Positions 1 through 64,000 of a DNA stretch of 64,000 nucleotides are shown here, piece by piece (position 1 is the first letter of the stretch; every line of letters starts with the position of its first letter). A program made the position numbers and the translations under genes. Source of the stretch: Thozetella sp. PMI_491 (taxonomy: Eukaryota > Ascomycota > Sordariomycetes > Chaetosphaeriales > Chaetosphaeriaceae); contig MU270029.1 of the NCBI GenBank assembly GCA_021432635.1, positions 671,611 to 735,610 of the forward strand. Reading direction: 5' to 3'. The notes beneath the pieces were generated by a model that did not search any database, was not told the origin of the DNA, and was given only the letters and a program-made list of their open reading frames with translations.

Positions 1-2311
1 CTCCCACTCCCATACAATAATGCTACACGATTGCCACTCAACTATTGATCCTTCCTCCCATAGTCACAGCATTCGCATGCCCAAACCGCAAACGAGCGAG
101 TCATAAGTTCCCGAACAAAGCACGCGACGTCGAGATCCGTGGACGAGAATCAGAGCCAGGTGAGCAGGGCCGTTGGCTCCAGTGCTTGCTTGGCAAGATG
201 TGTAGCAATAGGCGTGCAGCCTCTGTGTGAATGTGAATCCTCACGTTGGTCGCGGTTTGAGGAACGAGCCAATGCATCGGAATATGTCGTGCATATCTAC
301 GCTTGCAGCGACCCTTTGCATCTCTCTGCCTAGCCCTGCGCCGTGCAGGCAGGACTGCCGCGCTTATACTCAACACGGACCCTCCCAGATTGAATCCTTC
401 CATGCCAATGTAGCCGCTTTTGGCAAAGTCCTCAGCCTTTGGCCTGCGCTCGCTCTACTCTCCCTACCAACGCTTACTGAAAAGCTTCCTGTACGGCCCA
501 TGTAAATGGCCCTGTTTCATATTGTCTGGCTCTTGGTATCAGGGACGGGCGGATGTCGGGACTTGCATACAAAGCTTAATGGCACTGCCAACCGTCTCGA
601 GATGGTTGCCAATTTCGCAAGCCCTAGGTATCCAAAGTCAGCTTTGCCCGCGTTTTGCTGGCGCCGACCGCTATGTCATGGCCCTTGTTCTCTTCCTTCA
701 TGCCGTAGTTGGAAGCCGCCGGAGCGGTTCAGCCGAGTGGCGGCTCAAATCTGATTGGGGGGCTCGAGATAGACGTAGTTATCGACACAGTCATGACTAT
801 TCTGCAGAGCTGGGGTTAGTAGAGGGCAGTTGTTGAAAAGGCAAGAGTGGACGAACGGCCTTGATCTATCTGATGCCTTGGAAGGTCAGCAACACACGAC
901 AAGGCAACAATGAATTCCTAGACATAGGTCTGAATGCCTTCCTTTCCAAAAATAAAATTAAACCTTGGAGTGACCCTCCCGGACCTGAGGAAGAGGATTG
1001 CCTACCACGTAACATGTGTTGACGCCGACGGATGCCTCTGCTCAAGCAGATGTGGTTTGGAGTTTTGGAGAGATGACAGTGTAGGACAATCTCCCGCAGA
1101 GACGATGATGGTGTGGAACCTCCAAAAGAAGTGCCTTCATAGAAACTAGAACATGAAACGCCAAATTATCGATCTATTTCTTATACTCGAGACAACGTAG
1201 GCGGTGTAGCTGTCTCTTCCAACTACCAGCTCGCGTAGTATCATGTTGTCTCCAGCGAGACTTTCTTCCCCTTTCAGCCAGCGTCAAACCAGAAATCCCG
1301 TTATTGTACGACAATGGGCCGGCAAGCAAGGCTTTGTGTTCCGAGGCGACTTGGTCATATTTTATCGGGCATAGGGAGGACTGTTTTCATTGACAGGAAC
1401 AGACCAAGTCCATTCGTAGAGGCGAGGAGGCCTACTCTTCTTGTTGAGCTACTCAAATTTCTCACAAGCCAGCAGCAGGTGTAACAATCTGTACATGAGA
1501 GTGAGTGGATGAGCTGCAGCATGTTGCTGCTTGGGTGTGTGCGTCATTCCCTGGATTGTTTCCAAGTAACTGGCATTATTTTTGACCTCCCAATTCTCGT
1601 TTTTCTGGCGGCAAAGACTCTGCGCTGGCTTTTACTCAACGCCACACGAGTGAATGGGATCCATCCCAACTGTCAACGAACCTGAAAACACATCCATCAC
1701 GAGCACCGCGCCATGGGTATCCTTGAACCTCCAGTCAACCGCGACTTTTTCCCTTAACCCAAAGAGATATTAAAGCTAGCTCCGCGTCATCCAAGCCCCG
1801 CCGCCCTGCACGTCGTCGTCGTCGAGTATCCCCGACTCAACTTTTGCTTCCAAGAGCTACTCCCAGAACCTGGGTTCCGCGACTGTACACAATCAGACCA
1901 AGTGAGTGAAAGAATTCACCTTCCGGGTGGTTCCATGGCCCTATCCTTTTTACCAGCACGGTCTCCAGCTTTCAGAATCTCTTCCAACCCGCCCCCGCTA
2001 TATCACCATCCTCTCACTGCCTTGCCTTGCCCCTCCAAATTTTTCAACACCATCTTTGTGGCTCTGAAAGACTCCGAAGAGAGATCTCGAGCCCTCAGGC
2101 AGCCATCCAAGCAGCTCTTTTTCCCCCTCTCCCGTCGCTACATAAATATTCCCTCCACCCATCCTCCTCTGCCATGTCCATCCTCAACCATCCATCCACC
2201 TCCGAAGAGGCTTCTCCCTCAACCACCTCCAACCCTTCCCAAGCTCACAAGTCCAACTCAGCCTTGTCACGTCGTCTGAGTAACGTCTGTTCGTTTGCAG
2301 GTGCCGTTGCG
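1..2311. other. Left-edge non-coding stretch and leader of the RRM gene
   Basis: I see no supportable gene up to about 1900; open frames are short and without family signatures. From about 1780 the sequence becomes pyrimidine-rich, as in a fungal promoter/leader. A strong donor (GTGAGT at 1901) and a good acceptor after a T-rich tract (CAG ending at 2300) could define a 400-nt intron in the 5' leader of the gene beginning at 2312. Confidence 0.5.
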
Positions 2312-4060
2312 ATGCGCCACGAGGAAGAGATGGCCGCCATGGTCGCCCACACGGCCGACCCGAGCCGTGCCGAAGACAACTCCCCCGATATGGCCGCTCC
2401 AGGAGGCCACTTGCTGCGCGGTGCTTTCCTACCCTACGTGGTCACTTCGTGCGGCGTCAAGAACGTCGCCGCCCCCGCTGAGGACGACCTCCCAAGCCAG
2501 GTCTCGGCCCGCTCACCCGACTCGCAGGGATACGTCAAGGTCACCAAGGTCGTCCCCGTCGCCAAGCCCCACGATCGCCTCTCGCTGGATAAGTCGTCTG
2601 AAGTCGCTGATCAGCACATCGCGAACAAGAATGGCCTCGCACAGACGGAACGGATCGTTCCGGCCCAGGTCGTGGGCCTATCGTCCATGCCTTCTACCCT
2701 CGCTGCCGTCCCGTGGGGCCCACAGCCCTTCATGGAGCAGAATCCTCGCCGCTATGCCTCGCGCCCTGCGCAGCTTCACCCGCTTCGACAGCCCACCCTC
2801 CCAGGAATCATGGACGACCTCGAGATCCGCACCCAGGCGGCTGGAATCCCGGCTTCCGACGACTACATCGATTGGAGCACGGCGCGCCCAGAGAACTCCA
2901 CCTACCCCTTCTCCGTGACCCGCCCCAGCTCTCGCCACTCGTCCCAGTCGGCCACTTCGTTTTCCTACGGAGCTCGACCCAGCGGAGTCCACTACACCCC
3001 AGAGAACGGAGTGCAGTCGAACTTTCAGCGCTACAACCAGCTGCCGAGCTCCTCCAGCCCTGCGGCCCCCGGCACCGGCAATACCTACCGTGGCTCCCAA
3101 GCCGCGGGCAACACCCCCAGCACGGAACTCAGCGACCGCACTCCTCTCTCTGACATCCGGGTTCCGCTGAACTTCCACGGTGGAGTGCGAAGCTGCATCG
3201 GATCGCATATAGCTCACGGGTTCCGCTCGCCCCTCGCGAACGTCTCGCCGTCTCCCGTGTCGTCTACTGAGACCGGCACCGGCGGCCTCGTCCAAAACCT
3301 CGACAACGTGCGCATCGCGGACGAGGAGGCGCTGCGCATCTTCCGTCCGATGGAGAGCCGCCTCCAGGTGCGCGAGGTGCGGAACCAGGCGCAGGCGTAC
3401 GAGAACATGCTGTTCGGCTTCAGTCCCAACTACCGCGGCAACATCCACCTGGCTCGCAACAAGTCGGCTGACATTCCCTCTGAGAAGAACTGCTCCCTCT
3501 TCCTGCTTGGTCTAAACGCCAAGGTCACCACCCACGAGCTGCTGAGCAGCATCCGCAACGTGGGCCGCATCTATGCCACCCACATCAACAAGCCCGAGCC
3601 CGACAAGCAGCACATGACATGCGCCGCCAAGGTGACCTTCTTCGAGCGCAAGGCGGCCGAGCGCTTTTTCGACATGTACAACGCCACTGGCTTCAAGGTG
3701 CATGGCCATCTCGAGGTCGCCCGTGTGCTGTGGAACCGGATCCGCGCTGCCGAGTCGAACGACAAGCCGCACCGCACCCGCGTGCTCCAGATCGCCGGCC
3801 CGCCCGACCTCGTCAACCCCGAGGCGCTGACGGCCTACTTCTCTAGCAAGCTGGAGTTCCAGATCGACGAGATCATCCTGCAGGGCGCGTCGGAAGAGCG
3901 CAACGTCGTCGAGTATCGCTTCGGCAGCTACCGCTGCCAGGCCGAGGCGGCCAAGATGGCTCTCGGTCGTGAGTACCCTGACGGCAACGTCCGCACGTGG
4001 CACGGCCCTGATCCCTGCGACATTCTGGACGAGAATGGCGAGGCGATGCCGCGATATTAA
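2312..4060 (+). CDS. RNA-recognition-motif (RRM) protein
   Basis: Probable RNA-binding protein with a long disordered N-terminal part (Ser/Pro/Ala-rich, about 380 residues) followed by two RRM-like folds. The first starts near 3491 (CSLFLLGLNAKVTTHELLSS, an RNP2-like strand, followed by an RNP1-like strand around AAKVTFFERKAAERFF). The second runs from about 3776 (TRVLQIAGPPDLVN) to near the C-terminus. The frame is uninterrupted to TAA at 4058-4060. The start is uncertain. ATG 2312 follows a plausible leader intron (1901-2300) and gives 582 aa; an in-frame ATG at 2174 would give 628 aa with a Ser/Pro-rich extension. Similar single-copy RRM proteins occur across filamentous ascomycetes. The RNA target is unknown; I infer a post-transcriptional role only. 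Confidence 0.8.
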   Translation: MRHEEEMAAMVAHTADPSRAEDNSPDMAAPGGHLLRGAFLPYVVTSCGVKNVAAPAEDDLPSQVSARSPDSQGYVKVTKVVPVAKPHDRLSLDKSSEVADQHIANKNGLAQTERIVPAQVVGLSSMPSTLAAVPWGPQPFMEQNPRRYASRPAQLHPLRQPTLPGIMDDLEIRTQAAGIPASDDYIDWSTARPENSTYPFSVTRPSSRHSSQSATSFSYGARPSGVHYTPENGVQSNFQRYNQLPSSSSPAAPGTGNTYRGSQAAGNTPSTELSDRTPLSDIRVPLNFHGGVRSCIGSHIAHGFRSPLANVSPSPVSSTETGTGGLVQNLDNVRIADEEALRIFRPMESRLQVREVRNQAQAYENMLFGFSPNYRGNIHLARNKSADIPSEKNCSLFLLGLNAKVTTHELLSSIRNVGRIYATHINKPEPDKQHMTCAAKVTFFERKAAERFFDMYNATGFKVHGHLEVARVLWNRIRAAESNDKPHRTRVLQIAGPPDLVNPEALTAYFSSKLEFQIDEIILQGASEERNVVEYRFGSYRCQAEAAKMALGREYPDGNVRTWHGPDPCDILDENGEAMPRY

Positions 4061-6413
4061 TTTCGCTACCATACTTCCTGAACTTTATTGTCTCTCCAGC
4101 TCGGTCGTCTGGGAGATTTCTGCCTTGTTTTATGCCTTTCCTGTCCGGAACTACAACCATAACTGCTACGACAGAGTGAAAACAGTTCTGAGTCATATTG
4201 AGCAGCGAAGGAGAGCACTATCTCACGAAAGCCGCTCTCTCTCTCGGTTAGAGAGCGAAGAGCCATTCAGGTGTCTGCGGAAACAAGGCAGCGCACAGAA
4301 TTCTATTGACCAGACTAGATGACGGGCCCAGGAGAGACATGGAGATCTTGACGAAGTCGGAAGCATAGCTCTACGCCAGAGAGCCCTTGAGTTCTCCCAC
4401 TCGGCTGAGGGGAAAGGCTATCTGGAATCAATTGCTCCGGTACTTTTGGAAGCTCCGCATGACGACTGTCAAAGGAGCCCGCGCCGGGAGCCTGCATAGA
4501 GAGTTTATTGTTTTGATGCCCTCAGGCGCCTAGCTGACATCGGCGCACGGACTGCGTGTAACCCCGAATTCCCCTTTTCGATTGTTTCCCCGAAGACTAC
4601 TAGGTACCCCAAGTAAAGTAGGCTCGTTAGGACACGGCTATTGTACCCGATAAAAGAAAAAGGGATGCGCCTCTTATTTTACATGCTCTGTGATGTGATG
4701 TCCCGGTCCCGGACCGAAAGCTGCACGTCAGCATCGTGTCGGGCCTGCGTATGGCTTGTGCAAAGAACCCCGGCCGGGAATCCTCCCGTAATAGCGCAAT
4801 AGCGCCCCGGAAATGGGAGTCAACGTGCAGTTTATGGGTTCAATGCATGCGTGGGCAGACCACTTGGCGCCGTCCCACGGGGAGGGCTGCATGCCTCACA
4901 CAGCAACCGAGCTGCCGGACTGACGCTGCGTGGCTGCATAGTCCAGTGCATACAATGCACTAACCACCAGCCACCAGCGGCGGCCGCCGCTTGGGCCGCT
5001 GGGACCGGTGCCGCCCGCCCGCACTGGAATCGCCATCGACCCGCCGGAGTTGGCAGGTTTCGTATAAAGTTTTGTGCATCTCGGCGCTCCGGCCCCGCGC
5101 CGGCACAGCAGCCATAATAACGAGTTACATGTGCCGGTGTGCTCGGTCACCGCCGAGGTGGGTACGCCGCTGATGGCGCCCCGGACTAGTACATGTCCGG
5201 CGCCTCACTGCTTCGGACTCGTAACCTACCTCGAGGAGCTCGTGTATTTTTATTCATTTTCTGGGGGCGGGAACGGACCTGCTGGCGGGGAAGCTGCCCT
5301 ACGCTCGGCACCCTCCAATAAGACGCAGCCCGGCGAGTTGGGGAGCTGGGGGCCGGGACAAAGAATATCCTGTTTGGATAGTGCTGCTGCCACACAGTTG
5401 GGGGGGCTTTGGAATCGAACGCCGGGAGGCGCAAAAATAATCTGGTGTATTGGTTGGCGATCCACGAGGGGGGGAAATCTGGCGAGGACGGTGATGACTA
5501 AGGTGATTGTGGTGGTTGCCCGGAATAGCGATGGGAACAAGGGTCCTGCCGGGGATGCGAATGGGTGGTCATGGTCGTGGAACTCCAGCGCATGTGTCCG
5601 CATCACACTCACTCTCACGCCGCCCCCGCCCCCTCTCCCCTTTTTATCGCATCAGGGCGTACACAACGCCGTGGCCAGGTTCGCCAGGCTCCTGAGGCCA
5701 CAACTGGCGAGTAACTCGTCATATACTTGCGAGGGGCCGATGCTGACCTCGGCTAGGGTTCGGGCCGAAACGGAAGGTGAACTGCTGTCGCCGGGCCTTT
5801 TGTTGGCTGTTCTGATTGATCCGTTTGTAAGTGGTGTTGCCGCCGACCACCTCGGGCGCCGCGCCGCCGCGCCCGAGCAGGCAGCCACCGGCGTTAGAGG
5901 CCGCAACCGGGGCAGAACGAGGACCCGTGTCTCCGAGCCACTGGGCCCTTCTCTGGCGACGTCTGCGCTGGAACAGCGCGTCAGCAAAGGCCAAAGTCCA
6001 GGGCGCGCGGGCAGGGGGAGAGAGGGGGCCAGCGGCGAAACAGTTCTGACAGCTGCACCCCAGGCGGAGCCCGAGGTCTGCGGTCGGCGGTTCCCCCCTT
6101 CTAGCCGCCTTCTAGCTCCCTGCGGAGGCCGCTGGTGGCATACGGGACGTTGCGAACCCGACTCCTAGCCCTCCGAAAATATCCCAATATTGGCACGATC
6201 AGCCTGCTAACTCACAAGCCAAGCGTCTGAAAAGGAAATGGGGTCTTTTCGCCGGGGCCAATGGAACCTAGCAGGTGGTAGGCTGCCCCCAGCCACGGCG
6301 GGCTGCATTGTGTTTGTGCGGTGCAGGCCAAAGTACAACTCGTAAGGTACCCTGGGCTTTTGCGGCAACAGCCCGACTTCTCCTCTTGGCAGGTCGTTAG
6401 CGTTTGGCGGTGT

Positions 6414-6443
6414 CGCTGCCGCTGCCGCTGCCGCTGTCGCTGC
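6414..6443. repeat. Short hexamer microsatellite
   Basis: Tandem CTGCCG-like units (four or five, with one CTGTCG variant) lie in non-coding DNA. This is simple-sequence repeat only. Confidence 0.7.
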
Positions 6444-9400
6444 GCCCTCGGGTAGCCAGAGCGTTCCGCAGAAACGAAGCAACAGAAGGAAAGCAAAAGA
6501 AGGAGAAAAGATTAGGCAGACCTGTAAGATTTCAATATTGAGAGCATTTCCGATATGCTTCTTGGCCAAGGTGGTGAGCACTCTATCAGCGACACTCTAG
6601 AGCGGCGGGGACTTGTCATTTCCTCTTTGGCTCGACAGGGCCTCAGGGCCACAGGGCCCGGCGCTCACCGAGAGATCTTCGCCGCGATGGATTCCGTCAA
6701 TCTGCGACGGGCCCACGTGAGAAGGCCATCAAGCATCAAATTTGGCCGAAAGCTAGGCGATGGCAGCGTGCCGGGCCATCGAGGTAGGTTAAGGTATGTA
6801 GTTTGCTTGCGGGGCTCCGTTGGAATTCCGGACCCTGGCGCGGGCTTGCTTGCTTTTGGGTCCATCGTCGTGTAACAGCAGCATTCCCGGATATGCCCCG
6901 GGGGCCTCGGGCTGCGTCCGCGCCGCTGGCTTACAGGGGTTCGGCTTTCAGCTCGTCACGGCCACCACGCCACATTCGGCTGTCAAAAGATGGGGCAGCG
7001 GTGCCGCGCCCGAGGGAGCCAAGCAAGCGCTGCAGGCGCTGGTCCGTGTGGTTGCGTGGGCCTGACCCTCCCCCCCCCCCGACTATCGATGCCCCTGGTG
7101 TTGCATACTGCGCTCCGGAAATCGCTTTGTACCACCTTCCAGGCCCAACAGCCGGGCACACAGACCATGCCGCACCCGCTGCGCCGTTACTACATCCCGG
7201 GCTTGCGGAACCCTCGAGATGGCCGAGGACATTGGGCGTATTGGGCGTCTTCGCTGTCGATCCCTTGGATCCCTCCCGCATCAGTCCAACGGTCCGCCGG
7301 CGTCGGCTGTACAGAATACATATGCTTGCCGTGTCGGGTGGGGCCTGCACCCGCGCCGTCTCCCTGCCCTTGGGAGCCCACGTGCGCCGAAGCCGCTGAG
7401 CACACCGGACCGATTGTGACAGCAGTCACAGGACGAGAGAAGGCACGCGTGCGGGAAAATTCCACCGAAAGCAGTGCTATCCATGTCGACTACGTATGGC
7501 TCGGCGATGTGCCGCCCGCCCCCGGTACCGCCATGCCCTTGGTGCCTTCGCTAGGGGCCGCAAGGTTGCTCTCTTGGACGCCGACTAAGATGGCCTTTTG
7601 CATGCAAAGTCGTTGACAAAAAGGGAGGGTCGCGTGGTGGGCCACATATAAAATAAGGAAAAGTTCACTACTGTGTAGATTAGTGGACTGAAGTTCAGTT
7701 CTGTACCCTTTGGAGAGCGAGCCAATCAATGCTCCCAGGCTACTTTGGCGTCCCTGTGGCTTTGTTACAGTACCTGCCTAGCGTGCCCTTGGAGAGGGCG
7801 ATGGAGTGGGAGGTGGGAGAGAAGGCAAGCATGCTTAGCAGGCGCGGGCAGGGGTGTTGATATTCGACCGCGGAGATGTGTGCACACTCCCGAGAGACCG
7901 GGGAGCGCAAGATCAGACGACAATATTGGACGGAGATTTCCACAGGGGGCTGATCGGGGAGCTCGAATTCCCGATTGCTTTACCTAATGCCGTTTAGCAG
8001 CCGAAACTGTCATTCGGCCGTTGCCTAGATCCGAGACCGAACTGTCGCCAGAAGGATCTTGGACTTGCGCCGATCCGTACAAACACGTGGGGTCTTCCCT
8101 AAACGAGTGTACGGCTGGGCCAATAGAGCGCCGTCACACAGCGCTCTATCTTGCACTTACACGCCAAAAAAGCCAAAAGTGTGGATAGAAAAAATGGCCA
8201 TCACCTGTGGCGCCAATTCCATATTGAACCGCCTAGCAGCTTCGCATCTGCAGCTGTGTCGTGTCGTGTGGGACCGTTGGGACCTCGTATGCGATATGTA
8301 AGCCACGCTATCCTGATGCATGCTTGTTTCTAAATCGGGTACCCAATGACACTGAATTGCCCGTTTAAGCTAGGGAGCGAAGGAAAGGGCGGCTGAAGTT
8401 ATACGTGAACTGCATTGATTCGACCTTCGGGCTACCAGTACGAGATAGCAAATAGGGATTGCGTCTAACAAACTTGGACATGCTGACGGTGTGTGTCAAT
8501 TAGATGGAAAGTGAGGCTTGCTTGACACTGCGCCTTACATGCGCTTTCCCACGCCATGTAAGGGCTACTCAGCCCCGCCTGCCGATATAGCTTTCCAGAC
8601 AGGGCGAGATAAGAGACATCAGACATTGCGCTTGCGAGTGGCCCAGTAGTAAATTGACTGTTGAACGGACGGCTTGCTGTCTAATCTCAGCCGCGGTCTT
8701 CGTAGCATGTGTATGTGGACTAGAAGCCTTTTGACGCCCCTAGGCCACTGCTCCCCGTGACTTTGGCGTGTCGTCTCGCCATATCGGCTCATGCAAGCAG
8801 CCGTGTAGCGCTCGTGGACAACGCCACCCAAAGCAGGGACGTTGCATTCGCCACATCGACCAGATCTCTGGGACAGGAAAAGAGAGAAAGCATGCTCGAG
8901 GAAATCTCGGCCATGCCGGTTTTGGCCTATCTTGCCGCGCCCCAGCCGCGGTATGCCGGCACTTCTTGTGTGATGGGGGCGTAGAACCGGTCGGGACTGG
9001 TGCCTTATTTGATCAATATTCACGGACCTTGTGCTTTGGTTCTCTCGCCAATCATCGCTTACCTCGCCCCTCCAACTTCAACGACCTGGCTTCTCATATG
9101 GAAACCTAGGGCGGGTTTAGCCTATATGAATGCACTGGAATCAAGGCCAAGCCGATGTGTACGCCATCGCCGATGGGCCGGGAGACGGAGAAGGGTCGAG
9201 GCATCGTTCATCGTCTTCAATTCATCCTCTTTGGCTAAGATGATACGAAAAGGAGATCGAAAACCCCATAACCAGAGGCATTTCCACACATAAAAGTTTA
9301 TGGACACCACTTACACGATTCCACCCAACGCTGTTGTCCTGCGACGTCCGGCGATTTCTCGATCATATTCAGCGGCTCGTGGTTGAAAATAGAGATTGCA

Positions 9401-10618
9401 ATGGTTGAGTGAAACCTCTAAAGCTCTATAGTTAGTCAATTGGTATTCAAAGCCTTGGCCACGAGGCTCGGAGCTTGGCAAGTCGGTGAAACGGCCAGGA
9501 GAAACCCTGCCCGGAAGGTTCACTCGCGCCACATGTCCCATCAAGAAATGCAGACGTCTCTAAACAACATTGGATGCAATGCCTACGAAACGTCTATCCT
9601 CCTAGCGTTTCTACCCTGCGCTAGCAATTGCTGGAAAAACAAAGACTCGAGCAGCGGGCTGGCTCGAGCCGAGCCGGTGAAGGAGTCGCCAATGCTTTGT
9701 TCTGCAATCTGCATTGCGCTTGCGCTCCCCCAGAGCGCCTCATTGGCGATCGCTCACCCGCCCCTGCGTCATGATTAGCTACAGCTGCTGAACTCTAGTC
9801 ACGCTTTCCAGCACATGCCGCCCAACCGCCTGTAAGCGGTCCGTGGTTCTCTCGCATCATATAGCCCCGTTAGGGGAGCAAGGCTGACCGTCCATAGGGC
9901 AGCCACTTGGGTCAAGTGCACTGTGGCATGCAGCGGTCACCTCAATGGTGGTGGTGAAATGCGTCCGGTGCAGCCACCCCGGGGGTTATCCTGGTTAGGC
10001 CCGGCGCTGCGCTGCTTGGGCGGTCTCCGCGCCCCGGGACCATGTTCCCCCCAGGGCATGCGGGCCGCAATAAGCTCTGCAGAAGGGCAGCCGACCAAAA
10101 CACACCTAGACCGGGGCCGCCTGCAGGGCGCAGGGCGCGTGCAGCAAAACAGCACGCGACCTGCGACGAATCTGGAAAGGCAATCATGCTGAATACCGTA
10201 CGGTAGCCTATGGACCAAGACGGAAAAGTGAACAAGAATATAAAATAAAAATAAAAATAGCAATGATGATACGGAAACCCGCGCTGAGCGCGCGCCATGA
10301 TTATGATCCGGCCCAAAACAGCATAGTGATATCCAAGAGGCCCAAAAACGCCGTATAGCTCTGTCTGTCCCTTACCAGATGTTAAAAACTGGCAGATCCT
10401 CCGCCCCCAAAACGTGGCTTCGGGTCCCTCAACAAGCAGCCCTAGGCCGAGCCGCCGGCCTGCTGCGCTGGCGGCTCCACGACCTTGGGGGCGGAGCCGA
10501 ATGCAGGTCGCAAGAGATCTCTGAGATTCCCGGGGTGCTCGCTAGGCCGGGGGACGTTTAATCTCGCCGCGCGCCCGCCTGGGCCGGGTCGGGTCCCCCT
10601 CCCCATCTTCCCCCCCCC

Positions 10619-10777
10619 NNNNNNNNNNNNNNNNNNNNNNNNNNNNNNNNNNNNNNNNNNNNNNNNNNNNNNNNNNNNNNNNNNNNNNNNNNNNNNNNNN
10701 NNNNNNNNNNNNNNNNNNNNNNNNNNNNNNNNNNNNNNNNNNNNNNNNNNNNNNNNNNNNNNNNNNNNNNNNNNNNN
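10619..10777. other. Assembly gap (159 N)
   Basis: A run of 159 undetermined bases entered from a C homopolymer, which suggests the assembler failed in C/G-rich sequence. Translations across this point have no meaning. Confidence 0.98.
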
Positions 10778-11171
10778 CTTCCTTGGCGGTCACCGAACGC
10801 CGTGTTGGGTGACCCACCCTCCCCCCAAATCTCGGTAGCTTGGGACCTACCGTCCCTGCATCGATCGGCATCCGTTGAAGGTGTCATCCTGACGGGAAGG
10901 GCCTCCGATTAGTCGGGCGCGTAAGCAAGCGAGGGCGGGCCGGCAGCAGCTCTCGTTCGGCGGCTTACCAGTGGGCATATGCAAGCCCCTCCATTCCCCT
11001 TTTCCCTCTCGGCCTGCCGAGCGCGCTCTAATGCGGGTTTTTGGCTGCCTGCGGTCGGGGGTTTCGCTGGGGGAAGGGGGGAGGGTGACTGACTAAGGCC
11101 GTTGATAGTAGAAACCTGCAGCGTGTTACTCGTCTGGCCCCGATCGAACCGCGCTCGGATCCAAGAAATGA

Positions 11172-12032
11172 TCACTGCCCACCCCCTTGGTCTTGGTCCA
11201 TTGCTGGATACGTCAGCAGTTCGCTCATGGGACTCAGGCTCTCGTCCTGGCCCGCCATCGAGGACGACGCCACGAAGGACGACGACGGTGACGGCGTCTC
11301 CCAGTAGAGGTCCTCGACAGATGCTGTGTCACGATTCAAAAAGTCAGCTAAAACGGCACCCCCGAAACAAAGTTTAGGCCAGTCTGCACCACGACCACTG
11401 GGGAAGGGGGAGGGGGCAGCAGCAGTCCCATTCCCCCCCGTCCCCCCCGTCCCCCCCCCTTCAGAGGTCGTTCCCCCCTCCAAATTCGCTCCCCAACTTC
11501 CGCTTCGGAGACCGAAAGAAAACGTACCCTGGTCCTCGAGGCTGTCATCTGCGGTGATGGACCCCTTCTTGATCGCCCGTTTCTCGAATCGGACAATGTC
11601 CTTAGGGTCGACGATCCTGCCGCGCAAGGTGAAGAGAGTGTCCTTTGGCGGATCTTCCCGTTCTCTGCGGCGCTTCGTCTTGATCATGGCCAAATATTCG
11701 GAGCCCTTGATGTATTTGGTGTCTAGGTTCCACTTCTTGATCTGGGTCTTGTACTGCTTTTCCCTGCGAACGCAAATGCATGCGTCCAATTAGCGGCCAG
11801 TCGACACCGGGCCCCGGGGGGCGGCGGCGACTCGGAGCGCCGCCAGGGCCTTGGGTTGGGCTGGGTTTAGGGGGGGAAGAGGGCAAAGAGGCATCTCTTT
11901 ATCTTACGTTGCTTTGAAGTAATGCTGGTTCTCCATCTCCTTCATGACATCCTTGAGCTTCATGCTGCTGTAGAGATGGGTAATTGCATCCCGGTATGCC
12001 TCCCAGTCCTCCGGCCTTGTGGGCCGGAACAT
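11172..12032 (-). CDS. Clr5-domain protein, three exons
   Basis: Small protein built on the fungal Clr5 domain, a short helical module found at the N-terminus of many ascomycete proteins and named after S. pombe Clr5. Model: exons 12032-11908, 11763-11528 and 11323-11172, giving 170 aa. The domain starts at once: MFRPTRPEDWEAYRDAITHL, then KDVMKEMENQHYFKAT, and across the first intron EKQYKTQIKKWNLDTKYIK. This has the family order W..YR..I..LY, then H.F.AT, then KQYK..I.KW. Introns are 144 and 204 nt with donors GTAAGA and GTACGT; the second has a GCTGAC branch site before the acceptor. The upstream frame has no other ATG after its stop, so the start is well fixed. The C-terminal 50 residues are acidic and Ser/Pro-rich (DLYWETPSPSSSF), without a catalytic or ankyrin extension. 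Function unknown; possibly chromatin or regulatory. Confidence 0.85.
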
Positions 12033-15000
12033 GCTGGCTCGGCGGTCTTTGGTCACTCTCTTCGGTCCGTTTCTGCAGCTGTTGCCGCTGTATTGGGTGC
12101 GCCCAGGGGTCGCGCCTAGGCTGGTTCGGACACCGAAGCACCGCTGCGATGGGAGCGTGGGGAGGCTTCGTTAGTGGGCTTCTAGAAGAGCAATAGAAGG
12201 CCGGGAGCGCCGGGAGGAACGTAGTATTGGGTTGTTTCCAGAAGCCAGAGATGCAGGGACGAGATCGAAGGAGCCCCCAACTTATACATACTACAGGCCC
12301 AGACCCAGCCCATAAGCAAGCCAGGCAGGAGGACAGCTCTGAGGTTTAATGTGTGTGCTTGGGGAAGGGGTTAAGCTGGCCCAGGTCCTGTGCGCGCGGA
12401 GCGTGGTGGGGGCCGGGTGCCATGCCAGGTCCTCTTCTCTCTCTCTCTTTTCTCTCTCTCTCTCCTCTCCGCCTTGCCTGCCTACCTGGCACCCCTTACG
12501 CCATTACCTTACCTTACGCCCCCCCCCCCCCCCTCTTCTTCCTTCTTCCCCCCCCTCCTCGCCTCCCACAGCCCACTACCCACTGGGGCGCGCCCTCGTC
12601 TTAGGGCTCCCTAGGCCTCCTACCGCAACACAACACCCGGCCGCGCTCGAACAACCCACCGTACCGTCTGCTGGCATTCCCACCACAAGTGCCTCGCAGA
12701 AAAGCCCAGAGGTGTCCAACTAAGGCCCGCGTGGGGCCCGTTGGGGTCAGAGTCAGACGGGGGTTGTGGCTATCCTTGTAAGCGGCTTCCCCAATGCCCG
12801 TTGGCCTCGAGCGAGCCAATTGACGGCTCCGCACAAGTTCCCAGCAGCATCACACCTTCCTCGGACAAGCCCTAGGGCTTCGGGCAAGAAGAAGAGGGAG
12901 GGATTCGTGGCTCGAACCGCACTAGGGATCCTTTGGGCTGCAAGTGAAGTGGGCGGCATCGCGATTCTCGAACACATCGCCTTCTTGCCGGGGCGCTGCG
13001 GGCGCTGCGGGCACAGTGCCGGCCCACCCCCCCCTCCGCATCGAAGGATCGCAGCATGCGCTCACAGCGTCGCACTCTGCTACCTGCTGCTTCTACCTCT
13101 AATGCTTTGTTCTTCTTCCCCTGCTACGGCGTCTTCACTTAGGCACTCTTATGCCCGTCGCCCTAGTTCCCCGGGGGGAGAGGAGGGGGGCCGGAAGGGG
13201 GCGGGATTTCTGCTGGTCCGCTGTGCAGCGGACGTTACACCCATCGCATCGTTTAGCAGGCCCTGTCTATGGGTACCACATATAGTTACACATCGTTTTT
13301 TTTTGGCGCGCTCAACAATCCAACTACCCTAGCCTTTCGCTGCAACCCACACCACGCATTAGAGCCCTAGGAGCAAGGGAAGGGCAGCAGTGGAGGAGGA
13401 GAGGAGCCAAGGGAGCAATAAGAGGGAAAACGCAGCGCCCCGGTACCGGGCGCCGAGCACCGATCACCGACCGCGTCGGGGAGCAGGGAGGAGGAAGAGA
13501 GTGTAGAAGGAGAAAGAGGGGTGCGCGAGGCGCGGAAGGTTTTCTTTTTGCGAGGCGCCGCCCCAGAGTATGGTCGGTTCCAGGCCGAGTTCGCCATCTA
13601 TTGCCGCCGCAGCGCGCGTATTTTGCGGCTTTGGGGGAGGGGGGGGGTGCTTCGTGCACCCACACACACACACTGGGCAAATAAAATGCCGCCTGACGAG
13701 ACAAAAGACGGCTCGGATTAGGCAAACACTTTTTTTTTCTTTTTGTCTTGGGGTTTTTTACCTCGTACGCCTGCTCGACCCTCTACTGGTCATGTACGAG
13801 GCCCCTTTGCAAGCCAAGTGCGTCAATCTGCATTGGACTTTCATGGGACTCTGCAGGCTAGACCTGCACCTTGTGCCAGTCCTGCACCTGGCGTCGCAAT
13901 GTGGCCCACTGGGCGGCTCAGGTCGTCCCTAAAACGGATGATTGGCCCTCCCACCGCCTTGATCCAAACGGCGGCCGCACGCCCCTCCCCATGCCCCCCT
14001 TCCTCGTCCGCTTGCCCCTTTGTGCACTAAGCTCCTGTGCGTGATGGGTAGTTAGGTACAGCGGCTAAGGTATTCTGCATCGTATCGTGCTGTACTGTGC
14101 TGAGCACATCCTCGTACAGCCGCATCCCGCCTCTGCAGACTCAGTCTCGACTCCTCCCACCAGGGATTTAACACACACGGATACACACACCGCACACCTC
14201 AGCCCACCAGCCGGCTGTCCGGGCACGGGCGGAGGTGCCGGGGGCCTCGTTGCGTTGCAATATTTGAATCAGATGACAATCCTTCTAGGCTACTCAATTT
14301 AGACGCGATAAATACAAGACCAGGTCCCAGACAGGCGCCAATAGCGCCGTCTCAGCGCCATAGTACATACGTACATGTCCATCACCACTTACCCTCCCCC
14401 ACAGCCTAGGAAACGGGGGGGCGCAGAAACGTGGCAGCCCGTCACGTCTGGGACCCGGAACCAACCTAAGCTCCGTAGCCGAGAGCGCCAGGGAGGGATC
14501 GCGAAGGAGGGGGAGGGGCAACCGAGTGGGAGGAGACGATGGAGGAGGGGGGCGAAAGGGGGGGGGTTAGAGCGAAGCAGACCATAAAGGGGGGGGGGGG
14601 CGGTCGGAGGGGAGGAGTGGAGTCGGGACCAGCTGAGCCAAAAACATTCCGAACGCCTCTCTATCGGCGTGTCGCCGGTGAGAGGACATTTAAGGATATA
14701 CTGACTTTCTCGACCTTGTGAACAGACGCCGTGGTCAAGAGGCAGGAAACATAGACCCCCCCGCCCCAGCCCCGTAGAGCTGGGGGTTAGGTTTGCCTCG
14801 CGAGATGGAGGGCTTGCTATGTCGCATTGCTTGCTCCACGGGCACGGGAGGGAGGGCGGACGAGGACTCTCACAGGTCCACGTCGATCCAGTCAGGAACA
14901 AGGACGTTGAGACCCGTTCCCGACGGCCCTAGGATGCCTACGCTACCTTCATGACTAGGGTTCCACAGAGCGTGCCTCCCTCGTCCTCCCCATACAAGCC

Positions 15001-18000
15001 GGTAGGAGCTGTGTGCATGGCGTGGGTATGGAATCTCCCGAGGGGGGAGGGGCGGTGTTGAGCGGGGGACTTTGACCTCTTTTGAACTCTTGGCCATGTG
15101 CAGCGTCCAGTGACCTCGTATCAGCACCAGAGAAGACAGTGTCCGTTCTGCACTGGGCAAAACCGCATCTTCTCTGGAAGGGGAAAAGTCGTGGGCGCGC
15201 ATGGGATCCTCCTCCTGGACGGGGCAAAGCCTGCTTGGAAACGAACGGACGAAGAGGGGGGCTGGAGGGCGCGTCCGCTCGTCGGATGGTCGGCCAGCCG
15301 CCCCCCAGCCCATGGTGCTCTCTTCTCGGGCGACAACCGGACCCGGTGGAAAGAGGGGGTGGTGCAGCAGCAGCATGCCATGGGCGCGCGCGAGCGAGCG
15401 CAGAGAGGCACGGGTCGTGCGCGGGAGCACCCTCGTTCGACCCGTCCGTCACTCCTCCGGGCTAGTGCGCGACGAATCAGCCGGCGACTGGCGCCAGCAC
15501 GACCTTTTCAGGCGGCATGGATTCCTGGGCACGGCGCGAACGGGAACCAAGGGAAGCGAGTCGCACTTCGCACCAACAAGCTGGATAGCGCGGTTCGAGT
15601 GGTATTGGGAAGAACCACCGCCCTGTTGGTCCCTCTCCTCGTAATGACGGCAGGATGGGGGTAAACAGATTCTCGGGGAAGCGTGGCGATGCATGGACCT
15701 CCCAGGCTGGGGCCGGGGGGGGGTTGCGATCCAACTCGGCCGAGAGATGGTGGCAAAGTCTCTCGCTATATTCGGCCTTCAGGTCGGGTTTGTTGAGAAG
15801 CGAGTTGGCCTACCAGCATCATGGATCCTGCTGCGATCTCCCCCTGCGAGGGCCATGGCATCATTCTCCTCCCATGTTGTCGCGGAGGGTAAAGGCCACG
15901 TTCCGGGGGGCGGGCCGCAAATATCCTCCAGGCACCCAAGATCTGGGGGTCGTGCTCGAGGAACACGGCCCTAAAGCTGGGCATGGCGAACAAAATAGAG
16001 GCGACTAGACGCGTTTCAAACAGGTATAACCCCCCAAATAGCGTCGTCGTGCCGTGGGGACCATTCGCTAACGACACAAGTACGAAGCCAGAAGACGCAG
16101 GGCTCAAGCCACGGTGAGGTGAGGGGAAAGAGAGGGGGCAGGCAGGTCCTTGCCAGGTCTGCAGGAGGCGATATGCTACGCTTCGACCTCCATACGCCTC
16201 CCACACACCTTGCCGCTGTTGGCTATCTCTGGTCTTGGCCGTGTGACGCCAGCGACAGTGACAGTGCCCGGCAGCGAGAGGGGCATGGAGATAAGCCTTC
16301 TCAGATGTCGTATCACCTGGACATCCCAGGCGCACCCCCTTAGGATGGCTGACTGGCTCCTTGGTCTTGGCCGCGACGTTGGGGCGGTTGCTTATCCGAG
16401 ACGACACCGCCGTAGTGAGCCGCTATCCTTTGGCCAAAAGGGGTGATATATGATGCCAGCGGAGAGCAATCTTGGCCTCACGAGCTTCAAATCCGGAACT
16501 CCCCTTCCTCTGCCCCCCTGCGCTTGTGTCGCGGGACTTTTGGCCTGGGGGCCTTGCTTCTGGCATCACGGATGATTTGGGCTCGCACAGCTGCGGCACC
16601 GCGCTCATCAGGGACGAATCGCTCGCCCAGGCGAAGAGCCCTCACTGGACGAGTGCTGAGGGGAGGCCTCGGGTTGGGGTCTTGCCCCGACAATCATTAA
16701 CATTCATAGCACGGCGGCGGGTGCCAACAACTGATTGGGTGCTTCCCGCGCAGTGCTTAGTATATTAAGCCGCAGAAGCTCTCATCCAGTCATCCGCGCG
16801 TAGGAGCGTGGATGATTACATAATCTATTTACTCGACTCAGGGGCTCTGCGCCTCGAGGGTAAGGTATTTTGGGCGCATCGCGGGTACGACATGGCCTTG
16901 GGAGCCGACTGGAACGCCAAAAGCCCAAATCGCGTATTGTCCCAAATCCGAGGGTTCTGACCAACGGGGCTTACGCGCAGCATCTCACATAGGGCAGCGG
17001 GTAGGATCCCGCGGGATTCGGAACCTTCCATGAGATCTCGGGCGAGTCTCTCGGGCGAAGCTTACCGGAGTGGCGAACAACCAATGTACCAGAGGGCACT
17101 GGGCGACCAGCCTCCGTCATCTTATACTTGGTCCTCAGCGGGCTGAGGGCGACTGCCGCCGCAAGGCGCGAGGGCGCGAGGGGGGAAAGGGAGGGGGCGT
17201 GTGCTGGTCCTATCGACTTCGCACATGCTGAGACCGTGTGCATCAGCAGTCCGAGGAACCCAGAGCAGTCTGCTCGAGAACTAGGCCGCGGTGGGAAGTG
17301 AAACGTGCGGAGCAGAGAGACCCGATAACGTGCCCGACCATTCAGGTGTTCAGCTCCCAAATTTAACCTTGTTAGCGGAAGCGGGCATGCAAGTCAGGCG
17401 GCCATGCACGTTGCCTTGCGAGGCGTGGGTATCCACGAAGATCAGACCGTCTTGGGACTCTTTCCCCCATTCTACTTCTATTGCATATGCGCCGCCTCCT
17501 CATCGTCACGTTGGGCGTGCAACCGCGGCCTCAACCGCCCTGGATCCCCATGTTTCACCCCCCGTGACTCCCAGAATAATCTTCCGCGTGGCGACCACAA
17601 GGCCTCCACATGGGCGGGTTGCGTAGGCAGCATCTATTTGAAAACACCGCCTGCGGGCGACTCGCCACGGGCCCGTGCAGGTGGCGACTTCTTGCGACGA
17701 ACCCGGCAGATGGCGCATCCCGGGACGGGCTAAGAGCCAACATTCTGACGGGAGGAAGAAACGATGTTACTGCTCTCATCTAAAGTCGACGCTTCGTCGG
17801 CGCGTCGGCGCGAAACGGTCCCGACCAGGAAGGAAGACTGGAGCCCTTTTTAGGATTCTTCTGTTCTTGGGGCTCATCAGGCCAGATCTAATCTCGTCCG
17901 AGGCCAATATTGTGACATATCGATGAGGCTAGGTACATGCGAGCCTTCGGATCGTCATAACCGCAGCCCAGGCCTGGATAGGGCGCTGAGGTTGTCGGAC

Positions 18001-21000
18001 GTCGACTTGTGTGGCACAGCCGAGCCCCGACCCACTTTCGTTACACACACGTTCGAAGCGCACACCCTATACTACGTCAACGGCTAATCAACATCCGATG
18101 TAACCATATCTCCTGCGACGTCCTCCGCTGCGCTGGGTTTAATTCGTTGCCTAGCCGGTTTTCTGGTGCGAAGCATTATCTAAGAAACCGTCAACCAACG
18201 GACCGTGCATTAGTCAACGAGGCCACTTGGAGCGCATTAGTGGTAATGTTGCAAACTAAGCTTCGTCCCGCGCATCTCGCAGCCGCGCTCGAGCCACGGG
18301 ACTCCGCCATGTTGCTGCTGGGGTCGCATCTTCATTATCTGAGTTCGCGTCGCGAGCTGGCTTAGGCTGACGATCCTTAGCCCTCGCCGCCGCACGAGGC
18401 CTCGGGGAACGGGGTTGGGGACATGGAATTCCGACGACCACGAACGAACGGAGACTCATCCACTGCCCATCCGTCTTTCAGTCTCTGTTCCTCTTTTTTT
18501 TTTCTCTCTTACATTTTTCTGAGATCAAGGATGGTTTGAAAACCATATACCTCGATGCCATGCTGAAACTATGGCTCATTGCTGAAAAACAACCAAACTT
18601 CGGTAGGAAGTTGATGAGACTCCTCAACACCAAGCACCCATACAGTTTCATATGCTAACATATAACAGATTACATACGGGTTGCCGACATGACACGCAAA
18701 GCTAAACTTTCTGTTTGAAAGCAGTCCCGGCCCCTGCCCGGTCCCGGCTCGCCGGCGGAGTGCTATCAGGATGAGGAACAAATATCAAAGGCCGAAAGGG
18801 GAGACCTTCTGAGATGCTTCCCGGTGCCCAGGCATTTGTCGGGCCAAGAGTTTGCAAGATACGGACAAATATTTGCGGTCGCTTCACTGACTTGAACCCT
18901 TCGAGTTCTTGCCAGTGCTGGACTTGCAGCGCCTATACTTTTACACACGCGTCCAATTCAAATTGAACTTAGATCTGTCATCCCAGGATGCGCCAACAGT
19001 TAAAGTGGCACTCCGACACAACATCATCGGTCCCTTAACTCCACGCTGGTAATTCCATCCAAAATCAAAAACGTTTCGAAGTACAACGTTAGAATTGTCG
19101 AAGCTGCTCTTGGGCAAGTCGAATGGTCTCCCGGTCAGGAACTTTGGAATGCCTTGTTTGGCTGCAAGACACTTTTGATTATAGAGCCTTCAAATAGGCA
19201 AGTATGGAGTGCTAATTAAGAGTGTTGGGTCTCTTTGATTAAACAACAGCCTGTCTTGTCTCAACGAATGACGGAGCTCATTCAATGACCACAGATTGTA
19301 TCCAACCTTGTTATTCGGCCTCAGCAGACTGTCAGCGCTCTCACTCAATCCGAAGGGACATTCCGTGGACGATCCGAAGAATACGAATCATCCTGTGTTT
19401 ATCTCTCTCAGGTCCACAGCCGATGAAGCTGCAGGTTCGTTATCAGTTTGACTCTCTGTCCTGGGAGAATCTCACTAGCCTGGGCTGTCTAAATGCTAAC
19501 TGAATATTAAACGAGACCATAAAAATGAAATCCATAGCTGTTGTCCCTTGAACCATAACGAATCCTGTGGCAAGGGCCTCCCTTCGGCAGCTCGTTAGAA
19601 CGATACCGTAATCCAGGTCGTCCGACCCGGCGATCTGCAATTCTCCACAGCATTTTGGGAGTCGTAAGCTGACAAGCAGGTCCGGAGTACATGTGACGCA
19701 CCGGCCAGCTACGCTTGCAGCAAAAGGCAAGGTCAGGACACGTAGGGTGGGTAGCTACGTAGTTTGGTGCTTCCAGGCGCCGGGTAACACAAAGAGAAGA
19801 GAGCAAGCGGCAAGCGGCAGCCGTGGAAGGAGGGCTATGTCGAGGCAGCAGAACTCCCCTCCCAAAATGCAATATGTTGCCTGCCTGTCTGCCATGCATT
19901 AGACTGCTAGGGCTCCACCGCGGAGGTCCGCTCTAGTTCACGAGCTGTGCTTGTCGAACGCGGCTAGACCAATCCGAGTATCGCACGGGAGGCCCGGGCA
20001 TGTGTAGATTCTTGGCACGGAACGGGCTGCACCCGGATGGTGGCTGCGGACATGTCGCCCCATCTGTTATCGAACCCACCCGTCCTCGCGCGGGAAAATT
20101 TCCCCTCCTGTCGCAGCCTATCTGGTTACCTCTAGGCAACTAGGTCGTGCGCCCACCTGCACAATCGTCACAGCTGCTATGCCTCGCACGCTTTAGTGCT
20201 TGAGAAAAGGGGGGGCCGGGCGGGCGGCTTTTTGGGCGCGTGTCCCGCAAACGTAATTTCTTCGCAAGCCCATGGGGGCGAGGCGGTAAGAGACCATAGT
20301 CGGCTCCCTAGCGAGGCCAAAAAGGGGACCCGTGCCGACCATGCGTCACGCACAAAACCAAGAGAGGGGTTCGTATTGGTCGTATCTACTTCACTGAAAA
20401 ACTGACAGGTGTGGGGATTTGCTAAGAACTGGACTTGATCGTAAGCAACGCATCCAACGATGTCCTTCGGGCGTGTATTGGCCCATCCGGCCTCGGGCCG
20501 AGGGTAACACATACAAGTACGCGTTGCACCAAATATAGAACTAAGCGGGATAGTCTAGTAGATATTACCGAAAGCCTTTGGAAATGGAAGTAGTGAAGCT
20601 TGTCCGCCGATTGGACGAGGAAGCTATACTCAATTTGGAAAATGCAGTTGCCTCTCTAGTAGGCTCGCAGTGCGATAAAACCCCTCACTCATAGCACGGC
20701 TCGACCGAGGACTTCATTGCCGTTCCCGCTTGCCCAGGCGAACTCTAATGAAAGCAATCAAATACTAGCTAGAGGACTTCTGCGCATTCGCGGACCAATG
20801 ATAGCGCCAGGAGTTTATATATTGACCGTCACTAAGTTGTGATGAAGAGAGTCGCCTAGCAACAAGTCTCGCATTAGAGTTATCTCGTTACTAGCTGCTC
20901 GACTGATCCCCCAGCCGCAACAACAGCCGGTCAGACAGGCCGGAATAGTTTGCCCCCGAGGGGTGCTGTTATGGGCTCGGCGACCCAGAGTCGGCGACCT

Positions 21001-23206
21001 GGCCAGAGTACGTCACCGAGCAAAACGCCCGTAATCAAGTCTCTACCAAGAGCGAAGGAGTGGCACAGTCAGCCTAGTCACTCTCACGCTCTATCTAAAG
21101 CATCGGGCCGTTGTATACGGCGCTTCACGTAATGCCGGCCGGAGTGACACAATGCCAAGAGCCGTCATGTCCAGCCTCACGACTGAGCAGGAACTGTGGT
21201 AAGCCGGGAGGCATCGACAAAAAGACTATTTCCTAGCCTGGACCGTCATCGGACGGATATGCCGAGACAATGCGGGAACCAATGGTCAAGGTCTGCCCAC
21301 GTCGTCTATTCCGAACGTAGCAGCAGGCGACTTGTGCGAGAGCGCGTACATAGCCGAGTCCCGGCGAAGACTGAGTTACACAAGAAAGACCCAAGCGAAG
21401 GTGGCTTACACACAAGGCCATATCTTGCATCAGCCTTCAACCAAGTGCCGCCCGAGGCTTCAAAGCGGTCAGAATGACTGCAGCAGTCAGCTTAGGGCGC
21501 TTAAATTGGCGGTTAGGACCCGAGCTGCGCCGTCGGGCCGTCGAGGGCCCGCAGAGCCCCCTCTTCCCCTCCCCCATAAGCTGCAAGGTCTCCCAGGAGT
21601 AGGCAGCTGCGAGTTGGAGCGCTTCCGATTGGCGCCCGACATCTCAACGGTGCTGACCGCTGCACACTGCACGTTGCACGTTGCCCGGCATCGATGCGAC
21701 GACGTGAGGTAGGTGAGACAGGGCAGCACGTCTGGTCTTTTGGTATAATACGCCAGCTGCAGGTCTAGTGCGTATTTAGGCGGGCTAGTCTCAGCAGAGC
21801 AAAGAAGTGCCAAGTCCCGTTGAACGTATCGCCCATGTGCTGGGGGTCGCCCTATTGTAGGGTCACTCGTTGTCTGGCTGCCTGCCATGCGTCCTCTAAG
21901 GCTCTGTCTCCCGTGGCGCGGTGTTTCAGTTGCCGTACTGCAGCTCGCGCTCATCAGGTGTGTTCTGATAGGGCTGGTCGGTACGTGCTGTACTACCACG
22001 TGCAAACCCGCGAAGCATCTGGGTTGAGCGGGCCGTGTAAAAGCTCCTTATTGGAATTTTACGGATATGTGTCTCCAGGAGGCGCTGCAGCTGTCTTTGG
22101 TAGGTATGAGACCTCGGGTACCACAAGTGGCAACTGATCGCCAGAATGAAAATCTCGCTTTGATAAGGCAACTAAGTCGTTGCAAGGCAACTGAGACGTT
22201 GTAAACTCACCGAGTTGCTGCGGACAAGCTGATCCGTTATGAGACAACTGGAAGTGGTGTATCCGCCGGATCAAAATAAGATGCCTCGATTGGTCCCTTT
22301 TTTTACTCTCTCTACTACTAGTCGCCTAGTTAGACCCGGGGCCATATCGGGAAACGCCAAGCTAGAGCTGTGGGCCGAGCACCACCACAAGGGGCATGCT
22401 CGGTTAAGGTATAGTATTCACACTAGAGCGAACGCCACCCGTCCGTACGCCAAGGACTAGACTCATGGTTGCGCTGGGATCTTCGATGAGCTATTGGTTG
22501 CTTTCACCGGAAACCCCCGGCAACCTCGCTTTGAGGAGATCCAAATACGATGCGCTGCGGGCCGCACACCACGGGGATCGTGGATCGTATCAGCACAAGG
22601 CCCTGGCATGCTCAGTCCCAGGTTCTTGTTCCCGGCGCTAGCTTCTAGTGCGGTACGTAAAGGCTCATCACGATCGACCGAGCTGGCCGAAGAATGACGG
22701 AAGGTTACGGAAGACTTACGGTTGAGTGGTATCTTGCTTGCCAGACCCTTAGACCGTTTGAAATTGCGGCCCAGAAGCGCTAGAATTGCAGAGCTCCGGA
22801 GTTAGAACGAAAGGTCGATAAAGTTTCGCTGATTGGATCTGCGGAATACCAGAAGTTATGAACCAGTACACGTCTGGTCCACTAGTTATCAGTGATACGT
22901 TAACTCCCCGAACGGAGGTTCTCTGGAAACCACAGAAACGAGAGAAGAGCAAAGATCATGTCTAGTAGTGAGATACGAAAATCGCCGGCGATATGGGCGC
23001 AGAACAGCACCCAACATTGCGCCAAATGGTTGCCCGCACGCCATACTTTGCAAAGCAATCACCTGGGTGCACATTCCGCCATCATATATATGCTCTTCTT
23101 GTCGACATCTCTCTCTTGGTGGTATACCATACACACGAAGCCTCTAACCCGGACCAATCCATGTATGTCCTTAACGCCGTCCCTATGCTCTCCATTTTAC
23201 AAAACA
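12033..23206. other. 11-kb gene-poor region
   Basis: No gene I can support over this length. Contents are a CT-rich tract at about 12427-12556 (a purine-rich strand upstream of the Clr5 gene), C and G homopolymer runs, a short CA microsatellite near 13662, and one 19-nt tandem pair at 22165-22202. Frames of 150-210 codons between 12.7 and 16.4 kb overlap on both strands, lack domains and start in poor context. Beyond about 18 kb the DNA becomes visibly less G/C-rich. No LTR, terminal inverted repeat or transposase-like frame was seen, although a heavily mutated element cannot be excluded by eye. Confidence 0.5.
22165..22202. repeat. Imperfect 19-nt tandem duplication
   Basis: Two adjacent 19-nt copies: AAGGCAACTAAGTCGTTGC (22165-22183) and AAGGCAACTGAGACGTTGT (22184-22202), with three differences. 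It is non-coding, about 1 kb downstream of the UstYa gene stop. Confidence 0.8.
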
Positions 23207-24248
23207 TCAGAGATTAAAGTCTTCGTCTGGGTTCGCCCCGTTGAGGTGATTCGGGTTAGTGACATCGGGCTTGTAGTAGCGGTAAAATTGGTCCGCGGCC
23301 GGCAGCTCCTTGACCTTGCCCTCCTTCTTCTTCATCACCCTACCGTACTTTTCCACGTCGATCGTGTTCTCCTTTCGCCACTCGGTGAGCTTGTCGAAGT
23401 TGATGCACTGCTTGTTGATCGACATGTCCGGGAACGGGTATTCTTGCTCCTTGACCCAGTGCATGGTAACAAGGTTGACGTTGCCGCTGCACTGGAGCGT
23501 CTGCAGCACCATGTCGACGCAGTGGTTGATGTGCACCTCGTGCATCTCGCCCTTGAGCGTCTTGTGGTGGAAGCGGCCGCCCGTTTCGTTGTAGTACTTG
23601 CCGTACACCATCCGCCGCAGCGTGTTCAGGCAGTGGATTTGGTGGAACACGTCGAAGATGGCGACGTAGGCGTCGTCGCCCAGGCCCCAGTCCTCGTCCT
23701 CCAGCTTCGCCACCGTCGACGGGTCCTTGCCCATGGCGCGGACCTGGTCGGAGGTGACTGGGATGAAGCGAGTCAGCTCCCACTCTTCCCACACCTCGTC
23801 GGCGGCCGGATTCGGCATCTGGCGCCCGATTCCCGGGTGCTTGGGAGGGAAGAGGGTCCCGTTCAGCTTGGCCGGCTTCAATTCCAAGTCCACCATGTCA
23901 TACACGGGACCTATGGGCGGAGGGATATCAGCGCGCAGTTCTCCCAGAGAAATGACTTTGGCATTTGCCCGCTCACTCACTGTATGCATTGGCGCGAATC
24001 AGCCCAGCATTCATCCTCCAGTGCGTCTCGTAGTACCACGTCCCAAAGAGGCCGCAGGACACCAGGAACAGGAGCACGTTGAGGCCGGTGCCGATGATGA
24101 ACTTGAGGCCCCATGGCCTCGCCTCCCGAGGGCTTATCTTGAGCTCGTGGCTCAGGAAGCCGAGATGCTCGTGATCGTTGTCATCCGTGGAGCCTCTGGA
24201 CAGCGACGGCGACACGGGCGCGTACTTGGGCTCGACCTTGGGCGCCAT
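23207..24248 (-). CDS. UstYa-family (DUF3328) oxidase, RiPP tailoring enzyme
   Basis: Member of the fungal UstYa family, membrane-anchored copper-type oxidases that crosslink or hydroxylate core peptides in the ustiloxin, phomopsin, asperipin and cyclochlorotine pathways. Model: exon 1 24248-23981, intron 23980-23911 (70 nt, GTGAGT...CATAG), exon 2 23910-23207; 323 aa. A hydrophilic N-terminus of about 45 residues is followed by one transmembrane helix (about 48-72, KFIIGTGLNVLLFLVSCGLF), giving type II topology with the rest in the secretory lumen. After the splice the family's YSPVYD start of the luminal domain appears. Motif 1 is HQIHC (179-183) and motif 2 is HINHC (216-220), the two HxxHC signatures. 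N-glycosylation sequons occur at N106 and N197. Length suits the family. It is transcribed away from the precursor-peptide gene at 26012 across 1.76 kb. I am sure of the family; the substrate is inferred from the neighbour. Confidence 0.93.
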
Positions 24249-26011
24249 GGTGGTGGAGGGTTCACGAGAGACCAGACCGTCGGGTTTGGGTCGGGAGCGG
24301 CGGACGACGTTGTGGTTGGCCTCGGCGGGGTTGAAATCGAAAAGTTGACGATAGGGGCCGGGATGGCAGGTGGCGTGACATACCCAAGGCTGAGGCGCCG
24401 GGTCCAGCGAGAAAGGGAAAGTCCAAGCCCTCTATTAACGAGCTGCTCGAAACGCGTTAACTCGACGGCACAGCCCACATAAACCCACAACCCCTGAGTG
24501 GAGGCTAACCTTGTCGAGCTAGGCATTGATTACACCCCCGGCCTCAAATTCTAGGCATGTCAATTGGGTAAATTACTGCATAATTCCGATACTCTGTGGG
24601 ACATGAGTCGCCTTGAGATCTCAGCCGCTGTACAGACCCAAACCCCTGAAGAACAATCCTCTAGTAGGCTTCAAAGTACGATTTTCGTTGTATCTCTTTT
24701 CCTCGCCCTTTTTTTTTATCATGTGTTTTCGGCGACTTCGCCCAGGGATTTCGGACGTCTGGCGACATCCCCGGCTCGAGTTGCGAGCTAGCCAATCAAA
24801 ACCAGGGGCGTGGTGTATGCCAACCCCTTGGCAGGGAATCCCACGGTCTTGGGACTTGCTAGAATCCTTCTAAAGCCGATCTCAACAGGGTTAGTCCATG
24901 TCTGGGCTTCCTCCCGGCTGGGAAGGTGTTTACGCCCGTCAGATACTTGGCTAATCCCCTCCCGTCAAAAGGGGCATCACCTCGCGAGCAAATACCTAGT
25001 ACTATGCGCCTACTACGCTATCTAGTCGAAATCTAGGCATGCTTGGGTCTCACACCCGGTCGATAAAGTCCCTATGCTAGAAGAATCACGAGGCAAGCCG
25101 TCGGCCGATTGGACTTGCTCGCCAAAGTTCGTCAAATAGTTCGTACACTATTACGAAGTAGAACGTCTCAAGAGCGGGGTTTGACAAACCGCAAAGGCAT
25201 TGCACACCCCTACGATGCCTAAGTTATTAATCCGAGCTCTAAAAGGGGCATCGACCCACACACAGCACAGGAGGCATGAAAGTCTTGGCACGCTCAATAT
25301 TAACCTCACAGACCATTGCGTACTATGTATGCTGCGCCCGCCAGTGCAAACGCGTTCGACAGTTCAGCGGGTGTGAGGCGGGAGACAAGTTACGGCATGC
25401 ACCGCAGGCACCGTATGCACGGCAAGAGAGCGGTATCGAACGCTAATTGGTAGGTGCGCGAACTTACTAAGTGCTATGTTCGCTGGGTAATCAGGTTAGT
25501 TGCGCGGAAACTAAGGTTTGGCGAGGTTGCAACGGCTACTAGCGCCCGCGCGCCCCTCCCTTGCAGGCTCCCAGATATGTATTGTAAGCACAAGTTGGCA
25601 GCGCGAGCGGTACCCTACCTGTTCTAGTCCTATGCCGTCTATCATGTTTCTCCGTTTACCCACCGCCGCCCTCTCCTCTGGTTGGCAACTCCAGCGATAG
25701 CCAACCGACGGCGACGGGGGCGAGGGACCTTGAGCTCCAGACACCTAGCCCATGACAGGAAGGTAGGCTTCCTCCGGCGCGGTCGCCCGAGGGGGACCTG
25801 ATACGCACCCTGAAGCAAATGTCCGTTGCATTAGAAGTCCCGAGGCTGGCGACAGCCTTCCCGAACGAGATAGGCAGTACCAACTCCTCGGCGCCAAGTT
25901 GGGCCAGTGCCTATAACATCGCCGTGGCCTGCACTCCCTCTCCCGGCCAGGCTTCCAGTCCTTCGCACTTATCTCCTCATCTAGCAACTTTTCATCCAAC
26001 AGCTTTTCACC
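24249..26011. promoter_or_regulatory. Shared divergent intergenic region of the RiPP pair
   Basis: This 1.76 kb separates two genes transcribed in opposite directions, the UstYa oxidase (-) and the precursor peptide (+), so it must contain both promoters. No credible gene lies inside. On the precursor side there is a TATA-like element at 25912-25917 and a pyrimidine-rich leader with CAAC motifs up to the ATG. I could not identify a specific regulator site. Confidence 0.6.
25912..25917 (+). promoter_or_regulatory. TATA-like element of the precursor gene
   Basis: TATAAC lies 95-100 nt upstream of ATG 26012 and is followed by a CT-rich stretch typical of fungal start regions. The assignment rests on position and composition only. 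Confidence 0.4.
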
Positions 26012-26502
26012 ATGCGTTTCCACTTCGTCGTTGCTGCTGCCTTGGCCACCATCGCCGTGGGGGCCCCTGTCGAGCAGGTAAGAAGGACCCCGCCCCCTCC
26101 CCAGGCGCGCAGAGGCGGAGACTTATACCGCCACAGGCCGAGAAGCGTGAACCCGCCGAGTACACTTTCAGCACCCTCAAGATCATCGGGAAGGATGGTG
26201 CCGAGGTGGAGAAGCGCGAGCCTCAGTACACTAGCCCCAACGCACTGAGGCTCAAGGAGAAGGAGAAGCGCGAGCCCCAGTACACTAGCCCCAACGCTCT
26301 GCGGCTCAAGGAGAAGGAGAAGCGCGAGCCCGCCGAGTACACTTTCAGCACCCTCAAGATCATCGGGAAGGACGGTGCCGAGGTGGAGAAGCGCGAGCCT
26401 CAGTACACTAGCCCCAACGCTCTGAGGCTGAAGGAGAAGGAGAAGCGCGAGCCCCAGTACACTAGCCCCAACGCTCTGCGGCTCAAGGAGATCAAGGAGT
26501 AA
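26012..26502 (+). CDS. Secreted multi-core RiPP precursor peptide (dikaritin-like)
   Basis: Candidate precursor of ribosomally made, modified peptides. Model: exon 1 26012-26077, intron 26078-26136 (59 nt, GTAAGA...CACAG), exon 2 26137-26502; 143 aa. Residues 1-18 form a signal peptide (MRFHFVVAAALATIAVGA). After APVEQAEKR come six cassettes, each opening with Glu-Pro; the first five end in Lys-Arg, a kexin site. Type A (23 aa) begins EPAEYTFSTLKIIGKDGA and ends EVEKR. Type B is EPQYTSPNALRLKEKEKR. The order is A B B A B B, the last B ending LKEIKE. All repeats are identical at protein level up to that end. Signal peptide, KR-separated near-identical repeats and a divergent UstYa gene are the hallmarks of dikaritin precursors such as UstA and PhomA. 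The conserved Tyr-Thr is the likely modified part of the core. Alternatives: an unmodified kexin-excised secreted peptide, or a pheromone precursor, though no alpha-pheromone WC...C core is present. The product is unknown to me. Confidence 0.9.
26149..26325 (+). repeat. Precursor super-unit 1 (A1-B1-B2)
   Basis: A 177-nt block made of cassette A1 (26149-26217), B1 (26218-26271) and B2 (26272-26325). It is duplicated as super-unit 2. Confidence 0.95.
26326..26502 (+). repeat. Precursor super-unit 2 (A2-B3-B4 plus stop)
   Basis: A second 177-nt block: A2 (26326-26394), B3 (26395-26448), B4 with stop (26449-26502). A2 differs from A1 by two synonymous changes (GAA/GAG, GAT/GAC). B3 shares CCT and AGG codons with B1, and B4 shares CCC and CGG with B2, so the three-cassette block was copied as one unit. 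Only the last few codons of B4 differ in protein. Confidence 0.95.
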
Positions 26503-26550
26503 TGCGTGGACAGCCCTCGTACTGGCTCCAACGCCCTGACGCTCAAAGAT
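26503..26550 (+). pseudogene. Decayed extra B cassette beyond the stop codon
   Basis: The sequence directly after the TAA still reads in the same frame as CVDSPRTGSNALTLKDQ, which aligns with the B cassette (P, T, N-A-L, L-K conserved; Glu to Asp at the end; the core Tyr lost by a one-codon gap). The TAA and following TGC occupy the place of the expected Lys-Arg codons. I infer a former seventh cassette cut off by a stop and now drifting. Confidence 0.6.
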
Positions 26551-27405
26551 CAAACTGCCGTGTCACAGTTCGACACAGCATGCCGTCTTGGGGGTTGCCG
26601 CGCGCGATATCTCAAAGTTACTTGGTAGAACGAGGTTGGTAGCGAGTTTATTTTCGAATTTCCACCTGGTTAGAAAATCGAATGGGCAGCTATTATCTTC
26701 CCAGCAAGCCTCCGTCTGCTGCCTATGCCGTGTCTGTTATCGTGAATATGCCCCTGCCCGTAGAACCTGTATCCGCTATGAACAACCCATATCCTGTAAC
26801 AGCGGGCGCAGTGACCCTCGTCCGGTGATTCTTACCTTCTATCATCTGTACCTCTACGGACCGCCAATTTTCCGAATACGTAAGGCCACGGCACTCATGC
26901 TAGCATTTGTCTCGATACACTCTGGGGTGCTGCAAGATGCGCAGACCACCCCCCGCCGCCTGTAGCCGAAGCTGGGGTCCAAGTGCTGCGGCGCTACGGC
27001 ATGATGTCCCCAAGTTCCCGAGTGAGGGGGTGTATGTCCTAGTCATTATCGGGATAAACACTAAAGGGGCTAGCCTCGCCATACGGTTCATTTGGGAAGA
27101 CATTGGGCCAGGGGATAGGACCAGGCTATCAGGCGAGCGATTGTATAGACTTGGCCCTTTGTTTCGATATCTCTTCGCTTTTGCCCAAGGGGCACACTAG
27201 AGGCGGACTCCGGCCCCGCACGCTCCACGCCGTCCTCACCACGGCGGCAAGGGATAAATTGGAGGCGATAGTCTTGTTCCGATTAGGATGTTGCTTGCGA
27301 CCAAGGAAACCTGTGATTTGTCAAGAATCATAGATTTGGCGTTGACGATCCTTGGACAGAGCTACCTCCCTTCGAGAAGGTCATTGTCCTCTAGCCAAGT
27401 TTCAA

Positions 27406-27447
27406 GGGTGGCTTGAACCGGGTGGCTTGAATCGGGCGGCTTGAACC
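27406..27447. repeat. Three tandem 14-nt units
   Basis: GGGTGGCTTGAACC, GGGTGGCTTGAATC and GGGCGGCTTGAACC stand head to tail at 27406, 27420 and 27434. This is a small minisatellite in non-coding DNA. Confidence 0.85.
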
Positions 27448-28860
27448 TGGCAACCACGAAGTGCTGCTCCAGCATTCCCTTGGCCGGGGATGATACTTTC
27501 ATTGCTCCTCGCCGAGCCTTCTGTATTTTTTTTTTTTTTGGATTAGATTGCGTAAGATAGTCGTCACCAACACACTCGGACTTCCGACGGGCCCGATCAG
27601 TTCTCCCATAAATACTATGGCGGTCGTTTTCATTTAGTTGGAGCGCTGCCGTGACGGAGAGTGCACGGGGGATCAACTGTCGGCTTTCCGGCCCCGTTCC
27701 CGTCGCACTCAAAGGGCTCTCGGCATATGGAAGCGCCACGACTGCGGGATTGAACGCGGGTCCGGTATGTGCTGTTCAAGCAGGGAGGGATAAGGTGAAG
27801 GCGTCGAATTGGCAGCAATGAAATTGCGTCTGGGAATTATGCTACCTGTACCACAGTCAGCGTTGATACTTTGACTGAGCATCGACTCCCCTTAACGCTG
27901 CTCCATCTATCTTATGAGGGGGGAGGGGAACGGGGGGGTTGGTTTATTGACGGAGGCACATTTGAGTAATGTTCGGATTTCTAGCAAACTGTGGTACAGT
28001 AATTTGTCGATGTCGGTGGCTGTGCGTCTGTTTCTGGAAAGGGCAAACGAAGATTTTCCGAACTTGTGCTTGGAAAAGTTGAAGCCGGGACGAATGTTAC
28101 ATGCTACCTACCGCGAAGCTGGTTTGGCGATCAGGCTCAGCATGAAGGAGGACCTATGATAACGGTGGGACGAGGAGGAATAGAAGACAAGGAATAATTC
28201 AGGCCTAGAACGACGGTCTCCGAAATGCGACAGTTGAGAGTTGCTAACTTTAATGGCACATCTCCTTCCAATAGGATAACGGCGAGCAGCATTTTGTCTT
28301 GAGGAGAACAGTATCTGACGACAGCGCGAACCTCGAGAACGCAAACCAGTGGGCAGGAAATGATGCTCAGCTCCAACAGCACACCTTTTGCTACGACACA
28401 TCGTCGTTTAAGGCCACCACCGCGCCTACCGGTCGACGGCGGCAAGTATCAAGTGAGCAGGGTGTGAATTCGAGCAGGTTCTTCCTAGGGATTGAAAATT
28501 TAAGGACAGATTTCGCTCTAAATGAGGTTCTTAGGTCAGGCACTGATTAACCGCACAGCTGGAAGCACAGATCTCAGCTTGAGCCTGAGTGACTCGTGCC
28601 AACTCGTGCCGCGGTAAAGGTAGCCTGTAGATGGCGCAGGTCCCAAATGGATTGAGACATTCACAATTTACGACCAGGTTGCGTCGAGGTAGAGCAAACG
28701 CTAAGGTTCACATAGTCACCGTGCAGAATTGTCGAAGTGTGACTTAGATGAGAGGTGACAGGCGACTGAGGGGCTATCAGAACACTTGGCCGCTACTGAG
28801 TGGTGGACTTTCTTCCTCAACTCCTAGGTCAAGCCTAAGAGGGTGATGAAAAAAAGGCTC

Positions 28861-29024
28861 GTGGCAAGCACGAAAAGGTTGCAAAAATTAGAGGAGATCG
28901 TCCTGAAGACTTTGCTCCTCGTCCCTCAAGAGGGAGAAAGGGGAGGGGGGGTTCCGTGGCAAGCACGAAAAGATTCTAAAAGTTTGAGATGTGGCAGGAG
29001 ATCGCCCGAAGGCTTTGCTCCTTG
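28861..29024. repeat. Degenerate direct repeat, about 60-70 nt, two copies
   Basis: Copy 1 (about 28861-28920) and copy 2 (about 28956-29024) both begin GTGGCAAGCACGAAAAG and later share GGAGATCG, then CCTGAAGACTTTGCTCC versus CCCGAAGGCTTTGCTCC. Several indels separate them. The copies may be relics of a repeated element or a local duplication. Confidence 0.75.
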
Positions 29025-31370
29025 TGTGGCCTCCATCTGCTGCCAACAAGCGGAGTGCGAGGCGGGACAAGCATTTCCGAAGTCAGTGCTGGAATCCACA
29101 CTGCCACTGCCAGCCCAAGATCGTAGGCAGTCCGGATGGACATCTCGCTTGACCAAGGTTGCCTAAGTCCTCCTCCCGAAGGGAGGGCTTGAGTAGGGCT
29201 GCAGCCTTGGGGTTCCAAGGAGAGGCGCCAAGAGTGGCCAGCCACCAGAGGCTCGAGGCGGGGGATCTAGACCACCAAGAGCTTGGGGCCGGCGTCGAGG
29301 GCATCCGAGGTGATGAAGATGAAAAGGAAGAAAGCAGGAGAAGGAGGGGAGGTAGGAGGGATATTTATGATGGAAGGGGCCTCAGGGAGTGATTGCGGCA
29401 CGCGCAATCAGTACAATCGTTCCTATTGTTCCTATTCAACTTCTTTGCTATTGTTCTCTTTTTCGCGGGTGGGGCTCTTCGCTATGGAGCCGCACGGATT
29501 TCTCGGTGTCTCATTGGCCCAAAAATAGGCGCACTCGAAAATCGGCGCTGCAAAATATCGCACCGGCAACCATTTTCATCCAGATTAAGGTGTTGCGGCT
29601 CAAAATTGGCGAAGAATTAAGCGGGTGCGCCAGAGATCTTCCCCTCCCCCACACTACCAAGCAGATCGCCGCATCAGCCCTGAAAAAGTGGGCCAACACC
29701 TCAGATCAATCAATGTGCCGTTGAACGGTCTGGGGGCACATCTGGGGAGAACCCCAATGCATTTTCCGATCGTGCCGGGGGCTACTTAATCCGGCCGCAG
29801 AATTGCCCGAGATTCAGGATGGCTGCATCCCGACAGGTCGGACTATTAGACGTAGTGGATGGGTATGAGCAGGCAACAGCAAACAAGAAATTGGCCTATC
29901 CACCACCTACTTGGCCCCGGCTACTACGTGTGCAAGACAAAATGAGCTTCTAAGCGATGTGTACAGTAGAGAATGTGCAGCCTCGCGCGTGTATGCGGTA
30001 CATTACCTGGGAGACCAACCCAGTTTGCTACGTTCACCTGTTGCCTTCGCCTAGCTTCCGACCTACTCGCTGCAGATGCAGGCCAAAAAAATTAAAAAAA
30101 ATTGGCAGACGGGCAAAAGCTGTGCGGAGACTGGAGGCTTTAGATGGTTACCAAAAACCGTATACTGCCCGAATCGGTTGCCACTCTAGGCATCTCACTT
30201 CGTCTATCGCTTTTCTGAGTGTAGACCACCTCGGCGCCCTTTTTTTTTTTTTTTTTCCTAGTTTCGGGGCTCCTCCAGGGGCTGCTGCAGGAGCACCTAC
30301 CTTGACTAGTCGGAAGGATGGCCGCTGCAGGGGGCGGTTGATGACAAGATGGGATGATCTCGCATGCTTATACAGTACGGAGCAAAAGATTGGTCATATT
30401 TTTTACAGGTTGCCTTATACTCACTGGTTCCCGTCAGCATTACCCCTCAAAATTTGCAGAATATCGGCCTGTCAGCCCGATTGCAGCAATTCGGCAGCGC
30501 GCCTCTGGTTCGTGTTCATAGTCTTCATCTCAGATCTAGACCAGGGATGCCTTACCACTTGCCCCGAAAGGAGCCCCAGCGTAGCGTTAGGATTCGGCTC
30601 CGCGCTTCAATATTGGACAGCATCGGGAGTATGTACCGCCACACCGCCACGCTTGTCCAGGTCTGTTCATGTCAGAATAAAAGGAGATTCTCGCGTCACT
30701 GGCCCGCACGTACGAATAAGCACTGCCTAGCCTCGTAGCATTGTCGTAGCATTGGAGTCGGCCCCCTTGCTCATGGCACAGTAGTCTCTTCGCATTGGCT
30801 AGCGAGGGGCCGATTTGGAGTTATATGCGACCCTGCGGCTACTACGATTACTACGTAATGACCAAATGATGGAGGTGGAGAGGTAACCGGTGCCTCACCC
30901 TAGCGTCTAATATTGATCCGGTGTTCCAATTCGAGCCAACTGAAGCTGAGTTGAAGGATCGCATGGTATGAGCGACTAATTCAGTCTATATTTCCTACTT
31001 CTGCGCAACTCGCTAATGTCCCCTTCCAATTCTACGCAACCCACCGGGGCAATGCAACCACGCCGCGAGACTCCTGCCGCTAGGAGCAAGCCGACCGAAG
31101 GCAGCGACCTGCTCGACTCGACTAAGACCAGAAGCACACCCCAGAAGCCGGCCAGGATTGGTCCCCGTTCAAGCCTTGGCACGGTAAATTTAAGCGCTTC
31201 CTAGACAAAATACGACGCCCGACTACGCGATGCAACTAGCACAGCCTGTTCCGCGCGGGACGAGCTCCTCTGACTGCATCAATAGCGCGAGATGCCGACC
31301 TTCCTCGCATTGGGCACACTATACGGCCTCTCTGAGGCCATGGAGGTTCCTCCGCGGCCTCTTGGGGATC

Positions 31371-31377
31371 TATAAAA
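31371..31377 (+). promoter_or_regulatory. TATA box of the neprosin-family gene
   Basis: TATAAAA lies 92-98 nt upstream of ATG 31469, a common spacing for inducible secreted-protein genes in filamentous fungi. Confidence 0.6.
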
Positions 31378-31468
31378 CTAGCCAAGCCGCACGATGCCAT
31401 GAGGTGGTTCTTGGCTAGCATCCTCACGCAACAGCTTGTGCCCGCGACCGTTCGCCGCAGCTGCAATC

Positions 31469-32665
31469 ATGCCTTCTTTCTCTCTTAAGACCCTCCTCTG
31501 GGGGACGGCCGTGTCCTCGCTGGCCGCCCAGGTCGCTGCTTCCCCTGTCGTGGGACCCCGGAGCCTGTACGCCGAGCACGCCCTCAACAAGCGGGCCAAC
31601 CTGGTCGTCCGGCAGACCACCACGACCGATGACAACACCATCGACTGGATTCCCATCGAGTCCCAGGGCGAGATCGCCGCTGCCCCTCCGACTCGGTCTC
31701 TCAAGAACGCCAAGTTGGCGGCCGAGAGCAATGCCACCAAGCCCGTCTCGGAGCTGATGAAGCCGGATGCCCAGCTGGGACCCCCCGGCACTGTCCCCAT
31801 TCCCCGGGTCAGCCTCGACTACCTGAACAATGTTGCCGAGAAGCAGCTGCCGGATATCGGCACCGCCGACTCCAAGGCCAAGTCCAAGAGGCAGAACGCC
31901 AACAAGCACTGGTACGTCAGCTCGAACCAGAACGTCGGCAACATCGGCGGCCTCGCCACCTACAGCCTGTACAAGGCCTATGTGGCCAACAACGGCGACT
32001 TCTCTCTGCTGCAGACCGCCGTCACCAAGCAGGGCACCAACGGTGGCCAGACGCTCGAGGCCGGATGGATCAACTACCCGAACCAGGTCTCGGCGCCGCA
32101 TCTCTTCACCTTCTACACCACCAACGGCTACGCCACGCAGGCTGACTACCAGGGTGGCTGGAACCAAGACGTCAAGGGATGGGTGCAGGTCGACACCGTG
32201 ATCTTCCCCGGCACCGTCTTCGCCCCCAACAGCGTGGACGGCGGCACTCAGTACGAGATGGAGATCGAGTACTACCTCTACCAGGGCAACTGGTGGCTCT
32301 GGGTGCTCGACCGCTGGATCGGCTACTACCCCGCCTCGCTCTTCAGCAACGGCATCAGCGGCGTGACCCTTGCGACCGGCTCGGACGTCATCCTCTACTA
32401 CGGAGAGATCTACCAGAACGAGGACCCCCTTACCACCACCGACATGGGCAGCGGAAACTGGGGTACCAGCGGGTTCGGCCACTCGGCTTACATCCGCAAG
32501 ATGTACTGGACTGACTCGAGCGCAACCCTCCGTGACTACACCGCCACCTTTGGTGACTCGGACTCGAACCGGTACAACCACCAGAACACCATCTCCAGCG
32601 GTGCCGACTGGGGCAGCTATGTCTTCCTTGGCGGTCCCGGCGCCGGTGGCGTCATTGGCGGTTAA
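31469..32665 (+). CDS. Secreted neprosin-family (DUF239) protein
   Basis: Intronless gene for a 398-aa secreted protein with a neprosin PEP-catalytic-type domain; the founding plant enzyme is a glutamic prolyl endopeptidase. ATG 31469 is chosen over an upstream in-frame ATG (31436) because it begins a clean signal peptide (MPSFSLKTLLWGTAVSSLAA). A pro-region follows, with dibasic KR at 41-42 and at 140-141 (KSKRQNANKHWYV), so kexin probably frees the domain at residue 142. Family blocks are LEAGWINYP (196-204), GGTQYEMEIEYYLYQGNWWL (258-277), IGYYPASLF (284-292), YYGEIYQ (310-316) and DMGSGNW (325-331). Glutamates E197 and E313 are candidates for the catalytic pair by position; I cannot confirm this without alignment. 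The C-terminus is glycine-rich. Activity is unproven; fungal members often lack characterised substrates. Confidence 0.88.
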   Translation: MPSFSLKTLLWGTAVSSLAAQVAASPVVGPRSLYAEHALNKRANLVVRQTTTTDDNTIDWIPIESQGEIAAAPPTRSLKNAKLAAESNATKPVSELMKPDAQLGPPGTVPIPRVSLDYLNNVAEKQLPDIGTADSKAKSKRQNANKHWYVSSNQNVGNIGGLATYSLYKAYVANNGDFSLLQTAVTKQGTNGGQTLEAGWINYPNQVSAPHLFTFYTTNGYATQADYQGGWNQDVKGWVQVDTVIFPGTVFAPNSVDGGTQYEMEIEYYLYQGNWWLWVLDRWIGYYPASLFSNGISGVTLATGSDVILYYGEIYQNEDPLTTTDMGSGNWGTSGFGHSAYIRKMYWTDSSATLRDYTATFGDSDSNRYNHQNTISSGADWGSYVFLGGPGAGGVIGG

Positions 32666-33481
32666 GGGTTTTTTCTAAGCATGCCATTTGCCTCTCCACC
32701 AGTGAGATGCTCTTCTACCTCATTTCTTTGTGCCTCTGCGAAAAGTGGAAGCATTTTTGGAGATAGATACTTGAATACAGATCCATATGTCTTGGCTGCG
32801 CCTCTTCTTCCCTGGAGCTGAACATGATAAAAATCATCCTCCCTCGTGACTACTTGTATACTTTCAGTGCCACGAGATGCTGCTTCTATGGTTAAACAGA
32901 CTCCCCTCTTAAGTTCCCCTCTTATAACTCACCCCTGTAACACATGTACTCCCACATATGCCGTCGTAGTTTACCACACTGCGGCAGAAACCCCCACAAC
33001 GGCTTATAGTAGAATCAGGGCACATATCGCCTTTTTGAAAGGTCCCCACGCTTCACAAATGACTCGCAGCACTCAATATCAACTGCCGAGCCGTTATCTC
33101 GTCTTGATGAGCTTGGCCAGGGGTTAGGGTTTGTCTGATGGCCGTCTGCAGCTCTGTGCAACGGCGGCAACCTGGGATTGTCCCGTTCCCACGGGAAACG
33201 GGCTGATGTTGGCAACCGACAATCAATTCAAGGCGACAAATCTCCCCGCCGGGCATGCACTTGTGCCACGCTGCAGCGTCGACGACCGAGATCCCGGGAC
33301 AGGCGTCGACTCGGACCAGGTGAAGACTTGCTTACTCAGCTTCAATGATGTCATAAACGGCATCATCGATAGCAACTGCCATTGCCTGTATCTAGATCAT
33401 CGCGCGGAGGGACATGGCCAATGATGGTAGCAGACCATCGTGTTCTTCCACTGCGGCCTCCAGGACGACAGATTGCTAGCC
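32666..33481. other. Intergenic, neprosin gene to SAM-carrier gene
   Basis: Holds the 3' region of the neprosin gene and the promoter side of the carrier gene. I saw no gene or distinctive motif. Confidence 0.5.
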
Positions 33482-34977
33482 ATGGCGGACAATACACACA
33501 CCCAGATCTTGATGGTAAGCCAGCAACCCCACGCTCGAACCAATGCTCTCGTCTCGCTCTATGAAAGATGCTGCGCCGCGGCCGGCTCGCTCGCCGAGCT
33601 ACTCTGGCGCGGGAGACAAGCAGAATTGCGAAACAAAAAAAAAACAGACATTCACGCCTGAGACGCGGCATGAAATTGTATGGAAGGCGGAGAACCGACC
33701 ACATAGACTCGGGCCGTCCAGGCCACGTGCGGCTCGCGTGGCGGAGCTCCTTGCTCGCAAGCTCCAGGGGGAAAGCTGGAGATCAGACGAACACGCAGAG
33801 ACGGGGCTAATGCAAGACTTGGTTCTAGGCCGGGGCCGTCGCAGCCTTTACGGTTGACCTCCTCGTCTACCCCCTCGACACCATCAAGACGCGCCTACAG
33901 AGCCGGGATTACCTCGATGCTTTCGCGGCCTCCACGTCGGGGCAAGCAAAAAAGGCGTGCGCGACGGCTATGCACCGAGGTCTCTATCAAGGGGTTGGCA
34001 GTGTGATTGTTGCGACGCTGCCGGCAGGTACGACGCTCACCATCACCGTACCGTCTGCGGGAGAAATGTCCGAGCCGCGATGCTAATCCGAGCCAGCCGG
34101 CATCTTCTTTACGACGTACGAGGCCTGCAAGGGGCTCTACGGCCGGGCGCTACCCTCGAACGTCCCCGCGGCGGCGAACCATGCACTGGCCGCAGGCACC
34201 GCCGAGCTGGCATCATGCGCGATTCTTACCCCGGCCGAGGTCATCAAACAAAACGCACAAATGCTCCGCCAGGGCGACGGCCAGGCTCGCGCGTCATCTA
34301 CGTCGATGGAAGCGCTGCGGATGCTCTGGCGAAGCGAGGGCGGGGCGGGGGCGCGGCTGTGGAGGGGGTATACCGCGCTGGCGGCACGGAACTTACCTTT
34401 CACCGCCATGCAGTTTCCCATGTTCGAGTTTGCGAGGGGCAGGCTCTGGGCGTGGCGGGATCGGCGACGGCGGGGGCAAGCCGTTGGGGGTCAGACGGGG
34501 GGTGGTGCGATGGCGAGCAGCGAGGAGGCGCCGATCAGGATGCAGAAAGACGACAGAGCCGCGCTGGGGGTCACACCGGCCGTGCTCGAGACAGGTCTAA
34601 TCACGGGGGCCAGCGCTGCCGCGTCCGGCTCCATCTCTGCCGTGGTCACAACCCCCACGGACGTGGTCAAGACGCGGATGATGCTCTCGGCTGGAGAGAA
34701 GCGAGCGAACCGTGGGTCCGGGTCATCGGGCCCGCTGCAGGCTGGCCGAGCTGGAACTGGAGCTGGAGGGGGCGGCAGGCACCGCGCACGCAGCCAAGGC
34801 GGGCTCGCCGTCGCTAAGCTCGTCTGGCGAGAAAAGGGCATCCGGGGACTCTTCCGCGGCGGTCTGCTGCGCGCCGGGTGGACGGCGCTGGGCAGCGGCC
34901 TGTACCTGGGGTCGTACGAGATGTGCAAGGTCTGGCTGAAGGGTGGTGGGGAAGGTGCGCGCGACGTGGACTTATGA
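33482..34977 (+). CDS. Mitochondrial carrier, S-adenosylmethionine type
   Basis: Inner-membrane carrier of the SLC25 family, closest in pattern to the SAM carrier (yeast Pet8), which brings S-adenosylmethionine into mitochondria in exchange for S-adenosylhomocysteine. Model: exon 1 33482-33514 (11 codons), intron 33515-33828, exon 2 33829-34027, intron 34028-34096 (69 nt with a GCTAAT branch), exon 3 34097-34977; 370 aa. The three repeat signatures are visible: PLDTIKTRLQ at 26, PAEVIKQNAQ at 123 and PTDVVKTRMM at 264. The first repeat AGAVAAFTVDLLVYPLDTIK matches the SAM-carrier start, and LPAAGIFFTTYEACKGLYGR fits helix 2. The loop before the third repeat is long and Arg/Gly-rich, making the protein larger than the usual 270-320 aa. 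Exon 1 is short and its intron (314 nt) is long for a fungus, so the N-terminus is the least certain part. Confidence 0.82.
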
Positions 34978-36587
34978 GGAGCGAGAGCGGGAGCGGGAGC
35001 ACACCAAAGGCAGTTGGATATAACTAGGGAGCGGAAAAGGGAGGAGGAGGAGCTCGATCCGTTGGGAACCCACCCGTCCGACGTGACATGTCCGAGCTCA
35101 TTCGAAAGTGGGCGTTTTGCGACTTGCGCTGCTGGCTGATGAGCAGGTTTGCGACCCGCATTGCCTGGTACCCCAGCTCCTCTTTTTTTTGTTAATCCTC
35201 TGCACCTTCTCGTCTCCAGCTTCGAACCGGTGCGATATCCCGCCAATCGTGGGCTGGCGATTCGGATGGACGCTAGGCCTGTACGGAGGTAGTACGTACT
35301 ATAGTAGGCGCTTGATTATCGGGACCTGTCAAGGCCTGCACATGCTACTGCTACTGCGGTTCGGTGCGGTTCCGGGGGCCGTTTCGAAGTTGGGGCCCCG
35401 ATTTCTTTCGTAATTATGATAGAAAACGAAAGTCACAGTCCAACCATGAGCCTCCTCGTGGGCCCCTCGGCATGTCTGCCATTGGGGCAACTGCGTTGGC
35501 GCCTGCTATTCCGATCCCGCCAACACCGGGCGACCAGCGAACAAACGTCTCCACAGATAAGGACGCTCCCCCCGGAAGCCGCCTTGGCAGGTGCGAGACC
35601 CCTTGAAAACCAACATTGGGTCTTTTCGTCAACGGCACATATCGCACGACAAGATCAGGCTCATCTTGGCCCCAGGATCTTCCGAGCGCGAACTCAGCCG
35701 GCGGGTTTGTTCGTTTCATCTGATTCATCTTGTCCTTTGGCTTTCTTGGGGGCGCGCCGTCGGTGCGTCCCGGATGGTGAAAGGACGCTGTCAGATGGCA
35801 TCAGCCTCGAATCCGATGGCGCGATTGCGTGCTTTTGCGGGAGTTGGCGACCACCACCGGCGCACCCACGAAGCCATTTTCTTTCTCGCTTTTTTTTTTC
35901 TGGGGCCGGCGGAGCCCAGGGGAGTGAAGTATCCTCCACCGCTCCCGGCATACGTGCGACCGGCCACAATCGCGCAAGATGCCTAGCACCCGATCCCGAG
36001 AGGGACGCAGCTGTTCCCAGGGCAAACCCGGTCGGAATTAGCCCTTGGCCAAAAGCGAGGAAGCGGAGAACCCGCGCCTGGCAGCCAGCCAGCCCGCCTT
36101 GGGCGAGGAGGGGGGCCACCGTCGCAATTTCTTTGCGGATTTTCGTATGATGCGTTCCATGTCGGATGCCGTCGGTGTGCATCGCCCGTCCCTTGTCTGC
36201 GTCCGAAGTCGCCGCTCCTCCGCGTGCCCTTCCCTTTCCCTTTAGTCGTGCGCCTGCTTTCTCCTATTCACCGCACCTTGATGGCGGGACCCCATTGCCT
36301 GTCTGACCCACCGCCCGTCGAGTTCGAGATTCGCTGTCGCTCCCAGGCGCTCCCCAGGCATAAAACCCAGGCAAGCTCCACCTGGTATCTTGTCGTCCCA
36401 ACCCTTTCCGCATGTCTCTTCCTCTGTCCTGGCCCTTCCAGTCTCTCCCTTCCTCTCTCTCTCCCCATCCATCCCACCCTCCCCCATCTCCATCCCACCC
36501 ACTCCGCCTAGCTCCCGTCGCCCTAGGCTGCCTCCACACCCCCTTAGCACTGTGTCGGCTCTCTTCTTGCATCCCTCCCAGTCGACG
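34978..36587. other. 1.6-kb intergenic region
   Basis: No gene supported. From about 36220 the + strand becomes rich in CT tracts and CCATCC repeats, which is the leader of the UPF0643 gene. The 244-codon frame at 35416-36150 has no domain. Confidence 0.5.
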
Positions 36588-37396
36588 ATGGCTTCATCGC
36601 ATGGCCCTGTCGCCGTCTACGCGCCGGTGCCCCCGCTGTCGCCAGCGTATGGCGGTGACCACAAGGCGGAAGCGGTGCTGTCGTCCGAGATAGAGCTAGT
36701 AGCCTCTCCTCTGACATCCCCAGGGGAGAGATACCTGGTGGTATCACCGTATACCGAGAGGGAGCACCTGCTCGATCTCGAGTCCGTGGATGTCGAGAAC
36801 CAACTGTTGGCCCAGGCCATGGCCAACATGACTTGCCTCCGCGAGGACTATGCCACCGCCCCCTATCTTGAGACCTTCAACTGGGAGGAGCTCATCGAAG
36901 GTGTGCGGACGCTGGCCCGCAGGCGGCAGCACGCTTGGAAGGAGACTTCCTTCTTCATCGTAGCCTTCCGGTCCCAGATCCCACCGACCACTGTCTATGC
37001 CGACCTGGGCGTCTTGGACAAGGCTGCCCATGCCGAGGCGACCGCGAGCGGTGGCTTCCTGAAGTAAGTACCATTCCCCGCGACAGCGACAAAAAGGAAC
37101 TGGCAAGAAGAAGAAAAGAAGAGAAACAAGAGAGAACAAGAGCAACAGAGGATGAGAGCAAGGCGAGTGCTGACCGACACAGATACTGGTTCGGCGAGCC
37201 TGACGTCGACGGCCGGAATCTGGCAACCTGCATTTGGCGGTCGCGAGATGACGCAAGGAAAGGAGGCATGGGGCCCGCCCACCGCAAGGCGGCGGGGGCG
37301 ACCAGGTTCCTGTACACGAACTGGAGGATCGACCGTCACAGGCTGATCATCCGGGACAATGTCGAGAGCTGGGAGATGATCGACTGGGTGGACTGA
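36588..37396 (+). CDS. UPF0643 family protein
   Basis: Conserved fungal protein of unknown function (UPF0643, named after an S. pombe member). Model: exon 1 36588-37063, intron 37064-37182 (119 nt, GTAAGT, GCTGAC branch, ACAG), exon 2 37183-37396; 229 aa. Family blocks: YLVVSPYTEREHLLDLESVD, DYATAPYLETFNWEE, FFIVAFRSQIPPTTVYADLG, LDKAAHAEATASGGFLKYWF spanning the splice site, then GRNLATCIWRSRDDA and the C-terminal LYTNWRIDRHRLIIRDN. The splice joins AA to A TAC to give FLKYWFG without a gap, which supports the intron. Fold and conserved residues resemble GNAT-like acyltransferases loosely, but I make no activity claim. The CT-rich leader suggests a constitutive promoter. Confidence 0.88.
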
Positions 37397-38768
37397 GGTG
37401 TGGTGTGCCAAAGCCAGCCGAGGCGACGGCATCCAACCTTAGCTCTTTGTTTGGCGGCATTGCAGCATTTTTAGGCGGGAGTGAAGGAGAGGGGTGGCAT
37501 GACATGGAGCTTGGTATTCAGCGAAAGCAACGGGCGTATTGAATGTGCGGGCGAGCACGAGAGATGGTGGCTTAGAGTGACTTTAGAGCTTTCCAACTGC
37601 AAAGATATCCATGACGATCCAATAGACGAAATAGAAACTCGATCTCACTGCGCTTACACCGGGGGTTCGCTAGTCTTGGCCCGTCCGCACCGTCACACGC
37701 GACGAGGGACAGAATGAGAGACGAGGGCGAGCGGCGGTCACCACGGCAGCCGGGGGTGCGGCCGGGCCGGGGAAAGGACGAAAAAAAGAACCGACACGGA
37801 CGAGAAGGGCAGAGAGAGGGAGAAAAGCCGGGCGGCGAAGCAGGTGGACATGTCGTTGATTTTAAAACCCCGTAGGTGTGGAGGTCCGGAGACATACGGC
37901 AGTCTGGCGTGGGGGAAGGCGTGGGATGTTGGCGCTTGGCATCAAATCATCTTGCACTCCCCCTGTTTTCCATTACGATGCCTGCCACCCCGCGTGATTT
38001 GGGGGAATTAGACCCCGAACAAACGTGGCCCCCCCCAGGGCCGGCCCCGTTTCACCTGTGGTCGCCTATCGAGGTCACCTCGTCGGTGCAATCAGGCCTG
38101 GCGCGTGGGTGCTGCGTGGGTGCAGCGGCGCCCAAGAGAGGCACCTGATTGCTCCAGCGCTGGCTCGCACCATCCCACCAGACGAGAACGCCATGTCCTC
38201 TGGCGAGTGCGCAGCGCATCGGCAGCGGCAAGCAGGCTTCAGAAGCGCAGAGATCCCGAGGTTGGACTTTCTCATCTGCCGGGAAGACGGTACCTGTAAA
38301 GTCTTGTTATCAGCTGCCGCCACGTCCCGGATTCTGCGCATTCAAACCAACCTTGCCAGGAAGACACGGATTGCACCATTGACCATGACCCTGCAAGTCC
38401 GGTCGAGCCTGTCTTACACGGGCAAGTGGAGCCACATTACTACGTACGTAGGACCCAGTGCGCATCTTTCGTAATTTTACACTTCCGCAGCAAGAAACTC
38501 TTACGTCTCGGCATTTGTCACTCTACGCGGGCCATGTTACGCAGAGCCACAGGCCCCGCGGCACGAGCCACAGACGTTGAGCCACAAATCGCATTTTGTG
38601 CCCCACCAAACCGCTTTCTGCGACCGCCCACGCCTTCGCCCACAAATCAAATCGTGAAAAGTTGATATTCGCGACGGCGACGACGAGCTCACTCCCCCAA
38701 CCTACGAAGCGCCCCGGACACCGTTCTCGCAGTCAGATACGACAGAAGTCACTCAGATCTCTGCAACC
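37397..38768. other. 1.4-kb intergenic region
   Basis: I see the 3' end of the UPF0643 gene and the promoter of eIF3h, nothing else. The frame at 38025-38474 is open but carries no signature. Confidence 0.5.
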
Positions 38769-39982
38769 ATGGCTGAGGCCCCGAAAGATGTGCCACTTAC
38801 GGCAGTGCAAGTCGAAGCGCTGGTGAGTCCCCCCCCCTCGCTCTTCGGAGCCCCGCCAAATCTTGGTGTCCGGTCTGACGGTTGGGGCATAGGTGGTCAT
38901 GAAGATCGTCAAGCACTGCTCCTCTACATTCCCGACCACAGCTACCGGCTCCCTCGTGGGTATGGACCGCGACGGCCTTCTCGAGATAACCAACTCGTTC
39001 CACTTCCCGACCGTCGACGTCGCCAACACCGACAGCCACCAGAATGACGCATCCAGCCTCGCCGCCGCGGCCCCCCGCGCGAAGGCCAACCTGACGTACC
39101 AGAACGACATGATCCGGCACCTCAAGGAGGTCAACGTGGATGCTAACAACGTGGGCTGGTACACCAGCGCGACCATGGGCAACTTCATCAACCTCAGCTT
39201 CATCGAGAACCAGCACCACTACCAGAAGGACAACGAGCAGACGGTCGCCCTTGTCCACGACGTGAGCAGGAGTTCGCAGGGCTCGCTGAGCCTGCGCGCC
39301 TTCAAGCTGTCGTCCACCTTCATGACGGCGTACAAGGAGCAGAAGTTCACGACGGAAAGGTCCGCCCCCGGTGTCCCCTCTCGCGTCCTTGGTGTAGGGA
39401 TGCTAACCCCCCATTTCCAGTCTCCAAAAGTCTAAGCTCTCGTTCCGTGACATCCTCGTCGAGCTGCCCGTCCATATCCATAACTCGCACCTCCTCACCT
39501 CATTCCTCCACCAGGTCCCCCCGCCGCCTGAGGACCCGGAGGTGCCTCTTCCCTCCTCGCTCGAGCAGATCCAGCGCGACCCGGCGAAGCTCCCCGCTTA
39601 CCCGTCGCTCGACTCGTTGGAGCTGTCGATCGACCCCTTCCTCGAGAAGACGTGCGACCTGCTGCTCGACAGCATCGAGACGCACTACACCGACCTGAAC
39701 AACCACCAGTACTACCAGCGCCAGCTCCTGCGTGAGCAGACCAAGATTACGCAGTGGCAGACTAAGCGCAAGGCCGAGAACGCGGCGCGGGCAGCCGCCA
39801 AGCAGACTCCCCTCCCCGAGGACGAGTGGCAGCGGCTGTTCAAGCTTCCCCAGGAGCCCAGCCGGCTGGAGGGCATGCTGAACGCCCGGCAGGTTGACCA
39901 ATACAGCAAGCAGGTGGACGGATTCACGGCCACCATCAGCGCCAAGATGTTCGCGGTGAGGGGCAATTTGCTCCCGGAGTAG
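38769..39982 (+). CDS. eif3h: Translation initiation factor eIF3 subunit H
   Basis: Subunit h of eIF3, a non-catalytic MPN-domain protein of the complex that recruits mRNA and initiator tRNA to the 40S ribosome. Model: exon 1 38769-38822, intron 38823-38892, exon 2 38893-39359, intron 39360-39420 (61 nt, GCTAAC branch), exon 3 39421-39982; 360 aa. The MPN domain runs from about 18 ([14 protein letters not shown]) through [20 protein letters not shown] and [11 protein letters not shown] to [10 protein letters not shown], without the JAMM zinc-ligand set, as expected for eIF3h. The C-terminal half ([19 protein letters not shown], then the helical [19 protein letters not shown] and [11 protein letters not shown]) is typical of the family. 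The second donor is an unusual GTCCGC, but the join [11 protein letters not shown] restores the conserved block. A housekeeping gene; strong call. Confidence 0.95.
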
Positions 39983-41570
39983 AAGTCCGCGTGGGACACG
40001 GGGCAACGAAGAAACGGGATGCTTGCATTGGCTCGGCGTTCAGGGTGTAAAATGCTACAGTAGCTTAGGTTGTCTCCGCCGCCTGGAGGCATGATCTAAG
40101 GGCGGAGGGGGGTTATTGAATAGAGAGGGCGGCCGAGTTTCGGAGTGCAGATTGCGTTCTCACATACTCGGGAGCCCCGATAGACGACCATCGCTCTGTC
40201 CATCCCTCCCTGTCACCAACCACGGCCCCCGCCGGCCGTTCACCGCCGCTCCGGGTTCAGGCACATGGTCCGCACCGGAATGGGGTGGTGAGTGTCATGG
40301 CTGGACATAGCTGCAGGGCCAGGTACGGCCCCTGCCGGCCGCCAGACGTTGATAGGCCTATCTTGATATACTTGACCTCCTCCCTGAACAACCAGCTTAA
40401 TACATCTCCTCACGACTTACACGCCTTGTTGTTATGTGGTGTTGCCCTGTACGGCCGAGCTCGGTATTTCAACTACAAATTTATGGCCGAAGCATCAGCC
40501 ATGGTTGAGGTATGGGAACGTAGACGGCGACGGGCTCTTGCTAAACGGTACATTTCCAATCCCACAAGATGAGGCCACTTATTCGCAAATTTACATTTAC
40601 CTTTGGGCTACGAGCTGTCGGTCTAGCTGCCAGCGTGGCCTGACCGCTACCTAAGTTGTAGATTGCCTCGCCGAAAGCACCGAGCGCGAGCATCCGCGCT
40701 AAGCACAGCTAGCTGCCGTTGCTTCGTGCCCTGGCGACCTGGCCAGGAATGGAAGCAAAGGGCATGCTTTGCTCTGCTCGACATCTCACCGTCCGTTATC
40801 AGTGCTACGTATCTGCGTGTCTCGACGGCTCTCGACGCTCGAAGTGTAGGTACTTGGTGCCTGCCTGAGCAAGATACAGAGGAGATAGGCTCACCCGGCG
40901 GGGCTCTTCGAAATGGTGGGACGTCGGATGTCAGTAATAGACTCCCGCCATGGCCAAAGAGGTGTTGCTGTGCAACGCTCCAGGTCGAGCCGAAGGGGCC
41001 CTTTTCTAGCGGTCCCTGCCGACTTGCCGTGTGCCAGAACCGCCCATGCGCACAGCTTCGAAGGATGATTGGTCCTCAGTTCGGGGTCTCGAGGAGGGGC
41101 AGCGGCCCACCGCGACTTTTTTTTCTGAAACCCCACCTTCTGCCCGCCACACACGAGCAGCTCTCAAGACTTGGCTCGACCCTTTTTCTCAACATTTCCC
41201 GCCCTCCCATTTCTCTCCCCTCCCCGACTTTGTCTTCTTCCATTCCATCCATCCAACCCAAGGCCAGAGGTATGATATCCCCCCAATTGGTCGTCTAATC
41301 GTACTTCCATGACCGCCGCCTCGTTCTCGCTCGCGTCGAGGATCTAATGTAGCTAACAGCCTGCCTCTTATCAGCCGGATTTACCCCTCACTCCGTCCTA
41401 AAGGTAAGTTGCTGACCGCCTCGTCCCCTGGTCTCCTCCCTAACACCCGAGACCCATCACAACCCCCCCGCCTTCGCAGCTCCGATATAAAATCTCTCCG
41501 GTCTCCTGCACATGCTAGGATACCCAGTGCTCACATCCATTCTTCCTCTAGAACACATTGCACGTCCAAT
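39983..41570. other. 1.6-kb intergenic region with the SAHH promoter
   Basis: No gene supported between eIF3h and adenosylhomocysteinase. The last 350 nt are CT-rich and contain a possible leader intron (GTAAGT near 41404 to CAG near 41479) and a TATA element. Confidence 0.5.
41486..41491 (+). promoter_or_regulatory. TATA-like element of the SAHH gene
   Basis: TATAAA lies 80-85 nt before ATG 41571 inside a CT-rich promoter. It could instead be part of the leader if transcription starts upstream. Confidence 0.45.
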
Positions 41571-43049
41571 ATGTCTGCCCCCGCCCACACCTTCAAGGTC
41601 GCCGACCTGTCCCTTGCCGCCTTCGGCCGCAAGGAGATTGAGCTCGCCGAGAACGAGATGCCTGGTCTGATGGCCACGCGCAAGAAGTACGCTACCGACC
41701 AGCCGCTCGCCGGTGCCCGCATCGCTGGCTGCCTGCACATGACCATCCAGACTGCCGTCCTGATCGAGACCCTGGTGGCCCTCGGCGCCGAGGTGACCTG
41801 GTCCTCGTGCAACATCTTCAGCACCCAGGACCACGCCGCCGCTGCCATCGCTGCGGCCGGCGTCCCCGTCTTCGCCTGGAAGGGCGAGACCGAGGAGGAG
41901 TACAACTGGTGCCTGGAGCAGCAGCTGAACGCCTTCAAGGACGGCAAGAAGCTCAACCTCATCCTCGACGACGGTGGTGACCTGACCCACCTCGTCCACG
42001 ACAAGTACCCCGAGCAGCTCAAGGACTGCTTCGGTGTCTCCGAGGAGACCACCACTGGTGTCCACCACCTCTACAAGATGCTCAAGAACGAGACCCTGCT
42101 CGTTCCTGCCATCAACGTCAACGACTCGGTCACCAAGTCCAAGTTCGACAACCTGTACGGCTGCCGTGAGTCCCTGATTGACGGCATCAAGCGTGCCACC
42201 GATGTCATGATTGCTGGTAAGATCGCCGTCGTGGCTGGATTCGGTGATGTCGGCAAGGGCTGCGCCATGGCCCTCCACGGCATGGGTGCCCGCGTCATCG
42301 TCACTGAGGTCGACCCCATCAACGCCCTCCAGGCCGCCATGGCCGGCTACCAGGTCACTACCATGGACAAGGCTGCCCCTCTCGGCCAGATCTTTGTCAC
42401 CACCACTGGCTGCCGTGACATCCTGGTTGGGCGCCACTTCGAGGCCATGCCCAACGATGCCATTGTCTGCAGTAAGTTTCCTCCAGTGTCTTACATTCGG
42501 AACCCAACCGTGAAAGAGAAGAACATTCCCTGACTTTGCCTCCAGACATTGGCCACTTCGATATCGAGATCGATGTTGCCTGGCTCAAGGCCAACGCTGC
42601 CAGCGTGCAGAACATCAAGCCCCAGGTTGACCGCTTCCTCCTCAAGAACGGCCGCCACATCCTCCTCCTCGCCGAGGGTCGTCTCGTCAACCTTGGCTGC
42701 GCCACCGGCCACAGCTCCTTCGTCATGTCGTGCAGCTTCACCAACCAGGTGCTCGCCCAGATCTTCCTCTACAAGAACAACGATGCTGCTTTCACCGGCA
42801 AGTACGTCGAGTTCGCCAAGAGCGGCAAGCTCGAGAAGAAGGTCTACGTCCTGCCCAAGATCCTCGACGAGGAGGTCGCCCGTCTCCACCTTGCTCACGT
42901 CAACGTCGAGCTCGAGACCCTGACCTCCGTCCAGGCTGAGTACCTCAGCCTCGGCTCCGAGGGCCCCTACAAGCCCGACCAGTACGTTCTCCCTTCCACC
43001 GTTCTCCTTCGTTCCGCTGTGCTAACGCCTTCTTAGCTACCGCTACTAA
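41571..43049 (+). CDS. sah1: Adenosylhomocysteinase (S-adenosylhomocysteine hydrolase)
   Basis: Cytosolic NAD-dependent enzyme that splits S-adenosylhomocysteine into adenosine and homocysteine, removing the product inhibitor of methyltransferases. Model: exon 1 41571-42471, intron 42472-42545 (74 nt), exon 2 42546-42981, intron 42982-43036 (55 nt), exon 3 43037-43049 (13 nt); 449 aa, the standard length. Visible family blocks: [20 protein letters not shown] (substrate domain), [64 protein letters not shown] with the substrate-binding Lys, the NAD-binding [11 protein letters not shown] (222-232), and the C-terminal KPDHYRY, which reaches into the neighbouring subunit's NAD site. The last seven residues are correct only if the 13-nt final exon is used. 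Codon use is strongly biased to C/G third positions, as in highly expressed genes. ATG 41571 matches the family start. Confidence 0.98.
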
Positions 43050-43573
43050 GCGGAACATTCATGTACCATACATATGGTCTAATTAATACCCATGGCATAC
43101 GCTCTTTCAGGGAGAGAGCAGGAGATGTTTTTCAACAGGCATGAGAGTCATGACATCGAGGATCTGGTAACGGTACACTGCAAAAGGGGTGGGGTCTGGT
43201 ACAGTATTTTTCAACAAAAGTACGGCGTTGGCTTGCACACATGATATCCCTCCCATCACATGGAAAGGCGTTTTAACATACGAGCTTTACTGGATCTTTG
43301 GTCATGTGAGGGGGGAAGGGAAATGAAAAACGAGAGACGATAGGACGAGTCTCGTAGAGAAGATGGCCCGTCAACCGTGGCCCGGGATAGACAGAGCCCC
43401 GAATAGAACTCTGCTCCGTGGAACCCACTATCAATTCCTACGAGATGTCCCAACGCGAATGCCGTCGAATTTTATGTGTGTGTGTGTGATAGGTTACGCA
43501 ATAACATCTAGTGTATTACAGATTCCTGGAGGCTTGTTGCATGTAGATCCAGCACAAATTGCCCGAGTAACTC
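43050..43573. other. Intergenic between convergent SAHH and LysM genes
   Basis: The 3' flanks of two convergent genes. A short TG microsatellite stands at about 43473-43489. No gene seen. Confidence 0.5.
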
Positions 43574-44992
43574 CTATTTGGTTTGAACGCAGTAGCGTAA
43601 TCCTGGCTGAAAAGCGCAAGATGTGTCTGATTCGTCACTCTTGTTGGTCGAGAGTGATGGATTCCACGCCGTCAGATTGCTCAGGGTGACTGAGTCCTGT
43701 CAGTACATATCCGCTCTAATAGAAATGACGAAGGGAGAAAAAAAGGTGTCACTCACTACCCCAGGAATCTGCCTTTATAGAACAATAGTTCGGGTTGCAA
43801 CAGCGAAGCCAGGGCGTATCAGGCGCAACCCCGGAGATATCAGTCCACTTGTCGTATATTGCACAGCCGTCTTTGGTGCCCGACGCGAGCGGGAGCGTGG
43901 CCGGATCGGTCCAATCTGGAAAAGGGTCTGACGTAGGTGTCCCGGCAACTGCTGCCTTGTTCGCTCCCAGCGCGGGCTGTGTGGCGCCTGCTTTGGCAGG
44001 TCTCAGGTTGGGCCACGCCGTCATAGTCACAACGGGGTATGTTTTGAAGCAGGAACTTGGGGCACCGGGGTTCAAGCAGGGGTCCGGGAAATACGCGAGA
44101 GCCTGTTGAGCAGCTTGGCCGGCTGGGTCGATTAGGTTGGCCTGTTTGACCGGGCTGGCCAGTTTGGACGGGCTGGCTTGGTTGATCGAAAGCGTTATTT
44201 GAACTTTCTTGCGGATCACGTATGGACTCGGCGATGCCACGGGGAGTGACGTGACCTGGCAACTAACCAAGGCGTTACTCAGTCAGTGCCTACATGAAGA
44301 TAAAGACGGCTGTAGATGTACGTACGATTGAGTCATGGCCGAGTAACTGGCCGCGAGCCCCTCGCCCCACCCGAAAGGGGAATTAAGCAGGGCTTGCATG
44401 GTCTTGAGGTTACAGTCCGAGCATGTATCCTCCAAGGACATATCGTTGCCATTATTGGCCTCCAAAACCGTTGGGAAGCAGTAACCCCCCGAACTTTGTG
44501 TAAGAGCACAGCTGTGTTAGGCGCTGAGGTAGTGAGGCGAGGCTAGCCAGAACAGCCAGGTACTTACGAATTTGTCTGGCACAAGTAATTGGTGGCATAG
44601 AGAAGCAAGTCGGTCCTATACGTGGCGGGATAGACAAAGGAGTTCTCTATTATCGTGTCGTTGGCGGAACAATCGCGGAGCTGTGCCGCGCGGAGAGCCT
44701 CCAGGCTGTCCACGCAGCCCTTCGCGCATAGCTGGTCCAGATACGCGGGATCAGGAAATTTCATAGCAGTCCGAGCCAGAGAAATGAGCAGTGGATCGCA
44801 CACCACAGTCTGATTGAAGGTAGCCCTAGGCGATAGTTAGTGGCTGGGCCTTGCCTGGCTGCTCGAGTCAAATGGAGTGGTGCCTTACGCGCATGATATC
44901 GAGATCTCTGGTGGTGCACTGAGCTGATGGATTGCCGTGCCGTTCGATAGAACGAATACTTGGGTTAGAACCGGATAAGGGATCAGTCCCAT
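43574..44992 (-). CDS. LysM-domain secreted protein, effector type
   Basis: LysM proteins bind chitin; secreted fungal ones shield the cell wall or hide chitin fragments from hosts. Model with five exons: 44992-44889, 44825-44568, 44493-44326, 44262-43760, 43689-43574; 382 aa. All junctions keep phase and restore family blocks: ISCAATFNQTVVCDPLL, DQLCAKGCVDSLEAL, NYLCQTNSSGGYCFP, SYSAMTQSCQVTSLP (the Cys-rich N-terminal module common before fungal LysM domains), and a single C-terminal LysM (CAIYDKWTDISG, then CSIKADSWGVTLSNLTAWNP and CAFQPGLRYCV). The last intron (GTAGTG...CTCAG) is supported by the perfect WGVTL join. The N-terminus is uncertain: ATG 44992 gives only a weak hydrophobic leader (MGLIPYPVLTQVFVL), and an extra 5' exon near 45090 (MALAARRSLTTLV) is possible. 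It lies head-to-head with a chitinase-tail gene. Confidence 0.85.
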
Positions 44993-46071
44993 TAGAAGCT
45001 AGCGTTTGCATAAGCCTTTGTCCTATCAAAAACATAATAGTTAACTACACTGACAAGAGTAGTAAGGGACCTGCGAGCGGCAAGAGCCATGGCCACGAAC
45101 GAAAATCAAAAATGTATAGCTCTGCGGAAAAGAGGTATTCAGAGGTTTGGTTTTGACCGAAGGGTGATATCCCTTCACCATTTACATTTTTTCGCTTACC
45201 AGGGTACACACTCGTCTCACAAGTGGGCGGCATGGGATTCGGCTCTGCGCCTTCAAATGGTGGTCAAGGCCAACGCGGCTGCGATGGACGGCCGCGTCAT
45301 GGTATCCAACACCAACGATGTTTCAAATACTCGCCGAACTGTGTAGAGCATAGCCACATGTTGGCTGGACAAGTAAGGCCTCTGTGTTGGGCCGCTGCCG
45401 GGTTGTAGCCAGACCAATGTGGAGCCAGTTGCCGTCTCGGTTGAGCAGCGCCAGCTTCCTTGGCCTCTATCAAAATATTACATGGTCAAGACAAGAGTCA
45501 TAAATTTGTGGCCTTGGCGGTGTTTGCTCATGCCTGGCACGGTAGTTATCTACAAATGCGAAAAAAAAGCCCCAACACCGCGCCAAACAACTGTTCTTAT
45601 TGGCCTTTGTAACCAACACCGATCGCTGCCACATGCTCACTGGCCAAATGTGGATAATTATAGATCGATAACCAATCTTAAACGATTTCAAAATATGAGT
45701 TATGTTCCTTCCCACAGGATCACTCTCAATTTCTTACTTAGTGAAATACGAGAGTGACCAACACAAGGCGGAGGAGCGAAAGCAGGACCCTCAGCCTGAG
45801 CCTGAGATCCATCGTTGGCGCCCTCAGATATCGTGACTTCACTTGGTACCAAAGCCAAGAGACGGTATTGATGTGTGTGGATATTGCCTTTTTCATTCTT
45901 CCCAACATATGCTGCGTCTGGCGGCGCAGGGGCAGGATGAGGACAGGGCAAATTTTAGCATGAATGAGCTGATGCGATATGTCTATATCTATATCAACAA
46001 TACATTCAGGGTTCAGCCGCCTGCTATGCGAAGAGATCTATTGCTTTCCGTCCCGTATAAAAATATACGAA
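44993..46071. promoter_or_regulatory. Divergent promoter region, LysM and chitinase-tail genes
   Basis: About 1.1 kb lies between two divergent genes and must carry both promoters; it may also hold a missing first exon of the LysM gene (about 45090-45000). A TATA motif at 46056-46063 sits only 9-16 nt before ATG 46072, too close to serve that start unless translation begins downstream or another promoter is used. Confidence 0.5.
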
Positions 46072-49000
46072 ATGACTCCATTTTATTTCTTGTGTGCCCT
46101 TACGATTTGGTTGGCGCGCGGAGTGTATGGCGACTGGTCCGTAGGGCAGCAGTGCAGAAAGTCGGAGTGCATGTCTGTCGACCATATCAGCTGGCCCTCT
46201 ACTGCGAACACTGCTACAGTTCCATTCCAAGATGATTGCCCTAGCGGCCAGGCAAGAGTTGTACGTTTCCTGGCCGATGTTTTGTCGGCTCTGAGCTAAG
46301 CCCGACTCAGGTATACTGCCCTATAGCCGCCACCCCTAACAATTGTACCTGGCGAAGACCGACCCCTTACTGCGCCATCGACAACTGCCTTGTTAATGAA
46401 GTAGCTGTTGCGACTTCTTCCTGGGGCACTGGCCAGTGTGTTATCGGTGAACAGGTGCTCTGCTGCGAGTCCAACACTTGGGCCGATCTCGTGGACTCCT
46501 GCGTTTGGCATGCCGATGAAACTTGCCAGGACTCGAAAGTACGAGTGACTACTAGGAAGATCCCTCGCTGTACTTTTCAAGGTATGCGACATCTCCTTTA
46601 GAATTCGTCGACGGCGGTATGAACTTTCTAATCTTGGAAATCCCATCCTAGGTAGCGATGGCTGCATACAATACAGCTCCTGGACTGAGGCATTATGCTG
46701 CCATCCAGGATTTCCACAGTGTAGTTGGTCAGATTGTTGGAACGGGAACCACTGTGCCAGGTAATCACCTTGTTTACTTCTCGCCCAAGAAGACAAAATG
46801 ACTTATTTCGAACAGCGACCAAGTTGAAATAGCTCTAGACAGATACGGGCAGTCTGGATACGGATGCAACTCGCTCTTTATCCGAACGCAGGGACCACCA
46901 CAGGCAGCCTGCTGCAATGGTCCTTTAGATACAAGCCCCTTCCTGGCTGTTGATCTCGAACGGTTATATCCAACTCTGCCGCCTGACACCAGCACTCCAA
47001 AGTTCGAGGTAACGCATATAGATTCGAAACTAAACAATGTCGTCAAGCTTGGGACTGCAGCACCGTTTGGGTTCCTCGTTATCGACGGGCCTAAAGATGC
47101 AGTCTCAAGCTTTAGTAAACGCGATGGGTCGCAAATTGAGTTTCTGGACTGTGAGCCAAGCATGAAGCACGATCTTACAGTCTATACTGCGCGTTACCTC
47201 TGCATGGACGAAACATCTAATTGTGACGATGTACACCTCGGGGGAGCCGAAGGTACTATTATCAAACTCCCCGAGGAATGCGGATATGCCACTTATGGCG
47301 TTGTCCACGAGATTAAACCATCGGAGGACACAGCAATACCACACCATATTCGTAGGCGAGCGCCAACACATAGCGTTGTCCACGAAGTAACCTTTAGCTA
47401 CGACTTTAAAAGGGTGAAGCGAGACGAGGGAAGCGATCCGATCTACGTCCGTATCGACTACGGTAGCCAGACAACATGGTTAACGGAGGCTGTGGACTCT
47501 GCGCCTAACAGAAAGCGCGATGATGCTTCGACTCTACAAGAGCGATTTTGGTCGACTAATGAATCACGCTGGGCAGAGAGTAGGCTCTTTCTTTTGATTC
47601 TTTCACCCTAGTATATCTTTTCTTGGCAGGAAGACGGCTAATACCCGTATTACAGAGATCGCCACTACGCGCGCCAGCACAAACCAAGAAGAAAATAAAC
47701 TAGTACCGATAGCCGCCAACTTCAGCCAGCTAGTCTACCACCAGGTCGCAGATGCCTGCAATTCTGGCACAACCCAGAAAAGAGCTACAAGCGATGGATT
47801 TCTCTCTGTCTCACTTGACGTCTTCGCCCTAACCAATCTTCGATGGGGGTATAGCCTAGTCGGCACCATATCACCGACTCTAAAGATCGAGGAGGCACAT
47901 GGCTTCTTTGATAGCCACTTAACCTCGACTAATCAGCTTCGGGTAGAAGGCTCTGGGATTCTGGCTTTCCCTTCGGGCACGCCGCGAGTTCCTGTTTTCT
48001 CTTCAGCTATTACAGACTTTAATTGGAGCCATCCCGGGTAAGTCGTCTTATAACTAACGCTCAGGGACATTCACTAATCATGCAGCATTGTTGAATTCTC
48101 ACCCCGGTTGAACATAGATGTGGAATTATTACCTGGAGGGGGAGTCTTCGATGGGTACGTACTATGAAAAACTTATTTGTTTGTTTACAAGTCAAGATGT
48201 GTAGTGCTTAACCTTGGCAGGGATTTTAAGGTCAACTTTGCCACGGTCCCTGGATCGGATGGCATAATACAAACCAACTCTCCCAACGTGGGTGATTTTC
48301 GAGGCTCCATAGGACAGCAAAATATTGGCAATGGCTTCAACGGGACCGTCAGTGCCGCCTCGAACGGCCAGAGTGGCTCGGATAGGGTTGTCTTTGGAAG
48401 TAAGCTGGCTCCTAGGTTCATCAATTACGAACAGCAACTAATGCCTTCGAAGTACGCGTCACGTCACAATCGTGGATGGATATTTCAGTATTTGGGAGTG
48501 GTGGTGTCAAAGGAGTAGGAAATGTAAGCAACGCCAGGAGTTGCCATTTCTTTTATAAACCTAACAAGCCCCCACGACAGTTCAGCGTAGAGGTTCCGCA
48601 CGATATTCTAGTCAAGTCTGACGGAGATAAAGTTTCTATTGTCAATGGGTACGTCTACTCGGTTCGGCTATCATGTCCTACTTACTTACGGCACGACTGT
48701 TCTAGATACCCAAGCATTGTTGCGGAGGTCTATTCGACGAATATCTCTCCTTCGTGGGAAACGGACAACGCAGCACACCTCCTAGACCCCCAGATTAAGC
48801 CATTTGCTTTGTTTGAGGGCAACAATTCTCAAAAACCAGAGCCACGTGCACCACCTAATACCGAAGGGAATGCCCTGATCAGTGGCAACTTTGTGTCGTG
48901 CAATGGCGATGGCAATGGCAACAGAACATCTCTCCTCGTTTGCCTCCAGCTGCAGGATCTAGTTGCTCGTGACCCCGACCTTCTCAACGACGAAGATGGT

Positions 49001-50297
49001 GAAAATGATGCCAGCCTCCATGCACCCGCTCGTAGATACATCCTCGATGCTTTCGGTTACGCCACCAAGACCGAGCCAGATGATCTACCGCTACAACCAC
49101 GAGCTACGGGAACACGTGGGGCTTTTACTGTTTTCGAAGCAACGGCGGCAGGTTTCCAACCACACCTAGTAACTACATCACCGGCCACAATGGTGCAGAT
49201 CTATTGGCTGTGAATCCTCAGGCCGGGCGTTACAGCCTTGAGGATCCTAGTGACTGCGAGAACAGCCAGATTACGGCTCAGGGTAACCCGCGCTCTTCTT
49301 ATGCCGGTGAGCGGCGATCTCTCCATGAATATAAGATGCCTCTCATTAACCACGTAGGGTGCTAGCTGAACACATAACGGAATTAAACACCTACCCAAGT
49401 GCCTGGTCCTTCATGCTTCGTGGCTTTGCGCCACAAACAAGCATGGCAGTACAATACGATAGTGCATTCCGAGCAGAGACCATACCCTTAGCAGATTTTA
49501 TGGGATCCACTGGAATCTTTCGGGACGCTTGGTCTACATGGGACTCTACCGGCACGCATGGTGAGTGGTGAATCTTTTACTTCCTGATCAGGGTGCCGTT
49601 CCACTTCCGTGAACCCAACCGTGAGAATGGCCAGATACTGACTGGCTTCTCCCTCTATACAGCTGATCCCAACACGAGCCCCGAGCGTGCAATCTGGGAC
49701 GCTTTGGGCAGCATAGACAATCCAGAGGTTCTAGTCAACGCTGAATCCGTACTCAACGGATTCAAATCACGTATGTGGCGGGCCGTGAATGGGATTGGGA
49801 ACGATAGATGGGATGCCAACGAATGGGACGACACTACAGAAATTTCGGGAGTTATTCGTGCAAATGAAGCCATCTCAGAACTTCGACTTTACCCTGCCGT
49901 CATCGCGTATCTCAATGCCCCTGCTGTCAATCAAATTCTCGTCACTACTGCTAACCGTATCAACGAAATCTACCAAGAGTTTGATGCTGCGGTTTTGCGC
50001 GCCAGAGGTGTTAGGATTAATAGCGCCCTCCTTTGGCGCGAATACTACCATAATGTGGTGTTAAGACGCCTGCAGGGGTCCCAAGGTCGATACCGCGAAC
50101 TCCTATGGCGTCTAATTGATATATGGGAGGCTGTCCAGAGGGCCAATTCTCATCAACCGGGCACCCCCTATTATCAGAATATTCTGGCCATCCTGCAAGC
50201 TCTACGGGGTATGAGGGATGCTTTCGATCCGGTCCGCGGCGATCCGTTTAAAGTTAATACGGAGAACTTGTTCGAAAATCCAGCACCGGATCAATAA
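46072..50297 (+). CDS. Secreted chitinase C-terminal-region protein lacking GH18
   Basis: Large multi-exon gene resembling the C-terminal half of big fungal subgroup-C chitinases (the part after LysM and GH18), here as a stand-alone protein with its own signal peptide (MTPFYFLCALTIWLARGVYG). Exons: 46072-46260, 46311-46581, 46652-46760, 46816-47579, 47656-48037, 48086-48154, 48221-48399, 48453-48523, 48581-48648, 48706 to about 49140, about 49140 to 49306, 49366-49531, 49592-50297; about 1190 aa. Blocks: a Cys-rich region (FQDDCPSGQ, PYCAIDNCLVNEVAV, ALCCHPGFPQCSWSDCW), then FLAVDLERLYPTLPPD, FGFLVIDGPKDAV, GTIIKLPEECGYATYGVVHE, a beta-rich central part, TGHNGADLLAVNP, AEHITELNT and a helical C-terminus. 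No GH18 DxxDxDxE motif is present. One problem: the frame of exon 10 (ending GAFTVFE) does not join that of TGHNGADLL by any intron I can find, so a frameshift near 49080-49170 is likely. It may be a pseudogene or carry a sequence error. Confidence 0.75.
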
Positions 50298-50668
50298 ATA
50301 TCGACAAACGGCAGGTGTTAAGGGCTCTTTGATTTACCTTAGACGCAAGCTTGTTAAGTCTCATTCTTATGTAGCCAGTTATGAAAATATATTGTGATCG
50401 AGCCCTTCTTTGTTAGCGCTTTCTGAGCGAAACTTGGGCCAATAGTGAGTGATCAAGCTGGACCAACGCGACCCAAGATTAGACCTTCTTCTCTCCCAAC
50501 ACCAACCGAGCCACTGGTCGACAGAGTCGCCGACCAACAGACTGCGCTGAATGTAACCGAGCCACTTGTATTTATACCATTGCCAAAGCCACCCCTCAAG
50601 CTCCAACACCACCCTGTGTCGACCAACCTTCAGCATTCATCGCTTACCTGACCAAAGCTTCTGGCAAG
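50298..50668. other. Short intergenic stretch
   Basis: This is the 3' flank of the chitinase-tail gene and the leader of the next gene. No feature was recognised. Confidence 0.5.
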
Positions 50669-52036
50669 ATGTCAACATCAGCTACATCGCCCGTCCTGGA
50701 TAGCCTCTACCGGCAGGCCATTGTCGACCCAGCATCCATCACCCGTGCCGACGAAAATACTATAAGGGGCCAGCCGCCCCCGGAGGAGGAAGACCGACTT
50801 TGCGCTACTATCACGGGCGCGACACGCCCTGAGTTGGTGGCAAAGGCAGTGGCCCACCCACAGGATTTGACCCAGGATGAGTGTAAGATCCTGGTATCCT
50901 CTAAGGGGGTAAATTTCCGCGATGAGGAAAATCTTTCTCTCGATGAGCTTCTCGAAGGCATCGAGCGTCGAAGGCGTGAAAGAAATCTGCTTCGAGAAAA
51001 TGCCATTGTGGCGCTTAACCAAGCGTCTAGCGAGGACACGAAGCAGGCCCTCCAGGCCGCACATTCCCGTCTCGCAGCTATTCAACACGCCGAAGATGAG
51101 GCGTATAAATCTCGATGGGCGGAGCACGAGGGTGAGAGACGCCTGCGCGAGGGCACGGCATGGATCCGGGGGATGCTTAAAACGGGCCTGCTAGAGAATG
51201 GGAAAGATTGCTGGGGCTTTGTTGTCTTCCGGACGGGGTGCTACGACGATGATGCGGCGTGGGAGCATTTCCAGGCATGTTTTAGTCAAACAGGCGAGAC
51301 AGCCGTCATGTGGTTCAACCTTGGACCCCTTATCTGGCCCTCGTTCCGCGCTGTCTTCGTGTCAGACCCGGCTCTAAATGGAGCCTCGACGGAGCAGCTG
51401 CGTGAGCGCTTCAAGGCGATGCGTGACTCGGGCGAGCTACCCAAGGGCATCCGGACCAACTGCTTTCTCATCGCAGACGCCGCGGCTATCAACAGCGAGG
51501 CGACTACCATGACATACGAAATGCGTCGCGAGCCGGGTCCGACAGTGTTCATACGTGCCGCAGATCCCGACTACAAGCCTCCTCTTGCAAGTCCCTCTGC
51601 CGCTACCGCTGGCTGCGAAGGGAAGGAGACTGCCAGCCAGAATGACGCGAACAGGGAAGCTAGGAAGGAGAGGGAGGCTGGAGGATTCACTGGGGAGGTC
51701 ACTCTTGCTCTGCCTAAGGTTTTCGACTGGTTTCACTGGCTTTGCTACCGTGCTGAGCGAGGAGTCGAAGTGTGGCAGCGGACCGTCCCCGAGGCTATCA
51801 AGACGCCGTCCCTATGGACGCCTATGTTGGCAGAGAACACTGGGGTACCGATCTATTATGGTGCTGACGACCCGCCTCTGGACTGGATGGGGCCACCGGC
51901 TGATCTAGTCGATAAGTGGAAAGAAGAGAGCTCAAGGAGTGGGAATGCCACGGCCGCCCCCCTGCAAATGTTTTTCGCCGATGTTATCACTGGGTTTCAG
52001 GGAGGTGTGCACAATGGTGCCCAAGGGCCTCGATAG
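50669..52036 (+). CDS. Conserved fungal hypothetical protein
   Basis: Intronless 455-aa protein with no domain whose function I know. The N-terminal half is charged and helical (LDELLEGIERRRRERNLLRE, then QALQAAHSRLAAIQHAEDEA), probably coiled coil. The centre has a compact block, CWGFVVFRTGCYDDDAAWEH, followed by RAVFVSDPALNG and GIRTNCFLIADAAAINS. The C-terminal part has GVPIYYGADDPPLDWMGPPA. No signal peptide and no membrane segment. I recall this WGFVV(F/Y)R...DD..W..F pattern from uncharacterised proteins in plant-associated and soil ascomycetes, where copies are patchy; that points to an accessory gene, but it is recollection, not a search. ATG 50669 is in good context and the whole frame is protein-like. 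Confidence 0.75.
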   Translation: MSTSATSPVLDSLYRQAIVDPASITRADENTIRGQPPPEEEDRLCATITGATRPELVAKAVAHPQDLTQDECKILVSSKGVNFRDEENLSLDELLEGIERRRRERNLLRENAIVALNQASSEDTKQALQAAHSRLAAIQHAEDEAYKSRWAEHEGERRLREGTAWIRGMLKTGLLENGKDCWGFVVFRTGCYDDDAAWEHFQACFSQTGETAVMWFNLGPLIWPSFRAVFVSDPALNGASTEQLRERFKAMRDSGELPKGIRTNCFLIADAAAINSEATTMTYEMRREPGPTVFIRAADPDYKPPLASPSAATAGCEGKETASQNDANREARKEREAGGFTGEVTLALPKVFDWFHWLCYRAERGVEVWQRTVPEAIKTPSLWTPMLAENTGVPIYYGADDPPLDWMGPPADLVDKWKEESSRSGNATAAPLQMFFADVITGFQGGVHNGAQGPR

Positions 52037-52322
52037 ATGATAGATCTGACGGCGTGGGGAATCTTGGGGTTTGAGGCGAATCTCTCTACCGATATGAGAT
52101 GACTAACAGCTGAGTAGTAGAGCTCATCGCGTGTTTTTATTTTGTGTCTGGCGCTGTCTAAGGTATCTTCCATCTAACCATCCCGTATTCTACGGTGTCT
52201 AGGGAGGGTGCCACTCCCAAAATCGGTCTTTCAGCTAGACCCCAGATAGTCTCTCTCCATAGCACGAAGATATGAGCCGGCTCCCTTCGATCTCGGCTTG
52301 TTGTTCCGATGGCCATAAGCTC
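52037..52322. other. Intergenic between convergent genes
   Basis: The 3' flanks of the hypothetical gene (+) and the dehydrogenase gene (-). Nothing else seen. Confidence 0.5.
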
Positions 52323-53587
52323 TCAAGCCAGATGCTTCTGCTCAGGAACGATGCTCTTCAGCTTGCCCTCAGTCAAAGCCGCCACAACGTTGCTAATGGC
52401 CCATCCCTCCATCTTGATCTCGGTCTCGATGGTGTTAGTCCCCATGTGTGGGACAAGCACGGCGCGCGGGTTGGCGAGGAGGCCGGGGTGGATGTCGGGC
52501 TCATTCTCGTACACATCCAGCCCAACTGAGCTCACCTGACCGGCATCCAAGGCGGCTACCAGGGCGGCCTCGTCCATGACGGCGCCGCGAGCTGTGTTGA
52601 CGATGACGACTCCCTTCTTCATCTTCGCGAACTCGGCCGTTGAGATGATGTGTCTGGTATGAGGCTAGAACCCATGGTTAGTATGGAAAGAGGTCTAGGA
52701 CGACGTGAGCAATATATGGACGATGAGCTTACATTGAGTGGTAGGTTCAGGCTGAGCACATCGCTCTCGGCCAGTAGAGTGTCGAAGCTGACATACTCGA
52801 CTCCGATCTCCTTCTCGGTCGCCTCGTCGAGACGGGTTCGGTTGTGGTAACGGAGCTTCATGCCGAATACGGCGGCCTTCTTGGCGAAGTTTTTGCCGAT
52901 GCCACCCATGCCGAGAATGCCCAAGACCTTGCCCTGAGGGTCGTGGCCCAGTGCCGGCGGGCCGTCCTTGCCGCGCCAGTGTCCTGCACGCAGCGACACC
53001 ATGCTCTCGTTGAGGTTACGCAGCGCACCCAGCATCAGGAAGATGCCGATATCGGCGGTGGCATCGTCGACGGCCGTCGGGACGTTGCTCACGCGAATGT
53101 CCCGCGCCGTGCAGGCGGGCACGTCGATCTGGTCGTAGCCAGCGCCGAGGTGGCAGATGAAGCGCAGGGATGCCGGCAGTGCCGCCACCAGCTCCGCATC
53201 CACGCGGCCGCTTATGGTCACGCTATCGAAGGTGCGGAAGGCGACCGTCACGCCATCGAGGGCGCCTGAGGCTGCCTCGGTTAGGAACTCGGCCCGCGAG
53301 GTAGACTCTGGGGTCACGACGTCGGCGAGGCGGGTGACTTTCTCCCAGCCCGACTCGGCGCTATTGGCTCGTCAGCGACGGTTGGCTCGACGGGCGAGGG
53401 GAGTAGGGTTCTCGATTGGGATGTGAGTTCATGCAACAATGGCGGTAAAGGAGGGCTCCCACCCCGGACTGCCGAGCGGCGGTTGCACCTCCATGGCACG
53501 GTGCAGATCGCGAACCAGGAGGCGAGTCAGCTACACTTACTGTTCTATGGCGCCAAGAAGTAGCACCTTGGGCCGGGGACCAGCCAT
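52323..53587 (-). CDS. D-isomer-specific 2-hydroxyacid dehydrogenase
   Basis: NAD(P)-dependent dehydrogenase interconverting D-2-hydroxy acids and 2-oxo acids; glyoxylate/hydroxypyruvate reductase-type members are common in fungi. Model: exon 1 53587-53541, intron 53540-53361 (180 nt, GCTGAC branch), exon 2 53360-52733, intron 52732-52665 (68 nt), exon 3 52664-52323; 338 aa. The joins restore LLLGAIEHAESGW and LNLPLNPHTRHIISTAEFAK. The Rossmann motif is GILGMGGIGKNFAKKA (GMGGIG at 166-171). Catalytic residues by pattern: Arg251 in NTARG, Glu280 in NEPD and His298 in PHMG. HLGAGYDQIDVPACTARDI is the typical substrate-domain strand. The protein is predicted cytosolic, with no signal and no peroxisomal SKL (it ends KHLA). 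Exact substrate not decidable from sequence. Confidence 0.93.
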
Positions 53588-56500
53588 GGTGACTGAGATG
53601 TTTGTCAGTGCTTCGAGGCTGAGCCTGTGCTAGTATGTTCAATAGCTCCTGACGCTGGAGGCGCTGGGAGCTACGCGAGCTTGGAGAGCGTTGGCCTTGC
53701 CGTCGGCTCGGCTCGCTGCAAGTGTGTGTGCCGGGTGATAAATGAAAGGCAGCTATGACTTGCAGCTGCGGGGATGGTCGCGGGGAGGGGGGGTGTGTGT
53801 TGATCGGTCAGGGTCGGATGGCGGGGCAAGACAAGGGCAGGCAAGGCCACCCAAAGGCGACCAACCAACTGATCGGTTACAAAAAAAAAAAGGAAAGGAG
53901 GGTCCTGCTCGCTGCGGAGTGGACTCGCGCGAACCAAGCTTTGCTGCCTTCTGGAAGGAGCGGGACGCGTACCAACTTCCTTTGTCCTGGGATGAGAGCC
54001 TTTTTTTGGAGGGGCGGAATAAGGGACGAAGATTGCGAGTTCCAGAGATTAGAATAATGTGGTCCGTCTGGGTGGATTGTCCACTCGCTTGGTCGCGATG
54101 GCGGGGTAGACGGAAGTGGTGTGGGGTCGTGGGGGAGGTGAGGAATGGGTTATTATTAGAGGGTTAAGGGTAGGTGTGGCAAGCGTAGGTAAGGTAAGGG
54201 AAGGTAGGTATCAGGCTATCAGCACGCTGGCTACGTTGCAGAGGCGGAAGGAGGAGCGTGGTTTGCAGCAGCTTGCGACTCTCTGGGAAGTGACCGCCGA
54301 GTGAGCTATGTCTTTATACCTGCTTCATTTGCTCCAGGCCCCGACTCTCCGAAGAACAACAGCGTGCACAAATTCTATCACTTTTTCTTCTTCTCTCAAC
54401 TTTGAGATGTGCTATCCGGAGTAGGTTTCCTGTTTGGCCCATGTCCGCAGAATCTCCAGCATAGGGCCGACCACTTGGGTGCCTCCCGAAGGGGCGATCC
54501 TGAGGCCCCCAGCTGCAGCAGCCCGGGGTCGATTGCGAGCCAGACAGCAACTAAAAAAGGAGCGGATGGCATGATGGGTCGCCCTGTGGAGGGTAGACCT
54601 TTGCTGGCCGGGGGGGAGGGGAGGGGGGGACGCCACAGTGGCACGCCCTCCCGAAAATAAAACCTCCCAGAAACAGGCGCGAGCCAACGGCGTGTGCGAA
54701 TGCCTACCACATTCGCAGCGACGGGAGGGAGGGAGGGTGGCGAGTTGATCGACGCTGCGTGCCAGTCTCGACACCAGACGAACAAGAGGACAGCAGATGA
54801 AACCAAGGAAAAGTCCACTGCAGACCGCACCGGTCTTTCGACACGCTGTGTTGGGGGCTAGATACAGAGAGCAGGACCGGTGTTGGTGCAGGTGGGCGCA
54901 GAGGCCCATAGGACTGGCCTGATATGGCATCCCTCACTCGTCATCGACCGGGATGCCCTATGCGGCTCTTTCCGTCTGGACCGCCGGTGCACAGAGACCG
55001 GTCTGCGAATCGCCGTCGCCTCTGGCGGGAACGAGACCCAGGATTGGAGGGGGAGGGCTACCTCTGAGCTGGCCGGATGAGAGCCAAACGCGATTCGTAG
55101 GTCTACGTAAGCTGCAAGTCCGGTCGACGGAACCACAGTCGATTTCCCCTCCTAGGAACAGAGGATGCTCTCTCTCGTTGGATGTGGCGCCTGTCAAGGC
55201 TGGCCGTGCGTGGCAGCGCGATGATTGGGCCGCGGGTCCCGGAGCCAGAGCGGGCATCTTGCCAACTCACTCGCGCCCGGAGCAACGTGTGGTCGCCGAG
55301 TCCTCTCATCACCTCCCCGCGGGCAGGCGGGGGCATCAGGGCCTCGACGAGAAAGGAGCAAGGGTGTTCTTTTGCACGGGCGGTTCTTGCTGCTATTCAT
55401 AGGCTCGCAGGCCGGCTCGACCACGGGTTTGCAGAAGCTTTGCATGCGGCAGACAAGAGCTAGAGCGAATAGAGCAAGACCCAGAAGGTGACATGTCGTG
55501 CGGGCTTCCGAGGACAAAATGAGCATGGCTGTCGCTCGGGGTGGCCCGGGAGGAGGCCCAAGGCCCGCAGGGTATCTACAGCAGGTATCGCCCTGTTTAG
55601 GTCCATGACGAGGAGGGGGAGGGCCATTCATGACGACAGGCAGAGCAAGCGCCGGCATCGCATCTTCAGGCAATTTCGGACCCGCGACGGTGCGCTCGGA
55701 CGGACGGTGCTTGATGAAACTAGCACCCGGAGAGGCAGAGAGAATCTGAAATAACGATGCTCTTCTCTCGGCGTAGCTATGTCATTCTGTCTTCTCTGGT
55801 GTTTAGCCCTTGGCATGCGGGCTTGCAGCTCTAGGGTCCGGCCGGCTGCTATCCTCCTGTACGACCCGCGCTGCCGTGTCGCGAGTCATGGGCGACGGCC
55901 ACGGAAGCGGCGAGCGGCCTCACCGAGTTTGCCATGCGACGCCTTTTAGCCGGGGGATCGCCAGTGCGTTCCTTTTGGGCAGGCCCTGTTATCATGCGCC
56001 CACTCTCCGCCGGTTCTGGGTCTGGAGGCGAGACGGGATGCGGAAAATCTGGGGCAGGAAGCAAGCGCGTGTGGGTGGCTATTCTTTTTTTTCTTTTTTC
56101 TCTTTGAGCCTCTCTTTTGCTGGTATCGCTAGAATACTTCTACGGTGCCTTTGGTCTACGCAGTTAGGCACTTGGAGGGTACCTGAAGGTACAGTCTCGT
56201 ATCTCTGTCTTTTGGCCTGCTCGGGACCGATGCATAGTCCAGAAAGCCGCGGCACCCACCCACCCATCACTGGCGACGGGCCGATAGTCCCTTGTTTTGT
56301 TACCCTCTTTGGTACGGCAGGCAGGTAAGCATAGACCAGAGGGTAGCACCCGGGCTGGAAAATATTTGTCCCCCTCAGCCCGTCTTCGGCCAGGCTGAGT
56401 TTCCTCTCAAATCTTTTCGTCTCCCCCTTCCATGGGCCTGGGCTGCGTCGAGGCGAAGTCAACGTTGGGAGAAGGGGTCAGAGCTCAGGTTGAGGTTGCA

Positions 56501-57931
56501 TATGGCGGGAATTGAAGGTTGCGAGCTGCAGAGCCGGCGGCATAACGACGAGTCTGAGGGTTGGCCAGCCCGACAAAGTCAGCGCGCGCATCACCAAGCG
56601 AGCCGCCCGTCCAGTGCGCCTACGCCTCTGCGCCCCCGCCAAAAGTCGGGGGAGGCTGTGGCGCCTGGCACGGCAGGACCCGGGGTAACCACACCCGAGG
56701 CGGCCAGGAGCACTGCCCCAACACATCACTCAGATCACAGCGGATCCGATTGTCCCATTGCACCAGCATCGAGCGCATACCCGTAGGCGCGACCGCATTG
56801 GGCGCCATGTATGTCGGCAGTGAAGCTGGGAAGCAGTTATGCCGACATGGGCCAGCGGGACAGGGGATCACACCCTATGGACAGATGAGCAGGCGAAAAA
56901 GGGGGCGTCGTCGGGTGAAGGATCCCGCATCGCTAGGTACGTTTTGCCCGACCGTCTTGACGGGCCGGTGACCAGCGCCGCTCGGGCGGAGGGATCCATC
57001 CGTCCCACTAGCGGTCGAGAGGCATAGGAGTATTAAAAAAAAAGGGCGGAGGGACAAATTTTGCATTGTATCGGTTGGTATCGGTTGGCTTGTGTCGAGG
57101 GGGTAAAGAGAGCTCGAGCATCCTTGTCTCTCCTTTTCGGCGCCTTCAGGCCTTGCCAGGTCCGTATGTTTTCGCACCCCCCCCCCCCTTCCCCCACCTA
57201 AGGTACCCTTACCCTGTCCTCCTGTATCAATGCACACCCATCCTGTCTCTCATTGCCCTCCGCCGACCGTGGGAGATCCCGAAGAAAGGAGCGGCATGAT
57301 AAGTAATAGCTAGCTAGTGGTACAATGGATGCATTATGGAGGTTGGTTTGGTATCGTGATGCCCGATGGCCATGATGAGGGGAAGGGAAGGGGAATCAAT
57401 GAAGCAGAAAACCCGCCGTTAGCCAGTACATGCAGAAAAGACTAGGAAAGACGCAAGGAAGAGAGAATAATGGATTATTTTACGGCCATCCGACCCATAT
57501 GCACCACCCTTGCCTGTTCCGCGAAGCACGTTGAAGAGAAAAAGGGGTCGAAAAAGAACCTCCTATGCCATCTGAATTCCTTAATTGCCATGCAGTTCGC
57601 TATCGTTGTCCTCGCTGCGACCGTCCCCTGCTACTTGTTGCTGTGCAAGTTGCTTCCACTATGCTTTTGAATGCAGACCGCATATAAACTCCGTAAAATG
57701 ACGATGGGGCTGAGAAGGGGAGCGTAAATGGTGGTACAAAATTCAAGAAAAACTCCCCGAGCCGAAAATAAAATTGGTATTGAAACGTGGGTATCGGTAG
57801 AGCGGACCAAGTTGAAAAGAAGACGGGCGCGTGAAAGCCATGCGGAAACGTTCCATCATTCATAAACAAGACTGACTCGGGTGTCTTGGGGGGGCGCGGT
57901 GGTGAAGGGGAGGGTCGTTTCTCGGTTCGAA
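53588..57931. other. 4.3-kb intergenic region
   Basis: No gene I can support. Several 130-170 codon frames overlap on both strands between 54.3 and 56.6 kb without domains. Simple features are an A run at 53881-53891 and a C run near 57177-57188. Sequence near 57070-57090 has GTATCGGTTG twice in tandem. Confidence 0.5.
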
Positions 57932-60900
57932 TCAGGGTGCGGCAGCGACAAAGCCATCGTGGCCGCGTGCTTGTTGGCTTGTACTGTTGGAATTAACACC
58001 CGGTCGGACAAAAGCCTTGTATGCCAACGCTGCGAACCGCCGTACAACGTTCGTAGTACCGCCCGAGCTGGCGGCCTGCTCCCGGATGAATCTCGTGGCT
58101 ACGGCGAGCCTGCTGCGTGGGTCGGACTCGTCAAATCGCGCCGGGGCTGTCTGCTCGTTCAAGGCTGGATCGAACTGGGCCGAGAGCTCGCGGAGCACTG
58201 CAATACTGTACAGCACATCCCGATTCTCCCGCCCATCGAGCAAGCTGCGCATGCGAGAGAGGGATTGCTCGCGCCGCGACGCGTCAGTAGAATGTGATTG
58301 CAAAAGAAACTGGGCCAAGTAGTGCCAAAATTCCACCTCTCCCGCACGGTCTGCGGCGGGCGGAGGTGGCGGGGCCAAAGGGTTCGCGGGAAGTGTGGCG
58401 CCTGACAGGAGGATCTCGACTACCATGACCCGGTTGCGGGCCTCAACGGGATCGTCGGGCGGTGGCGGCGAAAAGTGCGAAGCCGGCCGGCTGGACAGGA
58501 CCGCAGAAACTGGAAGAGAGGCGAGAGCCCAGACCACGCGGGCCTCGAGTTGGCTAGAAGGAACCATCTCGGCCGGATCGGTGGTCTTGACCTCGCCGAT
58601 AACCTGGAGAAAAGAAGCAAAGAGGTCGAGCAGAGTTGCGTTGCCACGAAGCAGGCCCTCCTTGTCCCAAGAATGGGGTTGTCTGAAGTCGAACCATTGG
58701 CTCTCGAAAAAGGCCACGAGGCCTGGGGAGTAGAGCTCGTGATAAAGCTGGGTGATCTCGAAGACGACCTGCGCGGTCGGAGGCGCCCCCCGAGCGGGCG
58801 GCTCGGCGCCTCCTAGAGCTGCGAGGTCCTCGACTCTCATCTTCGTTCCTGCAATATCATGTAAGCGGGGGGCCATTCCTAGCAAGGCAAAGCAAGTTGG
58901 TGTCGGATTGGGTGAGAAGTGCGACGCTGGCTGGGGAGGGCCACCTATGCGCTGACTGCTTACCCCTATAGATTGATGCTCTATGCTCTCGAACTTGAGA
59001 TCCCGGTATTGAGACCCCGGTGTTCCGATCACGGGAGACGGCTGGTTGCCTTGCAGTGCAGGATCGATCACCTGGCCGTACTCGTGGCCCTCAGGCCTGC
59101 TTCCCTGGGAGGTGGGCGAGAGCGAGTCTAGAGTGCTGGCACCCGACTGGCCGGGTTGCGCGTACGAGCTAGGCACGACAGGTGGCCTGTACTGGTGTGC
59201 GTTCGACGAGGGGACGGTCGCGGATGGTGTCGACCCGAGGGTTGGGGCCGTGGGAGATTGGCTATTGGGAGCTGGCTGGATAGCTGCAGGTGCCTGTGCT
59301 TGCTTGAAGATGGGATCATAACCCAGGCACTCCCGTTTTGACTTTTTGCAGTTGTTGCACGTTGGGTGAGCCTCGTCGCACTGCGTCACGTCAAAATGTC
59401 AGAAATTTGCGGTTCGCCTCAAAAGTCTCTCTCTTTTACTCTCTCTCTTTCTCTTTCTCCCTCGCAGCCACAGCGCGGCATTAAGTGTCGTTGGATTTGG
59501 GTGAGATTGCGAGGGCAAGTTAGATCGAGCGGTGTGGACCAGAGACCCAGTATTTTAGCTGTCAAGTTGGGTCCCGAGCCTTTTTGGACACCGGCTAACG
59601 GGTCGTTTGGCTGTTCGCTTGTGCATAATAGCTCAAAATGACAAGCGTCCTTCCCTGCTATCGGACGAACCCGTTGACGGGGCAAACGGCTGCCAACTTT
59701 GAACGCACCATTCTGGCGTACAAGGAATTGGGAGGGGGAGCGTCGTTTTTGAGGTCGAATTTGTGTAGTTGTGATCCCGCATTATCCACCGCCAGATTTT
59801 GCCGGAGGGTTTGCGACCCACGCCCAGGACAAGAGGCCACACGTGTGGACGTGCGAGAGAGAGAGAGAGGAGAAATAGGGAGAGGGAGAGAGCCACGGAT
59901 AAAACAATATCAATCACAATAAGTGCAAGGAGAGCAAATTCACGCACCTTTATCCTGCGCTTGCGGCACGTCAGGCAGCCCGTCTTTGTTCGCCTCTTGA
60001 TCTCCTGCCCCCCGAGCGGTGTCAGCGGAAGCCGATCTCCAGGGTACCACAAATGACTGGGAAGGGCGGCCGGGGACGATACCTTCTTGTGCCTGCCGCC
60101 GCTCAGCGCAATACGAGGGTCCGTTCCCATCCCCGGCAGCGCAAAGCGCATCGGATCCGGCATTCCGGTGTAGTGCGTGGGCACGCCGTAGTAAGGCATC
60201 TGGGGACCACTTGGCACCATGGGCCCGCCCATCGGGGGCGCCATGCCCATGGCATGCGGCGGCGGTTGTTGTGACTGCATCGGGTCGAGGGTTCGCATGC
60301 TCGGCAGGGCCATGGATGTATTCACGGCGGCGGCGGCGCTGGCCCGGTACATGTCGCCGTGGCCATGATGCGGCGGGTAGGTAGCGTACTGGGGCGGCCC
60401 GGGGGCCATGCCCGCAGGGAAAGCGGCCGCGTTTGGATAGCTCACTGGTGGCCGGTGCGGACCGGGTGGGTGCTGAGGGTTCGACATGGGCGGCGAGGTC
60501 GGCAGCGGCGCGTCGCCGTTGGGTCGCGTCCCGTTCTTGCCGTGGTACGATGCGAGAGCCGGCGGGTCTCCAGAAGGATCGGTCGAAGTTCGAAGGGTCC
60601 CGAAACTCTGGTTGTCGACGTATGCCGCAGGCCCGACGAGACCACGCGCCGTCTCCCTTGCGTCCTCGCCTCGTCCTGCGTCTCTATCGTGCCCAACGCC
60701 TTCGCCGCCGACGAGCTGGGCGGAGCTGTAGCTCGGATTGGCTTCTTCGGTATGCGGCCCGGCTGGGCGGAGGGTCGACGCTGGTAGCTGCGGTGCTGCT
60801 GCTGGTGGCGTTGGGTGTGGTGGTGCTGGGAGCTTCGGTCCTGGCTGCAGCAGCTGCTCGTCTGGCGGGGGACACTCGTCGTCTAGACCTCTATCCGCGG

Positions 60901-60943
60901 ACAGTGGAGGGCGAGACTGAGAAGCCTCTGTGGGTTGAGCCAT
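57932..60943 (-). CDS. Zn2Cys6 fungal transcription factor
   Basis: DNA-binding regulator with a Gal4-type zinc binuclear cluster. Model: exon 1 60943-60083 (287 codons), intron 60082-60005, exon 2 60004-59948 (57 nt, 19 codons), intron 59947-59381 (567 nt), exon 3 59380-57932; 788 aa. The cluster is built across the second intron: C297-LT-C300-RKRRIK-C307-DEAHPT-C314-NN-C317-KKSKRE-C324, preceded by basic EIKRRTKTG. The N-terminal 280 residues are Pro/Gly/Ala-rich and disordered; the C-terminal part (about 480-770) is helical (VVFEITQLYHELYSPGLVAF, EFWHYLAQFLLQSHS) and resembles a divergent fungal TF middle region. The RRTKTGCLTCRKRRIKCDE context resembles regulators of development and metabolism, but I cannot assign an ortholog. 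The 567-nt intron is long and may hide a small exon; a possible further intron near the SIG-VSSQ stretch in exon 3 did not keep frame. Confidence 0.88.
59852..59891. repeat. GA-rich simple repeat in an intron
   Basis: GAGAGA repeats interrupted by single bases lie inside the 567-nt intron of the Zn2Cys6 gene (pyrimidine-rich on its coding strand). Confidence 0.7.
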
Positions 60944-61073
60944 TCTGGGGAATTTAATTAGATTTTTTTTATGGAGCCACGAGCCTAGCAGAGAGTGACA
61001 AGGGACTTCACTCTCAAGGGAGCAGGGGGAGGGACGCGACCCTGGGCCGGGGCTTCCTGCGACGGGCGAGGGG

Positions 61074-61121
<48 letters not shown>

Positions 61122-61135
61122 CGGCGGGGGGGGGT

Positions 61136-61181
<46 letters not shown>

Positions 61182-64000
61182 GACCGTTTTGGGGGGGGGG
61201 GGGGGGGGGCAACCCAAAAAAAAATTGGGTGTGTACTTTGCTCTATTGTCTCTTGTGGCCTGCGCTGCCTGGATTGAATGGTGTGTGGCTGTTCTCAGTA
61301 ATTCTCTGATAAATTGGCCCGGCTGTCAGTGCCAATGTGCAATGCGCGCTCGCAGCAAGCAGCAATGCAAGCGATGCGATGCGATGGCTGTGGATTGGAT
61401 GATGGGATGCATCGAGCGAAAATCTGCGCGCTGTCCGCCCCAAAAGGGTGTACATGGGTACCTCGTTCCCGCTAGCCAAGTGTCCGCCCCAGCTTGGTCC
61501 AGACCGTTATTTTGGTTGCCCACAGGCCCATGGGCCTGCAGCTCCAGTTGCGAAGCTCCTTAGCGCGCAGTCCGTGTTGCACTCGACGTTTATTTTTCCT
61601 TCTGACCTTCCCCTTCTCGCGACCTACCCCTTTCCGGGCTAAGGCGGGCGCCCCTCTCAAGACGTCCGCCTCCGAAGAGGGCCAAGCCCGGCGACTGGAA
61701 GAAACCCCGACCCAGCCAGTGGAATAATAAAATTGGTCATGGTGCGTTCGGCGACATGGAGTACGGGCAGCCTCGCGCTCCCGAGCAGGCACGAGCCGGG
61801 GACTATCAAGAGGCTATCAGGGCCAAGCGACCCGGCGACAGGCCCAGGGCCAGGTTTCCAGAAGCATCGGTCGGACCGAAGCAGACCTTAGCACCGCAAC
61901 GACAGACATCAGCTCCCTGTCCTACAAAATAACCAAACGGGCAAGACCTGCCCCTCGACCGCCGAGCCACGAGATGCCTGTAACATCCCTGCAAGGTGTA
62001 TCCGTATCCGTCCAGCTGCAGGCCGTACCGCCCGCGCTCGACAGTTGGTTGACTCTGGCCTGAAGATCGCCGCTGCACCAGCTCACACACCTGACTCCCA
62101 GCTACGACATATTATCCAGCAGGCTGTTTTAATCCCCGTTCCTATGCCTGCAAGGGTCGGTGACCGCTACGACCTGCTAATGTACCTTGGGGCCCCAACT
62201 ATAGCGCCCTTGCTGTGGATCTTAATCGACCAGGCGGGCAACGGAGCGGGAGCGCAGGCATGAAATAACGCCTGAAATGAGGAAGGTGCAGTTCTGCAGG
62301 TCTTGCCGCACCACCGCCGGCTCGGGAAGGGGGCCGTGGGCGAACGTTGCCCGCCGCCAGGCACTGACTGACTTGGCCCAGCATCATCGTCAGCATCATC
62401 GCCGGCGGGCGGGCGCCCTCTTCTTGTTCGCTGGTCGGAGCTTTCCCTCCCCCTCTCGCTTGTGCGCGCCTGTCGTTGTCGAACCGGACGACGCTGGCGG
62501 CTCCGCTGTGCAAGCGGGAGTCGGAACAGGCTACTGCCCGTGGCGGCTGTGATCATGATGTGACCTGGCTCCGAATCCCACCTTGCACCTCGGTCGGTAC
62601 CCTGTGTGCGGAAGATGGCGCCCCTCCCTGCCCCCTGCCCGCGCGCGCCCAGAGAGCAGGCATGAACCCCCCTCCCCAGCCCTCCCCCCCTAGGTCCCCA
62701 ACGGGCACAAGCGAAAACGGGCAACGGGAGTAGGGTGGAGAGTGAGCGAGCGATCAAAGGGGGGGTGGGATGTGTGGTGGGAAGTGAGTTGCGAGGCCCG
62801 CAAAAAGCTTGGTGTCAAGGTGTACAACGAGCGGCTGCGTGTTGGGAGAAGGAAGGTGAGACCTAGGCCCTCAAGCTTTTTCTCTCTAGTGTCAGATCTG
62901 ATCGGGACCGTACCGATTCGGGGCCTCATGTCTCTGTCGTAACATTGTAGCCAGCACCGTGCTAGGTTCTTTGGTTCCTCTTTTATTTCTCCTTTATTCC
63001 TTTTCTCCTCTGGTCTCGCTAGTCGATCGATCTTCCCGCTCGCAAAAGTCTCGCTGCGGCGCTGTTTCGCATTCTCGTACTTCTGATATGGACACCCAAG
63101 ACACAAAACCTGGTACGCTGCGACTCGGCCTCACGCTGGGCAAATCTAGGGGACGCCATCTGGCCCATTGCTCCCGCCGCCAATGTCTCCTACTTCGTGT
63201 CTCCTGACGTTTTCAGGGCGTCTAGGCCCGGACATTGGCCGCCACCTTTGCTAGACACAACTTTGGGAACGCGCCCCCTGGGTTACGCAGCGGGAGGAGA
63301 GGGTAGGCTGCGCAGGAAAGCGAACGGGGGTAGCAGGCCACGATTCACACATATATTATAACGGTACGGGACGGTACATGGGTGGTACTCGCAAGAGATC
63401 GACGTGGCCATGTGTGCGTTGCATTGTATGATACGGGGTACGTACCCTACTTCTCCTCAGCCACCCACTCTCCCCGATGTCGCCTGTCTCAGTCCTAGTC
63501 CCCTCCCTTCTCCGTCCTTGAAGCCTGGGGGCATGTACGAAGTAATTGTTCGCGGCTCCCGTGCGGCGTAGTGTACAAGTACCCCCCAGGTTGTCCAAGG
63601 GTCTCCCCTACTACACCCCGTTCTCCTGGCCGGCTCGAGCGTGTTAAGCCTAGCGCCCCTTTCCTCTACCAGTGCCCCTGCCAACACCTGGACAGGACGC
63701 TAACAACACACGGTAGTGCTAGCCTGAGATCCTCGTACCGTAGGTGGAACAGATGCTCTCCCTATCTCGATGCTCCCTCTCGCTCCGCCCGTGTCTGCCG
63801 GAGCTTGTCTTCATACCACAATTCCAGAAAGACGCGGTGAAGGGCCAGACAGAAGCGAGATAGGGGCGGCCGGCAGTGGGTTTAAGCGCAGCCCACACCC
63901 CAAGTTCTGCTTGGGGTCACGCGTGTGTTGGAGGAGAAGCGCCGCCTCTCCCCCTCCCCCCCCCAACCCCCCTGACGAGTGTTCCGGTTTTGTCGGTCCC
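60944..64000. other. Right-end region without a gene
   Basis: Promoter side of the Zn2Cys6 gene with a giant G tract, then 2.8 kb in which I see no supportable gene. Short open frames on both strands (for example 62690-63106) lack domains. A pyrimidine-rich stretch at 62960-63060 could be the promoter of a gene outside the window. Confidence 0.45.
61075..61209. repeat. Poly-G tract, about 135 nt
   Basis: Almost pure G on the + strand with a few interruptions (GCGGC near 61122, GT at 61135, TGACCGTTTT at 61181-61190). It lies about 130 nt upstream of the transcription factor start codon. It could form G-quadruplexes or be an assembly/sequencing artefact; the N gap at 10619 also follows a C run. 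Confidence 0.9.

Follow-up and report, generated by a model that had tools for sequence, protein, structure and literature searches.

Do a UstYa-type oxidase and a repeat protein encoded head to head in the fungus Thozetella sp. PMI_491 belong to one peptide pathway, and what might the enzyme do to the peptide? A sequence-only reading of the 64,000-nucleotide stretch of DNA analysed here (the window) had described the two genes as a minimal dikaritin-type RiPP locus. We find that their structure, their surroundings and their paralogs make a predicted KEP and UstYa (dikaritin-type) RiPP locus of two genes well supported. The features described in that reading are borne out in nearly every detail.

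Two genes head to head

The repeat precursor gene (26012..26502, forward strand) encodes 143 aa in two exons (26012-26077 and 26137-26502), separated by a 59-nt intron (26078-26136) with the borders GTAAGA..CACAG. Exon 1 (26012..26077, forward strand) carries MRFHFVVAAALATIAVGAPVEQ, which we judged by eye to be a signal peptide. Six units follow in the order A-B-B-A-B-B, with Lys-Arg ahead of each (KR at residues 25, 48, 66, 84, 107 and 125); type A units are 23 aa and type B units 18 aa long. On the forward strand, the type A units are unit 1 (EPAEYTFSTLKIIGKDGAEVEKR, 26149..26217) and unit 4 (26326..26394), and the type B units are unit 2 (EPQYTSPNALRLKEKEKR, 26218..26271), unit 3 (26272..26325), unit 5 (26395..26448) and unit 6 (26449..26502), the last of which is shortened by the stop codon and ends in KEIKE without a terminal KR. 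Both types follow the pattern [E/Q]-Y-T-x(3)-(A)-L-[K/R]-[I/L], and units start with EP, then Tyr after one or two residues. The repeats were also detected by TRF, and a repeated-5-mer scan of the 64-kb window returned this place, on both of its strands, and no other. Where the KEP survey asks for at least three tandem repeats of at least 8 aa, none above 100 aa, between KR, KK, RK or RR sites (PMC7329392), the precursor has six units with KR before every one.

The opposite strand encodes a UstYa/DUF3328 protein of 323 aa (23207..24248, reverse strand; exon 1 24248-23981, intron 23980-23911, exon 2 23910-23207). Its 70-nt intron has the borders GTGAGT..CATAG, and its splice position coincides with that of the annotated relative P0099 (..YS/P.YD..). 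The exon 2 frame matches PF11807 with E=2.4e-45 (155.5 bits, curated cut-off 25), and one N-terminal membrane helix was recognised by eye. Both HxxHC motifs named in the sequence-only reading are present, HQIHC at residues 179-183 (23630..23644, reverse strand) and HINHC at residues 216-220 (23519..23533, reverse strand). Among 57 aligned sequences including the window's, both His of the first motif are invariant and its Cys is kept in at least 90%; in the second, the second His and the Cys are invariant and the first His is kept in at least 90%. Relatives with 53-62% identity occur in Bisporella, Pseudomassariella and Apiospora (P0003-P0005, P0008-P0011), and a sequence search for a solved structure related to UstYa oxidases found none. 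The ATG-to-ATG gap between the two genes is 1763 bp, in agreement with the 1.76 kb of the sequence-only reading.

All six variable nucleotide sites within the unit cores are synonymous, against a chance expectation that a random substitution alters the residue in 79% of cases (66% if transitions), and the repeat is therefore a constrained, translated gene. The remaining four variable sites are all non-synonymous and lie in the final codons of the last unit, the one that ends in a stop and not in KR. An untranslated stretch 3' of the stop (26521..26549, forward strand) is similar to a portion of one more B unit: 24 of 29 bases agree, at an alignment score of 33 (versus a maximum of 22 in 1967 random window stretches). 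Together with the missing KR of the last unit, this unit-like stretch could be taken to mark the locus as a decaying relic that has already lost the unit after the stop and whose pair is no longer used. However, neither reading frame is disrupted, the two introns and the catalytic motifs are likewise intact, and the unit cores vary synonymously only; we regard decay as very improbable.

The surroundings agree with the description of the locus as minimal within the scope scanned. The region from a Clr5 gene (near 12 kb) to a Neprosin gene (31.4 kb) has 119 segments of at least 75 aa; in the 24 of them that were scanned, domains turned up in the UstYa and Clr5 segments alone. Scanning 40 window segments against Pfam revealed no methyltransferase, transporter or peptidase close to the pair, though intron-split genes could escape such a scan, and the transporter, tyrosinase, methyltransferase and S41 peptidase of classical clusters were not recognised beside the pair in the segments scanned. 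The Neprosin gene, of a peptidase family, lies ~4.9 kb from the pair. PF00264 (tyrosinase) has 80 matches in the genome, the nearest on the window's contig at C15:878959-879563, about 181 kb away. Under the broad definition of dikaritins, which takes the DUF3328 protein as the class-defining enzyme (as cited in PMC12048977), a UstYa gene adjoining a divergent repeat precursor at this distance makes the locus a candidate member, provided that its product has an oxidatively cross-linked Tyr, the other trait of that definition. The original five-gene definition, as cited in the same paper, does not describe the locus: it includes a tyrosinase, for which the nearest place is the one ~181 kb off, and several DUF3328 genes, where there is one UstYa gene here and, among the matches listed, no second PF11807 place closer than 10 kb. 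It further names a methyltransferase, and a transporter or peptidase, for which the scan of 40 segments described above gave no candidate near the pair.

Related pairs in the same genome

The sequence-only reading had proposed conserved co-location as a check, and we compared it within the Thozetella genome for the five UstYa genes with the highest identity (52-57%) to that of the window, the window pair being called C15 after its contig. Three of the five have a divergently transcribed repeat precursor beside them, with like gene anatomy and a different core: C9 (UstYa identity 57%, ATG-to-ATG gap 1083 bp), C20 (54%, 808 bp) and C84 (52%, 622 bp). Directly after the signal peptide, a phase-0 intron is present in all four precursor models (window, C9, C20 and C84). 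Units start with EP-GTY in C84 and DP-LY in C9, and the C20 unit is without the EP-xY start; the unit tail is LRALAVKEKEKK in C9, its window counterpart being ALRLKEKEKR. No repeat precursor was found at the other two paralogs, C88 and C76, in the 5.2 kb examined at each. Together with the three others, the window pair makes up a set of paralogous pairs that have retained the enzyme and gene anatomy but differ in core. The three further divergent pairs strengthen the reading as a KEP and UstYa locus, and the dikaritin-type pairing claimed from a signal peptide, Kex2-type repeats and a UstYa protein with two HxxHC motifs is supported.

Across the genome there are at least 149 PF11807 matches, corresponding to about 125 or more UstYa gene places in at least 91 clusters. 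When 15 UstYa clusters were taken in contig order, roughly 10-kb stretches around UstYa contained a repeat precursor in seven and none was seen in eight. In two precursors, C20 and C1, the repeats are predicted as separate exons.

Predicted fate of the peptide

If the two genes form one pathway, the precursor would enter the secretory pathway, where Kex2 would cleave after every Lys-Arg, a carboxypeptidase would take off the KR, and the N-terminal Glu-Pro may be lost to a Ste13-type dipeptidyl peptidase. Peptides such as QYTSPNALRL(KEKE) and AEYTFSTLKIIG(KDGAEVE) would be released, and UstYa, anchored in the same compartment, would oxidise them, most likely at Tyr through an intramolecular ether or aryl link, with the charged tail being trimmed by other peptidases. 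The two unit types would give two related products. Computed [M+H]+ values are 1162.622 for linear QYTSPNALRL and 1160.606 minus 2 H, 1342.725 and 1340.710 for AEYTFSTLKIIG, and 1676.897 and 1674.881 for the peptide with tail, QYTSPNALRLKEKE.

The KR-EP start of the units resembles the Kex2/Ste13 processing of yeast alpha-factor, which would also suit a KEP whose secreted peptides, pheromone-like or surface-active, stay linear and unmodified, beside a UstYa gene that is a chance neighbour or serves another substrate. Indeed, mushrooms yielded linear, minimally modified KEP peptides (PMC9769878), 6120 of the 7878 KEPs surveyed in PMC7329392 have no DUF3328 among their 15 nearest genes, and the abundance of UstYa genes in this genome leads one to expect some chance neighbours. 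Nevertheless, with 43 KEPs, the highest count given for any strain in that survey, spread over 72.3 Mb, the chance of one lying no farther than 2.3 kb from any particular UstYa gene would be below 1%, a rough figure, and the genome may hold more KEPs. DUF3328 neighbours are described as almost never lying beside pheromone KEPs, with three exceptions, and the identical divergent layout recurs at three of the five closest paralogs, the window excluded. We consider linear peptides improbable and a UstYa-modified peptide likely.

Cross-linking of the Tyr is a somewhat less secure part of this reading, and we favour it by a modest degree. Within the UstYa-modified case, the enzyme might instead hydroxylate or otherwise oxidise the peptide: DUF3328 proteins in various pathways form ethers, hydroxylate and chlorinate, and their genes are also present in polyketide and NRPS pathways (PMC12048977), and the C1 precursor, near a UstYa gene, has repeats without any Tyr (KDSEVVDVVDKGNHLW). 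Such other oxidation seems unlikely to us, since Tyr is present in the unit of 12 of the 13 repeat precursors found across the genome, and asperipin-2a, the product of a pathway with just one UstYa-type oxidase, contains Tyr ether links (PMC6514808).

The asperipin-2a locus of Aspergillus flavus (aprA/aprY/aprT/aprR) is like the window pair in having one repeat precursor, a single UstYa-type oxidase and no tyrosinase, and its cluster is functional in that form (PMC6514808, PMC12048977); neither an aprT-like transporter nor an aprR-like reductase turned up next to our pair among the segments scanned. Ustiloxin B (ustA, ustYa, ustYb, ustQ) shares the signal peptide, KR-flanked repeats, core Tyr and UstYa family oxidase, whereas its first intermediate is reported to require UstYa, UstYb and the tyrosinase UstQ (PMC6514808); the window pair has a single UstYa, and the closest tyrosinase place on its contig is ~181 kb away. 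As the sequence-only reading had noted for named products, the window cores QYTSPNALRL and AEYTFSTLKIIG are unlike FYYTGY of asperipin (PMC6514808) and YAIG of the ustiloxin B precursor, which has 16 repeats. For the epichloecyclins, Lys methylation is reported, and no methyltransferase was recognised near the window pair among the scanned segments. Their gigA gene encodes a multi-repeat precursor with a core different from the window's. They have in common with the reading proposed for the window pair the oxidative Tyr cyclisation of a ribosomal peptide (PMC6514808).

Place of the locus among fungal peptides

The window precursor is like KEPs with DUF3328 neighbours, 1758 of the 7878 surveyed (PMC7329392), in its repeats, its signal peptide (by eye) and its neighbour, and nothing structural distinguishes it from them. 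Sequence searches found no relative of it outside the Thozetella genome, which agrees with the suggestion that its product family may be undescribed; that suggestion carries little weight, because 2560 of the 7878, a third, stand alone without a homolog (PMC7329392) and orphan cores are thus common. The window pair is not exceptional, being a known pairing type with an orphan peptide sequence, and alone it adds one more orphan locus to many predicted ones.

The genome is more striking than the window pair, through its abundance of UstYa genes and its predicted exon-per-repeat precursors, which could escape any search of annotated proteins that requires repeats flanked by dibasic sites. Closely related UstYa enzymes of one genome, each with a different precursor of like anatomy, constitute a ready panel for substrate recognition. 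It is conceivable, if rather doubtful, that the divergent pairs form a lineage in which one oxidase group (52-57% identity) and a fixed anatomy were kept while the core was replaced wholesale, once by an exon-per-repeat precursor. If so, the enzyme would read position and flanks (the EP-xY start and the LR..KEKEK tail) and not a fixed core, and the pairs would amount to a natural platform for swapping cores, in a fungus that has at least 91 UstYa clusters.

The divergent oxidase and repeat precursor

We modelled the oxidase gene of the window, a member of the UstYa (DUF3328, PF11807) family, as two exons on the minus strand (24248-23207, Pfam match and gene model) encoding 323 aa with the motifs HQIHC and HINHC and, as judged by eye, one N-terminal membrane helix. 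A protein search returned 196 matches; among the best 120 of these, the closest full-length relatives come from Bisporella and Pseudomassariella (61-62%), followed by Apiospora, Xylariales and others. When exon 2 was aligned with 56 of those 120 (57 sequences), both His of motif 1 and the second His and the Cys of motif 2 were invariant; the other two motif residues, the Cys of motif 1 and the first His of motif 2, were conserved in at least 90%. A sequence search found no similar solved structure, and a structure model (mean pLDDT 83.3) gave no meaningful structural match among 169 chains.

Head to head with this gene, at an ATG-to-ATG distance of 1763 bp, lies the gene for a Kex2-processed repeat protein (KEP) of 143 aa, in two exons on the plus strand (26012-26502). 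The protein begins with a signal peptide, recognised by eye, and continues with six units in the order A-B-B-A-B-B, each preceded by Lys-Arg, where A is EPAEYTFSTLKIIGKDGAEVEKR (23 aa) and B is EPQYTSPNALRLKEKEKR (18 aa); unit 6 ends KEIKE before the stop. The sequence-only reading had described a UstYa protein with both HxxHC motifs and, 1.76 kb away on the opposite strand, a signal-peptide protein of six KR-delimited repeats, and its account of what is present was right. The A-B-B block is itself present twice, with a 177-bp period and 97% matches. Coding constraint is evident in the units: both differing sites between the two A units are synonymous, as are four of the eight variable sites among the four B units, the other four falling within the final codons of unit 6, which have departed from the repeat. 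A 29-bp stretch 3' of the stop still resembles part of a B unit (24/29), as though the unit count had been altered.

No homolog of the precursor was found in the protein collection, using a search with an overfull candidate list, or elsewhere in the genome. This is a common situation among KEPs, since 2560 of 7878 surveyed KEPs likewise have no homolog according to an extract of the survey, which also records a DUF3328 neighbour for 1758 of the 7878 (22%) (PMC7329392).

The functional reading of the pair, with the Tyr-containing core as substrate, is a reasonable one. Kex2 would cleave the precursor after KR, a Ste13-type peptidase may remove Glu-Pro, the charged tail would be trimmed, and UstYa would perform a Tyr-directed oxidation. 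In excerpted literature, AprY is essential for asperipin-2a, and the first ustiloxin intermediate needs ustQ, ustYa and ustYb (PMC6514808). The oxidation could be of several kinds, because DUF3328 proteins, as excerpted from PMC12048977, also hydroxylate or chlorinate and are found in other pathways.

Genes around the pair

We scanned 40 open segments of the window against Pfam. A Clr5-domain segment on the minus strand (11907-12170, E=2.2e-11) lies ~11 kb from the UstYa gene, and a Clr5-domain protein could serve as regulator. A Neprosin (PF03080) gene on the plus strand (31403-32662) stands ~4.9 kb beyond the precursor and might in principle cleave C-terminal to the Pro at the unit start; the contigs of the genome's other three Neprosin places carry no UstYa place among the PF11807 matches listed. 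The scan also placed a mitochondrial carrier (near 34-35 kb), eIF3h (38.9-40 kb), an S-adenosylhomocysteine hydrolase (41.3-43 kb) and a 2-hydroxyacid dehydrogenase (52.6-53.4 kb). The stretch from 11.9 to 31.4 kb holds 119 stop-to-stop segments of at least 75 aa, most of which look like noise; the 24 of them that were scanned gave Clr5 and UstYa domains only, so a split gene could escape. No tyrosinase place is closer than ~181 kb to the pair on the window's contig. A 140-bp mostly-G run (61070-61209, 89% matches) is probably a low-complexity or assembly feature.

Paralogous oxidases and their partners

Five paralogs of the window oxidase, on contigs C9 (57% identity), C88 (56%), C20 (54%), C84 (52%) and C76 (52%), were grouped by a gap in identity, the next UstYa falling to 38%; a UstYa fragment on C19 has 52% over 97 aa. 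For P0099, an annotated UstYa relative, 282 of 293 12-residue words are read from the C88 stretch, and the other 11 fit its one splice junction.

The pairing recurs. Divergent precursors accompany three of these five paralogs, the window being left out of the count because it was picked for its pair: C9 (units AVDPLYSDGDLGFYPLRALAVKEKEKK, gap 1083 bp), C84 (EPGTYGVDTFGAIKR, 622 bp) and C20 (ESSWYATGPNEDAVGKR, 808 bp). The conserved co-location that the sequence-only reading had proposed as a check held in part inside this genome; C88 and C76 showed no repeat precursor in the 5.2 kb examined at each. Each of the four models (window, C9, C84, C20) has a phase-0 intron directly behind a signal peptide that ends ..AP... 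Such an intron is not confined to the paralog group: precursors on C5 and C6 seemingly have one too, judging by a frame change, and those on C3 and C7 are without it. The window's units start with EP-QY or EP-AEY, those of C84 with EP-GTY and those of C9 with DP-LY, and the window tail ALRLKEKEKR compares with LRALAVKEKEKK at C9; C20 does not agree. This partial agreement across pairs is suggestive only, KEKEK being low in complexity.

Repeat precursors and UstYa places across the genome

In 15 UstYa clusters taken in contig order, we found a repeat precursor in seven (C2:1.60M, C2:1.48M, C3:1.03M, C5:0.305M, C6:1.07M, C7:0.26M and C1:1.236M) and none in the other eight; two more, on C18 and C63, lie beside top UstYa matches. 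None of them shares the window core, examples elsewhere being AGIDYIKEGKR, SPDVSVNTPGDRTGIYWGKVDSEKR and SEAQSPDILYNNPAGWGKR. Of 13 precursors seen in all, window counted, 10 have dibasic sites between units and 12 have Tyr in the unit; those on C18 and C1 have no dibasic site in the stretch read, and that on C63 has one. A C2 precursor (L019:7717-8219 in a stretch around a UstYa place), unit WSDDFGAADGPASGYGQDKKR, is broken by a run of N.

One exon per repeat is predicted for two precursors in similar stretches. At C20 (L033:1479 downwards, minus strand), three WYATGPNEDAVGKR copies each have a predicted exon of their own (two 57-nt exons plus the final one), with phase-1 introns of 55-65 nt between them; the first acceptor of the model is weak. 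The C1 precursor (L012:2351-1588, minus strand), near a UstYa gene, has the unit KDSEVVDVVDKGNHLW, with neither Tyr nor a dibasic site between units. Its repeat KDSE[VA]VDVVDKGNHLW would occur three times, each on its own 48-nt exon, after one shorter exon carrying the repeat's second half, with phase-0 introns of 135-138 nt between repeat exons. Identity is 92-94% in exons versus 65-77% in introns at C1, and 82-88% versus 55-65% at C20, as expected if these models are right.

At least 149 PF11807 matches, counted exon by exon, collapse to ~125 UstYa gene places, some of which may be fragments or pseudogenes, in 91 clusters of the 72-Mb genome. Should gene models bear this count out, the expansion is large. 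The survey extract gives 9399 DUF3328 counts in 1461 strains, ~6 per strain, with all fungi pooled and many having none (PMC7329392), and Colletotrichum has previously been reported to show strong expansion of PF11807 (PMC5915685, in excerpt). Two UstYa places, G000:C38:411322 and G000:C43:586578, have a tyrosinase place ~0.9 kb and ~4.6 kb away, respectively, and for this proximity are candidates for classical dikaritin clusters. It is the paralogous set of pairs, together with the UstYa richness of the genome, that merits attention.
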